This document shows, in pieces, positions 1 to 64,000 of a stretch of 64,000 nucleotides of DNA. The notes under the pieces are model-generated. The model searched no databases. It worked only from the letters and a program-made list of their open reading frames with translations, and had not been told where the DNA came from. The DNA comes from Blastocatellia bacterium (GTDB lineage: Bacteria; Acidobacteriota; Blastocatellia; Pyrinomonadales; Pyrinomonadaceae). The stretch covers positions 310,001 to 374,000 of the forward strand of contig JAEUQK010000029.1 in the NCBI GenBank assembly GCA_016789265.1, written 5' to 3'. Each line of letters opens with the position of its first letter. The stretch's first letter is position 1. The translations under genes were made by a program, and so were the position numbers.

Positions 1-1363
1 CTTCGGCCAATTCGCGGGTGGTCTGGTGAAATTCGGTGTATTGGTCGAATTCAAGTTCGTCAAAACCGGCTGGGAGATCGCTGGGCCGATTGGGGCGGCC
101 GAACGGTGCGTTCAGGACCGTGCTTCGATCTGTACTCAGCATGGACGCTTCGAAATCAACTTCAAGTTTTGAACTAGTTGATTGCAGCCGACGGGTTGTG
201 TTGTGAAGGTCTTCGATCTGGCGTTCGAGGTCGCGAATCCGCTGCTCGAATGCCGAACGCGAAATGATCATATCGCGAACAATGTTCACAAGTTCGTCAA
301 GACGGTCGAGAGAAACACGAACAACGGAACGTGAAGGGTTCGTTTTCGATTGTGTCCCTTCGTCCTGCAGCATTGCAAAGACCTTTTCCGCGAGTTTGTT
401 CTTTGAAATGAATGCTTCAGGTATCGGGATCGGGGTCGAGGTGACCGGTGTTTCTTCAGGGACAATCTCGACTGCCGCTTCGATCGTCTCTTCATTTATG
501 TCAGACAACGCCGCTGCATCCGGTTCGTTCAAATGAGCAAGGACGCCATCGAAGTCGTAATACAGCTGCGAGATCTGGTGGAACAGTTCCTGCGAGTTTT
601 CGCCTTTCGTTAGAGCTTTAAGGCAATTGGTCGAGACGTGCAGCAGTTCGATGATCCTCTGGTTAGAACCGCTGTTCGATTCAGCCAAACGGTCGAGGAG
701 ATCTTCCACACGATGAGCTAATTCCGATAGCTGCTTCAGTCCCACGATCCCCGCCGAACCCTTAAAGGTATGAGCATTCCTTCTTATCTCCCAAAGAGAG
801 TCTTTGTCGTTCGGTTCGTTTGCCAGCGTCTCAAGGCTTCGTTCCATATTGGTAAGAAGTCCTTCCGCCTCTTCTGCGAAGATCTCCAGAAGTTCGTCAT
901 CTACTTCGAAACCTTCCAGCTCGGCCGTTTCTGAAGACTCGCCCGCCGGCTGCGTAGAAGTTGAAATATCAACAAAGGCAGGATCGGGGAGATTCAGCTC
1001 AAATTCGTCTGAGAAATCGACAAAGTCCTCAATATCGAGCGAAAAATATTCTTCGTCCAGGCTCGCCTTTAGAAGCGTAGTCTCTAGCTTGCCGATGAGT
1101 TCAAGCGACGTCTTAAATCGTTCGGGGTCGGTATTTCTCTGTGCCGCGGCTTGAATTTCCGTGTCTATCAGCGAGGTCAATTCGGCGATCTCCGACAACT
1201 CCAGGATCTGTGCTGAGCCCAAAATAGACTGAAGGTGTTCCGAGATCACGGCAAGGGCATCCGGTGAAAGCGATGCCTTAGTGTCGCTTGTTAGCCGAGA
1301 GCGTATTTCCGGCAGACGCTTCATCGCCTGGTCTATAAAAGCTGGGTAAAGAGAGGGGGCCAT
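1..1363 (-). CDS. ChpA/CheA-like chemotaxis histidine kinase (3' part outside window)
   Basis: This is the N-terminal ~454 residues of a CheA-family kinase that should phosphorylate the receiver proteins of this chemosensory operon. The ATG at 1363 follows the receptor stop by 6 bp, so the two are cotranscribed. Residues ~1-100 look like a helical Hpt-type bundle without an obvious phospho-His. A second Hpt domain follows with the motif AHTFKGSAGIVG, whose phospho-accepting His is at about residue 198 (codon at 770-772). From ~350 (VVRVSLDRLDELVNIV) it resembles the dimerisation helices of ChpA, the type IV pilus kinase. The ATPase, CheW-like and any C-terminal receiver domains lie beyond base 1. 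Multiple Hpt-like domains fit ChpA better than classical CheA; the ChpA assignment is by resemblance. Confidence 0.9.
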   Translation of the reverse strand, partial: MAPSLYPAFIDQAMKRLPEIRSRLTSDTKASLSPDALAVISEHLQSILGSAQILELSEIAELTSLIDTEIQAAAQRNTDPERFKTSLELIGKLETTLLKASLDEEYFSLDIEDFVDFSDEFELNLPDPAFVDISTSTQPAGESSETAELEGFEVDDELLEIFAEEAEGLLTNMERSLETLANEPNDKDSLWEIRRNAHTFKGSAGIVGLKQLSELAHRVEDLLDRLAESNSGSNQRIIELLHVSTNCLKALTKGENSQELFHQISQLYYDFDGVLAHLNEPDAAALSDINEETIEAAVEIVPEETPVTSTPIPIPEAFISKNKLAEKVFAMLQDEGTQSKTNPSRSVVRVSLDRLDELVNIVRDMIISRSAFEQRIRDLERQIEDLHNTTRRLQSTSSKLEVDFEASMLSTDRSTVLNAPFGRPNRPSDLPAGFDELEFDQYTEFHQTTRELAE

Positions 1364-1369
1364 AGCGTC

Positions 1370-2878
1370 TTAATTAAGGAACCGGTTAGCGTCTGTACCG
1401 TTCAGTGATTGATGGAGATCAACGGGAAGTTTGAATGGGGCAACAGAACTTCGAAGTTCCCTGGAGAGTTCGACGAGCGTACGCACCGAATCAGTCGCAC
1501 GCTTTGAGCCGTTCTGAACCAAAGCAGTGACCTCAGAGATACTGGCCATAGCGTTGGAAATGTCTTCAGAGCTTTTTGCCTGAAACTTGGCTGATTCTGA
1601 TATCGAGCGGAGAAGGTCGGCAAGCTTGCTTGAGATCTCTTCGATCTCTACCAGAGACCTGCCCGCTTTATCTGCCATAGCAGAACCAACGATCACTTCG
1701 CGGATCGTTTCTTCCATCGAGGCCACGACCTCATTGGTCTCGATATTGATGGTCTGTGTCAATCCGGCTATCTGCTGAGTAAGCTGATTTGAGCGGTCCG
1801 CTAGTCGTTCGACCTCTTCGGCGACCAAAGCGAATCCGTCGCCCGCAGTGTTGCCAGAACCCGCACGAAGCGAGGCGTTCAGGGCAAGAAGGCCGGTTCG
1901 ATCGGAAAGGTCGTCTATCAGCCCGGTTATCTGGCCGATCTCTTGAGCGCGTTCGCCAAGCTTTTTGATGCGCTTTGCCGTCTCCTGGACCTGAGATCGG
2001 ATCGAGCTCATTGCGTTGATATTATCTCGAGCGGCCCGTGTTCCTAATCTCGCACTATTGAGCGAATTGGCCGCAACCTCTGCGGAGAGCGAAGCGTTTC
2101 GCGACACCTCTTGTATTTCCTGGGCCATCGCATTGATCGCTGCAGTGGTCCGCGAAACCTGGGAAGCCTGAGTAAGACTGCCGCTTGCAAGCTGTTCAGT
2201 CGTATCACTTATGGCAGTTGCCGACGATGCCACTTGAAGCGTCACGTCCTTTACCTGCTTGATCAACGAACGCAGGTTACGGGTCATCTGATTGAACGCC
2301 TCTGCGATCTCTCCCGTGATCTCCGGCCCTATCTCGGCCTGAACAGTGAGATCGCCTTCTGAGATCCCGGACACATCGTCGAGAAGTTTTACGACGGACT
2401 TCTGCAGCCGGTCGCGTGTCTCTTGGGTGCCGATCATGAATCGAAGTCTTTCGATAAGGTGCTGGAAGGAGTCACCGAAATGATCTGAGTCTGAACGGAT
2501 CAATACATCCTGGGCAAAGTCACCCTCAGCAAGTTTCCTGGCGAACATTGCCTTTTCGTTCATATACGCCGAAACGTCCTTTAGCGATTCAATAAGCTGT
2601 GAATCCGCGGCGTCGTCGATCCGCTCGCCTTGGGCTAGCCGGTGCGCCATGTCCGTTGCCGAAATAATGTTCTTTCTATACTGAGAATTTGAAATATTGA
2701 TGGTTAACAGGGCAAAGATCGAAATTCCAACGGCAAAAACCAATGAGGCAGTGCCCGCCACATGATTATCCGTATAGCCCAGGTTCGACGAAATGACCAG
2801 AGCGGCAGAAAGGAGCAGCAGCACCGCCGCCAATATCGACGACGCCTTTGCTATCAGATTCCAGAGGGGATTTTCCAT
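1370..2878 (-). CDS. Methyl-accepting chemotaxis protein, PilJ-like
   Basis: Membrane chemoreceptor of 502 aa. Two hydrophobic segments lie in the first ~65 residues with almost no periplasmic loop, so a large extracellular sensor domain is absent. A HAMP-like region at ~150-210 precedes a long helical signalling domain (~230-465) that resembles PilJ of the Pil-Chp system (QVQETAKRIKKLGERAQEIGQI). The hairpin tip reads LALNASLRAGSGNTAGDGFALVAEEV, where ordinary receptors have an EAARAGE.GRGFAVVA-type tip. The CheA/CheW contact surface is therefore altered. It sits 6 bp after the second receptor-like gene and 6 bp before the kinase gene, so it is probably the main receptor of this array. Confidence 0.92.
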   Translation of the reverse strand: MENPLWNLIAKASSILAAVLLLLSAALVISSNLGYTDNHVAGTASLVFAVGISIFALLTINISNSQYRKNIISATDMAHRLAQGERIDDAADSQLIESLKDVSAYMNEKAMFARKLAEGDFAQDVLIRSDSDHFGDSFQHLIERLRFMIGTQETRDRLQKSVVKLLDDVSGISEGDLTVQAEIGPEITGEIAEAFNQMTRNLRSLIKQVKDVTLQVASSATAISDTTEQLASGSLTQASQVSRTTAAINAMAQEIQEVSRNASLSAEVAANSLNSARLGTRAARDNINAMSSIRSQVQETAKRIKKLGERAQEIGQITGLIDDLSDRTGLLALNASLRAGSGNTAGDGFALVAEEVERLADRSNQLTQQIAGLTQTINIETNEVVASMEETIREVIVGSAMADKAGRSLVEIEEISSKLADLLRSISESAKFQAKSSEDISNAMASISEVTALVQNGSKRATDSVRTLVELSRELRSSVAPFKLPVDLHQSLNGTDANRFLN

Positions 2879-2884
2879 GTTCTC

Positions 2885-4468
2885 TTAGTTATCTCCCAGA
2901 AATTCCGAAGGATCGTTGATCGATGTTCGTTCAAAGGGAAATGCGGAGCTCGATGTTCTTTCAGGAACGGACATGTCGGCTGTCTTTATTTCGGAAGCAG
3001 TAGTAAGACTCCCCTCTCTTAGATCTTCGACAAGCGTTGCAATGCGCTGGATCTGCTGTTCAGACTCCCGGATGAGTTCCGCATTTTTTAGATCAAGCGT
3101 CGCTTCCGACACAAGTGAAGCGATCTTTTCGGCATCGTTTGTCTGATCAATGCAGCAGCTAGTGAGGGTGGTCCCGATGTCCTTGAGGCGGGCAATAGTC
3201 TTTTGTATATCCAGAAGGACCTCGGAATTTCGGGCAAAATGGCGAGCCAGGTCGCCAGCCCCGCCGCTGATATCTCCAAAGAGCCCTGCTATGCTGTTGA
3301 CCTCACTTTCCAATGATTCCCCGGCCGCATTTATTTCCCGACTTAGCGCTTCCGTTCGTTCAGACAGTGAGGCGATCTCGCCTACCAACAGGGACGAATT
3401 ATGAAAATTACCTTCGTCTTCGACCTGTATCGAAACGTTAAGCGCGATTATGTTCGAGCGTCTTGCAATCTCATGGGCCGATCGGCTGATATGAGGGATA
3501 GAATGCAGTTTTGACCTAAGCTTTTGGATCTTCTTTACCGCGTCCGACGCTGATGCGGCCAACACGTCGGCCTTTTCAACCTCTTGTAGGCTCGTTTCAT
3601 CCGCTTCACCGTTTGCGCATAGAACAGCATCTGCCGAACGAAGTGCCGAATCGAGGTCTGTGGCGACATCGTTGATCTTTGTAGGCAACTCCTTTACTTT
3701 GGTTAATCCAACGGCCAACCGAGATGAACTTTCGTCATAGGATTCGGCCAAGGAGCGCAGATTTCGACGGGCCTCCGCGATCGCGCTTGTGGCCCCGATC
3801 GAGCTCATCTGCACGTCTTTTGACAGTTTACCAAGCCTGCCTGTGAGAAACCTGAAGGCATCCGCGATCTCTTTTGTCAGGAAATGGTCGCTTCTGATGT
3901 CGACGTCAAGTTCACCTTGGCGCAGTTTTCCCAGGTCGCCGTTTATGCGAAGGATCGAGTTCTGCAGTGCATCCAATTCACGTTTCGCGGTTATGGAATC
4001 AGTTACCCGAGAGACAAGTTTTTGAAATGATGCGCTGAGACGGTCGGCGTTCTCGAGAGGAGCTGTAGCCACCTCTGTTTTTCCAGCGGCTACATCGTCC
4101 ATCATCGAAATGAGGTTTTGGAGCTGCTGGCTGTTTCTATGTATCGATCGCAGTAATTCGTCCGTCTCAGACGAACCGGACGTTCTGGGAAGAGTTGCAG
4201 TCGGGCTTCGCTCAAGGCTTTTGGAAAGAAGCGTGACCGTTTCGATCGGCCTCATCACTTCGTTGGCTAGCCACCAGCCAAAGATCATTGTGGTAAAAGC
4301 AAGAAGAAAGAACGTCACGAGGATGCTTACCACTGGCTCGGCAACAAGGAATGAGACAGCAAGATAGGCGCCCAAGCCGCAACAACAGTTCAAGATCGCA
4401 AGCGAGCTGACTGCCAGCCATATTCGCCCTTTTAGCGAATTCAATAACGAATCGGTTGAAGAAGGCAT
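2885..4468 (-). CDS. Degenerate MCP-like membrane protein
   Basis: A 527-aa protein with two membrane segments (about residues 16-70), a HAMP-like stretch and long helices laid out like a methyl-accepting chemotaxis protein. The signalling tip at ~335-365 (RRSNIIALNVSIQVEDEGNF) keeps the ALN core, but the Glu/Ala/Arg/Gly tip that contacts CheA and CheW is replaced by unrelated residues. It lies between cheW and the PilJ-like gene with gaps of 23 and 6 bp. I infer an accessory or decoy receptor that modulates the neighbouring receptor rather than a normal signalling one. Family membership is clear from overall pattern; function is not. Confidence 0.75.
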   Translation of the reverse strand: MPSSTDSLLNSLKGRIWLAVSSLAILNCCCGLGAYLAVSFLVAEPVVSILVTFFLLAFTTMIFGWWLANEVMRPIETVTLLSKSLERSPTATLPRTSGSSETDELLRSIHRNSQQLQNLISMMDDVAAGKTEVATAPLENADRLSASFQKLVSRVTDSITAKRELDALQNSILRINGDLGKLRQGELDVDIRSDHFLTKEIADAFRFLTGRLGKLSKDVQMSSIGATSAIAEARRNLRSLAESYDESSSRLAVGLTKVKELPTKINDVATDLDSALRSADAVLCANGEADETSLQEVEKADVLAASASDAVKKIQKLRSKLHSIPHISRSAHEIARRSNIIALNVSIQVEDEGNFHNSSLLVGEIASLSERTEALSREINAAGESLESEVNSIAGLFGDISGGAGDLARHFARNSEVLLDIQKTIARLKDIGTTLTSCCIDQTNDAEKIASLVSEATLDLKNAELIRESEQQIQRIATLVEDLREGSLTTASEIKTADMSVPERTSSSAFPFERTSINDPSEFLGDN

Positions 4469-4491
4469 GATTTACGCTGGGACGACAACGG

Positions 4492-4992
4492 TCAGGATAT
4501 AGAAAGGGAGAGTTTGGAATGGTCGATCACAAGAAACGCGCCGCCGTTTGCGACGGCCTCGCCAAAAAGGAATTCTTCGGAACGGTCATTGACGTTTCGT
4601 AATTCGTCTACTGGAAGGGAAACGATCTCTCCCAACTTATCGACATCAAATGCGATCGGCGTAACGTCTGTTCCCTGAGAACGCAGCACGAGTGTTTTCG
4701 TTCGAGGAGCAAGACAGTTTGTCCGCTCGGCAACGAGATGTTTTATGTCGAGCATGGCTACGATCTCTCCGCGAAGCGGGGCGATCCCACGAAGATTTTC
4801 CGAAGAGTTCGGCAGAGGCGTTACTTCAAGCGGCGGCAGCACCTCGGCAACGGCAGGTGCATAGATGGCAAAATTGGTTTCACCCAGATAGAAGGAAACG
4901 AATTTAAGTTGGTTATCTTTTGCTTTTGCCGAGCTATGCAACTGATCGGGATCATTGATGAGGTCCGGGGCCGGAGGCGTTAAAACTTCCAT
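4492..4992 (-). CDS. CheW/PilI-like coupling protein
   Basis: 166-aa CheW-domain protein that would link the kinase to the receptors in the chemosensory array. The CheW fold starts at about residue 30 (FVSFYLGETNFAIYAPAVAE) and continues with the family's LPNSSENLRGIAPLRGEIVAMLDIKHL region, in which the usual NLRG(x)I segment is recognisable. There is an acidic/polar N-terminal extension of ~28 residues and no receiver domain. It is second in the operon, 24 bp after the TPR-receiver gene, the same order as pilG-pilI in Pil-Chp systems. Cytoplasmic. Confidence 0.92.
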   Translation of the reverse strand: MEVLTPPAPDLINDPDQLHSSAKAKDNQLKFVSFYLGETNFAIYAPAVAEVLPPLEVTPLPNSSENLRGIAPLRGEIVAMLDIKHLVAERTNCLAPRTKTLVLRSQGTDVTPIAFDVDKLGEIVSLPVDELRNVNDRSEEFLFGEAVANGGAFLVIDHSKLSLSIS

Positions 4993-5016
4993 AATTATTT
5001 TGCCGGAAGGCTAGGA

Positions 5017-7320
5017 TCACAGAACTTCGCCGCGCATATATGTTTCGACGGCTTTCATCAGAGTTTCCGGGCCAAACGGCTTTGTAATGTATCCGGTGGT
5101 TCCCGCCATCCGGCCCCGTACCTTGTCAAAAAAGCCGTCTTTGCCGGATATCATCACAACCGGAACGTCCTTCGTACTATCCTTACTGCGAATGACTTTG
5201 CAAACCTGATAGCCGTCCATTCTCGGCATCGTTATATCTAAAAGGATCAGGTCGGGCACCATAGAATTTAGTTGTTCGATCGCCTCAACACCGTCTGCCG
5301 CACAAAAGACCTCGTGTCCCCTCTTTTCGAGTTTGCCTGCGATCAGCTTTCTGACGGTCGCGCTGTCATCTACGACGAGGATCGACTTACCCTTTGGTAA
5401 TTGATCTTGTTCCTCCGCCTTCTGTTTTATCTCTTCGAGTCGTATGTGGAGCAAATTCACCTGACTCGAAAGAACCACGTTGTTTGGATTGAGTGCAGAG
5501 GCTTTCTGCAGGTAGCCGTACCCTTCGTCGAAATTGCGAAGATTGAGATGGCCGATGCCGAGCAGGGTAAGCTCGCTCTCGGAGTGTTCTCGAGAGTTCA
5601 GTTCGCTTTCCATCCGCTCAACCGCTGCGCGAACTACCTCCTTATCAGCATGGGTATTAGCGAGGAGCATTTCCAGGTCAGAAAGCGTGAGCGTAGATAG
5701 ACAGTTTCCGCAGGTAAAGACCTGTCCCTGATTTTCTTCGCCGCAAAAACCACATACCGTTGGATTTACAGATCGGCCAGACGGAGTTTCATCCCGAACG
5801 ACCGTGGTCTCGTATCCGGTCGGCGACGAAGAAGGCATGTCAAAGTCTGCAGGCGGAGGCATCGGGATAGACGACTCAAAGAACTCCACAGGTTCGACGA
5901 CCATTTCCGGCTCAACATGATACGTTTCAGCCTCTGGTTCCGCGACGACGGCCTGAAGTTTATACTCTTCGAGCACCGGTTCGAATCGATGTTCAGAGGA
6001 AGGCTGAAAATCGTTTTCTTGTGTTGCAACTTCTCCGGCGACCTCGACATCAGCGGTGTCATTAGAAAAAGTGACCGTGGACTCAGGATCGAATTTCGCG
6101 GCTTCTATTAATTGATCGTCTTCCTGATCACCGTTTGAAGCGTTTGGATCTACTGCAAACTCAAAAGACTCCGTGGCAAAGCTTTCTGGTTCCGGGGACG
6201 GATCCGAAGATGGGGTCTCGCCTCCGGGGAAAGCAAAGGTGAATGCAACGGTGTTCATCGACCAGTCCACGCCCTCAGATACGGGAGCGGCAGCGGGCAT
6301 TTCGACGCCAGAAGCCTGATCCATTTCGGATCGTTCAGCCATTTCACTAGCTGCTTCGGGAAAAACAAGTTCCTGCGTCGGACTCTTATCAGGTACCGCC
6401 GCAGTATCATGAGTACGTTCTTGTTCGATCGCGTAAGCCGTGTTTTCCATCACCTCGGCTTCGTCTGATCTCAGAACTTCAGGTTCGGAAAGGCTCTCTG
6501 ATACGGCGTTAGGTTCGACCATCTCGATGATGGATCGCAGCGATTCGAGGCCCGACTTTGCGGTCAGGTTATCCGGATTGATCGAAAGCACGCGTTCAAA
6601 GGCAGCGATCTTCTCGGCGAAACCGTCGGCAAGATGTGCCCTTAGTATCCAACCGTCTTCTGCCTCGGGGTTTTCCGCAATGAAGGCATCGAGAAGTTCA
6701 TGGGCATCCGATTTTCGCCCAGCAACGGCTGCCGAACGAGCTTCTGCCAAAACGGAACGGTTTATCTCGTTCTTTGCTTTTTGATGGGCTTCACGAGCAG
6801 TTATGTTCTCAGGGTCGAGCTCGAGCACCTTCTCCAGATACGAGATCTTTCCTTCGTTTGACGCCGAGAGGTCTGCCAGCCAAAACCATGCGGCCGTGTT
6901 CGTTTGGTCATGCTCGAGCGCCTGATCAAAACATTGCACGGCGAATTCATTGTTCCCGCTATCGGCGGCGTCCATGCCGCGCTGCACAAATGTCTTGGAA
7001 AGCAGAGCCTTGGTTGCCTTCATCCACTCTATCGCGCGGGCATTCAGCGGATTCAGATCGAGTACGTTGTTGAGAAACACCAAAAGCTCCTCGGGGTACT
7101 CGCTGATCGACGCCAGCCAAAGCCAGGCAGATTCTGAGGTCGGGTCAAGTTCTGTCGAGCGGAGTAAGGCTTCGCGGGCCTTTTCCCGATCGCCGTTCTG
7201 TGCGGCTTTGATCCCCTCGCGAAGGCGATCATTGGCCTCAAGGCTGAAATTCTCTGCTGCGGCATTAGCAACGACATTGTGATCGACGGTTGCTGAGTTT
7301 GTTTCGGCTTCAAGTCTCAT
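5017..7320 (-). CDS. TPR / zinc-ribbon / CheY-like receiver fusion protein
   Basis: First gene of the chemosensory operon, 767 aa. Residues ~28-260 are tetratricopeptide repeats of the form ALLRSTELDPTSESAWLWLA. A low-complexity acidic linker (~270-500) follows. A small zinc ribbon sits at ~523-541 (CGFC...CGNC), then another helical repeat pair. The last ~122 residues are a complete receiver domain: acidic DD near 651, phospho-acceptor Asp in LLDITMPRMDGYQ (~693), and conserved Lys in YITKPF. The receiver resembles PilG, and its place before cheW matches pilG-pilI-pilJ-chpA. I infer that the kinase phosphorylates it and that the TPR part binds an output partner, perhaps the type IV pilus motor. 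The domain combination is unusual. Confidence 0.88.
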   Translation of the reverse strand: MRLEAETNSATVDHNVVANAAAENFSLEANDRLREGIKAAQNGDREKAREALLRSTELDPTSESAWLWLASISEYPEELLVFLNNVLDLNPLNARAIEWMKATKALLSKTFVQRGMDAADSGNNEFAVQCFDQALEHDQTNTAAWFWLADLSASNEGKISYLEKVLELDPENITAREAHQKAKNEINRSVLAEARSAAVAGRKSDAHELLDAFIAENPEAEDGWILRAHLADGFAEKIAAFERVLSINPDNLTAKSGLESLRSIIEMVEPNAVSESLSEPEVLRSDEAEVMENTAYAIEQERTHDTAAVPDKSPTQELVFPEAASEMAERSEMDQASGVEMPAAAPVSEGVDWSMNTVAFTFAFPGGETPSSDPSPEPESFATESFEFAVDPNASNGDQEDDQLIEAAKFDPESTVTFSNDTADVEVAGEVATQENDFQPSSEHRFEPVLEEYKLQAVVAEPEAETYHVEPEMVVEPVEFFESSIPMPPPADFDMPSSSPTGYETTVVRDETPSGRSVNPTVCGFCGEENQGQVFTCGNCLSTLTLSDLEMLLANTHADKEVVRAAVERMESELNSREHSESELTLLGIGHLNLRNFDEGYGYLQKASALNPNNVVLSSQVNLLHIRLEEIKQKAEEQDQLPKGKSILVVDDSATVRKLIAGKLEKRGHEVFCAADGVEAIEQLNSMVPDLILLDITMPRMDGYQVCKVIRSKDSTKDVPVVMISGKDGFFDKVRGRMAGTTGYITKPFGPETLMKAVETYMRGEVL

Positions 7321-7606
7321 AATTCTGTTGGTGGCAGACTGTTGGTCAGTAAAATGGATTGGACAGGCAAGGGGTAAACAGGACGCACGGCGCCCACGTT
7401 CAACTGGTTTGAGATAGCAATACGAGTGCCATTCGCGAGTATCGCCGTTAAGTTTTGTATTTACATCGAATTACCAATAAGATAGCGGTCAGTTCTTGAT
7501 CGTTATTCTTCGCTGACGAAAGATATTCGATAAGTTTGTGACAAAAAACGGCACTCATGGCTGACAAAAGTCGGGATTCCGAGGCGAACTGTATCCGCTT
7601 GAAACT

Positions 7607-8545
7607 GTGAGAGATAAGGCAAAATTCGACGTTATAATCGTAGGCGGAGGGCCGGCAGGAATGTCCGCATCCTTATGGTGTGCCGAGTTAGGTCTGAGTT
7701 CTCTAGCGATAGAAAGGGAAGATCGTTTCGGCGGCCAACTCTCTCACATATTTAATCCGGTCGACAACTACCTCGGATTGTCTGCGTCAAACGGCGATTC
7801 GATCCGTGAAGAGTTCGAACGCTCGCTCATTGGCAGGAAATTCACCCGAATGACCGGCGTCGAGGTCACAGATCTTGATCCGGAAAGGATGGCGGTCACG
7901 GTTGCCGACGGAAACGAATATTCCGCATGTGCTCTGATCCTTTCGACCGGTGTCAGGCGAAGGCGGCTGAATGTGCCAGGTGAGACAGAATTTGAAGGAA
8001 AGGGAATCCTTAGTTCGGGTTCAAGAGATCCGGCAAGTGTTGCTGGGCAACGGGTTGTGGTCGTTGGCGGAGGCGACGCGGCGGCCGAGAACGCATTGAT
8101 ACTTGCCCAGTATGCCAGGCGAGTAACTTTAGTTCACCGGCGGGGAAAACTGACCGCTCGAAGTGAGTTTTTGAAGCGGCTGGATTTGGTTCAGAATATC
8201 GACCTCAGCTTCGACTCCGTGGTCGAAAATATAAGAGGGACCGACCGGCTGGCAGCTGTCGAAATACGAAACGTCGCCACGGGGGAAATTCGAACCATGG
8301 AGACAGATTTCCTTGTCGTCCGCATCGGCGTCCAGCCAAACAGTGAACTGGTCAAAGGTAAGATCGAGCTCGACGGCCGCGGATATGCGTTGGTGGACAG
8401 CCAATGCCGAACAAAAGTTCCCGGCATCTACGCTATCGGTGACGTCGCTAACCCAGCCTCGCCCACGATCGCAACCGCGGCAGGCATGGGAGCGACGGCA
8501 GCAAAATCGGCTTATGCCTTGCTAAGTACTTCGAAATGGCTATAA
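7607..8545 (+). CDS. Thioredoxin-reductase-like flavoprotein lacking the redox CxxC
   Basis: 312-aa FAD/NAD(P) oxidoreductase with GTG start. The FAD-binding Rossmann motif is VIIVGGGPAGMSA (~10-22), the NAD(P) motif is VVVVGGGDAAAENA (~145-158), and the C-terminal FAD motif is YAIGDVANP. Layout and length match bacterial thioredoxin reductase. Where that enzyme has the redox-active CATC, this protein has SGSR in GILSSGSRDPASVAGQ, so both cysteines are missing and it cannot reduce thioredoxin by the normal route. It may reduce ferredoxin, a quinone or another acceptor; no substrate can be named. It stands alone and diverges from the chemosensory operon across a 286-bp gap (7321-7606) in which I see no other gene. 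Confidence 0.85.
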   Translation: MRDKAKFDVIIVGGGPAGMSASLWCAELGLSSLAIEREDRFGGQLSHIFNPVDNYLGLSASNGDSIREEFERSLIGRKFTRMTGVEVTDLDPERMAVTVADGNEYSACALILSTGVRRRRLNVPGETEFEGKGILSSGSRDPASVAGQRVVVVGGGDAAAENALILAQYARRVTLVHRRGKLTARSEFLKRLDLVQNIDLSFDSVVENIRGTDRLAAVEIRNVATGEIRTMETDFLVVRIGVQPNSELVKGKIELDGRGYALVDSQCRTKVPGIYAIGDVANPASPTIATAAGMGATAAKSAYALLSTSKWL

Positions 8546-8731
8546 TAACGCCAGTTTCCGATTCCCAAATTTTTGAATTTTTATACAAAAAATACGCTAG
8601 AGCCGTTTATTCCGATCGGAAGCCATGGGTGTAAGTGCCCATAAGTACAGTATTTCGTTCCGAATTCAGAGTTTGGAACGAAAACTGCGTCAAACTGATA
8701 CGCCCGATTCTTTTATTGCCATACTAAAACT

Positions 8732-8737
8732 AGGAGG
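8732..8737 (+). promoter_or_regulatory. Strong ribosome binding site fixing the start of the Oar-like gene
   Basis: AGGAGG lies 4 bp before ATG 8742. The open frame extends upstream to an ATG at 8625, but the 39 extra residues have no Shine-Dalgarno and would bury the signal peptide, so 8742 is the preferred start and 8546-8741 is leader/promoter DNA. Confidence 0.8.
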
Positions 8738-8741
8738 AGCT

Positions 8742-11700
8742 ATGAGATTTAGCGATCTAAAGGCATTGGTTCACAAGACTACTGCCATTATGTTTGTTCT
8801 CGGCGCTCTCGTCGTCGCCGGGTTTGCGCAAGCCGGCACGTCGGGTGTGAGCGGAACGGTTCGCGATAAAAATGGTGCCGCGGTTCCGGGAGCTTCAGTA
8901 AAGCTTTCGAATTCGGCGACAGGCTTTGAACGAACAACCACAACAAATGCAGAAGGCGGTTTCAGCTTTTTGGCTGTTCCCCCGGCTACCTATCAGGTGG
9001 AGATCACCGCCTCGGGCTTTAAAAAGCTCGTCAACTCTTCACTGCAGCTTCCGACCGACACCACCGTCCGATTCGATGGTTCGCTTGAGGCAGGTGACGT
9101 TTCGGCTGTCGTAAATGTGACCTCGGGTGGTATCGAGTCGATCGTAAACACCCAAGACGCTTCGATCGGCAATACCATCGGGACCGAGCAGATCATCCAA
9201 CTACCGACGGACCTTCGCCGCGTAAACGACCTGCTTGCTTTGCAGCCGGGTGTAACACGCGACGGTTATGTCGCAGGCGGACGCAGCGACCAGGCGAACA
9301 TCACGCTTGACGGTGTTGACATCAACGACCAGCAAACAGGCGGACGTTCGTTCACGGGCGACGTTTCACAGGAATCTGCACTTCGTGCGACGACCGAATC
9401 GGTCGAAGAGTTTAGGATCACGACACTTGGCGCAAACGCGAATCAGGGCCGTTCATCCGGCGCCCAGGTCTCGCTCGTGACCAAGAGCGGAACCAATAAC
9501 CTTCGCGGTGCTGTGTTCTATTTCAAACGCCCGACGATGGGTTCGGCAAACAACTTTTTTAACAATCTTGCCGGCGTTGCACGCCCGAGCATCGCACGCG
9601 ATGTTTACGGCGGAGCCATCGGCGGTCCGATCAAGAAGGACAGGCTGTTTTTCTTCTATTCGTACGAAGGCCAGTATCAGAAGCTGGACGCGTCTGTTAA
9701 CCGTGTAGTGCCTCTCGCCCATCTTGGTCAAGGAAGCATCAAATTCCGAGGCACCGGGCCAAGCTGTGTTGCGGGAGTATGCACGGTTGGACAAGCTGAA
9801 TTGAACAACACCATCTACTCAGCAGTCGGGATCAATCAGTTGGCAGTAAATGCACTGCGTGCAGCCGCTACCAGCTATGCTTCGAATAACACTACTGTTG
9901 GCGACGGGCTAAACACCGGTGGTTTCCTTTTTAATTCTCCTTCTACGGATAAAGAAAACACCCACATCGTAAGACTAGACTGGAATCCGGCTGGCAATCA
10001 GCAGATCTTTTTCCGCGGAAATTACCAGTGGGACAACGCGTCGGGCACGTCAGCATTTCCTGACACACCAACAACTTCACTCTGGAGTCATCCGTATGGG
10101 TTTGTCGTTGGTCATAACTGGACGATCTCGAACAACAAGATCAACAACTTCCGATATGGGCTGACGCGTCAGGCGTTCAGTTCACAAGGCGATTCGGCAG
10201 CTAACAGCATATCGTTCCGCTTTGTATTCTCGCCGTTGCTTTTTTCCAGAACACTTAATCGTGTGACGCCGGTTCAGAATATTACCGACGACTTTACATG
10301 GATAAAAGGTAATCACACGTTCCAGTTCGGCGGCAACGTTCGCATTATTCGAAACGAACGACAGAGCTTCGGAAATGCTTACGATTCGGCGATCACGAAT
10401 CCATCGTTCTATGCGTCGTCAGGTGCTGTTTTGCAGCAGCGGTTTACGGCAAACGGATACACGATCAACGGTGGAGATATTTCGTCGGTCCAAGCAGCTG
10501 CCGCAGCCTTGATAGGCCGATACTCGCAATACAGCGGCAACTTTACTTTCGACATCGACGGAAGCGTGCTGCCGGCGGGAACGGCAGCGTCCCGCACGTT
10601 CGCGACCGAGGAATACGATTCGTACATTCAGGACGTTTGGAAGTTCAATTCGCAGCTTACGCTGACGATGGGTCTTCGCTATGCAGTCAGCCGTCCGGTG
10701 TATGAAAAGAACGGATTTCAGGTCATCCCGACGGAACGTCTCGGCGACTATTTTGAACGGCGTGTCGCCTCGTCAAATGGAGGACGCCCGCTGAACGATC
10801 TGATCCAATTCCAGCTAGGCGGACCAAAGAATAATGCTCCGGGCTTTTACAGCATGGATTGGAATAATTTCCAACCGAGGATCGCGGCAGCATGGTCACC
10901 GGATTTCAAGAATAAGTTTTTGCAGAAACTGATCGGTAAGTCCGGAGAGGCAGTTTTCCGCGGCGGATTTGGTATCTCAAATGACTATTTCGGCGGCCAA
11001 CTGGCGGTTAGCTTTGACGGCCTTTCGACCATCGGGTTTACGTCAGCTGCAACTATTGCGGCGAATACCTACAATGTTACGACCAATCCGGCACCGTTGT
11101 TCACCGGTTACGGTCAGAATATCCGGGCTTTACCGGGAATTCCGGCACCGCAGCAGCGGTTCATCACTCCGGCTGACGAAGCACAGCGTATCGAGACATC
11201 GCTCGATGCTACTATCACCTCGCCGACGCACTATACATGGAACTTCTCTTATGGCAGAGACTTGCCAAAGGGAATGTACTTTGAAGCGTCGTACATTGGA
11301 CGTGCAGCACGCAACCTGTTTGGCACCCGTGATGTTATGGCTCTCAATAACCTGAGAGACCCCATCAGCGGAATGGATTGGTACACGGCTGCAGGCATCC
11401 TTCACGACCGACGTGCGGCAAACACGCCTTACCAAAACGTTACCCCGATCGCCTATTTCGAGAATTTATTCCCGGGTCTAGGAGCTAATTTCTGGGGTGA
11501 CCCGTCCTTGTCGGCTACTCAGTCGGTGTTCTTGTTGGTTGCCCGCGACCAATACGACATTCTCGACTGGACGTATGTTCAGGCATTGATCGATGATTAT
11601 GGCCTGTATCCGAATATGTTCTTCCATCCGCAATATGCGGCGTTTTCGGCATACGGTACGTTCGCTAAATCCGACTATCACGGTGCAACATTCACCCTGA

Positions 11701-12458
11701 GACAGCGTCTCGGCCAGATCTTGAGATACGACATCAACTATACGTTCTCAAAATCGACCGATGATGTGTCTGGCCTTCAGACCGACGGTTCATATGGCGG
11801 ACAGTTTCTACTGAACCCGCTTCGCCAGCAGGATAACCATGCGTTGTCGGATTTTGACGCCACGCACGTTGTCAATGCGAACTTCTTGTTCGACCTGCCG
11901 GTCGGCCGCGGCCGTAAATGGTTTAGCGACATGAATAAGTGGGCGGATGCATTTGTGGGCGGATGGTCGCTTAACGGCATTTATCGCTGGAACACCGGCC
12001 AACCGATCTCGCCTCCGTTCGATCAGGCACAGTGGGCGACCAACTGGAACGTTCAGTCGAACGGATTCCGAATCAGACCGCTGAGCAGCGGCGTATTCCG
12101 CGATACGCGGAATTTCTTTGCGGACAGGCAAGCGGCGTTCAATTCGTTCCGCAATGCCCGTCCGGGCGAAACGGGTGAGCGAAATACGTTCCGGGCGCCG
12201 GGCTATCAAACCCTTGACCTCGGACTTTCGAAGTCGGTGACGATGCCTTGGAACGAGAACCACAAGTTCCAGTTCCGCTGGGAAGTATTTAACGTAACAA
12301 ACGTTCAGTACTTTGCGGTTACCAACCAAACGCGTACGACTTGGGGCTTGCCGCAGGATCCTGAAACGGGTACTGCAGCCTCATCGTTTGGTCAGATATT
12401 TACCGATATCCAAGGAACGCCGCGTCGTATGCAGTTCGGTCTCCGTTATTCGTTCTAA
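8742..12458 (+). CDS. Oar-like TonB-dependent outer-membrane receptor
   Basis: About 1238 aa from the preferred ATG. An N-terminal signal peptide (hydrophobic IMFVLGALVVAGFAQA) precedes a carboxypeptidase-regulatory-like beta-sandwich (~35-115, GVSGTVRDKNGAAVPGA). A plug-type region (NDLLALQPGVTRDGY, ANITLDGVDIND) and a very long beta-barrel follow, ending in the typical C-terminal aromatic LRYSF. This is the Oar/TonB-receptor class greatly expanded in Acidobacteriota, thought to import large substrates such as saccharides or peptides; the ligand cannot be read here. Alternate aromatic strands run to the end and no frameshift is seen. The gene is monocistronic, with a terminator hairpin at 12490-12525. 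Confidence 0.92.
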   Translation: MRFSDLKALVHKTTAIMFVLGALVVAGFAQAGTSGVSGTVRDKNGAAVPGASVKLSNSATGFERTTTTNAEGGFSFLAVPPATYQVEITASGFKKLVNSSLQLPTDTTVRFDGSLEAGDVSAVVNVTSGGIESIVNTQDASIGNTIGTEQIIQLPTDLRRVNDLLALQPGVTRDGYVAGGRSDQANITLDGVDINDQQTGGRSFTGDVSQESALRATTESVEEFRITTLGANANQGRSSGAQVSLVTKSGTNNLRGAVFYFKRPTMGSANNFFNNLAGVARPSIARDVYGGAIGGPIKKDRLFFFYSYEGQYQKLDASVNRVVPLAHLGQGSIKFRGTGPSCVAGVCTVGQAELNNTIYSAVGINQLAVNALRAAATSYASNNTTVGDGLNTGGFLFNSPSTDKENTHIVRLDWNPAGNQQIFFRGNYQWDNASGTSAFPDTPTTSLWSHPYGFVVGHNWTISNNKINNFRYGLTRQAFSSQGDSAANSISFRFVFSPLLFSRTLNRVTPVQNITDDFTWIKGNHTFQFGGNVRIIRNERQSFGNAYDSAITNPSFYASSGAVLQQRFTANGYTINGGDISSVQAAAAALIGRYSQYSGNFTFDIDGSVLPAGTAASRTFATEEYDSYIQDVWKFNSQLTLTMGLRYAVSRPVYEKNGFQVIPTERLGDYFERRVASSNGGRPLNDLIQFQLGGPKNNAPGFYSMDWNNFQPRIAAAWSPDFKNKFLQKLIGKSGEAVFRGGFGISNDYFGGQLAVSFDGLSTIGFTSAATIAANTYNVTTNPAPLFTGYGQNIRALPGIPAPQQRFITPADEAQRIETSLDATITSPTHYTWNFSYGRDLPKGMYFEASYIGRAARNLFGTRDVMALNNLRDPISGMDWYTAAGILHDRRAANTPYQNVTPIAYFENLFPGLGANFWGDPSLSATQSVFLLVARDQYDILDWTYVQALIDDYGLYPNMFFHPQYAAFSAYGTFAKSDYHGATFTLRQRLGQILRYDINYTFSKSTDDVSGLQTDGSYGGQFLLNPLRQQDNHALSDFDATHVVNANFLFDLPVGRGRKWFSDMNKWADAFVGGWSLNGIYRWNTGQPISPPFDQAQWATNWNVQSNGFRIRPLSSGVFRDTRNFFADRQAAFNSFRNARPGETGERNTFRAPGYQTLDLGLSKSVTMPWNENHKFQFRWEVFNVTNVQYFAVTNQTRTTWGLPQDPETGTAASSFGQIFTDIQGTPRRMQFGLRYSF

Positions 12459-12489
12459 GAGGCGATCCGAATAGGATCATTGAAACAAG

Positions 12490-12525
12490 GGCTGTTCGGA
12501 AGCGATTCCGGACGGCCTTTTCTCT
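12490..12525 (+). terminator. Rho-independent terminator after the Oar-like gene
   Basis: An 11-bp stem (12490-12500 with 12507-12517, two G-U pairs), a 6-nt loop AGCGAT and the T-rich run TTTTCTCTT. It begins 31 bp after the stop codon. Confidence 0.75.
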
Positions 12526-12735
12526 TGGTGGACATTGAAGAAGAGGAAAGTGACGAGTGATGAGCCGGGCGGAGACGCGACCTTCAGGGAGCTCGGCGAC
12601 GATCGTGTCCACCGCTTCGCGCCCTCCGAGCGATAGTAAGGGATCATCTTAGGGGATAATTAATAATGGACAGCGGATCGTTTCAGTCCAAAGCACCGAG
12701 CCAAATACCAGAAGCCCAAAAACCAAATATAAAGC

Positions 12736-12766
12736 AAAAAAAAAGGGCCGCCAGTTCTGACGGCCG
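12736..12766 (-). terminator. Rho-independent terminator after the secreted TPR gene
   Basis: On the minus strand a GGCCGTCA/TGGCGGCC-type stem at 12746-12765 is followed by a run of nine T (A run 12736-12744 on plus). It starts about 8 bp after the stop of the minus gene ending at 12774. Confidence 0.75.
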
Positions 12767-12773
12767 GTTTCCA

Positions 12774-13790
12774 TTACTGTTTTGGCGGATTGTCTTTTAT
12801 GTATTGCTCCAGCTTTTTGCGGTCCGGATGGTCTTTGACCTTTTCGAGAAATTTCTTGTACTCGGCCGAAGCCATGTCTTTATACCCGGCGGCATTGTAG
12901 AGAGCTGCGATGCGAAGGTGAAGTTCGGCTTTTCCGACCGGATCGAGCTCGATAGCCTTGTTCAAATAGCCAACGGCCATTGATCCTTTGCGGCCTTGCA
13001 GTAGTGCCTCGCCGAGAAGATGGTTGGCATCGGCGGAATTCGGTTCTACCTCGAGGGCCTTTGTAAGCGGAATGAGCGCTTTTTCAATTGCCTTTTCGCT
13101 TAGCTCCAGACGCCCGAGATTGAGATTCGCAAGAAAATAATCCGGCTTCACTTCGATCGCCTTTGCATATGCTTTTCTGGCGTCCTCGTTTTTCTTTTCC
13201 CCGTAATAGACGGTGCCGAGCGTCATCCACGCAACGTGATCTTTGGGGTCGATCTGGAGAAGGTCGGTAAGGTCCTTGATGGCCTCTTCCGTCTTTTTCG
13301 CTCTTACGGCCGACATCGCCTTTTCAAATAGCTTTTCGTGGTCCGCAGATCGGTCGTATTTGTCACGGGCGTTTACCGTGCCCGTTTTGCTTGCAGATGC
13401 TCCGCGTAACGCGGTCCAGTCAAACTCTACATCCTGCCGGAAACGGTTGCTTATGCCGCCCGCGATGATAGAACGCCCGACCTCGTTCCCGTCGATCTCG
13501 TAGGTGATCGCGTGGCCGTCGATCGGGCTTTTCAAGAAATACCAGTAACCGCGATCGTTTGCCTGATACTTGTCGAGCTGAGCACCGCCGTTGCGAAGAT
13601 AGACGTAAATGATCGGACGTTTCTCGCCGCGCGGTATGTTGCGGATGATAACCTGGCCGTATATCACAGGCGAGCCGATGGGAATCGGCAGACCGACCAC
13701 CTCGCTGATCTCATCCACCTGTGCGTAGGCGTTCGGGGAGACAAGAAAGGAGACAAAAAGGAAACAGGCAACTAAAAAGACGTGTCGCAT
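12774..13790 (-). CDS. Secreted TPR protein
   Basis: 338 aa with a clear Sec signal peptide (residues 1-23, cleavage near AYA-Q). Residues ~24-130 form a beta-rich region (VIYGQVIIRNIPRGEKRPIIYVYL) like a carboxypeptidase-regulatory or transthyretin-type domain. Residues ~150-320 are four to five tetratricopeptide repeats (HVAWMTLGTVYYGEKKNEDARKAYAKAIEVKP and successors are of canonical TPR form). It is probably periplasmic or surface-associated and acts in protein-protein contact. No enzyme motif is visible. It lies alone between a terminator and a 97-bp gap to the phosphatase gene. Such secreted regulatory-like/TPR proteins are frequent in Acidobacteriota; the role is not assigned. Confidence 0.85.
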   Translation of the reverse strand: MRHVFLVACFLFVSFLVSPNAYAQVDEISEVVGLPIPIGSPVIYGQVIIRNIPRGEKRPIIYVYLRNGGAQLDKYQANDRGYWYFLKSPIDGHAITYEIDGNEVGRSIIAGGISNRFRQDVEFDWTALRGASASKTGTVNARDKYDRSADHEKLFEKAMSAVRAKKTEEAIKDLTDLLQIDPKDHVAWMTLGTVYYGEKKNEDARKAYAKAIEVKPDYFLANLNLGRLELSEKAIEKALIPLTKALEVEPNSADANHLLGEALLQGRKGSMAVGYLNKAIELDPVGKAELHLRIAALYNAAGYKDMASAEYKKFLEKVKDHPDRKKLEQYIKDNPPKQ

Positions 13791-13887
13791 CTACGACCTC
13801 CGAAATACATATTGAGGGTTGTTCACTTTATTGGAGTGCGAGACGATTTTTATTTAATTGCGATTCAATGTCAAGAAATGCTTTGGC

Positions 13888-14544
13888 TCAGCGGGCCCCG
13901 AACGAGTCATTTCCTGTGATGTCGATCAGATGGCGTGTATCGTTTAGAGCGAGCACACGCACGTTGTTTCGGCCGCGCACTTCAAAGCGATTAACGCCGC
14001 AGTTAGATGTGATCAGCCACGGGGTTTGCTTGGTATCTCGGCGGATCGCACCCATGAGATGCAGCGTCATGAAACATATCGCACCCGTATGTGAGTAGAC
14101 CGCGATGCGCTCGCCCTGATTCTTGCGAAGGATCTCCCACAGTTCGTTCATAACCCGCTTGACGAGCTGTCGATAGCTTTCGCCGCGAGTAATAACATGA
14201 TGGTAATTGCGGTTAACAAGCGCGTAGTAGTCCTTTGGGTGGTTGTGTTTCGATTCGTCGAAAGTGAGGCCTTCGAGAACGCCTACATTGCGCTCGCGAA
14301 AGGCGTGTTTGGTCAAGATAGGGACGCCCGTGATACGTGAAAGCGGTTCGGCGGTCTGTACGGCTCTGAATAGGTCGCTCGAATAGATGGCCGAGATGTT
14401 CTCCTTAGCAAGCGCTTCGGCGGTGATGCGTGCCTGTCTTTCGCCGAGTTCCGACAAAGGCGTAGGGCCGTGGCCGCCGAAACGTCCTTCGGCGTTTCCG
14501 GCAGATTGTCCGTGTCGTATCAAGAATAAACGGGTTACGGGCAT
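13888..14544 (-). CDS. Histidine phosphatase family protein (phosphoglycerate-mutase-like)
   Basis: About 218 aa of the histidine phosphatase superfamily. The catalytic RHG is in LFLIRHGQSAGNAEGRFGG, the second Arg in SSDLFRAVQTAE, Glu in FRERNVGVLEG and the late His in VYSHTGAICF. It would dephosphorylate a small phosphorylated metabolite; the substrate is unknown, with 2,3-bisphosphoglycerate-independent mutase, CobC-like or broad phosphatase roles all possible. ATG 14544 puts the RHG motif at its usual distance from the N-terminus. A TTG at 14574 preceded by AAGGTG is an alternative start that adds ten hydrophobic residues. It follows prfA by 35-65 bp and may be the last gene of the rpmE-prfA transcript. 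Confidence 0.9.
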   Translation of the reverse strand: MPVTRLFLIRHGQSAGNAEGRFGGHGPTPLSELGERQARITAEALAKENISAIYSSDLFRAVQTAEPLSRITGVPILTKHAFRERNVGVLEGLTFDESKHNHPKDYYALVNRNYHHVITRGESYRQLVKRVMNELWEILRKNQGERIAVYSHTGAICFMTLHLMGAIRRDTKQTPWLITSNCGVNRFEVRGRNNVRVLALNDTRHLIDITGNDSFGAR

Positions 14545-14609
14545 CGGGTAAGTTAAAAGTAAAAAGGTAAACAAATCAAGTTCACCTTTTTTCTACTTCT
14601 TTTCTGCGT

Positions 14610-15686
14610 TTAGGCGGCGACCGCTTCCGCCTTTAATTTTTCGGTCTGGTAATGAGTCCGCAGGGCTTCGACAAATTCATCGATCTGACCCTCCATTACG
14701 AGATCGAGCTGATGCACCGTCAATCCGATACGATGATCGGTAACGCGGTTCTCTTTAAAGTTATAGGTCCTGATCTTTTCGGACCGATCGCCGCTGCCGA
14801 CCATGGACTTGCGTTCCGCCGAAAGCGCGTCATGCTGTTTTTGTTCTTCGATCTCCTGAAGTCGCGCACGCAGGATCCGCATCGCCTTTTCCTTGTTCTT
14901 GATCTGCGACTTTTCGTCCTGCATCGAAACTACGACATTTGTCGGTAAATGTGTAAGCCGGACGGCCGAATAGGTCGTGTTGACAGACTGGCCGCCAGGG
15001 CCGGAGGAACAGAAATAGTCAACGCGAAGATCTTTAGGATCGATCTTCACATCGACCTCTTCGGCTTCCGGCAATACGGCCACCGTGATCGCGGAAGTAT
15101 GAATACGGCCTTGCGTTTCGGTCTGAGGAACGCGCTGTACGCGGTGTACGCCCGATTCGTACCTCATTTTGGAATAGACATTGTCGCCTTCGATCATCGC
15201 AAAGGCTTCCTTGATGCCGCCGACACCGGTGTCCGCGGCGTCCATGATCTCCATTTTCCAGCCTTGTCGCTCGGCATAGCGGGCATACATCCTCAGAATC
15301 TCGGCCGCGAAGAGCGTCGCTTCGTCGCCGCCGGTTCCGGCACGTATCTCGAGGATGACGTTCTTTTCATCATTCGGGTCTTTTGGCAAGAGAAGGAATT
15401 TAAGTGCTTCTTCAGCATCGGGAAGTTTAGCCTCGATCTCGGCAACCTCGGCGAGAGCCATTTCCTTCATCTCGTCGTCATCCGCCATTTCCGCAAGTTC
15501 TTTGGCTCCGGCAAGACCTTCCTGCAGCTTTTTGACCTCGCGGTATTTTTCGACGATCTCGCCCAAGCTGCGATGCTGTTTCATCAACTTTGCATACGCC
15601 GACATGTCCGACATGAACTCAGGTTGAGAGATCTGTTCAGTCAGTTCCTCGTAGCTTTTTTCGATCTGTGCAAGTTTTTCAAACAT
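14610..15686 (-). CDS. prfA: Peptide chain release factor 1
   Basis: 358-aa class I release factor. It recognises UAA and UAG in the ribosomal A site and triggers peptidyl-tRNA hydrolysis. The GGQ catalytic motif is in [17 protein letters not shown] and the RF1-specific [22 protein letters not shown] region is present. The codon-recognition tripeptide reads PQT ([14 protein letters not shown]) rather than PAT or PVT; variation at the middle residue is known in RF1. The start ATG at 15686 lies 3 bp after the DUF1385 stop, so the two are tightly coupled. Full length and intact. Confidence 0.97.
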
Positions 15687-15689
15687 AAT

Positions 15690-16826
15690 TCAAGCCGTCT
15701 GCGGCTCCAGTTTTAGCGATTCGTCCAATGCACGTATCGCGACCTCAAGTTGTTCTGCGTCGGGCTCCTGTGTCGTAATGTTCTGCAGCCAGAGGCCGGG
15801 AAGCGTCATCAATCTGAATATCGCCCCCGATTCCTTCTTAGCCGCATAGCGAATTACTTCATAGGAAAGGCCAGCGACAAGCGGCATCAGTGCAATGCGT
15901 ACGACGAGGTTGAGCCACATCGCGTCGAATTTTACGACCGAGAAAATTACGATCGCGATGAGCATTACGACCATGAGAAACGATGTTCCACATCGCGGAT
16001 GCTGACGTTTCTGCGGTTTTGCGTTCTCTACGCTAAGGTCCAAACCTTTTTCCCAGGTGAAGACTGTTTTGTGCTCCGCACCGTGGTACTCAAAGACCCG
16101 CCGAATGTCTTTCAAATAGGACATCGACACGATCATTACGATGAAGAAGAACATCCGGACGACACCGTCGATCAGATTAAAGGCTACCCAGGAATGGGGC
16201 TTGATCTCCCAAACGTATGCCTTCACCATTTCCCACCATGCGGCATTTTGGGCCACGAATGGGGGATCAGCCCAGCCAAGGGCAATAAAAGCGACATTTG
16301 TCAGCAATAACGGCGCGACGATGAACAAAATGATGTTGAACCCAAGCGCCAAAACAATGGAAAGTGCCGGTCCGAGCGAACTCTGTTTCTTCACCTTCGT
16401 CTTTTCGGGCATTACGACTTTTGCGGGAGCCTTTGTGAAGTTCTCGTCAGTTGTACCTTCTACCAAGGCCGGTTCTGAAGCGATAACCTCTTCCTTCGCA
16501 AGTTCCTTTTGAGCTTCTAAGTCGTCTTCGTAGATCTTCGCCGAGAAATTCAGAGCCTTAATTCCAAGAGCCATCGACTGGACGAGCGTTGCTCCGCCGC
16601 GAAGCACAGGCCACGAAAGCCACTTGTACTTATCGCTCCATCTGGGAAGGCGTTCGGATGTAGTGACGATCTCGCCGTCGGATCTTCGACACGCGATCGC
16701 ATAGGCCGACGGTGTCCGCATCATCACACCCTCGACGACGGCCTGGCCGCCGACTATAAGGTCTCGTTCGATTGCGAACGCCGCAGAAAGGAACTTGAGT
16801 GTTTTCGACAAAGTTGCACGTTTCAT
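15690..16826 (-). CDS. DUF1385 (YqhQ-like) membrane protein
   Basis: 378-aa protein of the DUF1385 family. The signature [16 protein letters not shown] starts near residue 25. Predicted membrane segments occur at ~160-185, ~215-240 and ~290-330, and [12 protein letters not shown] and [15 protein letters not shown] are the family's conserved His/Cys-containing stretches, often taken as a metal site. An acidic, low-complexity insertion at ~95-145 is lineage-specific. The function of the family is unknown. DUF1385 commonly neighbours prfA and rpmE in several phyla and does so here, which suggests a tie to translation or envelope homeostasis, but nothing in the sequence shows a reaction. Confidence 0.9.
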
Positions 16827-16843
16827 ATCGCTACTTTGATTTC

Positions 16844-16859
16844 CCGGCTCAACAGCCGG
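16844..16859 (-). promoter_or_regulatory. Short hairpin in the leader of the DUF1385-prfA genes
   Basis: CCGGCT-caac-AGCCGG forms a perfect 6-bp stem with a 4-nt loop, 18 bp before the DUF1385 start on the minus strand. There is no T run, so it is not a convincing terminator; it may be a leader element in the rpmE-DUF1385 gap. The remaining ~180 bp of that gap show nothing recognisable. Confidence 0.3.
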
Positions 16860-17037
16860 ATGCCCGTATTAACTGTAGATACACTTAACGCCGACCTTTT
16901 TCTACCTTTCGATGGTGTGTCGGCCACATCGCTATCGATCGGCGCTAAAAGCGTCGGCGTCAGAATTTGTACAGCTAATATCGGTCGTTATTCGGTTTCA
17001 CGAACATTCGGCAACGGACATGACGGTCCGCTTTCCA

Positions 17038-17256
17038 TTATTTAGCGGCTTGTGCCCCGCGTGCATAGCGTTTGTTAAACCTGTCTACGCGGCCGGCGGT
17101 ATCGACCAGCTTTTGCTTGCCGGTAAAGAACGGGTGGCACTCGGAACAGATCTCGATGTGCAACTCTTCGCCCAGCGTTGAGCGGGTCTTGAACGAATGG
17201 CCGCAAGCGCATGCCACGGTTATCTCTTCGTATTTCGGATGGATTTCAGCTTTCAT
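17038..17256 (-). CDS. rpmE: 50S ribosomal protein L31
   Basis: 72-aa zinc-containing L31 of the large ribosomal subunit. It starts [14 protein letters not shown] and keeps the cysteines CACGHSF and [13 protein letters not shown], so it is the zinc-binding (C+) type and not the zinc-independent paralogue. Length is normal. It is the first gene of a minus-strand group with DUF1385 and prfA, separated from DUF1385 by 211 bp. No partner L31 gene is in the window. Confidence 0.97.
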
Positions 17257-17461
17257 GGTTTTATACTTGTCTCACTGTTATAAAGACAATCCCCAATAAT
17301 ACGCCAATGTCTACGAATTAGTCAAGATTTGGCCAGGTATGACCGCATCGCCGCTTCGCAACGATCGATCCGCTGCTGGGGCGACATTGAGAAGCGAGGC
17401 GGTTGTTCCGAAGAGAACTGATCGGATCTGTTTGTCGGACGTTACTGATAATGACCGCGTA

Positions 17462-18637
17462 TTAGTCTTCCCTTTGTTTTAACAAGTCCGCCAGATGCTG
17501 GTGTTCGATCCCAAATGTATTACGGATCTCGTCGATCCGGGTTTCAATCTGATCCGCACCCTTTGCTGCGGATCTCGTGGCCACGATCATATTGTTCTTT
17601 GGCGTGTGTTCGGTAGAAATGAATTCAAACAGCTTCGTTTTGTAGCCGTTGGCTTCGAGCAACATTGAACGAATGCCGTCGGTCAGGGTTTCGGCGGTGC
17701 GTTCCAGCATCACAGGGTGTTTCAGAATGCCCGAGAGGATCTCCGGCGATCTCATCTGTTTCTTGACCTCCTTATGACAACATGGTGCCGCGACGATGAT
17801 AGACGCATGGGAGGTGATGCCCTTGTAAAGAGCGTCGTCGGTCGCGGTATCGCAGGCGTGAAGTGCTATCAATATATCGACCTCGCCCGGTTTGAAATCG
17901 GCGATCGACCCTTGAACGAACTTCAAGCCATCAAAACCGCCTGCCCGGGCGATCTGGTTAGAGAGATCAACGAGGTCGCCGCGGGTTTCGATACCGGTCA
18001 CGGAAACTGCGGGAGGGGACGTTCGCGTTCCAAAATAGTCGTAAGCGGCAAAGGTCAGATAGCCTTTGCCCGAACCCATATCGACGATATTGAGCGTCGG
18101 TTTGTTCTTTAGGTCCGAGTTTTCATATAGGCTATCGAGTATCTCAACGAATTTATTTATCTGTTTCCATTTATCGCGTTGATCGGATCGGATCTCGCCG
18201 GTATCGGTCGTAATGCCGAGAGCTTTTAGGTAGAACGTATTTGGGTCAATTCGGTATTTCTTCTCGCGATCGTGCGGCTTGGTTTCCGCGGTCCTAAATG
18301 TCGGCTTTCCGACATCGAGTTTCATTGAACGGTTACCGATCGTCAGTTGAAAGTCTTGTTTCGTGGTGAAAAGATGGCCGCTGCGAAAACCTGCACTTAG
18401 CATCTCCTTGACCCGGCTCGGTGCTTCCGAAAGCTCGAAATTCTGAACCTTATCGTTTGTAGATCGACGAAATTGGAACATAAGACTCGGGCCCTTTTTC
18501 GTCTCTATTTGCCGGACAAATATCTTTTGCAGATGCTCTTCGCTGCCTTTATAATTACTTAAAGTCAACTTTACGAATGTCGAATCCGCCAGCGATATCC
18601 GCAGTTCGTTGATAAATCTTTCGATTTGCTGCTCCAC
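17462..18637 (-). CDS. SAM-dependent methyltransferase (Methyltransf_32-like)
   Basis: About 391 aa. The class I SAM-binding motif NIVDMGSGKGYLTFAAYDYF lies near the middle, followed by an acidic loop (TGIETR), IALHACDTATDDAL and APCCHKEVKKQM. This HACD/PCCH combination marks the methyltransferase group that includes METTL25- and GSTCD-like proteins. The N-terminal ~150 residues are a separate alpha/beta region of unknown role. The substrate is unknown; RNA or protein is a guess from relatives. No strong ribosome site is visible. GTG 18637 is chosen because upstream codons to TTG 18688 are hydrophobic, overlap the divergent gene and look like fortuitous reading. Confidence 0.85.
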   Translation of the reverse strand: MEQQIERFINELRISLADSTFVKLTLSNYKGSEEHLQKIFVRQIETKKGPSLMFQFRRSTNDKVQNFELSEAPSRVKEMLSAGFRSGHLFTTKQDFQLTIGNRSMKLDVGKPTFRTAETKPHDREKKYRIDPNTFYLKALGITTDTGEIRSDQRDKWKQINKFVEILDSLYENSDLKNKPTLNIVDMGSGKGYLTFAAYDYFGTRTSPPAVSVTGIETRGDLVDLSNQIARAGGFDGLKFVQGSIADFKPGEVDILIALHACDTATDDALYKGITSHASIIVAAPCCHKEVKKQMRSPEILSGILKHPVMLERTAETLTDGIRSMLLEANGYKTKLFEFISTEHTPKNNMIVATRSAAKGADQIETRIDEIRNTFGIEHQHLADLLKQRED

Positions 18638-18657
18638 AGCAAAAGAGGTTAACACAA

Positions 18658-19149
18658 ATGGAATCAGCACAAAGTAAGGGTGAAACAATGGGTATCGATC
18701 GGAAGGATTTTATCGAATCGGTTGCATATCTCTTGAGAGAGACGTTCGAAGGCTCGCCGGAAGGACAGCCAAGCGTGTTTCTGGATCGCGGCATAGGGAT
18801 CTTCAACACACTTTCAAGCATTAACGCCGAGGCGGCGTCGAAAGACTCTTACGGGACGACAATTGCAGCTCACACTGAACATGCCAAGTTTTATCTTGAC
18901 CGAATATGCGAATTCATAAACGGCCGTACGGAAAAAGTAAACTGGGAAGATTCGTGGCTGATCGAGTCCGTAAACGATGCCGAATGGGACGCCCTCCGCG
19001 ACAGCGTTCGCCGGGCATATGAAAATACGCTCAAGTGTATCGCTGAGGATCGGGACTGGACAGAGATGCAGGTGGGGATGGCGATGGGAATGATCGCCCA
19101 TACTGCATATCACCTGGGAGCGATCAGGCAGATGACTAAGGCAAATTAG
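18658..19149 (+). CDS. DinB-like four-helix protein
   Basis: 163 aa, helical, with histidines placed as in DinB/YfiT metalloproteins: AAHTEHAKFYLDR in the second helix and HTAYHLGAIRQM in the last. These would form the three-His metal site typical of the superfamily, which includes thiol-dependent transferases and many proteins of unknown role. The start ATG 18658 has AAGAGG 9 bp upstream; ATG 18691 is an alternative. The gene diverges from the methyltransferase with only ~20 bp between the chosen starts, so their promoters must overlap the coding sequences. Confidence 0.8.
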   Translation: MESAQSKGETMGIDRKDFIESVAYLLRETFEGSPEGQPSVFLDRGIGIFNTLSSINAEAASKDSYGTTIAAHTEHAKFYLDRICEFINGRTEKVNWEDSWLIESVNDAEWDALRDSVRRAYENTLKCIAEDRDWTEMQVGMAMGMIAHTAYHLGAIRQMTKAN

Positions 19150-19152
19150 CAG

Positions 19153-19165
19153 CGAATTTCACGAA
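19153..19165. repeat. Copy 1 of a 13-bp dispersed repeat
   Basis: CGAATTTCACGAA occurs here and again at 19688-19700, flanking the VOC gene. See the entry for copy 2. Confidence 0.5.
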
Positions 19166-19261
19166 TTCGACAGATCTGTTCGCGATCGTTCAAGGCCGCC
19201 TAGTGTATGAATGCAATTAGGCTAAAATTCTGAATCTCTGTGATCAGTAGCAAGAAATGTT

Positions 19262-19678
19262 ATGTCAAACTTGTTCCACCTGGCGTTTCCGGTCGATGAC
19301 CTTGCTGCCGCACGCGAATTTTACGGCGGCGTGCTCGGATGCGAAGAGGGCAGGAGTTCCGAAAGATGGATCGATTTCAATCTGTACGGCCATCAGATCG
19401 TTGCTCATCTGGCGGAAATCGGTTCGGGTGTAAAGGCCGAGAATTTCGTCGATGCCGACCATGTTCCAGTTCCGCACTTTGGGATGATCTTGCCGATGGA
19501 AGAATGGAAGGAGCTTTCGGAACGATTACGGGCCGCGGGCGTGAAATTCGTCATCGAGCCGAAAATACGTTTTGCAGGCGAGGTCGGCGAACAGGCGACG
19601 ATGTTCTTTCTCGACCCGAGCGGCAACGCGCTCGAATTCAAAGCGTTCAATGATCTTTCGCAGGTATTTGCGAAATGA
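19262..19678 (+). CDS. VOC (glyoxalase/bleomycin-resistance fold) protein
   Basis: 138 aa with the two beta-alpha-beta-beta-beta halves of a vicinal-oxygen-chelate protein. The first starts [24 protein letters not shown] and the second runs from [10 protein letters not shown] to [15 protein letters not shown]. Candidate metal ligands are His in FHLAF, His in VPHFG and Glu in LEFK. Members include dioxygenases, lyases and resistance proteins; the substrate cannot be read. Its stop overlaps the deacetylase start as ATGA (19675-19678), implying cotranslation. Confidence 0.88.
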
Positions 19679-20655
19679 AATTAACCACGAATTTCACGAA
19701 GCTGAAAATGTCCGCTTTAGGTGCGATCATCACGATGGGGTTGTTCTTCTGCCCAACGGCGGTGTTTTCGCAACTTAAGAGGACCATAGCAGTGACGATC
19801 GACGATCTGCCGGTGGTCACGACTCGAGCCGACCTGAAAAGCCGGCAGGAGATCACAAAGAAGTTGCTCGGGCATATCACGAAAGCCAAGGTCCCGGCTA
19901 TCGGTTTCGTAAACGAGAACAAACTTTATACAGACGAAAAGAGAGACGAAAAGAAGGTCGATCTGCTGCGGATGTGGCTTGCGGCCGGGTTGGAACTTGG
20001 CAATCACACGTTTTCACATCGGAGTGCGGACGCGATCTCGGTAAAGGAATATACGGACGACATACTTCGCGGCGAGGTGATCACCAAAGAACTGCTGGCC
20101 GAGAACGGCAGGAAGATGCGCTATTTTCGGCATCCATTCCTGCAAACCGGTGCCGACGTGCAGGTGAAGACCGCGATCTACAAATTCCTCGAAGACCACG
20201 GTTATACGGTCGCCCCAATAACATTCGACAACGCGGACTATATTTTTTCGCGGGCATACGACATCGCTTTTGATCGCGGCGACAAAAAGCTGATGAAGAG
20301 GGTCGGCGATGCATACGTGCCATACATGGAGACGAAGCTCGAATATTGGGAGCGGCAGTCGCAGAGAACACTGGGACGGGAAATGAGCCAAACCTTGCTC
20401 ATACATGCTAATTTCATCAACTCGGATCATTTTGACGATCTTGCGGCAATGTTGAAGCGTCGGGGTTATAAGTTCATCACGTTGGATGAAGCGTTGAAAG
20501 ACGAAGCTTACAGGCTGCCTGATAATTTCACGCGGCGCGCCGGTATCTCATGGCTTCATCGCTGGACGCTGGACAAGGGAAAAGAGTTGGTTCTGCCTAA
20601 CGAACCGATGGTGCCGGAGTTTGTGCTCAAGCTTTCCGGCTTTGAATCTGAATAA
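19675..20655 (+). CDS. Secreted polysaccharide deacetylase (NodB-fold)
   Basis: 326 aa. A hydrophobic segment ([20 protein letters not shown]) is a signal peptide, so the enzyme acts in the periplasm or outside. The catalytic domain has the NodB-type TIDD motif (metal and base aspartates) and the His pair in NHTFSHRS, followed by RHPFLQTG. It should hydrolyse N- or O-acetyl groups from a glycan such as peptidoglycan or chitin oligomers; which one is unknown. ATG 19675 overlaps the VOC stop, but ATG 19708 directly before the signal peptide is equally possible. The first ten codons derive from the dispersed repeat TTAACCACGAATTTCACGAA, which favours the later start. Confidence 0.9.
19688..19700. 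repeat. Copy 2 of a 13-bp dispersed repeat
   Basis: CGAATTTCACGAA, identical to 19153-19165 and within a longer TTAACCACGAATTTCACGAA. It overlaps the annotated N-terminus of the deacetylase. It looks like an intergenic relic element that invaded the 5' end of the gene. Confidence 0.5.
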
Positions 20656-20666
20656 GCGGTATTTCC

Positions 20667-20692
20667 CGCAAAGACGCAAAGGCAGCAAAGAC
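20667..20692. repeat. Degenerate GCAAAG short tandem repeat
   Basis: Three GCAAAG-type units (CGCAAAG, ACGCAAAG, GCAGCAAAG) fill the 40-bp gap between convergent genes. It resembles degenerate intergenic tandem repeats seen in other genomes. Confidence 0.45.
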
Positions 20693-20695
20693 GGA

Positions 20696-22273
20696 TCAGG
20701 CTTTCATAAATTCGCCGTCGATCATTCTAGAAATTCCAAGCGGATTCCCATCTTTTAGTTCGTCAGGCAATGCCTGATCGGGAAAATTCTGATAACAAAC
20801 GAGGCGTGCGAAGCGCGTGATAGCGCGTGTTCCGACCGCGGTCGAGCGACCGTCGGACGTCGCGGGATACGGCCCGCCGTGGACCATTGACGGACAAACC
20901 TCGACGCCGGTCGAGAAGCCATTGAAGATCAAACGGCCAACCTTCGTTTCAAGTATCGCGATAAGATCAGCGTACTCCTTCATATCTTCTTCGGTTCCGT
21001 GAATTGAAGCGGTCAATTGTCCCTCGAGCGAGCGGGCGATGCTGAGAAGCTCTTCGTGTTCGTTCGAGCGGATGAGCAACGTCGTCGGTCCGAAGATCTC
21101 ATCGTTCAGATCGGGAGTGTTCAGAAACTCGACAGCAGAGGTTTCAAAGGCCGACGGATTTACAGAGAAACCCGGAAGATCTGCCTCCTCATTCGCGACG
21201 ACCTTTCCAACCTCAGCGGCACGTTTTTGGCTACCCGCGACATAAGACGAACGAATGCCGCCAGTAAGAAGAGGCGAAGGGGCTGTTTTTTCTATGGACC
21301 TGTTGAAACTCGACACGAATTCGTCCGCATCTTTCGGCAAAAAAACGAGGCCGGGCTTAGTACAAAACTGCCCGACTCCGCCTGTGACCGAGGCGTGCAA
21401 ACCGGCCGCGATAGCATCACCGCGTTCCTTTATCGCCGAAGGTAGAATAAATGTCGGATTTACCGAACTCATTTCCGTGTAAACCGGTATCGGTTCCGGC
21501 CGGGCAGCGGCTATGTCCATCAATGCCCGCCCGCCGCGTCGTGATCCAGTAAAACCGACCGCTTTGATCGCCGGATGTTTGACCAAGGCCTGACCGATAT
21601 CGTACCCGCTGGAAAACAAAAGGCTGAACACGCCCTCAGGCATATCGCATTCTCTTGCGGCGTCCATGATAGCGGTGCCGACCAGTTCTGCTGTGCCCGG
21701 ATGTGCTATGTGAGCATTGACGATAACCGGACAGCCCGCTGCTAATGCGGACGCGGTGTCGCCGCCAGCGACCGAATATGCAAGCGGGAAATTACTTGCG
21801 CAAAAAACAGCTACCGGTCCAACCGGACGCAACATCGACCGAACATCCGGTTTCGGCAGTGGCTCGCGGTCAGGGATCGCGTGATCGATGCGTGCATCGA
21901 CCCAAGAGCCTTCGTCGAGCAGGTCGGCGAACATCCGAAGCTGGCCGCAAGTGCGCCCGCGTTCACCTACAAAACGTGCGTTCGGTAAAGACGTTTCGAG
22001 AGTTGCCCGCTGTATCAATGTGTCGCCAAGTGCTTCGATGTTGTCAGCGATCTTTCTAAGAAATACGGCGCGCTCATGGCCGGAAATGTTTCCAAAAGGT
22101 ATTCGGGCGGCATCGGCGAGAGTTGCGGCACGTTCAAGCTCGCCGAGTGCTGCCGAATAAAATGCGGGTTCCACTTCGTTGCCGCTGGCCGGGTCGAACG
22201 CTCGAAAAGTGTTCGCTGTGGCGTCGCCCCGTGAGCGGCCGATAATAGATGTGCCCTTTAATTCGACATTCAT
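20696..22273 (-). CDS. 2-oxoglutarate semialdehyde dehydrogenase (2,5-dioxopentanoate dehydrogenase)
   Basis: 525-aa aldehyde dehydrogenase of the group that oxidises 2,5-dioxopentanoate to 2-oxoglutarate with NAD(P)+. The catalytic Cys is in GGVGQFCTKPGLVF, the general-base Glu in VYTEMSSVNPTF, and the nucleotide-binding region includes FTGSRRGGRAL. The N-terminal arrangement (FRAFDPASGNEVEPAFYSAA) resembles KGSADH proteins of sugar-acid and hydroxyproline pathways. It is the last gene of the hydroxyproline operon, 4 bp after the deaminase gene, and supplies the last step into the TCA cycle. Cytoplasmic and full length. Confidence 0.93.
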   Translation of the reverse strand: MNVELKGTSIIGRSRGDATANTFRAFDPASGNEVEPAFYSAALGELERAATLADAARIPFGNISGHERAVFLRKIADNIEALGDTLIQRATLETSLPNARFVGERGRTCGQLRMFADLLDEGSWVDARIDHAIPDREPLPKPDVRSMLRPVGPVAVFCASNFPLAYSVAGGDTASALAAGCPVIVNAHIAHPGTAELVGTAIMDAARECDMPEGVFSLLFSSGYDIGQALVKHPAIKAVGFTGSRRGGRALMDIAAARPEPIPVYTEMSSVNPTFILPSAIKERGDAIAAGLHASVTGGVGQFCTKPGLVFLPKDADEFVSSFNRSIEKTAPSPLLTGGIRSSYVAGSQKRAAEVGKVVANEEADLPGFSVNPSAFETSAVEFLNTPDLNDEIFGPTTLLIRSNEHEELLSIARSLEGQLTASIHGTEEDMKEYADLIAILETKVGRLIFNGFSTGVEVCPSMVHGGPYPATSDGRSTAVGTRAITRFARLVCYQNFPDQALPDELKDGNPLGISRMIDGEFMKA

Positions 22274-22277
22274 ACTA

Positions 22278-23204
22278 TTAGCTGCCAGTTGCCTGGACTC
22301 GGCCGTCGGCTTGGGGCCGGGTCGCCAATGCGTGTTCGATGATCGCGAGCGTTTCTTCTAGTTCTCTTCCCGTTAGCTTTAAACGCGGCGGACGTACGCG
22401 GGTGCTGCCCCAACCGACCTTTTCCTGGACAAGCTTGATAAGCTGAACAAATTTCGGCACCGTATCGAGTCTCAAGAGCGGGAGAAACCATTTGTATAAC
22501 TCGAACGCCTTTTCAGTCTCGCCATTCATAGCGTAGTTAAAAAGATCGACGGATTCTTTTGGAAACGCGCTCACAAGCCCGGCGATCCAACCCGTTGCGC
22601 CCGCGTCGATCCCTTCGACGATCGCATCATCTACGCCGACGAATATCGCAAGACGACCACCGCAAAGCGCTCTGATCGCGGTAACGCGGCGTACGTCGGT
22701 CGACGATTCCTTCACGGCGTGAAGATTCGGCAATTGTTCAGCTAGTTCGGCGATCTGCTCAGGAAGAAAATCGGTCCCGTAGGCGACCGGATTGTTGTAC
22801 AGCATGCACGAGAGCGGCGTCGCTTTTACGATCTCCGACACGTGATATTTCATCTCTTGCCAATCGCCGCGATAGACGTAAGGCGGCAATACCATCAAGC
22901 CGCTGCAGCCCGCCGATGCCGCTTCGGCGGCTTGTGCGCAGGCTTCGGCCGTGGTCATAGATGCGATGGCTGCGACAATAGGAACGCGATCGCCGACCGC
23001 ACCTGCCACGGTTTTCCAAAGAGCGATCTTCTCGTCCATTGAGAGCGTGCCGCCCTCGCCCAGGCTTCCGTTCGTGACGATGCCTGTGCAGCCGTTTTCG
23101 ACAAGCCAGTTCACATGTCGGCCCGTGAATTCATGGTCGATGTTGAGATGCTCGTCAAAACACGTTGTGATGGCGGGCATCACTCCTTTCCATTCCATTG
23201 TCAT
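22278..23204 (-). CDS. DHDPS-family lyase, probable 1-pyrroline-4-hydroxy-2-carboxylate deaminase
   Basis: 308-aa class I aldolase-fold protein of the DapA superfamily. The Schiff-base Lys is in HAVKESSTDVRR and the catalytic Tyr in MLYNNPVAYG. DapA itself is unlikely: the operon holds an epimerase, a D-hydroxyproline dehydrogenase and a 2-oxoglutarate semialdehyde dehydrogenase, so the reaction should be deamination and dehydration of 1-pyrroline-4-hydroxy-2-carboxylate to 2,5-dioxopentanoate. The start ATG 23204 has GGAGGAATT upstream and overlaps the previous stop as ATGA. Role is inferred from context plus family. Confidence 0.9.
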   Translation of the reverse strand: MTMEWKGVMPAITTCFDEHLNIDHEFTGRHVNWLVENGCTGIVTNGSLGEGGTLSMDEKIALWKTVAGAVGDRVPIVAAIASMTTAEACAQAAEAASAGCSGLMVLPPYVYRGDWQEMKYHVSEIVKATPLSCMLYNNPVAYGTDFLPEQIAELAEQLPNLHAVKESSTDVRRVTAIRALCGGRLAIFVGVDDAIVEGIDAGATGWIAGLVSAFPKESVDLFNYAMNGETEKAFELYKWFLPLLRLDTVPKFVQLIKLVQEKVGWGSTRVRPPRLKLTGRELEETLAIIEHALATRPQADGRVQATGS

Positions 23205-24439
23205 AATTCCTCCATTCTAACCGGAAAGATCGGCGGGCGCACGGTGCCCGGCTTCCAACCGAAAAGAAACTCGTTCGCAGCACCGCAAACGCGGCCCTGG
23301 CAAGATCCCATTCCGCAGCGGGTCTGGAGTTTTGCTTCGCGCGAATTGTCGAATTCTGAAAGTCGGCCGTAGGTAACGTCTTCGCAGCGGCAGACGATAG
23401 TGTCCGGCTGCGCAAGTGTCTTCAATTCGTTTCTTAATGCGAAAGCGTCATTCAACGCATTGCCAAATCCTCGGGCCCTATCGCGTTCGGCAAAAAGTGA
23501 TCGAGCGGTTTCGGACTGTCCGGTGGCCGCGAGGCCGGCGATCTTACCTTCGGCCAACGACGATTCAACACCGGCCATCCCGGTTGGTTCGCCGGCGCAA
23601 TAGATGCCGTTCGCGGAGGTTCTTTGAAATTCATCGACCGCGACATAACCATTGTCGATCCGGCAGCCAAGGATCGATGCCAGTTCGGTGTTCGGGACGA
23701 GATGAAAACCACAAGCCAAAAAATCGCATTCTACGTCCCACGACCGGCCGCCGCTGACAAGTGTTACAGCCGTCAGTTTTTCGTCGCCGATCGCTTTCGT
23801 TACCCAACAGCCCGTCAAGTAAGGAATGTTCAAGAGGCGCGACCGGATCGTTATCGCCTGTGCGAGCTTTGACGGCCGTGCCAGGAGGTGGAGACCGAAA
23901 CGGCGTATGTTGAATGAAGTGGCTTGTTCGGCGATCGCAGCGACGATCGCGCCTTTGTTTTTCAAATAGTCGGCGACTGCGAAAAGAAGCGGTCCGGTAC
24001 CGGATACGACGATCCGTTTTCCGGCAACACTGAGACCGCCCTTGACCAAAGCCTGAAGTCCGCCTGCGCCAAACACGCCGGGAAGTGTCCAGCCGGGAAA
24101 GGGAAGGAAACGTTCGCGGGCCCCTGTGGCAATGATGAGCTTTTCGTATTCGAGTTCGATACGGCCTTCCGGCGTTTCCGCCAATAGGCAGTTGGTGCCG
24201 GACGCGGCAAAGATCTGGGCGTTGTTCATGACTTGAACCTTGCCTGAGCCGATGCTTTTTATTAGTTCCAGTGCCTGCGGCGATTTGGTTTTCCCTAGCT
24301 CGGCACGCCAGATCTGGCCTCCAAGGTTAGGATTATCATCGGCGATCAAAACTCGCGCGGTTTTAGATGCTGCGGCCGCTGCAGAAAGCCCTGCCGCACC
24401 TCCGCCGACTATCAAAACTTCGCACGATGTTTTATTCAT
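23201..24439 (-). CDS. D-hydroxyproline dehydrogenase, FAD/NAD-type subunit (HcnB-like)
   Basis: 412 aa. The FAD motif VLIVGGGAAGLSAAAAA is at the N-terminus and a second Rossmann motif is IVVSGTGPLLFAVADYL. The C-terminus has a four-Cys BFD-like iron-sulfur domain: CRCEDVTYG and CGMGSCQGRVCG. This layout matches HcnB of hydrogen cyanide synthase and the alpha subunit of three-component D-hydroxyproline/proline dehydrogenases. It would pass electrons from the amine-oxidising subunit to the membrane chain. It overlaps the [2Fe-2S] gene by 8 bp and the deaminase gene by 4 bp. Confidence 0.9.
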   Translation of the reverse strand: MNKTSCEVLIVGGGAAGLSAAAAASKTARVLIADDNPNLGGQIWRAELGKTKSPQALELIKSIGSGKVQVMNNAQIFAASGTNCLLAETPEGRIELEYEKLIIATGARERFLPFPGWTLPGVFGAGGLQALVKGGLSVAGKRIVVSGTGPLLFAVADYLKNKGAIVAAIAEQATSFNIRRFGLHLLARPSKLAQAITIRSRLLNIPYLTGCWVTKAIGDEKLTAVTLVSGGRSWDVECDFLACGFHLVPNTELASILGCRIDNGYVAVDEFQRTSANGIYCAGEPTGMAGVESSLAEGKIAGLAATGQSETARSLFAERDRARGFGNALNDAFALRNELKTLAQPDTIVCRCEDVTYGRLSEFDNSREAKLQTRCGMGSCQGRVCGAANEFLFGWKPGTVRPPIFPVRMEEL

Positions 24440-24671
24440 CGGTGACGATCTCCATTCCTTCCCGAACGATTACGGTGCAGCTACGTTGATGAGCGACTCC
24501 GTTGATGGTGACGCGGCATTCAAAGCAAATTCCCATTCCGCATAGTGGTCCGCGGACTTCCCCGGCAACCGATCGGCGAAACCTATCGAAGCCATGTGAC
24601 AACAGAATGGCAGCGACTGTGGTCCCTTCGCCAGCTTTCACTGCATTACCATTGACTCTTAGGTTGATCAA
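24432..24671 (-). CDS. D-hydroxyproline dehydrogenase, small [2Fe-2S] subunit (HcnA-like)
   Basis: 79 aa with a ferredoxin-like [2Fe-2S] site: Cys spacing C-x4-C-x2-C-x11-C in GPLCGMGICFECRVTINGV and HQRSC. It is the small electron-transfer subunit of the HcnABC-type dehydrogenase. It overlaps both neighbours (4 bp as ATGA with HcnC-like, 8 bp with HcnB-like), so the three subunits are cotranslated. Confidence 0.92.
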   Translation of the reverse strand: MINLRVNGNAVKAGEGTTVAAILLSHGFDRFRRSVAGEVRGPLCGMGICFECRVTINGVAHQRSCTVIVREGMEIVTDE

Positions 24672-25795
24672 TGTGTATCGGTCCTCCTTCCCGGAAGGTA
24701 GGGATCGATCGGTATCGCCGTTTCGCGGCCGAGAATTGTGTCAGTGATGAGTTCGGCGGTGCCGATCGAGGTTGTGATTCCCAATCCCTCGTGGCCGGCT
24801 GCGACATATACGTTTTCACTGTCGGGAAGCTTTCCGATGTATGGCAGATTGTCCGGAGTCGCGGGGCGAAACCCTGTCCAGACCCGAGTGACCGAGAGAC
24901 TGCGAAGGCCAGCCATAAACTCAAAGGCCCGCGATGTCATACGCCGGACGATATTGTGATCGATCTCATCTGTTTCTGCCCCGAACTGTCGCGATGAACC
25001 GAGCAGTAATTGTCCGGTACCTCGAGGCTGGACATTGAAGGCGACCGATTCACTGCTTGTACCATGTGCCGATCTTAGATATCCAAGCTCGACAAGCTGG
25101 TGACGAACAAAATTCGGATAACGCTCGGTTATGATCAGATGGCCTTTTCGTTTAGCGATAACCAATCCGGGCGAAAGATCGGCCGCGGCAAAACCCGCAG
25201 CATTTACGATCAACTTCGACAAAATACGTTCTCCGTTGTCGAGCTTCACGCCGTCGTCCGTTATTTCCAGCACGCGTCGTCCGGTTCGCAGTACAGAGCC
25301 ATTTTGCTTTGCAGTTTCGATCAAATATCGAGTTGCAAAAAGCTGATAGACGACGCTGTCGCCACGGACAAGGAGTCCGCCTGCGAGTCCTTCACGGAGA
25401 TTTGGTTCTGCATTGCGAAGCGATCTTTCATCAAGTATCTCGGAGTTCAAACCGCGACTTGAGTAAAGATCATGCTTGCGGCGAACCTCGTTCATTTCTT
25501 CGTCATCGGCGGCGACCCAGATCGTACCGCAGTTCTCAAATTCTGCAAGCGTCGGTAATTCAGGGACCAGTTCATTCCATAGCGTCTGGGAGTATTGCGT
25601 TAGAGCAAATTGAGCATCGCTATCATCCATCACAACGATGTGTCCCATGCCCGCGGCGGTCGCTCCAGAGGCGACGTTCTTCGATTCGACGATGACGACA
25701 TGCAATCCTTCGCGCGCGAGTGACGCGGCGCAAGCCGCACCGACTATGCCGGCTCCGATCACTGCAACGTCAAAGGTCTTGGTCGAAGTGGTCAT
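24668..25795 (-). CDS. D-hydroxyproline dehydrogenase, amine-oxidising FAD subunit (HcnC-like)
   Basis: About 375 aa of the DAO/glycine-oxidase family. The N-terminal FAD motif is DVAVIGAGIVGAACAASLA, and the C-terminal region has RVWTGFRPATPDNLPYIG and AAGHEGLGITTSIGTAEL. It should oxidise cis-4-hydroxy-D-proline to 1-pyrroline-4-hydroxy-2-carboxylate. ATG 25795 is placed 22 bp after the epimerase stop. An upstream ATG at 25852 would overlap the epimerase by 35 bp and add 19 residues before the Rossmann fold, so it is less likely. Reaction is inferred from family and operon. Confidence 0.9.
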   Translation of the reverse strand: MTTSTKTFDVAVIGAGIVGAACAASLAREGLHVVIVESKNVASGATAAGMGHIVVMDDSDAQFALTQYSQTLWNELVPELPTLAEFENCGTIWVAADDEEMNEVRRKHDLYSSRGLNSEILDERSLRNAEPNLREGLAGGLLVRGDSVVYQLFATRYLIETAKQNGSVLRTGRRVLEITDDGVKLDNGERILSKLIVNAAGFAAADLSPGLVIAKRKGHLIITERYPNFVRHQLVELGYLRSAHGTSSESVAFNVQPRGTGQLLLGSSRQFGAETDEIDHNIVRRMTSRAFEFMAGLRSLSVTRVWTGFRPATPDNLPYIGKLPDSENVYVAAGHEGLGITTSIGTAELITDTILGRETAIPIDPYLPGRRTDTH

Positions 25796-25817
25796 CTGCA
25801 GTAAGTCAAAAATGAAT

Positions 25818-26750
25818 TCACGCGATCCCGAAGCGGTAAGGATCGTCGTCATCGAAGAGCATCTCGACCTCGGCGGTCACGTGCGCAGTGCCGCGAATGA
25901 TCGGAATGATCCGGCCGCCGTCTATTCGCACTTTTCCTTCGAACCAACTTCCGATGAGACTTTCCTGTTTCCATGTCTCACCCTCTTTCAGTTTGCCGTC
26001 AGCGACAAGGCAGGCGAGTTTCGCACTAGTACCCGTGCCGCACGGCGAACGGTCATACTCAAAGCCCGGGCAAAGCACGAAATTACGGCTGTCAGCATTC
26101 GGCGTTGGAGAAAACAATTCTACGTGATCGATCTCTGCACCATCTTTGCCGGTGATCTTGTTCGCGATCAACGCGTTTCGTACCGCGACAGTGAAATCGG
26201 TCAGCGCTTCGAGATTTGCAAGCTCGATGGTCAAACTATGCTCACCGATCAGAAAGAACCAGTTCCCGCCATAGGCAATGTCACCGGTAACCAAGCCGTA
26301 AGCGGGAACGTCGACGGTGACATCCTTAGCATGTCGATAGCTTGGTACGTTGTTTATCGTGACTGAACCGTCCGCGTTCAGTTCAACATCGACCTTTCCG
26401 ACCGGAGTTTCGATCGTGTGAGTGCCATTCGAGATCCGACCCATGTATTCGAGCGTTTTTACAAGCCCAATACTGCCGTGGCCGCACATGCCAAGGTAGC
26501 CGACGTTATTAAAATAGATAACACCGGCTGCCGAGGTGCTTTCGACCGGATCGCAAAGCAGCGCACCTACAATGGCGTCGTGTCCGCGCGGTTCGCAAAC
26601 GACAGCCGTTCGGAGATGGTCATGATCGCGGCGAAAAACTTCGAGTCGTTCGGCCATAGAACCGCCGCCTAGATCCGGGAACCCGTCAATGATCACCCGC
26701 GTCGGCTCGCCGCCGGTGTGTGAGTCGATCGCTTTGATGCGTTCGGCCAT
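25818..26750 (-). CDS. 4-hydroxyproline 2-epimerase (proline racemase family)
   Basis: 310 aa. Both catalytic cysteines of the two-base racemase mechanism are present: [12 protein letters not shown] (~Cys 90) and [14 protein letters not shown] (~Cys 236). The second Cys separates epimerases from the hydroxyproline dehydratase branch, which has Thr there. It converts trans-4-hydroxy-L-proline to cis-4-hydroxy-D-proline, the entry step of the pathway. It is the first gene of the operon. The promoter should be within the 79 bp shared with the divergent deacetylase-family gene. Cytoplasmic, full length. Confidence 0.94.
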
Positions 26751-26829
26751 AATGTTTGTTGATCGATCGGGAAAAGCTTTAACCTACTCCGGATAGTTTA
26801 TAGTTATTATTTATTAGTATGAAATCGAG

Positions 26830-27774
26830 ATGAATACAGCGATCATTTACCACGACCTTTACGAGAGACACGATACCGGCCCGGGACACCCCGAGACGCC
26901 CGAACGTTATCGGGCAGTGATGAGAGCATTGCAAACTGACGAATTGTTTTGGAACGGTCTGAAGCAGATCACCCCCGAGTCACCGTCGCGAGGGTTGATA
27001 CAGGCCGCACACACAAAAGAGCATTTCAAACTTGTCGAAGAGGCGTTCGCAAAAGGACTCGAAAGCCTTGACGGCGATACCATGATCTCGATGAAGTCTT
27101 TTGACGCGGCAATGCTGGCCGCCGGTGGAGCCATAGCGGCGGTAGATGCGGTCATGCAGGGCGATGTAAAGAACGCGTTCGTGGCGGCCCGTCCGCCTGG
27201 ACATCATGCAACGGCCGAACGTGCGATGGGATTCTGCATATTCAACAACGTTGCCGTCGCCGCCCGTTACGCACAGAACAAATATCCCGGGATAGACAAG
27301 GTCGCGATCATAGATTGGGACGTTCATCATGGAAACGGAACTCAGGGAATTTTCTATTCGGACCCGTCCGTTTTCTTTTTCTCGATGCATCAATATCCTT
27401 GGTATCCGGGAACCGGTTCTCGAGGTGAGACAGGTCAGGGGAAGGGATCGGGGGCGACACTTAATGTGCCTGTGCGAGCATTTACGACCGCAAATGATCA
27501 GGTATCCCAATTCGAGGCCGCGATCGGTGAGATATCGTCGAAAATGAAGCCGGACATTATCTTTATTTCTGCCGGATTCGACGCACATGAAAGCGACCCG
27601 CTCGGACAGCTGCAGCTGGAAGATGAAGACTATCGATCGATGACACGGACCGTAATGCAATGGGCCGACGATGCTTGTGAAGGCAGGATCGTTTCCTGTC
27701 TCGAGGGCGGATACAATCTGAATACCTTAGGCAACACGGTTAGATCTCATGTTTCGGCACTCCGCGGCGAATAA
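26830..27774 (+). CDS. Histone deacetylase / acetoin-utilisation family hydrolase
   Basis: 314 aa with the arginase/deacetylase fold. The motifs are GPGHPETPERY near the N-terminus, RPPGHHA with the catalytic His pair, and IIDWDVHHGNGTQ with the zinc-binding Asp and His. The second zinc Asp is in FISAGFDAHESDPLGQL. It should be a zinc-dependent amidohydrolase acting on acetyl-lysine, acetylated polyamines or another N-acyl compound; bacterial members differ. It is divergent from the hydroxyproline operon across 79 bp, so regulation could be shared, but a metabolic link is not evident. Confidence 0.93.
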   Translation: MNTAIIYHDLYERHDTGPGHPETPERYRAVMRALQTDELFWNGLKQITPESPSRGLIQAAHTKEHFKLVEEAFAKGLESLDGDTMISMKSFDAAMLAAGGAIAAVDAVMQGDVKNAFVAARPPGHHATAERAMGFCIFNNVAVAARYAQNKYPGIDKVAIIDWDVHHGNGTQGIFYSDPSVFFFSMHQYPWYPGTGSRGETGQGKGSGATLNVPVRAFTTANDQVSQFEAAIGEISSKMKPDIIFISAGFDAHESDPLGQLQLEDEDYRSMTRTVMQWADDACEGRIVSCLEGGYNLNTLGNTVRSHVSALRGE

Positions 27775-27844
27775 GGTTTCATTGGGCTTGCTATCGTGTG
27801 ATAGAATCTCTGCACACGCAAAATGCGAGAAGGGAGAGACTGCA

Positions 27845-28126
27845 ATGCCGGATATTGAGACAACGTGCGTTCAGTGCAAAGAGATGTTTCTTTTCACGGA
27901 AAAGGAACAGGATATGTTTTATCAGCGTAATATGGCTCCGCCACAACGCTGCGCGAAATGCCGTGCGAAAAAAGCGGCAGTAGGCGAAGACGCGCCGAAG
28001 AAATTTGAGATCATCTGCGATAATTGCGGCAGGCACGATCAAGTGCCTTTTCAGCCAAAGGTCGGCCGCACCGTGCTGTGCAAAGAGTGCCATCAGGCTA
28101 CACGTTCGAGGGCTCGGTTTGCCTGA
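27845..28126 (+). CDS. Small double zinc-ribbon protein
   Basis: 93 aa. Two CxxC-based ribbons are visible: CVQCKEMFLFTEKEQ...CAKCRAKK (residues ~8-40) and CDNCGRHDQVPFQPKVGR...CKECHQATR (~59-86). The first matches the probable-zinc-ribbon type (zf-trcl) found in short proteins of many environmental bacteria, and the second matches the usual partner ribbon. ATG 27845 has GGGAGAG about 9 bp upstream; an upstream in-frame codon at 27749 inside the previous gene is not needed. Likely nucleic-acid binding or a protein adaptor; role unknown. A GC hairpin at 28166-28183 follows. Confidence 0.85.
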   Translation: MPDIETTCVQCKEMFLFTEKEQDMFYQRNMAPPQRCAKCRAKKAAVGEDAPKKFEIICDNCGRHDQVPFQPKVGRTVLCKECHQATRSRARFA

Positions 28127-28165
28127 TCGGTGACCTATCTAGATGTTTGCTGCCTGGCATTAGAC

Positions 28166-28187
28166 GCCGCCAACGAAGGCGGCTTTC
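28166..28187 (+). terminator. GC hairpin between the zinc-ribbon gene and the crotonase gene
   Basis: GCCGCC-aacgaa-GGCGGC then TTT. It ends 10 bp before ATG 28194. The only Shine-Dalgarno-like bases for the crotonase (AAGGCGG) are inside its 3' arm, so it may act as a terminator, a translation control element, or both. Confidence 0.5.
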
Positions 28188-28193
28188 CATTTT

Positions 28194-28988
28194 ATGAGTT
28201 TTGAAACTGTCAATTACGAAGTAAACGGCCGGGTCGCGACCATCCAAATGAACAGGCCGGATGCGTTGAACGCTTTATCGCTGCAGCTTGGTACCGATCT
28301 AAGAGCTGCGGTGGAAAAAGCGATCAGTGACGAGGTGCGCGCCGTGATACTTACGGGTTCGGGCCGGGCGTTTTGTTCCGGCGGCGACCTTCGCGAAATG
28401 AAGGCGATGGGAGAAAAGGAAGGGAATATCGAAGCGTTCCTCGACTCTCCGCTCAAGGCACTGCATGACGTTGTAGTGATGATCCGCGAGACCCCGATAC
28501 CATTTATCGCAGCTGTAAACGGTGTTTGTGCCGGTGCAGGGACGAATTTCGCCTTAGCGTGCGATATTGTGATCGCTGCCGACGATGCCAGCTTTAACGA
28601 GGCATTTGTGCGTATCGGTCTTTCGCCGGATTGCGGCGGCACTTTCTTCCTGACACGTGCGGTTGGTGAAAAGATCGCGGCAGAACTCTTCATGACCGGA
28701 AGCACTGTAGACGCAAAGCGCGCAGCGGAGATCGGGATGATCAATCGTGTGGTGCCCGCGGCCGATCTGCTTGAGGAAGCGGGGAAGCTTGCAGATAAAT
28801 TGGCCAGTGGGGCGACCGGTTCATATGGCCGTATCAAACGAATGTTGAACGCCTCGTTTTCGAACGATCTGAGAGCCCAATTAGATCTCGAGGCCGAGTG
28901 CCAACTCGAGTCCGGGCGTTCGAGCGATTTCAAGGAAGGCGTCGCGGCATTCTTCGAAAAACGCAATCCTAATTTCACTGGTAAGTGA
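28194..28988 (+). CDS. Enoyl-CoA hydratase/isomerase family (PaaG-like)
   Basis: 264-aa crotonase-fold protein. The oxyanion-hole regions are AFCSGGDLREM and NGVCAGAGTNFALACD. At the active site it has LSPDCGGTFFL, with Asp where classical hydratases have the second Glu. That pattern resembles PaaG-type isomerases (ring-1,2-epoxyphenylacetyl-CoA isomerase or delta3-delta2-enoyl-CoA isomerase). It acts on a CoA thioester in fatty acid or aromatic degradation; no other pathway genes are adjacent. Start ATG 28194 sits just after a hairpin, and a clear terminator follows at 29014. Confidence 0.92.
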   Translation: MSFETVNYEVNGRVATIQMNRPDALNALSLQLGTDLRAAVEKAISDEVRAVILTGSGRAFCSGGDLREMKAMGEKEGNIEAFLDSPLKALHDVVVMIRETPIPFIAAVNGVCAGAGTNFALACDIVIAADDASFNEAFVRIGLSPDCGGTFFLTRAVGEKIAAELFMTGSTVDAKRAAEIGMINRVVPAADLLEEAGKLADKLASGATGSYGRIKRMLNASFSNDLRAQLDLEAECQLESGRSSDFKEGVAAFFEKRNPNFTGK

Positions 28989-29013
28989 TCAAAACAACAA
29001 TAAGAACTTTCTG

Positions 29014-29042
29014 AACGCGGTTGACATCGACCGCGTTTTTCG
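29014..29042 (+). terminator. Rho-independent terminator after the crotonase gene
   Basis: AACGCGGT-tgacatcg-ACCGCGTT followed by TTT: a perfect 8-bp stem with an 8-nt loop, 25 bp after the stop. Confidence 0.85.
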
Positions 29043-29065
29043 TTTGAATATGTCATTACTGCAAA

Positions 29066-29080
29066 TGAAAGTCATTTTCA
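29066..29080 (+). promoter_or_regulatory. Fur-box-like palindrome before the siderophore receptor
   Basis: TGAAAGTCATTTTCA matches 11 of the 14 defined positions of the Fur 7-1-7 core (TGATAATnATTATCA). It lies 42 bp before the receptor start, where a repressor would block the promoter. Iron-dependent repression is inferred from this and from the genes that follow. Confidence 0.6.
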
Positions 29081-29122
29081 ATAATAGATCAAAACTACAA
29101 CTGTTTGAGGGATCCGATCGAA

Positions 29123-31642
29123 ATGAGACATAGCAACCGGAAGAGTTCTAAAGCCCGTGTATTGACGTTCGCGTTAATCATATTGTCACTTGCCGGGATG
29201 GCATTTGGCCAGGGGAAGCACCCCTCGTCGGCACTGAAGGGAGTCGTGACCGATGAAGTGAGATCTATCATTCCAGGGGCGACGATCGTTCTCTTCCGGT
29301 CTGGAGAAAAGCTGGGTGAGGTAGTTTCAGATGAGATCGGTAGTTTCTCTTTCGGCGAATTGCCGTTCGGGAGCTACGTCTTGATCGTAAGGAAGGAAGG
29401 ATTTACCGAACGGAAATTGAAGATCGAACTGAATGGAAGTCCGCTCGGAACAGAGCTTGTTCTCTCAGCGGGCGGCGTTTCGGAGTCGGTCACGGTGGTC
29501 CTTGACACCGCCGAAGCAGCGGTTGAATCGACGCTGAGATCTCCGGTTTCGATTCACGAAACTCCTCGAAGCATCGCCGTCATCAGTTCCGAGCGAATTC
29601 GCGAACAGAATCTTCGTCAGGTGTCAGACGTCCTGAATTACGTACCGGGCACCACGCAAAACAGTTACAGGAACGGCAGCTACCATTTCTATGCGCGCGG
29701 TTATCGAATGGGTCCGGACGATACACGCGTTGACGGATTTGCGGGTGTCAACGTCGGGAGCGGTGGATTCGGCGCGAGTTTGTTCGGTATTGAGGAGGTC
29801 GTCGTACTTCGCGGACCTGCCGGTTTGATCTACGGACAGTCGGCTTCGCCCGGCGGCTTGATCAACCTAATTTCGAAACGCCCAAAGGAACAATATTTTA
29901 CTAAGGTCGACGTTCGTGCGTCAGGTTATCAGGGAAACGGAGTGTCGCTTGCCGAGCGGCCGGGATTCGCCGTGGACGTCGATTCGACAGGGCCGCTGTT
30001 TCGCAATGAACGGATACTCTACCGCGGATTGGCGACAGTAGAACAGGTCAATTACTTCACAAAAGACACACTCGATCGAAATCAGTACGTGAATGGTTCG
30101 ATCCTCTTCAAACTCGACCGAGAGGGAAGATACGTGTTGACGCCCAGTTTCCAATTCACAAGATATTTTCGTCCCTACGGCGGCGGCATGGTCGCATCGC
30201 CCTCGTCGTCGCTTTCGGCTTCTCTTTCACCGGCAGATGATCCTGTTGGAGTAGTTATTTCAGGCGACGATCTATCGCCGCTGGACGTGAATCTCTTTGC
30301 CGGACGACGGATAGAAAGAACAACTTGGGCCGGTGTAGATCTTCGCGGAGTGCCGACAAACAAAATAAGGGTAAATGGTGCTTACCGATTCATCTCGTTC
30401 GATACGGATATCAATTCGTTCACGCCTCAAGCATCGAGTACGGCCCAGATCAATTTGCTCCGGACACAAGGAGTTGTATCTCGTGTTCAGGCGAAGAGTC
30501 TTACCGAACGGAAATACCATAACCTTAACGGAGACGTGTCCTACACGTGGCTAGACAATGGTTGGGTCCGAAACACGACTCAGGTCGGGTTTTATGGCCG
30601 CATATTAAACTCACGAACGACAGCCCCATTGGGCTTGGTGCCGCCGGCCCAATCACCGATCAACGTTTACACCGGGGTTGGGTCGTCACAACTCATCGAT
30701 AATTTCCCTGCACTTATATTCGGGACATGGGGTCGTGACGTGATCTGGAATACGTTCGTTCAGAACAACACAGCCATCGACAACGGACGGTGGAACATAA
30801 ATGTGGGAATCAATTACGGTCAGAATAAACCGGCGTTGGGCGCGGTTCGCAAGAGCGGGATCATTCCAAACGCGTCGATCGTATTCAATGCGACGACGAA
30901 ACTCGCGATCTACGGAAGTTATTCAACAAGTTACAATCCGGTCGATCCGACGCTGCAGGATATAAACGGAAACGTAGGAAGCTTTAATCCGACTCTCGGA
31001 AAGAATTACGAAGCAGGTGTGAAATACGATCTCATAAACAGGCGGCTTAACCTGGCACTTGCAGCGTTTCAGAACCAGATCGACAACGCCGTTGTGCAGT
31101 CAGATCTTGGCGTTTTGAATTCAAACGGACAGCGATATTACATTCCGGCGGGCACGCGTCGGGCACGCGGGTTTGAGATGACCGGCGAATATCAGGTTCG
31201 TCAGGACATTCGTGTTTCGGGCGGGGCATCGTACACAGCGGCCATTTATAAGGGATTCCCGAGCGGGGCCGCTCTCGGGTCTTCACCTATCCCTAATTCC
31301 TGGGCCGAGAAAACGCCTCGTTGGTCGTACAGCTTTTACACGCGATACGACCGGAGCGAGGGATACCTCAAAGGATTCGGGGCGGGCTTAGGACTCTCGT
31401 GGCAAGGCAAGCGTGTGGGCAGCAACGGGGCCCGCACCTTCGCCGCGCCCGATCCATTGATATTGCCTGCATTTACACGCGTCGATACGGCCCTATTCTA
31501 CCGGCTAAACAAACACATGAAAGTCGCTTTGAACGTCGACAACGTCTTTGACGAGTTGATATTCGTGAATGCGACGGTAGGTTCGGCCATCGAAGTCGCA
31601 GCTCCAAGGACGTTTACCCTACGTACAAGTTTCAATTTCTGA
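29123..31642 (+). CDS. TonB-dependent siderophore receptor with regulatory-like N-domain
   Basis: About 839 aa from ATG 29123 (GAGGGA upstream; a TTG six codons earlier is an alternative). A signal peptide ends near FGQ. Then come a carboxypeptidase-regulatory-like domain (ALKGVVTDEVRSIIPGATIV), the plug (RSPVSIHETPRSIAVISSER, VVLRGPAGLIYGQSASPGGLIN) and a 22-strand-type barrel ending TLRTSFNF. The plug signature is that of ferrichrome/ferric-siderophore receptors (FhuA/FpvA group). It would import a ferric siderophore through the outer membrane using TonB. With the Fur-like box, the PepSY protein 4 bp downstream and an MFS transporter it forms an iron-uptake group. Confidence 0.93.
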   Translation: MRHSNRKSSKARVLTFALIILSLAGMAFGQGKHPSSALKGVVTDEVRSIIPGATIVLFRSGEKLGEVVSDEIGSFSFGELPFGSYVLIVRKEGFTERKLKIELNGSPLGTELVLSAGGVSESVTVVLDTAEAAVESTLRSPVSIHETPRSIAVISSERIREQNLRQVSDVLNYVPGTTQNSYRNGSYHFYARGYRMGPDDTRVDGFAGVNVGSGGFGASLFGIEEVVVLRGPAGLIYGQSASPGGLINLISKRPKEQYFTKVDVRASGYQGNGVSLAERPGFAVDVDSTGPLFRNERILYRGLATVEQVNYFTKDTLDRNQYVNGSILFKLDREGRYVLTPSFQFTRYFRPYGGGMVASPSSSLSASLSPADDPVGVVISGDDLSPLDVNLFAGRRIERTTWAGVDLRGVPTNKIRVNGAYRFISFDTDINSFTPQASSTAQINLLRTQGVVSRVQAKSLTERKYHNLNGDVSYTWLDNGWVRNTTQVGFYGRILNSRTTAPLGLVPPAQSPINVYTGVGSSQLIDNFPALIFGTWGRDVIWNTFVQNNTAIDNGRWNINVGINYGQNKPALGAVRKSGIIPNASIVFNATTKLAIYGSYSTSYNPVDPTLQDINGNVGSFNPTLGKNYEAGVKYDLINRRLNLALAAFQNQIDNAVVQSDLGVLNSNGQRYYIPAGTRRARGFEMTGEYQVRQDIRVSGGASYTAAIYKGFPSGAALGSSPIPNSWAEKTPRWSYSFYTRYDRSEGYLKGFGAGLGLSWQGKRVGSNGARTFAAPDPLILPAFTRVDTALFYRLNKHMKVALNVDNVFDELIFVNATVGSAIEVAAPRTFTLRTSFNF

Positions 31643-31646
31643 TCTC

Positions 31647-32789
31647 ATGAATACATTTCGAAAATCGATCTTCTGGATGCATCTCGTAGCCGGAATTGCT
31701 GGCGGGGTCGTGATCTTCATCATGTGCGTTACCGGCGCGCTGCTGGCTTTTGAACGGAACATCATCGAGCTGTCTGAAAGCGAAATGAGATACGTTGCGG
31801 TCGACGCATCGCGACAAAAGCTGGGGCCCGGCGAGATCCTTGAAAAGGTGACTCGGACGCAGATCGATGCAGTTCCAACCTCAATATCGATAAACAGAGA
31901 GGATGGAGCTGCCTGGCAGGTCACGCTCGGCCGTGACGGAATTATCTTCATCGATCCATATACTGGAGAGATCAAGGGCCAAAGCAACAAGACGGTTCGA
32001 AGCCTGATGAGTGCTGTTCGTGAATGGCATCGCTGGCTCGCTTTTTCCGCAGAGCGACGGCAGGCCGGCAAGGCGATAACCGGTGTCAGCAATTTGTTCC
32101 TTCTTTTTCTTGCCATTTCCGGAATCTACATTTGGTTTCCAAGGAAACTGTTCTGGAAAGCAATGAGGCCGGTGATCTGGTTTCGCGGCGGACTGAGCGG
32201 CAAGGCGCGTGATTTCAATTGGCACAACACGATCGGATTCTGGTGTTCGTTGTTTCTGATAGTGTTCACGCTAACGGCCACGGTGATCTCGTATCAGTGG
32301 GCATCGAATTTGCTTTATTCGCTGACAGGGAACGAAGTTCCGAGCGCGTCTCGGGGCCAACAGCAGCAGGCGGATCAGGAATCCGAGTTTGTTATTCCAA
32401 GGAATATTGACGCGGCCTGGCAGCGTGCATCAACACAAGCGCCTGAATGGAAGTCGATCTCTCTAAAACTGCCGGCGGTAAATGAAGCGGCCGTGTTTAC
32501 CATCGATGAAGGTATCTACTGGAACAGGTTCGGACGTTCGACCCTTACGGTCGATACAGCTACCGTTACTGATATTAAATGGGAACCGTACGGCGAACGG
32601 AATGCCGCCCAGCAGCTTCGCTCGTGGTTTAGATTCTCACACACCGGAGAAACCGGCGGTATCGTGGGACAGACGATCGGATTCGTCGCGTGTGTGGGCG
32701 GAGCATTCCTTGTCTGGACCGGTTTCTCTCTCGCATTCAGGCGTTTGGCCAATTGGATAAAGCGCCGGCGAAGAACAGACCTGGCTTGA
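31647..32789 (+). CDS. PepSY-associated membrane protein (iron-uptake reductase type)
   Basis: 380 aa with the PepSY_TM layout. Membrane segments lie at ~12-35, ~145-170, ~195-220 and ~340-365, with two soluble PepSY-type domains between. The start is MNTFRKSIFWMHLVAGIAGG, and conserved histidines at the membrane edges (FWMHLVAG, REWHRWL, DFNWHNTIG, FRFSHTGE) could bind haem. Family members next to siderophore receptors are taken as inner-membrane reductases that release iron from ferric siderophores. It follows the receptor by 4 bp, so it is cotranscribed. Confidence 0.9.
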   Translation: MNTFRKSIFWMHLVAGIAGGVVIFIMCVTGALLAFERNIIELSESEMRYVAVDASRQKLGPGEILEKVTRTQIDAVPTSISINREDGAAWQVTLGRDGIIFIDPYTGEIKGQSNKTVRSLMSAVREWHRWLAFSAERRQAGKAITGVSNLFLLFLAISGIYIWFPRKLFWKAMRPVIWFRGGLSGKARDFNWHNTIGFWCSLFLIVFTLTATVISYQWASNLLYSLTGNEVPSASRGQQQQADQESEFVIPRNIDAAWQRASTQAPEWKSISLKLPAVNEAAVFTIDEGIYWNRFGRSTLTVDTATVTDIKWEPYGERNAAQQLRSWFRFSHTGETGGIVGQTIGFVACVGGAFLVWTGFSLAFRRLANWIKRRRRTDLA

Positions 32790-32829
32790 GGCGTCCGCTT
32801 AGATACGGAAATCGCGTTTATATCTATGG

Positions 32830-32862
32830 CGGCGGGGCGTTTTTCACGTTTCCCGCCGTTTC
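32830..32862 (+). terminator. Probable terminator hairpin after the PepSY gene
   Basis: CGGCGGG (32830-32836) pairs with CCCGCCG (32852-32858) around a 15-nt T-rich loop, followed by TTTCG. The T run is short, so readthrough into the MFS gene 23 bp later is possible. Confidence 0.45.
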
Positions 32863-32881
32863 GCTTATTCTGTGAAGGCAA

Positions 32882-34165
32882 ATGCACTCGCTTACCTACG
32901 CACAACTGATCCGAGGAAACCGGAATTTCCGAAATTTGCTCAGTGGGCAGTTCATTTCGGAACTCGGGAACTGGTTTAACTTCATTGCCGGTGCGGGCCT
33001 TGTGCGTTTGGTTTCCGAGGCATCGCCGACTGCTGCGGGCTTGTTCTTTTTGTGCCGCGTCTTGCCATTTGCCGTTATGTCGCCGATCGCGGGTACGTTT
33101 GTTGATCGTTTTTCTCGGCGGCAGGTAATGATCTGGACAGATCTTGCTCGTGTTGCTGTGGCATTGATGTTCCTTTTCGTAAATGACGCCGGTGATCTTT
33201 GGATCGCCTATGTTGGAACGACTCTCCTTTCAACCTTTGGCGCGTTTTTCGACGGTGCAAAGAACGCGACTACGCCGAACCTTACCGGCAAAGAAGGCTT
33301 ACTCGCAGGAACGGCATTGATGTTCTCGACGCGTTTTCTTTTGATGGCTATAGGCTCGGCCCTGGGCGGATGGGCGGCGGCTATCTTTGGCTACAAGGTC
33401 GCTTTTGTTATCAATGCAATATCGTTCCTGGCGTCTGCTTACACGGTCTGGCTCATCCCTGAAGAAGCGACTCGTGATCAGGATACGGCAGACCGCATGG
33501 CAGATAGATCTGCGCGGCCATCTTTTATGACCGAGCTGCGCGAAGGGCTACATTATACCGTTACGAACCATTTTGCATTGACGATCCTGCTAATGAATGT
33601 GATCTGGGCGGTTGGCGGCGGTGCCATAAATATCATTTTCGAACGTGTGGGCGGTGTGCATTTTGCAGGGATCGAGGGTTGGAATCCGGATATCGCGGTG
33701 GCGATCCTTTGGACAGCGGGAGGCCTCGGGCTCGGCGGCGGCATGCTCATAGCTCATCGTACGTCCATATTCCTAGACCGAAAGGGCCGGCACACGTGGT
33801 TCATAGGTTGGGCTTTGATCATCCACGGCTTGCTATTTTCCGTAGCCGGATTGATGCCTACGCTTTTACTTTTTGCGGTGTTTGCCTTTGTGTCTCGGCT
33901 GATCATCGGTGTTGAATATGCGGTTCAGGAAACGTTGTTCCAGCGTTCTTTGCCGGATTACATTCGGGGCCGGATCTCGACTCTTGATCGCGGTGCAGAG
34001 CTGACAGTGTTCGGATCGTTCAGTTATATCTCGGGTGAGCTGATGTATTTCATCTCGCCGATGACGCTGACGATCATTTCGGGGGTCTTGTCGGGTAGTG
34101 CCGGGGTACTTTGGTTTATCCGTCAAGGGACGACGAACGAGAGAATTTCCGAATCCGAAAGTTGA
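32882..34165 (+). CDS. MFS transporter (EntS/MFS_3-like)
   Basis: 427 aa with about twelve membrane segments. The MFS motif A-like loop GTFVDRFSRRQVMIWTD lies between TM2 and TM3. The N-terminus (NRNFRNLLSGQFISELGNWF) is typical of the MFS_3 group containing the enterobactin exporter EntS and macrolide pumps. Beside the siderophore receptor and PepSY gene, export of a siderophore or related compound is plausible, but no siderophore synthesis gene is in the window. The kinase gene downstream begins within ~33 bp of its stop. Confidence 0.9.
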   Translation: MHSLTYAQLIRGNRNFRNLLSGQFISELGNWFNFIAGAGLVRLVSEASPTAAGLFFLCRVLPFAVMSPIAGTFVDRFSRRQVMIWTDLARVAVALMFLFVNDAGDLWIAYVGTTLLSTFGAFFDGAKNATTPNLTGKEGLLAGTALMFSTRFLLMAIGSALGGWAAAIFGYKVAFVINAISFLASAYTVWLIPEEATRDQDTADRMADRSARPSFMTELREGLHYTVTNHFALTILLMNVIWAVGGGAINIIFERVGGVHFAGIEGWNPDIAVAILWTAGGLGLGGGMLIAHRTSIFLDRKGRHTWFIGWALIIHGLLFSVAGLMPTLLLFAVFAFVSRLIIGVEYAVQETLFQRSLPDYIRGRISTLDRGAELTVFGSFSYISGELMYFISPMTLTIISGVLSGSAGVLWFIRQGTTNERISESES

Positions 34166-34197
34166 TTGGCGAGCGAAAATGGCAGAAACTTCGCGGT

Positions 34198-35370
34198 ATG
34201 GCGTTCGGCCGGTTTGGAAAACTTGGACGTGGAGTTCGGATCGCGGTCTCATTCGGCGTAGTTCTGCTAGTCACCGCAGCACTTCTTCCCTACAGAGAGT
34301 TTCTCAATTCCGCAGAAGTGGCTTTGATCTTGCTGCTTGTTGTCCTGTTTGCATCTACCCTGTTTGGAAGCACGGCGGGGCTGCTTGCCTCAGTTGTCGG
34401 TATCCTCTGCTTCAATTTCTTCTTCTTGCCTCCGTTCCACACCCTAAATATTTCAGGCGCTGAGAACTGGCTGGCATTCGGGACGTTTGTGATCACGGCC
34501 CTGATCGCGGGTCAGCTTTCCGGCTACGCTCGGAGACGGGCGGAGGAGTCTGAAGCGAGGCAGCGAGAGATAGAAACACTTTACGAAGAACTCAAGGGTG
34601 CATTTGAACAGGCTAGCGAGGCCGAGGCCTTGCGAAGAAGCGAAAAGCTGAAATCTGCTTTGCTTGATGCTGTAACGCACGACCTGAGAACGCCGCTTAC
34701 ATCGATCAAAGCATCGGTCACGACATTGATCGAAGATGTTGACTCTCATATGCTCGATCCAGATTCAAAGCGTGAATTTCTCCAGATCATTGACGAAGAG
34801 ACTGACAGGTTGGATGAATTCATCGAGGGAATGGTCGGCATCGCAAAGGTCGAAGCGAGTGCGCTACATCTCAAAAAGCGTCCCTCAGCTTTGGATGAGA
34901 TAGTCGGAAATGCGGTTGACAGGGCGGCGAGATCGCTTGGCAGCCGCGGCATTGAGATCAGTTTACCCGCTGACCTGCCCAATATCGTTGCGGACGGCTC
35001 GTCACTCTCAGAAGTATTGTTCACGTTGATCGACAACGCTGCGAAATACTCAGCGGACGGTACGACCATTAGCATCTCGGCGAAGCAAACGGCTGAGAAC
35101 GAGATAGAGATCGCGGTTCAAGACCAGGGCAGAGGCATCCGGCCCGAGTTGCGGGAGAAGGTCTTCGACAAGTTCTTTAGGCAGAGCGAGCAGGATATTC
35201 ACAAGACCGGCGGCGGCCTGGGCCTTGGACTTGCGATCGCACGCGGAATAGTCGAATCACAAGGCGGCAAGATCGCCATTGTCGATCCGGACAGTGGTTT
35301 TGCGACCAAGTTCCTGATCAAGCTTCCGATAGGAGGCGAGGCCGATTCGATGGAGACCGTATCATTGTGA
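34198..35370 (+). CDS. DUF4118 sensor histidine kinase (KdpD C-terminal half)
   Basis: About 390 aa. Four closely spaced membrane helices (~10-100) form a DUF4118 domain as in KdpD, including NFFFLPPFHTLNISG. Then a coiled coil, the H-box LLDAVTHDLRTPLTSIKAS with the phospho-His, N-box LIDNAAKYS and G-boxes DQGRGI and GGGLGLGLAIARG. It lacks the KdpD N-terminal sensor and Usp domains, which are encoded by a separate frame at 36766-37797. ATG 34198 is preferred; in-frame TTGs at 34162 (overlapping the MFS stop) and 34111 would lengthen it. The 3' end overlaps the response regulator start by 4 bp. Confidence 0.92.
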   Translation: MAFGRFGKLGRGVRIAVSFGVVLLVTAALLPYREFLNSAEVALILLLVVLFASTLFGSTAGLLASVVGILCFNFFFLPPFHTLNISGAENWLAFGTFVITALIAGQLSGYARRRAEESEARQREIETLYEELKGAFEQASEAEALRRSEKLKSALLDAVTHDLRTPLTSIKASVTTLIEDVDSHMLDPDSKREFLQIIDEETDRLDEFIEGMVGIAKVEASALHLKKRPSALDEIVGNAVDRAARSLGSRGIEISLPADLPNIVADGSSLSEVLFTLIDNAAKYSADGTTISISAKQTAENEIEIAVQDQGRGIRPELREKVFDKFFRQSEQDIHKTGGGLGLGLAIARGIVESQGGKIAIVDPDSGFATKFLIKLPIGGEADSMETVSL

Positions 35371-36071
35371 AGAGTTCAGCTATGACACCGAAGCGTATAC
35401 TGGTAATTGACGACGAATATCAGATAACTCGCGTACTGAAACGCAGCCTCGGCGCGCACCGTTACGACGTCCGTACCGCGGCTGACGGAGAATCGGGCCT
35501 CGACCTGTTTCGCGACTTTCATCCTGATCTTGTTATTACGGACCTTTCGATGCCGGAAATGAATGGGATCGAAGTTTGCAGAGCAATAAGGAAGTCGTCT
35601 GAAATTCCGATCATAGTGCTTTCAGTTCGTGGAGAGGAACGTGTCAAGGTCGAGGCTCTCGATGCAGGAGCTGACGACTACATCACAAAGCCGTTCGGGA
35701 TGAATGAGCTGCTTGCGCGGGTCAGGGCGTCGCTTCGGAGAAGCCCGGAAGAATCTACCGCATCCGAAGTCCTGGAGGTCGGAGATTTTGTCCTAGACAA
35801 TACGCGTCGGATGGTCATTGTCGGAGGAACGGAAGTACACCTCACGCCGAAGGAATTCGAACTGCTCGCCTACTTACTTGAACATCATGACCGCGTGATC
35901 ACTCACAGAACTTTGCTCTCCAAGGTTTGGGGCGGCGAATACACGGAACAGACCGAGTACCTTCGAGTCTTCATAGGAAATCTAAGAAAAAAGATCGAGC
36001 CCACCCCCTCGAAACCCCGCTACATTTTGACCGAACCCTGGGTCGGTTATCGCTTTGTCCCCGAGGCGTAG
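35367..36071 (+). CDS. KdpE-like OmpR-family response regulator
   Basis: 234 aa. The N-terminal receiver has DDE near residue 16, phospho-acceptor Asp in LVITDLSMPEMNG and Lys in YITKPFG. The C-terminal winged helix (LTPKEFELLAYLLEHHDRVITHRTLLSKVWG, read in two parts) is of OmpR/KdpE type. GTG 35367 overlaps the kinase stop (GTGA); ATG 35382 is a possible alternative. It is the cognate regulator of the overlapping kinase. Candidate targets are the small membrane protein and the permease downstream, each of which has CTTTAT-type repeats upstream. Confidence 0.93.
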   Translation: MKSSAMTPKRILVIDDEYQITRVLKRSLGAHRYDVRTAADGESGLDLFRDFHPDLVITDLSMPEMNGIEVCRAIRKSSEIPIIVLSVRGEERVKVEALDAGADDYITKPFGMNELLARVRASLRRSPEESTASEVLEVGDFVLDNTRRMVIVGGTEVHLTPKEFELLAYLLEHHDRVITHRTLLSKVWGGEYTEQTEYLRVFIGNLRKKIEPTPSKPRYILTEPWVGYRFVPEA

Positions 36072-36106
36072 TCTTTACGAATTTTTTACATCACTTTTAT
36101 CCGGGC

Positions 36107-36169
36107 TTTATTATCCGCTTCGTATCCTGATGGTGGAGAGGCCGTCCACGAGCCGGCTCGGATAATAAA
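36107..36169 (+). promoter_or_regulatory. Candidate structured leader closed by an 11-bp inverted repeat
   Basis: TTTATTATCCG (36107-36117) and CGGATAATAAA (36159-36169) are exact reverse complements, and the second arm abuts ATG 36170. Inside them GTGGA and TCCAC form a smaller stem and GAGCCGGCTC is a palindrome. The ribosome site candidate GGAGAG is in the enclosed part. Upstream, CTTTTATCCG (36094-36103) repeats the first arm, so a protein-binding site is an alternative. Confidence 0.45.
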
Positions 36170-36499
36170 ATGCAGACCAATCAACATTTCTCTACAGCCT
36201 CACGAATGGTCATTTCGCCAAGGCCGCTGATCAGGGAAAAGGCGGAGAACCGGCGAGACTTCTGGTTCGGCATAATGGCGGTTTCATTTGTTGCTGGGTT
36301 GATGTTCGGGATCAGCGGACTCGTATTTTCATTGCTGACCGCCTGTGAGATCGTTGCCAACAACCGTTCGCTCAGCTTGACTGTTACTTCGTTGATCGTT
36401 GCTTCGCTTGGACTGCTTCTTTTCGGTGCACATGCAATGGATCGAATGGATGAGGAATCAAGGAAAAGTCCCAGGAACTCCGACTCAAATGAGTTGTGA
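36170..36499 (+). CDS. Small two-helix membrane protein
   Basis: 109 aa. Two hydrophobic segments, about residues 33-58 and 70-90, separated by a short polar loop (CEIVANNRSLS); both termini are polar and probably cytoplasmic. No catalytic motif or known family is recognised. Its place directly after the KdpE-like regulator gene, behind an inverted repeat, suggests that it belongs to the Kdp-type module. It could be a small accessory subunit or stress membrane protein; this is a guess. Confidence 0.65.
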   Translation: MQTNQHFSTASRMVISPRPLIREKAENRRDFWFGIMAVSFVAGLMFGISGLVFSLLTACEIVANNRSLSLTVTSLIVASLGLLLFGAHAMDRMDEESRKSPRNSDSNEL

Positions 36500-36524
36500 T
36501 TGTACGCTAGAGGTTGGAATTAGT

Positions 36525-36725
36525 ATGAAAAAGTTCTGGTACCTGATCATATTCGCGTTCGTGTTTGCGCTGCTTTTGGGCATTGACTCAAAGGCGCAGC
36601 AGACGATATTTAATGTTCCGTCAACAGATGTACTTGATCAGGGAAGAGTTTATGCGGAGCTCGACGTGAGCTTTAAGGTAAATAATCAAGACGCCCTTCG
36701 CAGGTTTTCAAGTTTCGTACCGCGT
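36525..36725 (+). pseudogene. Truncated outer-membrane protein gene (5' fragment)
   Basis: ATG 36525 opens a frame with a good signal peptide (MKKFWYLIIFAFVFALLLGI...SKAQQ) and a mature start TIFNVPSTDVLDQGRVYAEL. I recall this as the N-terminus of a conserved acidobacterial outer-membrane protein family that continues SSFVPR-VVVG-type. Here the family resemblance stops at RRFSSFVPR (codon ~36723), after which the DNA is KdpD coding sequence in another frame; the fragment frame runs on to a stop at 36792-36794. It is therefore a 5' remnant, joined to kdpD by deletion or recombination. Confidence 0.55.
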
Positions 36726-36765
36726 TTATATCGGTGCGGCGGCAGGCGTCGGAAAGACCTATCGC

Positions 36766-37797
36766 ATGCTGCAGGATGCTCATCAGCTTCGTGATCAAGG
36801 CATCGACGTAGTGATAAGTGTCGTGGAAGCCCATGGCCGGTTTGAAACGGAAGAGCAGATCAAGGACCTCGAATGTGTTCTCCCGCGGAAATTGGAATAC
36901 AGAGGAACGGTTTTCACTGAAATGGATGTCGGTGCCGTGATAGAACGCAGGCCGGCGGTGGCCATTGTCGATGAACTTGCCCATACAAATATCGAAGGTT
37001 CAAAGAATACGAAGCGATATGAGGACGTATTGGAATTATTGGACGCCGGCATATCGGTAATTACGGCCATCAACATTCAGCATATCGAATCACTCAATGA
37101 CGTGATCGCCTCAACGACCGGGGTTCGTGTACGGGAAACGGTACCGGACTCGTTTTTCAAACGCGCGGACGAGATAATCGATGTAGATGTCTCGATCGAT
37201 ACACTCCGTACGCGACTGAGGCAGGGTAAGGTCTATTCGATCGAAAAGATCGAACAAGCCCTTAATAATTTCTTCCGGAAGGGAAATCTCGCTGTGCTGC
37301 GCGAACTCGCCCTTCGTCAAGTGGCCCAGCACCAGGCCGAGCAAGATCATGAGTACCGGGAGCGCGAGGGGCTCGAGCAATTTGTCGTGCCGGAGAAAGT
37401 CATGGTGTGCATGGCGAGCCGCGGAAGTGCGACCAAACTGCTTAGGACCGGCGCTCGGATCGTCGGCCGGCTGGCCGTCAAGGATTGGTTCGCTGTTTAC
37501 GTCGAAACGCCGGAGGAAGAACCGGGCCGAATTGACCCGAAAGCATATGCAGTTCTCCAACAGAACATCTCACTTGCCGACTCATTGGGTGCTCAAGTCG
37601 TGAAACTTAAGGGAAAAAATGTCGCTGACGAGTTGTTGAAATTCGCACGCAGCAATGAAATAACTCACGTCATTTTCGGACAGTCCGCAAGATCGCGATG
37701 GGAGATCCTATTTAAGGGTTCCGTCATCAATCGCTTTCTCAAAGAAGTAAAGCGAGCCTCGGTTCATGTGATCCCGCTCGATGAGTCCGAGAAATAG
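36766..37797 (+). CDS. KdpD N-terminal sensor half with Usp domain; native start missing
   Basis: The open frame covers the KdpD N-terminal domain and a universal-stress-protein domain. Walker A (GAAAGVGKT) is encoded at ~36730-36756, but the first usable start codon is ATG 36766, after it. The frame is open back to 36682 with no ATG, GTG or TTG, and upstream DNA belongs to a truncated outer-membrane gene in a different frame. Downstream motifs are intact: VDELAHTN, ITAINIQHIESLNDV and the Usp part from VMVCMASRGSATKLLR. Normal KdpD carries this region fused to the DUF4118 kinase. It ends before the permease. Either a start-less remnant or a frame rescued by frameshifting. Confidence 0.8.
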   Translation: MLQDAHQLRDQGIDVVISVVEAHGRFETEEQIKDLECVLPRKLEYRGTVFTEMDVGAVIERRPAVAIVDELAHTNIEGSKNTKRYEDVLELLDAGISVITAINIQHIESLNDVIASTTGVRVRETVPDSFFKRADEIIDVDVSIDTLRTRLRQGKVYSIEKIEQALNNFFRKGNLAVLRELALRQVAQHQAEQDHEYREREGLEQFVVPEKVMVCMASRGSATKLLRTGARIVGRLAVKDWFAVYVETPEEEPGRIDPKAYAVLQQNISLADSLGAQVVKLKGKNVADELLKFARSNEITHVIFGQSARSRWEILFKGSVINRFLKEVKRASVHVIPLDESEK

Positions 37798-37832
37798 GAG
37801 GTAACGGACTTGCGATCGCTTGTCACACGTGC

Positions 37833-37854
37833 TCTTTATAAAATCTTTATAAAT
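37833..37854 (+). promoter_or_regulatory. 11-bp tandem repeat upstream of the permease
   Basis: TCTTTATAAAA and TCTTTATAAAT are directly adjacent, giving one repeat per helical turn, as for two OmpR/KdpE-type winged helices. A partial third unit (TCTGAT) follows. It lies ~105 bp before ATG 37960. A KdpE-like binding site is inferred, not shown. Confidence 0.45.
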
Positions 37855-37959
37855 CTGATCATAGACTAGAACGGGTGGTAAGTTCTGCCAATATTGAAGG
37901 CGCGGTCATTTGGCCGTGCCTTTGGTTCGTGGCTTGAAAATTTCCACTTTACCAAGTGT

Positions 37960-39918
37960 ATGCCAGCAGCAGCGACGGTTAGCGTTTCGAAAAGGGGAAT
38001 AGCAAGACGCGGTTTCAGGGATTGGTTCATGCAGGGCGTTAAGCCCGCGGACGCGGCTGGTGCTAAAGCCGAGAAACACCACAGTCATAAATGGTGGCAG
38101 GTAATGTGCCTTACGGGCGTGGATTATTTCTCGACGTTGGGTTACCAGCCGGGCATTGCTTTCATTGCGGCTGGGGTGTTGTCGCCTATTGCGACTATCA
38201 TCCTGGTTCTCCTGACATTGTTTGGAGCCCTTCCGATCTACAGACGGGTGGCGGCAGAAAGTCCGCATGGGCAGGGTTCGATCTCGATGCTTGAGCGCCT
38301 GCTTTCCCGATGGAAGGGAAAGTTGTTTGTGCTAACTCTGCTGGGCTTCGTCGCGACGGACTTTGTTATAACTATCACTCTCTCTGCTGCGGATGCGACC
38401 GAGCACATTATTCACAACCCGTACATCGAGGGACATTTCCCTCAGCTTGATCACCCGATCGCCGTCACGTTTTTGTTGGTCGGCGTTCTTGCGGCCGTAT
38501 TTCTCAAGGGATTCAAAGAGGCGATCGGACTTGCGGTAGTCCTTGTCATAGTTTATCTCTCAATGAACTTTCTCGTGGTGCTGACGGGCTTCTATCACAT
38601 CTATCTAGATCCATCTGTGGTCTCCAACTGGTCGTCAGCTTTGTTTACATCGACCACGATCGCCGGAGCAACCGAGCCGCGGAGCCTTCTGATGATCATC
38701 GGTTTGTCGTTGCTGGTATTTCCGAAACTTGCACTCGGACTTTCCGGCTTCGAAACAGGGGTTGCAGTAATGCCGCTGGTCGAGAACCCGAACCGCATCG
38801 AGAAAACACGCAAATTGCTCATGACCGCAGCTATGATCATGAGCTTTTACCTGATCTCGAGCAGTTTCGTGACGACGCTGCTAATTCCAGCGGCTGAGTT
38901 TCAGGAGGGCGGAAAGGCTTCAGGACGTGCCTTGGCGTTCCTTGCACACAACTATTTGGGCGAGCTTTTCGGGACCGTTTATGACATATCAACGATCTCC
39001 ATTTTGTGGTTCGCCGGCGCCTCGGCTATGGCAGGATTGCTTAATATCGTTCCACGCTACCTTCCTAGGTATGGAATGGCACCGACATGGGCAAGGGCAA
39101 CGCGACCGCTTGTCGTGGTTTTTGCCGTTATATGTTTTACGATCACGTGGATATTCAATGCAGATGTTGAGGCGCAAGGCGGGGCTTACGCAACCGGAGT
39201 CTTAGTGCTGATGACATCGGCTGGCATTGCCGTCACTATTTCCGCGTGGTATCGAAACGAGGCGTTGAAATGGGTTTTTGCACTTATTTCGCTTGTGTTC
39301 GCATATACAACGGTCACCAACATTGTCGAACGGCCGGACGGAATAAAGATCGCGGCTTTCTTCATTTTTGGGATCGTCGTAGCATCATTCGTCTCGCGTG
39401 CGATGCGTACAACGGAGGTGAGAATAGAGAAGATCGAGCTGGATGATGTGGCAAAGCAGTTCCTGAACGAGGTAGCCGCCGAAGGCGATATCCGGATCGT
39501 AACGAACCGCCGCGAATCCGGAGATGCCAGCGAGTATCGTTTCAAGGAACACGAAAAACGTGTCGATAACCACATACCTTCAGGCGATCCGATATTGTTT
39601 TATGAGATCGAGATCGGCGACGCATCGGAATTTACAGGAAAGCTCAGAATAACCGGGGCGGACGTCGGCGGCTATCGTATTCTTAGGACAAAATCGCCCG
39701 CGGTACCCAACGCTATCGCCGCTCTGCTTCTTCACGTACGCGATGCGACGAACAAGATACCGCACGTTTACTTTGGATGGAGCGAGGGAAATCCGGTGAA
39801 GTATCTGATCAGATATATATTATTCGGCGAGGGCGATACCGCACCGGTAACCAGAGAGATCCTCAGGCAAGCCGAGCCGGACCCGGAATTGCGGCCAAGC
39901 GTCCATGTTGGGGGTTAA
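37960..39918 (+). CDS. APC-superfamily permease, possible potassium transporter
   Basis: About 652 aa. Twelve or so membrane segments occupy residues ~60-500, starting [21 protein letters not shown], and a ~150-residue cytoplasmic C-terminal domain follows. The fold and length resemble the APC-type KimA/KUP transporters more than classical amino acid permeases, though databases often label this group amino acid transporter. Location beside KdpD/KdpE-type genes supports K+ uptake as substrate, which is an inference. No strong ribosome site marks the start: TTG 37894 is in frame upstream and ATG 38028 downstream. A tandem repeat at 37833 may be its operator. Confidence 0.8.
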
Positions 39919-39926
39919 AGATAGTT

Positions 39927-40853
39927 TCAGGCAGTGATGATCACCGCTTTCTTGCCGCTCAATTCGGAGAAATCCTTTGTGTAGATCGCCTCGACTTTCC
40001 GATGTTTTCCAATTGTCTCGGCAATTTCCTGCGCAAGAAGAAACACGGTTTCGACATGGCCGAATGCCCAATGTTTTATGTGGCCGGCTCTGCTCAGGAA
40101 CTGATCGACAGTCTTGAGGTATTGAGACTTGGTCTCGGATGGGGTGCCGAGTCTGCCAGAAAGCCCCGATTCAAACTCGGTCCAAAACTCACTTCCTCCT
40201 CGAAGCCACTCTTCCCGCCACAATTTTCGGTCCTTGAAATGTGACCTCGCCTCAGGATGAGGAAGGCGAAGAAACATAAGGTCAACGGTGCTTTCGGCTA
40301 TGAAGTCATCCGGGGCCTTTTGATGACACGCGTTGTCCTGATGATTATTTATCGGTTTTGGAAGCGTGGAACAGAGACGCCGAAATACACCGGAGAGCGG
40401 CTGACGAAATTCCCTTGTTTCCTCTGTGAACGAATGAACATAGTTGCCGACCATGACCGCGAGCGAAACGGCCGCCGCCCTCTTGAATGGAGACTCGAGC
40501 CGTGCGATGTTTCCGCGTAGGTTGTCGAACCACCACGAGTCCGTCTCGGAGAACCAGTTAAGCAATACGGACGCCTTCAATTTGTTCGCGGGAACATAAA
40601 CGTCCAATAGGAGGTCGTCGATGTCTTGTTCCGACAAGGATTCCGTATTGTTCTGGATCGAGTATAGAGAACGATTCCAGTCGGTCTGCAAAATGTCGTT
40701 AGAGGTGACGCGAACGCGGCGTCGTTTCAAGTAATGCCCGATCGCCGGATCACCCATCAACGGGAAGGCGACCGACGAAAAATCGATCCGGTTAAGTATG
40801 CTCAATTCAAAGGCAAGCCAACTTGCCGGAGTTGAAGTCGCAATGCGATGCAT
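39927..40853 (-). CDS. D12-class DNA methyltransferase-like protein without DPPY
   Basis: 308 aa. Residues ~30-55 (FPLMGDPAIGHYLKRRRVRVTSND) look like the SAM-site and following strand of Dam/D12 adenine methyltransferases, and LLNWFSETDSWWFDNLRGNI resembles their next helix. At the position of the catalytic DPPY it has DLMFLRLPHPEA, so the catalytic residues are absent. I infer a non-catalytic relative. It converges with the permease gene (8-bp gap) and starts 8 bp after the HD-GYP stop, so it is the third gene of a minus-strand operon. The family call is weak and rests on pattern only. Confidence 0.5.
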   Translation of the reverse strand: MHRIATSTPASWLAFELSILNRIDFSSVAFPLMGDPAIGHYLKRRRVRVTSNDILQTDWNRSLYSIQNNTESLSEQDIDDLLLDVYVPANKLKASVLLNWFSETDSWWFDNLRGNIARLESPFKRAAAVSLAVMVGNYVHSFTEETREFRQPLSGVFRRLCSTLPKPINNHQDNACHQKAPDDFIAESTVDLMFLRLPHPEARSHFKDRKLWREEWLRGGSEFWTEFESGLSGRLGTPSETKSQYLKTVDQFLSRAGHIKHWAFGHVETVFLLAQEIAETIGKHRKVEAIYTKDFSELSGKKAVIITA

Positions 40854-40861
40854 AAATTTTG

Positions 40862-41464
40862 TCAGCCATCACGCCGGAGCGGCTGAATTCCAACATTGAA
40901 GAACCGGTGAACCACCTTTGGGTCAAATTCGATGCCGGCGAGTTCGATCATTGCCTGGCGAGCTTCGGTATCAGTTCTGGCTATCCGACGCGGGCGGTTG
41001 TCGGTCATCGCGGCATATGAATCTGCAACTCGGAGTATCCGTGCGGCAAGGGGGATCTCTTCGCCGGCCAGCCGGTCCGGGTAGCCTTCGCCGTTCCACC
41101 ATTCGTGATGCCAGCGAACCAGGAGTTGGACTCCGCGAGTGAAACCTCGTTTTGCAGCCTGCTGTTCTCCGATCACCGGGTGACGGTGCATATCTAAGAT
41201 CTCGACATCCGTGAGCGGCCTTACCTCGCGAATATAATCACGGTCCATTGCCATTTCGCCGATGTCGTGGACAAGAGCCGCTTGCTGAAGTATGAACCGG
41301 TCGTGAGATGCCATTCCATAGGTGCCCGCAATGAGATCGGCAATTTCGGCGATCCTGAGTCCATGGGCATGGGAATATCCTTCGAACTCGTCGATCTTGT
41401 TTGAAAGTTCGAGCAGCTTCTCTTCGAACACAGCTCTCGCATGACCCGGATCCTGCATTTGCAT
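40862..41464 (-). CDS. HD-GYP-type phosphohydrolase
   Basis: 200 aa, a stand-alone HD-GYP domain. The metal-binding HD pair is in LVHDIGEMAM, a further His in MHRHPVIGE, and the signature in HHEWWNGEGYPDRLAGEEIP, followed by ARILRVADSYAAMT. Such domains hydrolyse cyclic di-GMP or related cyclic dinucleotides. HDIGE replaces the usual HDIGK, and no receiver or sensor domain is attached, so control may come from protein partners. It lies between the methyltransferase-like gene (8 bp) and the PATAN-DnaJ-TPR gene (51 bp), all on the minus strand. Confidence 0.9.
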   Translation of the reverse strand: MQMQDPGHARAVFEEKLLELSNKIDEFEGYSHAHGLRIAEIADLIAGTYGMASHDRFILQQAALVHDIGEMAMDRDYIREVRPLTDVEILDMHRHPVIGEQQAAKRGFTRGVQLLVRWHHEWWNGEGYPDRLAGEEIPLAARILRVADSYAAMTDNRPRRIARTDTEARQAMIELAGIEFDPKVVHRFFNVGIQPLRRDG

Positions 41465-41515
41465 AGTTTCGGGGAAAAGCGGGTAACGGTCAAGAAGGGA
41501 CAGATATTGGAAGAC

Positions 41516-43084
41516 TTATCCCCTGACCTTTGCAAGCAATGAGGAGGCTTCTTTATTGTTTGGAACAAGCTCCAGAAAACGCTTGAGTTCGCCCTCGGCG
41601 CGTTTCATCATTTTTTGATCGATCAGAAAATCGACAAGGATCATTCTTATCTTTGCATTCTTCGGGTCGAGCTTTACGGCTGTTTGCATAGCCGACTCAG
41701 CCTTATGGCGATTCTTCTCGTCCGACTTATAAAGTGCGACACCAAAATACGCCTGGAAAAGTGCGTTCTGAGGGCTGTAATGGACCGCTCTGCCCAGGTA
41801 AGCAACCGCAGCGTCATACTCTTCGTCGTTCAGCATATTGAGGCCTTCTTCGAAACTTTCAAGGCCTTGTTCCGCCTTCCTATCAACCGGACTTGCCGAG
41901 TCAGTTTGGCCGGCGGCCCGGCGCTTCTCGCGGGCGTCGATCTCTTTCTTCATTTTCGCATCGTACACTTCCCGTGACTCAGCAGATTTTAGGGTCTCAT
42001 GTGCCGAGGCGAGCAGGGTAAAAGCCGACTGGATACGTCGAAGAACGTTATCGGATTCGCGATGATAGCGATCAGGGTGAAACTGCTTTGCTAACGAGAA
42101 GTAGGCGTGCTTAATACGAGTGGGATCCGAGTCGGTCGGAATGCCAAGTGCATCGTAATGCGTCTCCGCCGATTCGATCTGTGTGAGGTACTCCTCCAGG
42201 GAGAGAGTGGTTTCGGGAAGCTTGACCGGTTCGGGCTCGGGTGCGGCATCTTCCTCTTGAACAGTCGGTCCGTCAGATCTAGTTGCGATCGGTGCGTCAA
42301 CATCAGCAGCGCCTTTAACGCGGGCAATTCGCGCCGTAAGTATTTCACCGATCTTGGTAGGCGAGAATGCTACATTCCAATCGCGACGGTTCAACAGCCC
42401 GCCGAGCCAGAGCACATAGAGAGCCTGAAGCATTCCTGATTCAGGCATTGTGGTCAATTTACGGAGTTCCTCGATCGTCATCGAACCTTTGTCGAACTTA
42501 CACAGTATGTCTGCTTCGTGCGGCTGCAGAAGGATGTTGTGGTCACGTTCCGCGACCCGCGAAAAACTCTCCTGAACACTTTTGAAACGATCGAGTACGT
42601 GTTGTGAACTTGCGCATCGGGCATAATCGATAAGGATCCGGTGAAGGTCTATCGGAAACGACATCTCGTCACGCACACGCACGAGCGGACTGAAGACCCA
42701 TTCTCCGGCGGGCCATGTCAAAATATCGATCACGATCTCTTCGATCTGGCTTTTTTGGACCTCTTCGACCTGTTCTCGCGACAAAACTCCATTGGCGATC
42801 AAAGCGGCCGAGAACTCAAGATCATTGGCGAAATTAGAATGACCTGCGATCACCTTTGTGTCGATCAGCTTTTTTCGAAGCAGTAGATTGAAGAGACGCA
42901 GGGCTTTAGAGTTCGAGACCGCGTAGATGACTTCGCCGCCGCGAAAGTAAACGATCGCCCTGTCGTTCGAGTTAGAAATTCTCAGCGAGCCGCTGAATTT
43001 TGCGTGCACTATCTCGACGAGCAATTCCGCGAACGGGTGCTTAGACAAATTGCCGGAATGTTCGAGGCTATTCTTCGTGGTCAT
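41516..43084 (-). CDS. PATAN (DUF4388)-DnaJ-TPR protein
   Basis: 522 aa with three parts. Residues ~10-150 are a DUF4388/PATAN domain (LVEIVHAKFSGSLRISN, AIVYFRGGEVIYAV), a module of signalling regulators. A helical middle and acidic linker follow. Residues ~308-378 are a J-domain with the HPD motif (AKQFHPDRY), and the C-terminal ~130 residues are tetratricopeptide repeats. Cytoplasmic. This combination is typical of Acidobacteriota and Myxococcota and probably couples a signal input to Hsp70 or to a motility apparatus. It heads the minus-strand group with the HD-GYP gene, suggesting cyclic-nucleotide signalling. The precise role is unknown. Confidence 0.88.
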   Translation of the reverse strand: MTTKNSLEHSGNLSKHPFAELLVEIVHAKFSGSLRISNSNDRAIVYFRGGEVIYAVSNSKALRLFNLLLRKKLIDTKVIAGHSNFANDLEFSAALIANGVLSREQVEEVQKSQIEEIVIDILTWPAGEWVFSPLVRVRDEMSFPIDLHRILIDYARCASSQHVLDRFKSVQESFSRVAERDHNILLQPHEADILCKFDKGSMTIEELRKLTTMPESGMLQALYVLWLGGLLNRRDWNVAFSPTKIGEILTARIARVKGAADVDAPIATRSDGPTVQEEDAAPEPEPVKLPETTLSLEEYLTQIESAETHYDALGIPTDSDPTRIKHAYFSLAKQFHPDRYHRESDNVLRRIQSAFTLLASAHETLKSAESREVYDAKMKKEIDAREKRRAAGQTDSASPVDRKAEQGLESFEEGLNMLNDEEYDAAVAYLGRAVHYSPQNALFQAYFGVALYKSDEKNRHKAESAMQTAVKLDPKNAKIRMILVDFLIDQKMMKRAEGELKRFLELVPNNKEASSLLAKVRG

Positions 43085-43326
43085 CGGGAATGCGGAGAAA
43101 AATGGACGGAGCGGGAGCTCGGACCTAGAAATGATAACAGAAAGATAATGGAAAAGTTAAGACTTTTCTCAAAAGCGGTAGGTGATCAGGAGCAAGAAAT
43201 GCGGTTCGTAAGATCGACATCCGCCTAAGAAAAGCATCGAATTACCGGTGTAAGCAGCGGATTTGACACATTTTGCTCAAATTGCGAAAGTTTCAGCAGG
43301 CCAGAACTGATATCCTAGCCGTAACA

Positions 43327-44076
43327 GTGGAAACAGAGATACAAATACGCGAATGCGTCACATTAGACGAACTGGCGGAGTGTGTTGAGCTTCAACGCGA
43401 AGTTTTCGAACTCCCCGAAGTCGAACTTTCACCTGTCCGTCATTTTGTCGTAACACGCAATGCCGGCGGATTCACGCTTGGCGCATATGAAAACGGTAAA
43501 CTAGCCGGTTATACGCTTAGTGTTCCTGCTTTCCTGCGCGGAGAGAGGGCGTTTTATTCGCACATGACCGGCGTTAGAAAGGAGTATCAAAGCCTGGGGC
43601 TGGGAGCCCGTTTGAAATGGGCACAGCGTGACAGGGCACTCGCGGAGGGCGTGAGGTACATCAAGTGGACATTTGAACCCGTAAAGGCTAGAAACGCCTA
43701 TTTCAATCTCGAAAAACTCGGCGCGGAGATCAGGGAATATCAGCGAAATTTCTACGGGACCGACTACGCCGTTTCGGCGGAGAGCGGGAAACGGATCGGG
43801 CTGCAAAGTGACCGTTTATTTGCTGAATGGCACCTCGAAAGTCCTAAAGTGTCCGCATTGGCGGCAGGCGAGAAATATGTCGAACCTCGTAAACCGTCCA
43901 CCGAAATCGAGATCATCAATGATTGGTCTTCACTCGTTGCCAGTGATCCCGCGGCGGGTTTGGAACTGCAGCTTCGAGTACGAACCGAATTCGAAGCCGC
44001 GATCGCACAAGGGTTGACCGCACGGGGTTTTCGCCGCGACGACGAACATCCCGCGTACTTACTATATCAAGATTAG
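43327..44076 (+). CDS. GNAT acetyltransferase (COG3375-like)
   Basis: About 249 aa. The GNAT acyl-CoA site is in MTGVRKEYQSLGLGARLKWAQ, and WTFEPVKARNAYFNLEKLGA plus FYGTDY match the COG3375 group of predicted acetyltransferases. Some relatives sit next to N-succinylamino-acid racemase genes, hinting at amino acid N-acylation, but no such gene is here. GTG 43327 is chosen; TTG 43273 would add 18 unrelated residues. One base separates its stop from the Rieske gene. The 242-bp gap before it, from the PATAN gene, shows no other gene. Confidence 0.85.
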   Translation: METEIQIRECVTLDELAECVELQREVFELPEVELSPVRHFVVTRNAGGFTLGAYENGKLAGYTLSVPAFLRGERAFYSHMTGVRKEYQSLGLGARLKWAQRDRALAEGVRYIKWTFEPVKARNAYFNLEKLGAEIREYQRNFYGTDYAVSAESGKRIGLQSDRLFAEWHLESPKVSALAAGEKYVEPRKPSTEIEIINDWSSLVASDPAAGLELQLRVRTEFEAAIAQGLTARGFRRDDEHPAYLLYQD

Positions 44077-44077
44077 A

Positions 44078-47091
<3,014 letters not shown>

Positions 47092-47102
47092 ATGGAGATA
47101 AT

Positions 47103-48401
47103 ATGAGCGATTTTTTTACAGCTGGAATTTCTGATGCAGATCCATTGGTAAGCAACGCGATAGACGCTGAGGTCCGCAGGCAGACGAACGGACTCGAACT
47201 TATAGCGTCGGAGAACTTTGTTTCCGAAGCGGTGCTGCAGACCATGGGAACGGTCTTTACGAATAAGTACGCCGAAGGCTATCCGGCAAAGAGGTACTAT
47301 GGCGGATGTGAATTTGCCGACGTTGTCGAAAACCTTGCGATAGACCGAGCCAAAGAGATATTCGACGCGGAACACGCGAACGTCCAACCGCACAGCGGAG
47401 CGCAGGCAAATATGGCGGTGTTGATGACCGCGCTCGACCACGGCGACACCATTCTCGGGATGAATCTATCGCATGGAGGCCACCTGACTCATGGACATCC
47501 GCTGAATTTCTCCGGGATCAACTATAAGGTCGCCGATTACGGTGTCAGAAAAGACACGGAACAGATCGACTACGACGAATTGCAGAATAAAGCGGAAGAG
47601 TCACGCCCGAAACTGCTGATATGCGGTGCCTCGGCATACCCGCGAACGATCGATTTCGAGCGGATCGGCGAGATCGCCCGCAGTGTCGGCGCAAAAGTGA
47701 TGGCGGACATCGCTCATATTGCGGGCCTGGTTGCCGCAGGGCTGCATCCGTCGCCCGTGCCACATTGTGAATTTGTTACAACAACAACGCACAAGACGCT
47801 TCGCGGCCCGAGGGGCGGTTTGATCCTTTGTCGCGAAGAATTTGCGGCAGATGTCAATAGGAGCGTTTTTCCCGGAGTTCAGGGAGGACCTCTCATCCAT
47901 ATCATTGCCGCCAAGGCCGTAGCATTCGGAGAGGCTCTTAAGCCAGAATTCAAGACGTATCAGCAGCAGATCATCGATAATGCGAAAGTCCTTGCCAAGA
48001 CCCTTGCCGATTCGGGGCTGCGAATAGTCTCCGGCGGCACCGATAATCACTTGATGCTGGTCGATGTTTTTATGGATGGCAAAGGTATTACCGGAAAGGC
48101 TGCGGAAAAGGCACTGGACGAGGTGCACATTACGGTCAACAAAAACACCATTCCGTTCGACACTCAGAAACCGTTCGTTGCGTCAGGGATCAGGATCGGG
48201 ACTCCGGCGTTGACGACCCGCGGAATGAAGGAGCCTGAAATGGAAGCGATAGGCAGGATGATCGCCGCCATCGTGCATGAACCGGAATCGGAAGAGGTGA
48301 AGGCAAGGGTGCGGAATGAAGTGTTGGAGATCACCTCCCGGTTTCCAATGTATCCGGGTCGTTTGAAGCCTGAACAGAATGAAGCATTAACGGCAAACTA
48401 A
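47103..48401 (+). CDS. glyA: Serine hydroxymethyltransferase
   Basis: 432-aa PLP enzyme that interconverts serine and glycine with tetrahydrofolate, feeding one-carbon metabolism. Characteristic stretches are [31 protein letters not shown], the PLP Lys in [14 protein letters not shown] and the C-terminal [11 protein letters not shown]. The start ATG 47103 follows ligA by 11 bp; GGAGATAAT is the ribosome site. A strong hairpin terminator follows at 48421. No glycine riboswitch-like leader can fit upstream. Confidence 0.98.
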
Positions 48402-48420
48402 AGGTTCGAACCAATAAAGA

Positions 48421-48458
48421 AGCACGAGAGAAGTTGGACGTCCCTCGTGCTCAAATTT
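48421..48458 (+). terminator. Rho-independent terminator after glyA
   Basis: AGCACGAG (48421-48428) pairs with CTCGTGCT (48444-48451), loop of 15 nt, followed by CAAATTTTA. The T run is short, but the stem is perfect and is 19 bp after the stop. Confidence 0.7.
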
Positions 48459-48470
48459 TATGTGGATGAT

Positions 48471-49088
48471 TCACTCTCCCCGAGGGTCGAATTCAGATTC
48501 GAACTGCTCGAGAACGTCGCGAGCTTCCTCCGAATCGAACTCAAAGGCTTTTTGTTCCAGAGCATTTGCCGCTATTTCCTGATATAGCGGATCGTCAAGA
48601 AGCGGTATCAACAGGTCCACCGGCAGCATCGCCAGGGTGTCGTAGGCGATAGCCCGGATCTGCGGCATATCGGTCTGACGAACGATCTCCGCGATCTCAC
48701 CGGCCGAAAATCGTTCCGCCAATCGGTCTGCGAGTGCGTCGAGCTTGTTATAATCGTGCTTTTTGATCGCTCGTTCGGCCAGCTGGATAAACACTTCAGC
48801 GGAACCGCTTTGAGATTCGAGAACGCGAACGCACGTGTCCGCCAATGCCGATATTTCGACAAGTACTCCTTTCTCTTCGTCTAAAGCCGGATTTTTCGAT
48901 TGCTCATCGAGCGCAGAGAGCAGGCGGCTGAGTTCCCAATCCGCGTGTGCATCGTAGGAGTATCTCTGCAGAGGCGTGGATGTCGGAACCGCCTTCGATT
49001 GAAGCGCTCCGACCAACATCTTTCTTGTCTCCGGCCGTAACCCTTCCCAAATGCTGGCTACTCGCGGGCCGAGATCTTTGATCATCAT
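48471..49088 (-). CDS. Helical protein of unknown function
   Basis: 205 aa, almost all alpha-helical and acidic, with a pattern like HEAT or short helical repeats in the second half (ALADRLAERFSAGEIAEIVR, LLIPLLDDPLYQEIAANALE). No signal peptide or membrane segment. Start ATG 49088, with another ATG one codon later. The 3' end faces the glyA terminator. Not recognised; such proteins are often scaffolds or lineage-specific unknowns. Confidence 0.65.
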   Translation of the reverse strand: MMIKDLGPRVASIWEGLRPETRKMLVGALQSKAVPTSTPLQRYSYDAHADWELSRLLSALDEQSKNPALDEEKGVLVEISALADTCVRVLESQSGSAEVFIQLAERAIKKHDYNKLDALADRLAERFSAGEIAEIVRQTDMPQIRAIAYDTLAMLPVDLLIPLLDDPLYQEIAANALEQKAFEFDSEEARDVLEQFESEFDPRGE

Positions 49089-49160
49089 TTCAATAGGTTA
49101 AAGTTTGCAGTCAACACGCGCGGTTGTCAAGGAAATCGGAAACACACTACATGCCGATCG

Positions 49161-49505
49161 CTAATGAGATGTTTCAGGACGCTTGGTGTGTTCCATCATT
49201 TGTGTTTCAACGGCCCTCAAACGCGATTCGCGATCATCATCATCGACGTCGTCCGGGATGACTTCGACCATGGCGTAAGGCGACGCAGAAAGCTGACGGA
49301 GTTCCCACGCCTCTCGGTCAGGCCGAGAACGTCGCGAAAACCAAAGTGCGCACAATTTACTGATCCGTACATCGGCATCAGCCAGAATCTCGGCGACCTT
49401 TGGATCGGAGACAATGTCTTTAGAATCTACCAACACTCTCCGCAGTTTCCATCCATGGTCTGCATATTGCGCCACGATATCTCTAATTGAGTCCGCATCG
49501 ACCAT
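49161..49505 (-). CDS. Hypothetical protein, 114 aa
   Basis: Small soluble alpha/beta-looking protein (SIRDIVAQYADHGWKLRRVL, VRISKLCALWFSRRSRP, acidic VIPDDVDDDDRES tail). No motif is recognised. It starts 8 bp after the lipoprotein stop on the same strand, so the two form an operon. Coding is supported by the tight spacing and sustained frame rather than by homology. Confidence 0.6.
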   Translation of the reverse strand: MVDADSIRDIVAQYADHGWKLRRVLVDSKDIVSDPKVAEILADADVRISKLCALWFSRRSRPDREAWELRQLSASPYAMVEVIPDDVDDDDRESRLRAVETQMMEHTKRPETSH

Positions 49506-49513
49506 ATAGTTTC

Positions 49514-50092
49514 CTATTTGTTCGCCGGTCTTGCGTTCGCGGCCGGAGGATTATTCAGGTTTGCGGGCATCTGACCGTTCTGGACACTCTTGTTTCCCGA
49601 CATGGCATTGATCGCCTCCTGGTCAATTACGCTCTTTCCTTTGCCTGGCGACTTGTAGGTGCCGCTAAAAAGCTCGCCGATCGCCAGTTTCCAACCGTCG
49701 GACTCCCTTACGAATGGAAGATCTTCCCATCGATTCTCGCCGCTGTTCCATACCTCGATCGCGCCCATATCGTCTTTTATTCGCTCATCGCGTATTTCGG
49801 GGAGCTGATCTGAAAAGGTTGACGAGGTAAAACCATTTGAAAACACCTTTTCCAATGGAACGTTTTGTCGAGTTGCGACCGCTTTCGCAAATTCTTTTGT
49901 CTTGGCTGAAAACTCGTTCTTTATCGCCTCGACATCCTTCTTTTTTACAGCGGCGAAAAGGCGTTTGTAGGCCTCGGTCGGAGTGTCATTGGGATTGGTC
50001 AATTGTGTATTTTTTACTTTGCTTTGATCCTGACACGAAAAAAGGGCGGCGACGGTCAAGATCAGGAGAGCCAACGAAATAATTCTTATCAT
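49514..50092 (-). CDS. Probable lipoprotein
   Basis: 192 aa. N-terminal MIRIISLALLILTVAALFSC is a lipoprotein signal peptide with Cys at position 20, so it should be anchored to a membrane. The mature part (EAYKRLFAAVKKKDVEAIKNEF, ...WEDLPFVRESDGWKLAIGE) resembles an NTF2-like/DUF4878-type cone fold, followed by a low-complexity Asn/Pro/Ala tail. ATG 50092 is chosen because it begins the signal peptide; the frame is open to 50173 but that part overlaps the divergent dehydrogenase. Confidence 0.75.
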   Translation of the reverse strand: MIRIISLALLILTVAALFSCQDQSKVKNTQLTNPNDTPTEAYKRLFAAVKKKDVEAIKNEFSAKTKEFAKAVATRQNVPLEKVFSNGFTSSTFSDQLPEIRDERIKDDMGAIEVWNSGENRWEDLPFVRESDGWKLAIGELFSGTYKSPGKGKSVIDQEAINAMSGNKSVQNGQMPANLNNPPAANARPANK

Positions 50093-50163
50093 TTGGCTTG
50101 CAATTATAAAGTCGCGGATTTCAAATGTAAATTTCGGCCCTTTCGTAGGGCAAGTTTCAAGAT

Positions 50164-51123
50164 ATGAAAGCACTTCGAGTTGAGAGCGGGAAATTGCGCC
50201 TCGCCGAGTTATCCATTCCGGCAGCAGCCGACGAGGCCCTGATAAGGGTCACAAGGAGCGGGATATGCAATACAGACCTGGAGATCGTACGCGGATACGC
50301 CGGGTTTGAAGGAACGATCGGGCATGAATTTGTCGGGGTCGTCGAACGTGCGGACGGTTTTCCTGAGATGGTCGGCAAACGCGTTGTCGGTGAGATCAAT
50401 GTCGGGTGCGGGGAATGTGAATTGTGCAGGAAAGATGACCCTCGACATTGCCCATCACGAACTGTTCTTGGTATCAAGGGCCGAGACGGAGCACATGCCG
50501 AGTTTCTGAATCTTCCGGCTCGAAATTTGATCGAAGTCCCGGATTTGATCTCGGATGAGCAAGCCGTTTTTACTGAGCCATTGGCCGCAGCATTCGGCAT
50601 TACCGAGCAGGTCAAGATCGAAAACGCCACGAATATCGCTGTGATAGGGGACGGGAAACTTGGACTTTTGTGCGCAATGACATTACGTCTTCGGTCGAAC
50701 AATGTTACGCTCTTTGGCCGCCACGCGTCTAAGCTCGCGATCGCGGAAAAACGTGGAATCGAGGGCGTAGTTGACGTTGGAGCCTCGGATATGAACCGCC
50801 GGTTCGACGTTGTGGTTGAAGCCAGCGGATCGGAGACGGGATTCGCGAGAGCCCTTGACCTGGTCAAGACGAGGGGAAAGATCGTCTTGAAATCTACCTT
50901 TCACGGGAAACCGCAATGGGAAGCATGGCGAGTAGTTGTGGACGAGATAACGATCGTCGGTTCTCGTTGCGGCCGTTTCAAGCCGGCCATCGACCTGCTT
51001 GCCGAGGGTAAGCTGGATGTTACAGATATGATCTCGGAAGAATTCAGGTTGGACGACGGGGTAAAAGCAATGGCAGCGGCGGCCGAGAAAGGAATTCTCA
51101 AAGTACTTCTTTCAATGGGCTGA
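50164..51123 (+). CDS. Zinc-dependent MDR alcohol/polyol dehydrogenase
   Basis: 319-aa medium-chain dehydrogenase. The catalytic zinc ligands are in SGICNTDLEI and GTIGHEFVGVV; the structural zinc lobe is CGECELCRKDDPRHC. The NAD(P) Rossmann motif is IAVIGDGKLGLLCAM. Closest in style to threonine/sorbitol-type dehydrogenases, slightly shorter than usual. The substrate is not indicated. It diverges from the lipoprotein gene across 71 bp; the coding start is 4 bp after the nearest upstream stop in frame. Monocistronic as far as can be seen. Confidence 0.88.
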   Translation: MKALRVESGKLRLAELSIPAAADEALIRVTRSGICNTDLEIVRGYAGFEGTIGHEFVGVVERADGFPEMVGKRVVGEINVGCGECELCRKDDPRHCPSRTVLGIKGRDGAHAEFLNLPARNLIEVPDLISDEQAVFTEPLAAAFGITEQVKIENATNIAVIGDGKLGLLCAMTLRLRSNNVTLFGRHASKLAIAEKRGIEGVVDVGASDMNRRFDVVVEASGSETGFARALDLVKTRGKIVLKSTFHGKPQWEAWRVVVDEITIVGSRCGRFKPAIDLLAEGKLDVTDMISEEFRLDDGVKAMAAAAEKGILKVLLSMG

Positions 51124-51227
51124 ATCGACGTTTCCCTCGAAAAATACTAGCTATCTATCCTGTATTTGATATACTTTTTGAATCGCTTACGGTCCAAAAT
51201 TCTCGAGTTTTACATGGAGAAGTATCA

Positions 51228-52730
51228 ATGGTTAACGACAGAACGACGGAGAAAATGAACAAGGCCCTTTTATCGATCATGATAGTGGCTCTCGCTGTCA
51301 TTAATGGGGCCGCCCAGCCGCCAAATTCTGCTGCCCTGCTCTCGGATTCATTCGCCGAGGTTGCGAAAAAAGTGGAATCGGCGGTCGTTAGCATTGATAC
51401 CAAAGGAAAGACACCGGAGGCCGCGGTTCGAAGCGGTGATATCCCCAATAACTCCGATGAACTGTTGGAGTTGTTTCGCCGTCAGTCGCGGCGTCCGACT
51501 TATGCCGTAGGCAGTGGATTCCTGGTCGACAGATCAGGCTACATTCTCACGAATGCGCATGTGGTTTCGGAGGCCGTAAAGATCACCGTGAAGCTCGATA
51601 ACGGTGAAGAATATCCTGGGAAAGTAGTTGGTATCGACAACGAGACCGATATTGCGGTCCTTAAGATAGATGCAGGAAAAGATCTGCCGGTCGTTCAGCT
51701 CGGGGATTCGAATACCGCCCGTGTCGGCGAATGGGTTCTGGCGATAGGATCGCCATTTGGGTTGGCGAGGACCGTAACTGCCGGCATTGTTTCGCAGGTC
51801 GATCGGGATACGCCGTCGACGACACCGTTTCAGAAATTCATTCAGACCGACGCGGCGATCAATCGGGGAAATTCGGGCGGTCCGCTTGTAAATATGAAGG
51901 GCGAGGTGATCGGGGTCAATTCACAGATCGCAACCTCAACGGGCGACTATAACGGTGTCGGTTTCGCTTTGCCGTCAAACGAGGCCTACAGCGTTTTCAA
52001 ACAAATAATTGCGAACGGACGGGTTCGCCGGGGATTTCTCGGTGTTGCCCTTGAATCGGTGAAGCCCGAGTTTGCAAAGATCTACGACCTCAAAGATGCG
52101 CGGGGCGCGATAGTTACAGAAGTACGCGATCCGGCAAGTGCTGCGGCCGTGGCCGGCCTGCAGAGCGGCGATGTCATTACTGAATTCAACGGTCAGCCCG
52201 TAAAGAGTGCGCAGGACCTTATCGCAAAGGTCTCTGCGGCAGGTCCCGATACAACTGTAAGCGTCATTTACCTTCGCGAAAAGGGAGAATTAATGGAACG
52301 GCGTACGACGGATGTTAAGCTCCAGGAACGCCGACTCGACCGACTGATCGCGGTGGACGACAATGAGCGAGCAAAGCCTCAGGCCACGGAAAAGAAAGAA
52401 GAATCAAAGCCGTTCGGATTGACACTTGGCGAATTGACGCCGACCTTAGCCGCGACTTATAAGCTTGAGGGGAAGAAAGGTGTTGTTGTAAAGGACATAA
52501 ACCCGGACAGCTTTATAGCCGACGTAAAGTCATCCAATGGAGCTGCGAACGCGCTTGGGCCCGGCGATCTGATCCAAAGGATAAATCGAGTCAATGTTAC
52601 CGATGCGAAGGCGTTCGAGGCGGCTGTAAAGAAGCTATCAAAAGGTGACGCGGTGGTTCTTCACGTGTTGACCTATAATCCGCTGACTGAATCGCCTATT
52701 TTGAAAGTCGTTCAGTTTACGGTTCAATAG
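51228..52730 (+). CDS. HtrA/Deg-type serine protease with two PDZ domains
   Basis: 500 aa. A signal peptide (LLSIMIVALAVINGAAQ) directs it to the periplasm. The trypsin-like catalytic triad is visible: His in LTNAHVV, Asp in ETDIAVLKI and Ser in NRGNSGGPLVN. PDZ1 is at ~265-360 (GFLGVALESVKPE) and PDZ2 at ~400-495 (FGLTLGELTPTLAATY). This is the DegP/DegQ/MucD layout, a quality-control protease for misfolded envelope proteins. ATG 51228 has GGAGAA 8 bp upstream. A strong hairpin lies after the gene. Confidence 0.96.
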   Translation: MVNDRTTEKMNKALLSIMIVALAVINGAAQPPNSAALLSDSFAEVAKKVESAVVSIDTKGKTPEAAVRSGDIPNNSDELLELFRRQSRRPTYAVGSGFLVDRSGYILTNAHVVSEAVKITVKLDNGEEYPGKVVGIDNETDIAVLKIDAGKDLPVVQLGDSNTARVGEWVLAIGSPFGLARTVTAGIVSQVDRDTPSTTPFQKFIQTDAAINRGNSGGPLVNMKGEVIGVNSQIATSTGDYNGVGFALPSNEAYSVFKQIIANGRVRRGFLGVALESVKPEFAKIYDLKDARGAIVTEVRDPASAAAVAGLQSGDVITEFNGQPVKSAQDLIAKVSAAGPDTTVSVIYLREKGELMERRTTDVKLQERRLDRLIAVDDNERAKPQATEKKEESKPFGLTLGELTPTLAATYKLEGKKGVVVKDINPDSFIADVKSSNGAANALGPGDLIQRINRVNVTDAKAFEAAVKKLSKGDAVVLHVLTYNPLTESPILKVVQFTVQ

Positions 52731-52757
52731 AGATCAGTAATTAGACAAGAACCCGGT

Positions 52758-52796
52758 GTCCCAAGTCGTCTGAACGAGGGCGGACTTGGGACTTTC
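52758..52796 (+). terminator. Terminator-like hairpin after htrA
   Basis: GTCCCAAGTC (52758-52767) pairs perfectly with GACTTGGGAC (52783-52792), loop 15 nt, then TTT. It lies 27 bp after the stop and just before the aldehyde dehydrogenase, so a leader role for that gene is also possible. Confidence 0.6.
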
Positions 52797-52822
52797 GGCA
52801 TTTGTCCATAGACAAGAAATAT

Positions 52823-54361
52823 ATGGCACAGGCAAAACAAGCAAAAATAACTAAGAAAACCAAGACATCAACTAAGACCTATCACAATTTTATAGGCGGC
52901 GAATGGGTCAAATCTTCGACCGGCGAGTGGTTTGATAACGTTAATCCCGCCGATACCAGCGACATCGTCGGCCGGTTTCCGAACTCAACCGCTGACGACG
53001 TGAACGCTGCTGTTTCGGCTGCAAAAAATGCGGCCACAAAATGGCGTCGCACTCCAGCCCCTAAACGAGCTGAACTTCTGTTTAGGTTGGGTGAGATCCT
53101 TCGAGCAAATAAGGACCGATATACCCAGGAAATGACCCGTGAAATGGGTAAAGTGCTAAAGGAAGCCGGCGGCGACGTGCAAGAGGCAATTGATTGTACC
53201 TATTACACCGCGGGCGAGGGGCGACGTCTTCATGGTTTTACGACACCGGCGGAAATGCCGAACAAGTTCGCGATGTGCGTCCGTCAACCGGTCGGACTTT
53301 GCGGGCTGATCACGCCATTTAATTTTCCGATGGCGATCCCGTCGTGGAAGTTGATCCCGGCACTCGTTTGCGGCAATACGGTCGTTATCAAGTCGGGCGA
53401 GGATGTGCCCCTTTCAGCACTGAATCTGGTGAAGGCTTGCGAACAGGCCGGAATTCCGAAGGGTGTCGTAAACCTCGTAAACGGATTTGGCGATGCCGGG
53501 GCCGCGTTGGTGGATCATCAAGATGTAAGACTGATCTCGTTCACCGGATCAACGGACACGGGACGAAAGATCGCCGAAGCTTGTGCCCGAGATAATAAGA
53601 TCGTGTCACTGGAAATGGGCGGCAAGAATGCGATCATCGTAATGGACGACGCGGATATCGATAATGCCGTCGAAGGTTCTCTCTGGGGCGCATTCGGCAC
53701 GAGCGGCCAGCGATGTACGGCATCGTCGCGTCTGGTCGTTCATAAAAAGGTCTATAAGAAGTTTGTCCAAAAGCTTGTAGAACGAGTTAAGGCATTGCGC
53801 GTCGGCAACGGTCTCGATCCGAAAACGGATGTCGGCCCGGTCATAAACGAAGATGCGATGCAAAAGATCCATGGCTACATTCACATCGGTAAGAACATCG
53901 ATCGGGCGACACTCGCATGCGGCGGGAACCTGTTAACAAAGGGCGACTACGCAAAAGGCTGGTTCATTGAACCAACCGTTTTCACGGATGTTAAGCCGGG
54001 AATGCGTATCGGACAAGAAGAGATCTTTGGGCCGGTAACGTCGGTTATCCCATTCTCGACGCTCGACGAGGCGATCGAGATCGTTAACGGTGTGAAGTAT
54101 GGACTTTCTTCGGCGATCTACACGCAAGACGTGAACAAATCGTTCTACGCAATGCAGGAATTGTACACAGGTATCTGTTATGTCAATTCTGCAACGATCG
54201 GAGCTGAGGTTCACCTTCCGTTTGGCGGCACAAAAGGGACCGGTAACGGTCATCGCGAAGCGGGAACGCAGGTGCTGGACATATTCAGCGAATGGAAGGC
54301 CCTGTATGTCGATTATTCCGGTAAGCTTCAGAAAGCGCAGATCGATGCCGTAGAGATCTAG
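52823..54361 (+). CDS. Aldehyde dehydrogenase family protein
   Basis: About 512 aa. The catalytic Cys is in [13 protein letters not shown], the Glu in [10 protein letters not shown], and the NAD site in [12 protein letters not shown] with [13 protein letters not shown]. Overall similarity and the C-terminal [21 protein letters not shown] suggest the semialdehyde branch (2-aminoadipate or 2-oxoglutarate/succinate semialdehyde). The substrate is not certain. ATG 52823 is chosen; an in-frame TTG at 52802 is an alternative. The N-terminus is unusually Lys/Thr-rich ([17 protein letters not shown]). A perfect terminator follows. Confidence 0.92.
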
Positions 54362-54369
54362 ACCAACGG

Positions 54370-54397
54370 GCCGCTCGACACGTCGGGCGGCTTTTTT
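54370..54397 (+). terminator. Rho-independent terminator after the aldehyde dehydrogenase
   Basis: A 10-bp stem GCCGCTCGAC / GTCGGGCGGC (one G-U) with a 2-nt apex, followed by six T. It starts 8 bp after the stop and ends 5 bp before the GH97 start. Confidence 0.9.
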
Positions 54398-54402
54398 CAA
54401 CT

Positions 54403-56550
54403 ATGCGAAAACTAATTCTTCCGTTTCTGCTATTTGTCGCTGCGATCACCGCTCAAGCACAGATCTTACGCTCACCGAATGGCTTGGTTTCACTCGAGTT
54501 CAAGATGACAACGGAAGGAACGCCCACTTATTCTTTGAGGTTCAAGGACAAGGTCATTGTTCGTGATTCGCGTCTGGGTTTTGAGCTAAAAGACCAGCCG
54601 CAGCTCACAAGTAGATTTCGCATCCTAAGGTCCGAAACAAGTGAAACTAACGAGGTTTGGAAGCCCGTTTGGGGCGAGGTCGCAGCGATCCGCAACCAAT
54701 ATCGACAGTACGCTATCACGCTCCAGCAGAAGCTGGATGGATCTACTCCCGGCCGCCAGATCATTGTTCGGTTCAGGCTTTTCAATGATGGGATCGGATT
54801 TCGTTATGAATTCCCGGAGCAGGATCAGCTAAAAGAATTCTCGGTCACGGATGAAAAGACCGAGATCAATTTGACTGGCGATCACAAGGCATTTTGGATA
54901 CCGGGCGATTACGACACCAACGAATACAGATATTCAACAACGAAACTAAGCGGTATAAACGCCCTCAATGCGAGCAAGGCGGACGAGATAGGTACAAGAT
55001 CGCCGTTTGCAGACAATGCCGTTCAAACGCCGTTGATGCTCAAAACCGCAGATGGTGTATACATCAACATTCATGAGGCTGCTTTGCTGAATTACCCGGC
55101 AATGTACCTGGTCATTGACCCTAAGAATTTTTCGGCGGTCACCCATCTGGCGCCAAGCCGCGACGGGACAAAGGCAGTTTTGCATACGCCTTCAGTAACG
55201 CCATGGCGGACCATTATCGTAAGTGATGATGCACGGCAGATACTTGCATCAAAAACGATCCTTAATTTAAACGAGCCGTCAAAGATCGCCGATACGAGCT
55301 GGATCAAACCTCAGAAATTTGTCGGAGTGTGGTGGGAAATGCACATCGGCACCGGCACATGGAACTATGCCGACGTCGCCGATACCAGTTTGACCGGTAC
55401 AGACTGGAGATCATTGAAACCGAACGGCAAGCACGCCGCGAACACCGCAAACGTCAAACGATACATCGATTTTGCCGCGAAGAATAATATCCAGGGCGTG
55501 CTGGTCGAGGGATGGAACATCGGATGGGAAGACTGGTACGGCAAAATGAAGGAACAGGTCTTTGACTTCGTTACGCCATATCCGGATTTCGACGTCCAAG
55601 AACTCAGAAAATACGCGGCATCAAAGGGCGTGAAATTGATAATGCATCACGAAACTTCCGCATCCGTCGAGAATTATGATCGACGGGTCGATGATGCGTT
55701 CAAATTTATGAAGGCCAACGGTTATGACGCGGTAAAGACCGGCTATGTCGGTAGAATTCTGCCGAAAGGTGAATTTCACGACGGTCAATGGATGGTGAAT
55801 CATTACACGCGCATTGCGGGAAAGGCCGCTGCGATGCAGATAATGATCGACGCACACGAACCCGTTAGGCCGACAGGCTTACATCGAACATATCCGAACT
55901 GGATGGCGTCAGAAGCGGCCCGCGGAAATGAATTTAATGCCTGGAGCATCGGGAATCCGCCGGAACACGAAACCATACTTCCGTTTACGCGCCTGATGGG
56001 CGGACCGATGGATTATACGCCCGGAATATTTCAGATAAAGCTCGATAAATACGGAAGAAAGGAGCAAGTCCACACAACTTTGGCAAAGCAGCTTGCGCTT
56101 TACGTAACGATGTACAGCCCGCTTCAGATGGCAGCCGATCTTCCGGAAAACTATGAAAAATATTCGGATGCGTTTCAGTTCATCCGTGACGTTCCGACCG
56201 ACTGGGACGACAGTGCGTACCTTGAGGCCGAGCCGGGAGATCATCTGACAATAGCCCGCCACGCGAAAGGAAAGGACGAATGGTATCTTGGTGCGATCAC
56301 TGACGAAAACGGGCGGACTTCTGCGGCCCCGCTTGCGTTCTTATCCCGCGGCAAAAAATATGTTGCGACGATCTATGGTGACGCAATTGATGCACATTGG
56401 GAAAAGAACCCACAGGCCTACAAGATCGAATCATTTATCGTGGATGCTTCGACGGCCTTGCGGCTTTCGCTTGCTCCGGGCGGCGGAGCAGCAGTTTCCA
56501 TCAAGCCGGCGTCGCCAAGTGACATGAAGAAATACAAAAACTACAAATAG
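54403..56550 (+). CDS. Glycoside hydrolase family 97 (SusB-like)
   Basis: 715 aa with a signal peptide ([16 protein letters not shown]), so it is periplasmic or outer-surface. The N-terminal beta-sandwich is followed by a TIM barrel with GH97 signatures: [29 protein letters not shown] and [23 protein letters not shown]-terminal beta domain closes it. GH97 enzymes are calcium-dependent alpha-glucosidases or alpha-galactosidases acting on alpha-glucans or galactosides. The Glu after HET position supports the inverting group, but I cannot fix this by eye. It stands alone without susC/D-like partners in the window. Confidence 0.92.
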
Positions 56551-56574
56551 CGGTTTTAACAAATCCGCTAAAAA
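56548..56574 (+). terminator. Weak hairpin overlapping the GH97 stop
   Basis: TAGCGG (includes the stop codon) pairs with CCGCTA at 56565-56570, followed by A-rich DNA. There is no T run, so termination here is uncertain. Confidence 0.3.
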
Positions 56575-56636
56575 CACGTAGAATCTTCAACTATAGCCAT
56601 TACTTATCGAAACATAATTTTCTGGAGAATATTCTA

Positions 56637-57773
56637 ATGAAGATCGGACTACCGAAAGAAATAAAGGACAACGAATATCGGGTGGGACTAACCCCAGCTG
56701 GTGTGCATGCTCTGGTAAACGCCGGACACGAGCTTTTTGTGCAAAAGACCGCCGGCGAGGGCTCAGGCTTCACCGATGAACAGTACGCAAAAACGGGAGC
56801 AACACTTCTGGACACTGCGGACGAAGTTTGGGCAACGGGCGATATGATCGTCAAGGTCAAAGAACCGGTCGCACCCGAGTATCCGCGCATGCGCGAAAAC
56901 CAGTTGCTCTTTACCTATCTTCATCTTGCGCCCGAACTCGAACTGACGAAGCAGATGATGGAGCGCAAGGTGACCGGTGTTGCGTACGAAACGATCACTG
57001 ATGTCCATGGAAAACTACCGCTTCTGACGCCGATGTCAGAAGTTGCCGGGCGAATGTCGGTTCAGGTCGGTGCGACCTATCTCGAAAAGATGAACGGCGG
57101 CCGCGGGATATTGCTTGGCGGCGTTCCTGGAGTTCCGGCCGCAAATGTTGTGATCATCGGCGGAGGAATTGTCGGCACTGAAGCGGCCAAGATGGCGGTT
57201 GGCCTCGGGGCAAAGGTTACTATCATTGACCGCAATCTTGATCGTCTCCGCCAACTGGACGATATTTTCCTATCAAAGGTCCAGACTCTCGCTTCGTCGA
57301 AGTATGCGATCGAAGAAGCCATATCGCACGCCGATCTTGTGATCGGTGCGGTCCTGGTTGTCGGTGCTGCGGCTCCGAAATTGGTCACGCGCGATATGCT
57401 GCACTTGATCCCGAACGGTGCCGTGCTTGTCGACGTCGCTGTCGATCAGGGCGGTTGTTTTGAAACAACCCATGCCACTACGCACTCTAATCCCACTTAC
57501 TACGAAGAGGGTGTTCTGCATTACTGTGTTGCCAATATGCCTGGTGCAGTTCCGCGGACTTCTACGTTTGCGTTGACTAACGCAACCTTGCCATATGCTC
57601 TTGATCTCGCGAACAAGGGATTTGAAAAGGCGATCGCTGACGATCCGGGGCTGCGTGAAGGCGTTAATACCTACGCCGGCAAGTGTACATACGAAGCGGT
57701 TGCGACTTCGCAGGCGATCGAGTACACTCCGCTCGACTCGCTGCTTGACCTTAAGGCGGCTTCAGCGGGCTAG
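56637..57773 (+). CDS. ald: Alanine dehydrogenase
   Basis: 378 aa. It converts L-alanine and NAD+ to pyruvate, ammonium and NADH reversibly. The N-terminus [20 protein letters not shown] is diagnostic, with substrate/catalytic residues in [12 protein letters not shown] (Lys) and [10 protein letters not shown] (His), and the NAD motif [17 protein letters not shown]. Length is normal. It sits 86 bp after GH97 and its stop overlaps that of the convergent receiver gene by a CTAG palindrome. Confidence 0.97.
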
Positions 57774-58126
57774 ACGACGCGTTCAAGCGTCGTCAGCACC
57801 TGTGATCTGAGGTCGGCATTCTTCGAAAGGAAGACATCGGCAAGTTCCGAAACGGGCTTATCGTTTTCAACGGTAAGCCCGCTTATCATTATCAGCGGGA
57901 TATTCTTTTTTTCAGGATCGGTCTTGAGGATCTTGAAGAGATCGCTTCCGGTCAGGTTCGGCATCTCCTCATCTGCGATTATCGCATCGATTGAATTCTC
58001 GAAAGCTATTTTCAGAGCTTCGCGGCCGTCGGACGCAGTAAGGACCCTATAGCCGGCTGACTTGATGGTGTTTTCCAATAGACGACGGATAGACGGGCTG
58101 TCATCTGCGATCAGGATCGTTTTCAT
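57770..58126 (-). CDS. Stand-alone CheY-like receiver protein
   Basis: 118 aa, a single receiver domain. DD is near residue 7-8 ([15 protein letters not shown]), the phospho-acceptor Asp lies in [13 protein letters not shown] and a Lys equivalent is in [10 protein letters not shown], where the usual KP is replaced by KN. No output domain. ATG 58126 is chosen since it begins the fold; the longer frame to 58219 has no homology. It diverges from the DUF512 gene and converges on ald. The histidine kinase partner is unknown; the chemosensory operon at 1-7320 is one candidate. Confidence 0.88.
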
Positions 58127-58218
58127 TACACATGCATTGAGGAGGCCTGCGTTCAAAGGGGAAGGAGATGCTTGCCAACCTTTCCAGGGAAAAACTACAC
58201 TAAGAAGCTTATCACGCA

Positions 58219-59676
58219 ATGTACGAATTTGCAGTCACACCAGCAATCACTCAACTTCGGCGTCCGGGCGTGACGATCACCGAGGTCGCGTCTGAAAGCC
58301 TGGCCGAGGAGTTGGACCTTGCTCCGAACGACCGGATCGTAAAGGTCAACGGCCGGAGCGTGCGTGACTATTTGGATTTTCGCTTCCAGACCGCCGGTGA
58401 AACCGAATTGACATTTCTAGTGAGAAAATCCACCGGGGAATCGCTTGAGATAGAATTTGACCGCGATGAAGGCGAAGATCTCGGTTTAACGTTCGAGCAG
58501 ATAGTACCGCGGCAGTGTGCTAACGAATGTCTATTTTGTTTTTGCAAGGGGAATCCGGAGGACGCTCGACCGTCTCTTTTTGTGCGGGACGAGGACATTC
58601 GCCTTTCATTTCTCTACGGCAATTACACCACTCTTTCGTCGATAACCGACGACGAAATGAACCGCATCATCGAACAGCGGCTGACTCCCCAGTACGTCTC
58701 TGTTCACGCCACGGACCTGAAAACGAGAGCCTATCTTCTCGGCGTCGATGAGAAGCGGGCTGACATATTCGATAAATTCCAGCGTCTGCTAGATAACGGC
58801 ATCGAGATACATGCACAAGTCGTGCTTTGCCCGGAGATCAACGACGGAAAACAGTTGGAGAAAACTCTCCGCGATCTCGCCGGGCATTATCCAAAGGTCG
58901 TCAGCACGGCCGTAGTTCCCGTGGCTTTGACCCGGTACAACACCGACGAACGGCTTACACGAGTTACACCTGAGTTTTGCAGACGAACCATTCAGCAGGT
59001 AGAAAAGCTGCAGAAAGAGTTTCGCCGAACGTTAGGGACGACGTTCGCGTTTCTCGGCGACGAGATCTATCTAAAGGGCGGAGTTGAGATACCGTCGCGG
59101 CGGCACTACGGAAATTATCCGCAGATCGAAGACGGAGTGGGAATGGTAAGGACATTTCTTCACGGATTTGAGAAGCTGTTGAATGGATTTCAGACGGAGG
59201 CAAAGCGCCTCGAAGCCGTCGGATTAGCCAGACAGTATTTTCGAAATTCCCGTACTCATCCCGACGCTCGCGTCCCGGTTACAGCGCGCGCGGAGACAAC
59301 GCTGCCCATCGAACGATCTCGCGGGAAAAAGCTCTATGGAACTATCCTGACGGGGGAAATGTTTGCCCCGATACTTGCAGAACAGATCGCGAGATACAAC
59401 GCCCTATCGGGCGCCAGACTTACCGTATTGGCTGTCCCCAACACCTATTTTGGCGGCGATGTATCGGTCGCAGGCCTGCTTTGCGGAAAGGATTATCTGA
59501 ACGTAAAAGATAAGATCGCCGGAGATTTCGTGATCATACCGAAGCACACGATAAAGTCAGATGAACCGATACTTCTTGACGGAATGACTTTTGATGAACT
59601 CCGATCGAGGTTTAATGTGCCGGTCTATGCGGACGACATGCCCGCTTTCTTTGCCAGGCTTGGTTCCGGCAAATAG
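58219..59676 (+). CDS. DUF512 radical-SAM-type protein with PDZ domain
   Basis: 485 aa. A PDZ-like domain at ~15-80 (TITEVASESLAEELDLAPND) precedes a radical-SAM-like core with Cys motif CANECLFCFC (C-x3-C-x2-C) and then the DUF512 C-terminal domain (GTTFAFLGDEIYLKGG). The family's job is unknown. The order PDZ, radical SAM, DUF512 is standard for it. The start ATG 58219 overlaps nothing and is 92 bp from the divergent receiver start. Its stop is 3 bp from the convergent gene end. Confidence 0.88.
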   Translation: MYEFAVTPAITQLRRPGVTITEVASESLAEELDLAPNDRIVKVNGRSVRDYLDFRFQTAGETELTFLVRKSTGESLEIEFDRDEGEDLGLTFEQIVPRQCANECLFCFCKGNPEDARPSLFVRDEDIRLSFLYGNYTTLSSITDDEMNRIIEQRLTPQYVSVHATDLKTRAYLLGVDEKRADIFDKFQRLLDNGIEIHAQVVLCPEINDGKQLEKTLRDLAGHYPKVVSTAVVPVALTRYNTDERLTRVTPEFCRRTIQQVEKLQKEFRRTLGTTFAFLGDEIYLKGGVEIPSRRHYGNYPQIEDGVGMVRTFLHGFEKLLNGFQTEAKRLEAVGLARQYFRNSRTHPDARVPVTARAETTLPIERSRGKKLYGTILTGEMFAPILAEQIARYNALSGARLTVLAVPNTYFGGDVSVAGLLCGKDYLNVKDKIAGDFVIIPKHTIKSDEPILLDGMTFDELRSRFNVPVYADDMPAFFARLGSGK

Positions 59677-59679
59677 ACA

Positions 59680-60120
59680 TTATTCGCATTCGTTCTGAGT
59701 ATCAACAAGATAGCCGTCACCGTTTAGCCGAATAACATGGTCGTCCGATCCGACGGAGAGGTCATATTGGCGATCTTCGCCATTCTGCGACCGCAGATAA
59801 AGCACTCCGTTCCTGACGGCCCAGCGTCCCAATTCCACGTCTTCGCTCGCCATAGAGAGCGTTCCCGCACCGCCGCCCGAAAAACCCGAGAATTGAGTCT
59901 GCATTGCGTAGTCGCCGGACGGACAGAAAAAGAAATTTACGTTGTCGCTGACCGCTCCGGAGTTGGACGCCCGACTAAGCTTTTTGTAAGCAAGGACACG
60001 GTTCCATTCCTGATCAGAACGGCCGCCTCCACAGGTACAAGCAAGTCCGATGAAGATGATAGAAATAACCGCAATGATCGCGATCGGATCATTTGCCGAT
60101 CTTCCGCTTCTGTTTTTCAT
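59680..60120 (-). CDS. Membrane-anchored or lipoprotein-like hypothetical protein
   Basis: 146 aa. The N-terminal segment NDPIAIIAVISIIFIGLACTC is hydrophobic and ends with cysteines, so it is either a signal anchor or a lipoprotein signal without an ideal lipobox. The mature part is beta-rich (FFFCPSGDYAMQTQFSGFSGGGAG, WAVRNGVLYLRSQNGEDRQY) and ends with two acidic residues around Cys (QNECE). ATG 60120 has AGGTGAGG upstream. The function is not recognised. The upstream frame to 60258 lacks a ribosome site. Confidence 0.7.
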   Translation of the reverse strand: MKNRSGRSANDPIAIIAVISIIFIGLACTCGGGRSDQEWNRVLAYKKLSRASNSGAVSDNVNFFFCPSGDYAMQTQFSGFSGGGAGTLSMASEDVELGRWAVRNGVLYLRSQNGEDRQYDLSVGSDDHVIRLNGDGYLVDTQNECE

Positions 60121-60198
60121 CGCCTCACCTCGACCCTGGGAGTAGAGTTTAATACAAGCGAGACGAACGTGTTTCGGAAATTTGCGTTTCTTAGGCAG

Positions 60199-60231
60199 AA
60201 AAAAGGCGGGGCGATCAGATCTCGCCCCGCG
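60199..60231 (-). terminator. Rho-independent terminator after the TonB-like gene
   Basis: GCGGGGCGA pairs with TCGCCCCGC (perfect 9-bp stem at 60206-60230) with a 7-nt loop, and on the minus strand is followed by six T. It lies 24 bp after the stop of the gene ending at 60255. Confidence 0.85.
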
Positions 60232-60254
60232 ATCGAGTTGAACGAATCGTCCTA

Positions 60255-61061
60255 TCAATTTCGTGTGAAGTTATAAACGATCACACCGGTCACTTTTACC
60301 GGAACACCGGAGAGCTTTGTTTGCGAGAATTTTGCCTTCCATGCAGCTTTTTCAGCCTCTGGCCTAAGTAACGGATTCCCGCTTACGGCTTTCGCCGAGA
60401 TCACGTTTCCTTGTTCGTCGATCGTGATCTGAACGTTGACCGCGCCTTTAGCTCCAACAGCTATCGCTGCCGCCGAGTATATGGGTTTGGGTAGATGAGT
60501 CGCTTTGCCGCTGATTACGCCACTAGACATGGCGATCGGCTTGCGTTCGATCTTGGGAGAGGCCGGGGGCGGAGTATTTGCCGCATCATCTCCTTCATCG
60601 ATTCGTTGCGGGCCGCTGCTTGAGTTTCCGATGGTTGATACTGTCGAGTTTACCTGAGACGAGGCGTCTTGTTCGGGGCCTGGTGTGATAATGAACTTAC
60701 CGCTCGGAATTGACCGATACGGATTTACGTCGGTCGAGATCCCGTTTGGGATCTTACTGTAATCGCTGGTGCTTGCCATAGCGAATTGACGAGTTGCAAT
60801 ATCGCTGGATGAGTTTTGATCGCTGCGGGGCTGTTGGCGGGGCGGTTCCGGTTCGTCGATCGGTTCGGTTTGTGCGACAGGTGCAAGTAGTTCGGCGATA
60901 TCAAAATTATCGGTCCCGAGGTTGAAGTCGGCCGCGTATATGCTGGCGACGACGGCGGTGACAAACAAGATACCGACGATCACCGACGACACCAGAAAGA
61001 ACTTTCGACGCGGTTTGAACTCGGTTTCGGCCGTGTTCGATTCGACAAGCTGGTCAAACAT
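60255..61061 (-). CDS. TonB-like energy transducer protein
   Basis: 268 aa from ATG 61061 (GGAGGAATTGAT upstream). One N-terminal membrane helix (FFLVSSVIVGILFVTAVVAS) is followed by a long Pro/Ser-rich periplasmic region and a C-terminal TonB-type domain (~185-268: PKPIYSAAAIAVGAKGAVNV, VTGVIVYNFTRN). It would carry proton-motive energy to outer-membrane receptors such as those at 8742 and 29123, with ExbB/ExbD elsewhere. The C-terminal domain is of the AgmX/TonB 'family C-terminal' kind found as many paralogues in Acidobacteriota, so a non-transport role is possible. Confidence 0.88.
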   Translation of the reverse strand: MFDQLVESNTAETEFKPRRKFFLVSSVIVGILFVTAVVASIYAADFNLGTDNFDIAELLAPVAQTEPIDEPEPPRQQPRSDQNSSSDIATRQFAMASTSDYSKIPNGISTDVNPYRSIPSGKFIITPGPEQDASSQVNSTVSTIGNSSSGPQRIDEGDDAANTPPPASPKIERKPIAMSSGVISGKATHLPKPIYSAAAIAVGAKGAVNVQITIDEQGNVISAKAVSGNPLLRPEAEKAAWKAKFSQTKLSGVPVKVTGVIVYNFTRN

Positions 61062-61173
61062 ATCAATTCCTCCGTAAAAGTTTTCCGGTGCCAACGGTTT
61101 CGGCGTCTGACCGCCGATGTACAGTTAGACACCGGTCCGCGCCAAATGTTCCCGCTTGACGGAAGGAGTTATA

Positions 61174-61638
61174 ATGGAGAAAAACAAGGATCAGAGAACA
61201 AGGAGGTTGACGATGACCGCACAAACAGGTAAGGAGCACGATACGTCCTTTGATGATTTTATTGCCTTTCCGATCCATAAACTGGTGAGTGTTTTCGAAT
61301 CGCCGCATGACGCCGATGCCGCGGTCGAGGAACTGACGTCAAACGGTTTTTCAGAGAATGATATCGAGGCCGTTTGCGGACTGGAAGGTGAAAGGAGGAT
61401 GGATTTCGCGGGGACCAAGCACGGGTTTGCGGGCATGGTGCTTAGGAATTTTCAGCACATCGGGCCTGATCGGACCTATCTGGAACGCTACGAAAAGCAT
61501 TTGCACGACGGGCATTGCATCGTGATCGTAAACGTTAAGAGTAAGTTGCGAAAAGAACGGGCTGCCCGAATTCTTCATCATCACACGGACGAACGTGTCA
61601 CCTATTTTGGTGCTCTTTCAGCGACCGAGATAAGGTAG
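61174..61638 (+). CDS. Small soluble protein with a general-stress-like domain
   Basis: 154 aa from ATG 61174, which has GGAAGGAG just upstream. The centre (LVSVFESPHDADAAVEELTSNGFSENDIEAVCG, read in pieces) resembles the short alpha/beta domain of YflT/general stress protein 17M: a strand, a helix of the form DADAAVEEL and a glycine-rich end. The C-terminus is His-rich (RILHHHTDERV). No signal peptide. The function is unknown. Its last 41 bp overlap the convergent XdhC gene, so the two transcripts are complementary there. Confidence 0.75.
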   Translation: MEKNKDQRTRRLTMTAQTGKEHDTSFDDFIAFPIHKLVSVFESPHDADAAVEELTSNGFSENDIEAVCGLEGERRMDFAGTKHGFAGMVLRNFQHIGPDRTYLERYEKHLHDGHCIVIVNVKSKLRKERAARILHHHTDERVTYFGALSATEIR

Positions 61639-62605
61639 CGTCATTCTTCAGGGCAATTATTTCAGCCGCGATGCTGATCGCGATCTCTTCCGGAGTGCGG
61701 CTGTTTATGGGCACGCCGATAGGTGTGTGAATGCGGGAAAGTCTTTCTTCGTCAATACCCTCGGCCCTTAATTCTTTCATCAACGCCGCCATTTTCGCCT
61801 TGCTTCCGAGAACTCCAAAATACTTCAGGTCTTTACCGATGAACTGCCTAATGACGATACCGTCAGATACATAGCCAAGCGTCATAACCACGGCATAAAT
61901 GTTATCGCCCTGCGGTATGTGTTCAGCTATATTCTCATAGCTGTCGATGACCGTGACCTCATCGGCAAAATGGTTCTTGTCTAACGTGTTCAATTCGGGA
62001 CGATCGTCAAGAACGCTGATGCGGAAGTCCAGCTTTGACATCAGTTCACTCAACGCAAGAGCGCAATGCCCGCCCCCGACTATGTAAAGATGGTTTTTGA
62101 AGCCGAGGCTTTCTAAGTATGTGAATTCGTCGTCGTCGAGTTTTTGGAATCGGAAGTTTGGAGTGCCAGTTTCGTGTCGCCTTAGACCCAGTTCATTGGG
62201 CGTGATAAAAAGCATTTCCGGATGGCGATCTCCCTGTGCGAGAACGATCGAATCAACCAAGTCAGCGTCTTGCGGCCGCAGCAATTTGAAGATCACTGTC
62301 TGTTTTCCGGCACAGATCATACCCGATGAATTAGGTACGTCTTTTTGATGAACCTGTTCTATCAAGAATCCGGTCACTACCGTTCCCGGTTCGGACATGA
62401 CGGCTTTCGCCTGCTCGACAAGCGAAACTTCCATCACGCCGCCGCCGATCGAACCGTAAAGTTCACTATCGGCCGTGACGGCCATTTTGTATCCGGCTCG
62501 CCCCGGACTGCTTCCGGAACTTTCGGCGACAACGAGCAGCACAACCCTTTCATCCCGCTTAAGTCGTTCGGCGACAAATTGCCAAAATTCGAGGTTTTTA
62601 TTCAC
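61598..62605 (-). CDS. XdhC/CoxI family molybdenum-enzyme accessory protein
   Basis: 335 aa. The N-terminal XdhC domain has VVAESSGSSPGRAGYKMAV and GSIGGGVMEVSLVEQA; the C-terminal Rossmann-type domain is LYIVGGGHCALALSELM with LTGYVSDG-like sequence (LGYVSDGIVIRQF) and PIGVPINSRTPEEIAISIAAEI. XdhC proteins bind molybdenum cofactor and help sulfurate and insert it into xanthine dehydrogenase-type enzymes. The molybdopterin subunit gene ends 92 bp upstream on the same strand, so the pair is probably cotranscribed. Confidence 0.93.
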   Translation of the reverse strand: MNKNLEFWQFVAERLKRDERVVLLVVAESSGSSPGRAGYKMAVTADSELYGSIGGGVMEVSLVEQAKAVMSEPGTVVTGFLIEQVHQKDVPNSSGMICAGKQTVIFKLLRPQDADLVDSIVLAQGDRHPEMLFITPNELGLRRHETGTPNFRFQKLDDDEFTYLESLGFKNHLYIVGGGHCALALSELMSKLDFRISVLDDRPELNTLDKNHFADEVTVIDSYENIAEHIPQGDNIYAVVMTLGYVSDGIVIRQFIGKDLKYFGVLGSKAKMAALMKELRAEGIDEERLSRIHTPIGVPINSRTPEEIAISIAAEIIALKNDATLSRSLKEHQNR

Positions 62606-62634
62606 GAAGGGATTTTACCGCAAAAAGGAATGAG

Positions 62635-62650
62635 GCAAGATTTACAGGAT
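62635..62650. repeat. Relic of an intergenic repeat
   Basis: GCAAGATTTACAGGAT in the 92-bp gap between XdhC and the molybdoenzyme gene, followed by a CCTGTGCATCCTG-type continuation. It resembles short intergenic elements I recall from other genomes; unverified. Confidence 0.35.
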
Positions 62651-62697
62651 AGAAAGGAATTTCTTTATGGCTTACCTCCTGTGCATCCTGTTTGAAT

Positions 62698-64000
62698 TTA
62701 AGAAGAAGAGTAGAGATTCATCAGCACTTTCTCAGGGGTGAACGGAGCGTCGATCTCTGGCGAGCAATCTCGGAAGGCCTTGATCGCGTTTCGGATGGCG
62801 AAATAGGCACCGATGCCGTACATCAATGGCGGTTCTCCGACGGCTTTTGAGTTGAAGATCGCTAGGTTTTCACGGCTTGTTTCGAGCGGTAGTATAGTGA
62901 TCTCTTTCGGCACGGAATAGATGTCAGGAACTTTGTATGTCGATAGCGCATTTGAGCGAAGCTTACCGTCGGCGTCGTAAAGGACCTCTTCCATCGTCAT
63001 CCAGCCGAGGCCTTGGACGATGCCGCCTTCGATCTGGCCGTTATCGACCGCGGTGTTCATCGAAGTGCCGAAGTCGTGGCAGCATTTGACGTAATCGACC
63101 TCATAACGCCCGCGAAGACAATCGACCGTTACGCCGACGATCGCCGTGCCGTATACGTGATAGGCGAACGGATGCCCTTTTGCAGTGCTCCAATCGAAAT
63201 TGATGCCCGGAGTCGCGTAATGTGCATGCTCGCTCAGGTTCACGCGTTCCAGATGAGCCGTCATCACGAGCGTATTCCAGTCGAGCGAGGTCCTCTCACC
63301 GTTGCGGTAGACAAATCCATCAGTAAGGGTGACGGCTTCAGCCGTTTCCGCTTCGACCAGCGGCACCGCGATTTCCAGAAGACGATCCCTGATCGACTCG
63401 CACGCTAACTGCGTCGCTTTGCCATTAAGATCAGCGGCGGCGGACGCGGCGGTCGGGGACGTGTTCGCGATTCTTAATGTATTTGTCGTGTGGACTTTCA
63501 CCGCTTCGATCTGAAGGCCGAATACCTTCGCAGCCACCTGGGCGATCTTCGTGTTCACGCCTTGGCCCATCTCGACGGCTCCGGTCGACACGGCGATGCT
63601 TCCATCGGTGTAAACATGCACCAATGAACGAGCCTGGTTCATCGGGGTCTTGGTAAACGAAATGCCGAAGCAGACCGGCATCATCGCGACACCCTTTTTG
63701 AAGTATTTCGACGAGGCGTTGAAGTTATCCGCCTCACTTTGCAACGCGGCAAAATCGAACTTCGAATTACCTTGCTCCCAACTCGTGATCGCATCACTCT
63801 CGGCGATCTGGCCATAAGGAAATTCATCGCCGTTGTCTATGAGATTCTTCCGTTGAATCTCTGAAGATGGAACACCCAGTTTTTCCGAAGCATGGGCTAT
63901 CGCAGATTCGATCACGAACATGCCTTGCGGCCCGCCGAATCCCCGGAAGGCGGTGTTCGGCGGAAGATTTGTGCGGCAGGAGTATGCCGTTGCGCTTACG
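62698..64000 (-). CDS. Xanthine dehydrogenase-type molybdopterin-binding subunit (5' end outside window)
   Basis: C-terminal 433 residues of a molybdenum hydroxylase large subunit. The frame runs in from base 64000 with NTAFRGFGGPQGMFVIE, a signature of xanthine dehydrogenases in the Moco site. Further motifs are GAVEMGQGVNTKIAQVAA, the active-site-proximal TNTLRIANTSPTAASAAADLNG and, near the end, the catalytic Glu region KAVGEPPLMYGIGAYFAIRNA. It should hydroxylate a purine such as hypoxanthine or xanthine; a related aldehyde or heterocycle cannot be excluded. Subunits with FAD and [2Fe-2S] domains are expected upstream, outside the window. Confidence 0.94.
   Translation of the reverse strand, partial: VSATAYSCRTNLPPNTAFRGFGGPQGMFVIESAIAHASEKLGVPSSEIQRKNLIDNGDEFPYGQIAESDAITSWEQGNSKFDFAALQSEADNFNASSKYFKKGVAMMPVCFGISFTKTPMNQARSLVHVYTDGSIAVSTGAVEMGQGVNTKIAQVAAKVFGLQIEAVKVHTTNTLRIANTSPTAASAAADLNGKATQLACESIRDRLLEIAVPLVEAETAEAVTLTDGFVYRNGERTSLDWNTLVMTAHLERVNLSEHAHYATPGINFDWSTAKGHPFAYHVYGTAIVGVTVDCLRGRYEVDYVKCCHDFGTSMNTAVDNGQIEGGIVQGLGWMTMEEVLYDADGKLRSNALSTYKVPDIYSVPKEITILPLETSRENLAIFNSKAVGEPPLMYGIGAYFAIRNAIKAFRDCSPEIDAPFTPEKVLMNLYSSS

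What the first reader, a model, noticed from the sequence alone, without database searches (positions are those of the whole stretch)
36525..37797. Start-less kdpD sensor gene joined out of frame to a truncated outer-membrane-protein gene
The KdpD/Usp frame is open from 36682 and encodes a complete Walker A (GAAAGVGKT), yet has no ATG, GTG or TTG before ATG 36766, which lies after the P-loop. Immediately upstream, another frame (ATG 36525) carries a signal peptide and an outer-membrane-protein N-terminus that ends at SSFVPR. The two meet at 36717-36726, where GTACCGCG can be read as either partner, consistent with recombination at microhomology or with a misassembly. If real, the N-half of the sensor would depend on frameshifting, leaky initiation, or be dead.
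Basis: partly seen in the sequence, partly recalled or inferred. Interest (0 to 1): 0.6.

Follow-up and report, generated by a model that had tools for sequence, protein, structure and literature searches.

The report
Deletion scar of a potassium pump
About 5.4 thousand bases carrying all three genes of the Kdp potassium pump were recently lost from this bacterium, welding the front end of an outer-membrane protein gene out of frame onto the pump's regulator kinase gene and cutting off that gene's start; the scar itself is ordinary, but it shows a potassium-sensing circuit outliving its pump.

Summary
In relatives the order is HK–kdpE–(small membrane protein)–OMP–kdpA–kdpB–kdpC–kdpDN, where kdpDN encodes the stand-alone KdpD/Usp half of a split KdpD. 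From OMP 'SSFVPR' to kdpDN 'RVYIGA' they carry about 5.3–5.8 kb; the window carries none, joined at CGCG(T) (36721–36725). KdpA, KdpC and the OMP C-terminal part are absent from the whole assembly, and only distant P-type ATPases match KdpB. So this is a deletion scar: the kdpABC pump is gone, OMP keeps 67 codons, and kdpDN has lost its start plus about 30–40 codons. Of 41 same-genus genomes 12 have kdpDN; only this one is beheaded. The deletion is recent: kdpDN shows no departures at 122 invariant residues and no stop. KdpDN's known job elsewhere is inhibitory phosphorylation of KdpB, which is gone here, so it is most likely a fresh pseudogene. The KdpD C-half and KdpE remain, with KdpE-type operators (YTTTAY-N5-YTTTAY) after kdpE and before a neighbouring unnamed permease; in relatives the same operator precedes KimA, Kup or that permease. 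A misassembly is unlikely but untested by reads.

The parts
34111..35370 (+). Histidine-kinase half of split KdpD (DUF4118, HisKA, HATPase_c); intact
   Evidence: Pfam; orthologs in same locus of relatives
35367..36071 (+). kdpE response regulator (OmpR/PhoB family); intact
   Evidence: Pfam; best NCBIfam model is KdpE (below its cut-off); 81% identical in G009
36073..36111 (+). Predicted KdpE operator: four YTTTAY half-sites at 11-bp spacing; in relatives it precedes the OMP-kdpABC operon
   Evidence: matches the E. coli TTTATA-N5-TTTACA site (PMC3264566)
36170..36499 (+). Small membrane protein (109 aa) between kdpE and OMP; weakly conserved in relatives
36525..36725 (+). Remnant of an outer-membrane-protein gene: signal peptide plus first 67 codons; its ORF runs on out of frame to TGA at 36794
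36721..36725 (+). Deletion junction: CGCG(T) fits both the OMP ('PR') and the kdpDN ('RV') sides; about 5.3-5.8 kb missing
36721..37797 (+). Beheaded kdpDN (KdpD serine-kinase-type domain with complete Walker A, plus Usp domain); start codon and about 30-40 N-terminal codons lost
36766..37797 (+). Longest kdpDN ORF with a standard start (343 aa); lacks the P-loop
37834..37850 (+). Predicted KdpE operator CTTTATAAAATCTTTAT, 60 bp before the permease ORF
37894..39918 (+). Uncharacterised APC-like permease (674 aa), preceded by a KdpE-type operator in 6 of 8 genomes that have it at this locus; no Pfam, NCBIfam or PDB sequence match

Best explanation
A recent deletion of about 5.3-5.8 kb, at 4-5 bases of microhomology, removed the last two thirds of the outer-membrane-protein gene, all of kdpA, kdpB and kdpC, and the start plus roughly 30-40 codons of kdpDN. 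What remains is an out-of-frame weld of an OMP stub (67 codons) to a beheaded kdpDN. KdpDN is the stand-alone KdpD/Usp protein whose E. coli and Deinococcus counterparts phosphorylate KdpB to shut the pump down. With KdpB gone it has no known substrate, and without a start codon before the P-loop it cannot be made normally, so it is most likely a fresh pseudogene. Any product would be a Walker-A-less 343-aa protein from ATG 36766, possibly by reinitiation after the stub's stop at 36794. The histidine-kinase half and KdpE remain intact and probably now serve the downstream permease through its own KdpE-type operator. Shown: gene order, absence of the pump, junction, conservation, operator-like repeats. 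Inferred: loss of kdpDN function, substrate identity in this organism, control of the permease.
For: Order OMP-kdpA-kdpB-kdpC-kdpDN in same-genus G004, G023, G026, G027, G031, G033, G034 and G061; Pfam confirms KdpA, KdpC and KdpD there, and E1-E2 ATPase plus hydrolase for the KdpB product. KdpA, KdpC and the OMP C-terminal part are absent from this 98%-complete genome; KdpB finds only P-type ATPases of 30-39% identity over parts. Both edges match relatives up to CGCG(T). kdpDN is in 12 of 41 genus genomes; every other one whose upstream sequence was read continues into an N-terminal extension. Recency: 0 of 122 invariant sites changed, no stops; simulated neutral drift above about 1% per site would rarely leave this if the gene were dead; OMP stub and P-loop both intact would be rare above about 5%, while fourfold sites against G009 differ at 57-66%. 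KdpD N-terminal domains phosphorylate KdpB (PMC11018627).
Against: No read mapping, so an assembly error is not formally excluded. The intact kdpDN frame does not by itself separate 'just died' from 'still used'. The window genome sits in a clade (G009, G007, G010, G013, G020) in which every other sampled genome has lost kdpABC and kdpDN altogether, so recent loss here implies several independent losses. One genome per species is held, so the deletion may be a strain variant.
Confidence: 0.85

Rival explanations
1. Same deletion, but the shortened KdpDN is still made and useful: translation from ATG 36766 (or by reinitiation after the OMP stub stops at 36794) gives a Walker-A-less KdpD/Usp protein that still binds a ligand through Usp and modulates the remaining kinase half or the permease.
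For: The frame is fully intact with no departures at 122 invariant sites. It now lies downstream of a KdpE-type operator. ATG 36766 lies just before the stub's stop codon at 36792-36794, close enough for coupling. The intact kinase half could be its partner.
Against: The intact P-loop lies upstream of ATG 36766 and would have drifted under long use of that start; with the OMP stub it bounds the age at about 5% neutral drift. Conservation is equally explained by a very recent deletion. The ribosome-binding strength computed before ATG 36766 is weak. Sister species keep the kinase half and KdpE without any kdpDN.
Confidence: 0.1
2. Misassembly or chimera: the real chromosome carries OMP-kdpABC-kdpDN and the assembler joined across it.
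For: The join is at a few bases of microhomology, both gene pieces look freshly cut, and no reads were available.
Against: Four to five shared bases should not drive a de Bruijn or overlap collapse (general knowledge); the contig is 435 kb; kdpA, kdpC and the OMP C-terminal part are nowhere else in the 98%-complete, 42-contig assembly; the sampled sister species also lack kdpABC.
Confidence: 0.05
3. Programmed frameshifting makes an OMP-KdpD fusion or restores the P-loop product.
For: The two frames overlap from 36682 to 36794.
Against: No relative has the leader fused to kdpDN; the product would carry a signal peptide on a cytoplasmic ATP-binding domain; the arrangement is explained by the deletion.
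Confidence: 0.01

Closest known systems
Split KdpD: stand-alone KdpD/Usp serine kinase plus separate TM/DHpCA histidine kinase (PMC11018627; Deinococcus radiodurans kdpD-N, PMC5716572)
   Same: Same domain split; kdpDN is next to kdpABC in relatives; complete G-x5-GKT Walker A codons
   Different: In the window kdpDN has no start codon before the P-loop and its substrate genes kdpABC are gone
KdpE operator TTTATA-N5-TTTACA of E. coli (PMC3264566)
   Same: Two 6-bp direct repeats at 11-bp period, intergenic, in front of K+ uptake genes
   Different: Here one copy precedes the relic operon and another an unnamed permease; binding not tested
KimA potassium importer (PDB 6s3k)
   Same: A KimA homolog sits at the same locus behind the same repeat in G008, G013, G016 and G034
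   Different: The window's permease is only weakly similar to KimA (hhalign probability 60%)
Ordinary microhomology-mediated deletion scars (general knowledge)
   Same: Short shared bases, two truncated gene ends, everything between missing
   Different: Nothing unusual apart from the genes concerned

Membership tests
KdpD/Usp stand-alone atypical serine kinase (KdpDN) | KdpD domain (PF02702) with Walker A G-x5-GKT and a Walker B DE | tested here: met
   Pfam E=9e-89; GAAAGVGKT and VAIVDELAHT in the frame; matches PDB 2r8r
KdpD/Usp stand-alone atypical serine kinase (KdpDN) | Start codon allowing translation of the P-loop | tested here: not met
   No ATG, GTG or TTG between 36682 and ATG 36766
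KdpD/Usp stand-alone atypical serine kinase (KdpDN) | KdpB substrate encoded in the genome | tested here: not met
   kdpA and kdpC absent, KdpB only distant P-type ATPases
Deletion scar of the OMP-kdpABC-kdpDN operon | Both flanks collinear with intact operons of relatives, with the interior missing | tested here: met
Deletion scar of the OMP-kdpABC-kdpDN operon | Interior genes absent elsewhere in the genome | tested here: met
Deletion scar of the OMP-kdpABC-kdpDN operon | Reads span the junction | not testable with these tools
   No reads held
Pseudogene (old, decayed) | Loss of constraint (stops, frameshifts, changes at invariant sites) | tested here: not met
   0 of 122 invariant sites changed, no stops; consistent with a very recent loss, not with old decay
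KdpE operator | Two TTTAYN-like half-sites separated by 5 bp, in front of K+ uptake genes, more often than chance | tested here: met
   41 hits in 358 kb against 0.3 expected, none inside a mapped gene; 5 in the window against 0.04 expected, 4 of them at this locus
KdpE operator | Binding by KdpE | not testable with these tools
   Needs a binding assay
KimA-type K+ importer (window permease 37894-39918) | Sequence match to KimA or a K+ importer family | tested here: inconclusive
   No PDB, Pfam or NCBIfam match; weak profile match to KimA homologs

The most novel reading that the evidence does not exclude
The locus is caught midway through a transporter swap: the KdpD/KdpE circuit has lost the Kdp pump and now drives, through its own KdpE-type operator, an unnamed APC-like permease that would be a new family of K+ importers, with KimA or Kup filling the same slot in related species. 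The beheaded KdpDN is a passenger from the previous state.
Probability: 0.4. Interest if true: 0.5.

Novelty: new member of a known kind. Interest (0 to 1): 0.3.

Why it matters
The junction is a clean natural experiment: the presumed KdpB-phosphorylating protein (KdpDN) loses its start in the same event that removes its substrate KdpB, while the kinase-regulator pair survives. That fits the 2024 model in which KdpD's N-terminal half exists to inhibit KdpB. The conserved operator in front of KimA, Kup and an unnamed permease gives a direct list of candidate K+ importers in this bacterial group and shows how a sensing circuit can outlive and change its target.

Tried and rejected
The idea that the deletion was inherited from the common ancestor of the kdp-lacking sister clade was rejected because the OMP stub, P-loop and kdpDN are too intact. 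No relic of OMP or kdpDN was found between kdpE and the permease in G009, so no shared scar. The permease found no PDB or family match, and a structure prediction was not run because it could not be given the homologs held here and a single-sequence fold of a membrane protein would mislead. TrkH was sought as a back-up K+ importer and is absent. The extra YTTTAY box at 1335-1351 (minus strand) lies just beyond the 3' end of a chemotaxis-type receptor ORF and was set aside. A literature search for Kdp in this bacterial family gave nothing useful.

Full report
What is there. The frame 36682-37797 is open, directly follows a TAA, and has no ATG, GTG or TTG before ATG 36766, yet encodes YRVYIGAAAGVGKTYR, a complete KdpD-type Walker A, in that stretch. 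The frame from ATG 36525 has a signal peptide and an OMP-like start ending in SSFVPR, then runs out of frame to TGA 36794. Pfam gives KdpD (E=9e-89) and Usp (3e-5) for the downstream frame. The window is G000 contig 19, 310001-374000, in a 3.88-Mb, 98%-complete assembly.

What the relatives show. In same-genus genomes the two halves of the join are separate, complete genes about 5.4 kb apart. The order is HK (kinase half of KdpD), kdpE, small membrane protein, OMP, kdpA, kdpB, kdpC, kdpDN in G026 and, with small variations (an extra permease or extra ORFs, or no detectable small protein), in G004, G023, G027, G031, G033, G034 and G061. In G028 no OMP is detected but kdpABC-kdpDN is present. 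Pfam confirms KdpA, KdpC and KdpD, and gives E1-E2 ATPase and hydrolase for the KdpB product. The distance from OMP 'FVPR' to kdpDN 'VYIGA' is 5.28 kb in G026, 5.31 in G004, 5.38 in G027, 5.48 in G023 and 5.78 in G033 (positions). In the window it is zero. The OMP side matches relatives up to CCGCG and the kdpDN side from CGCGT, so the shared bases are 36721-36724 or 36725. In the relatives kdpDN begins some 30-40 codons before the P-loop.

The interior is gone from the genome. KdpA and KdpC are absent, with control genomes ringing as expected. The OMP C-terminal part finds nothing (the full OMP query did find relatives at 45-76% identity, so such a query works at that distance). KdpB finds only P-type ATPases of 30-39% identity over parts of the protein, against 77-86% for true KdpB in the genus. 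The OMP stub and kdpDN occur once each. So this is a deletion, not a translocation, and a misassembly would have had to lose 5.4 kb completely.

When. kdpDN of the window has 0 departures at 122 residues invariant in 15 other sequences, no stop, and codon-position ratios like those of intact genes. Simulation: if the gene had been unconstrained, a drift of 1% per site would leave such a sequence about 5% of the time, 1.5% about 1% (substitutions only, no indels). Two pieces that should not be under selection if only ATG 36766 is used, the OMP stub and the P-loop stretch, are also intact (0 of 14 and 0 of 9 invariant sites changed); together they limit drift to about 5%. By contrast fourfold sites against the nearest relative G009 differ at 57-66%. 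The deletion is therefore much younger than the species split, although the sister species G007, G009, G010, G013 and G020 have lost kdpABC as well. Several independent losses of Kdp in this genus are implied: only 12 of 41 genus genomes keep kdpDN.

How it works or fails. In E. coli the N-terminal KdpD domain is an atypical serine kinase that phosphorylates KdpB and stops the pump; its Walker A motif is required, a short KdpD/Usp version from Deinococcus geothermalis does the same under control of c-di-AMP, and split versions (KdpD/Usp alone plus a separate histidine kinase) are described (PMC11018627; see also PMC5716572). The window's kdpDN is of that stand-alone type. Here the same event removed the substrate and the start of the kinase. 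The most economical reading is a fresh pseudogene. A Walker-A-less protein from ATG 36766 is possible, since the stub's stop lies just past it, but sister species manage with the kinase half and KdpE alone.

What the circuit still does. A direct repeat YTTTAY-N5-YTTTAY, the form of the E. coli KdpE site TTTATA-N5-TTTACA (PMC3264566), occurs 41 times in 358 kb of these loci against 0.3 expected, with no hit inside a mapped gene. It lies just after kdpE, ahead of the OMP-kdpABC operon, and again ahead of a KimA homolog, a Kup (identified by eye from its sequence in G010 and G020), or the permease that also follows kdpDN in the window. In the window itself the sites are 36073-36111 and 37834-37850, plus one elsewhere. 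The permease (37894-39918) carries such a site in 6 of the 8 genomes that have it at this locus (window, G004, G009, G031, G033, G061; not G006 or G011). KimA identity of the alternative gene is firm (6s3k, E=1e-155); that of the window's permease is not. TrkH is absent from the genome. I infer, without a test, that KdpD/KdpE now controls the permease.

Verdict. A real, recent deletion scar with a clear cause; ordinary in kind. The unexpected part is the surviving circuit and the operator in front of an unnamed permease.

Noticed in passing
36073-36111 and 37834-37850: KdpE-type operators (11-bp-spaced YTTTAY repeats) after kdpE and before the permease; the same repeat precedes KimA, Kup or the permease in related genomes.
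   Followed up: partly
37894-39918: 674-aa permease conserved at 66-83% identity in six other aligned genomes (one more, G006, has a hit at 76%), with no Pfam, NCBIfam or PDB sequence match; candidate new K+ importer family.
   Followed up: partly
L049:9599-10124: kdpC of G023 matches in two overlapping pieces in different frames, suggesting a frameshift.
   Followed up: no
L050:6267-6466: In G001 the contig ends inside the OMP gene at nearly the same point, right after SSFVPRVV, so its kdp state cannot be read there.
   Followed up: no
1335-1351: One further KdpE-like box on the minus strand, just beyond the 3' end of a chemotaxis-type receptor ORF (1370-2878, minus); probably chance or unrelated.
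   Followed up: no
L166:1809-3806: The permease homolog of G006 has a stop codon inside the matched stretch, perhaps a pseudogene or sequencing error.
   Followed up: no
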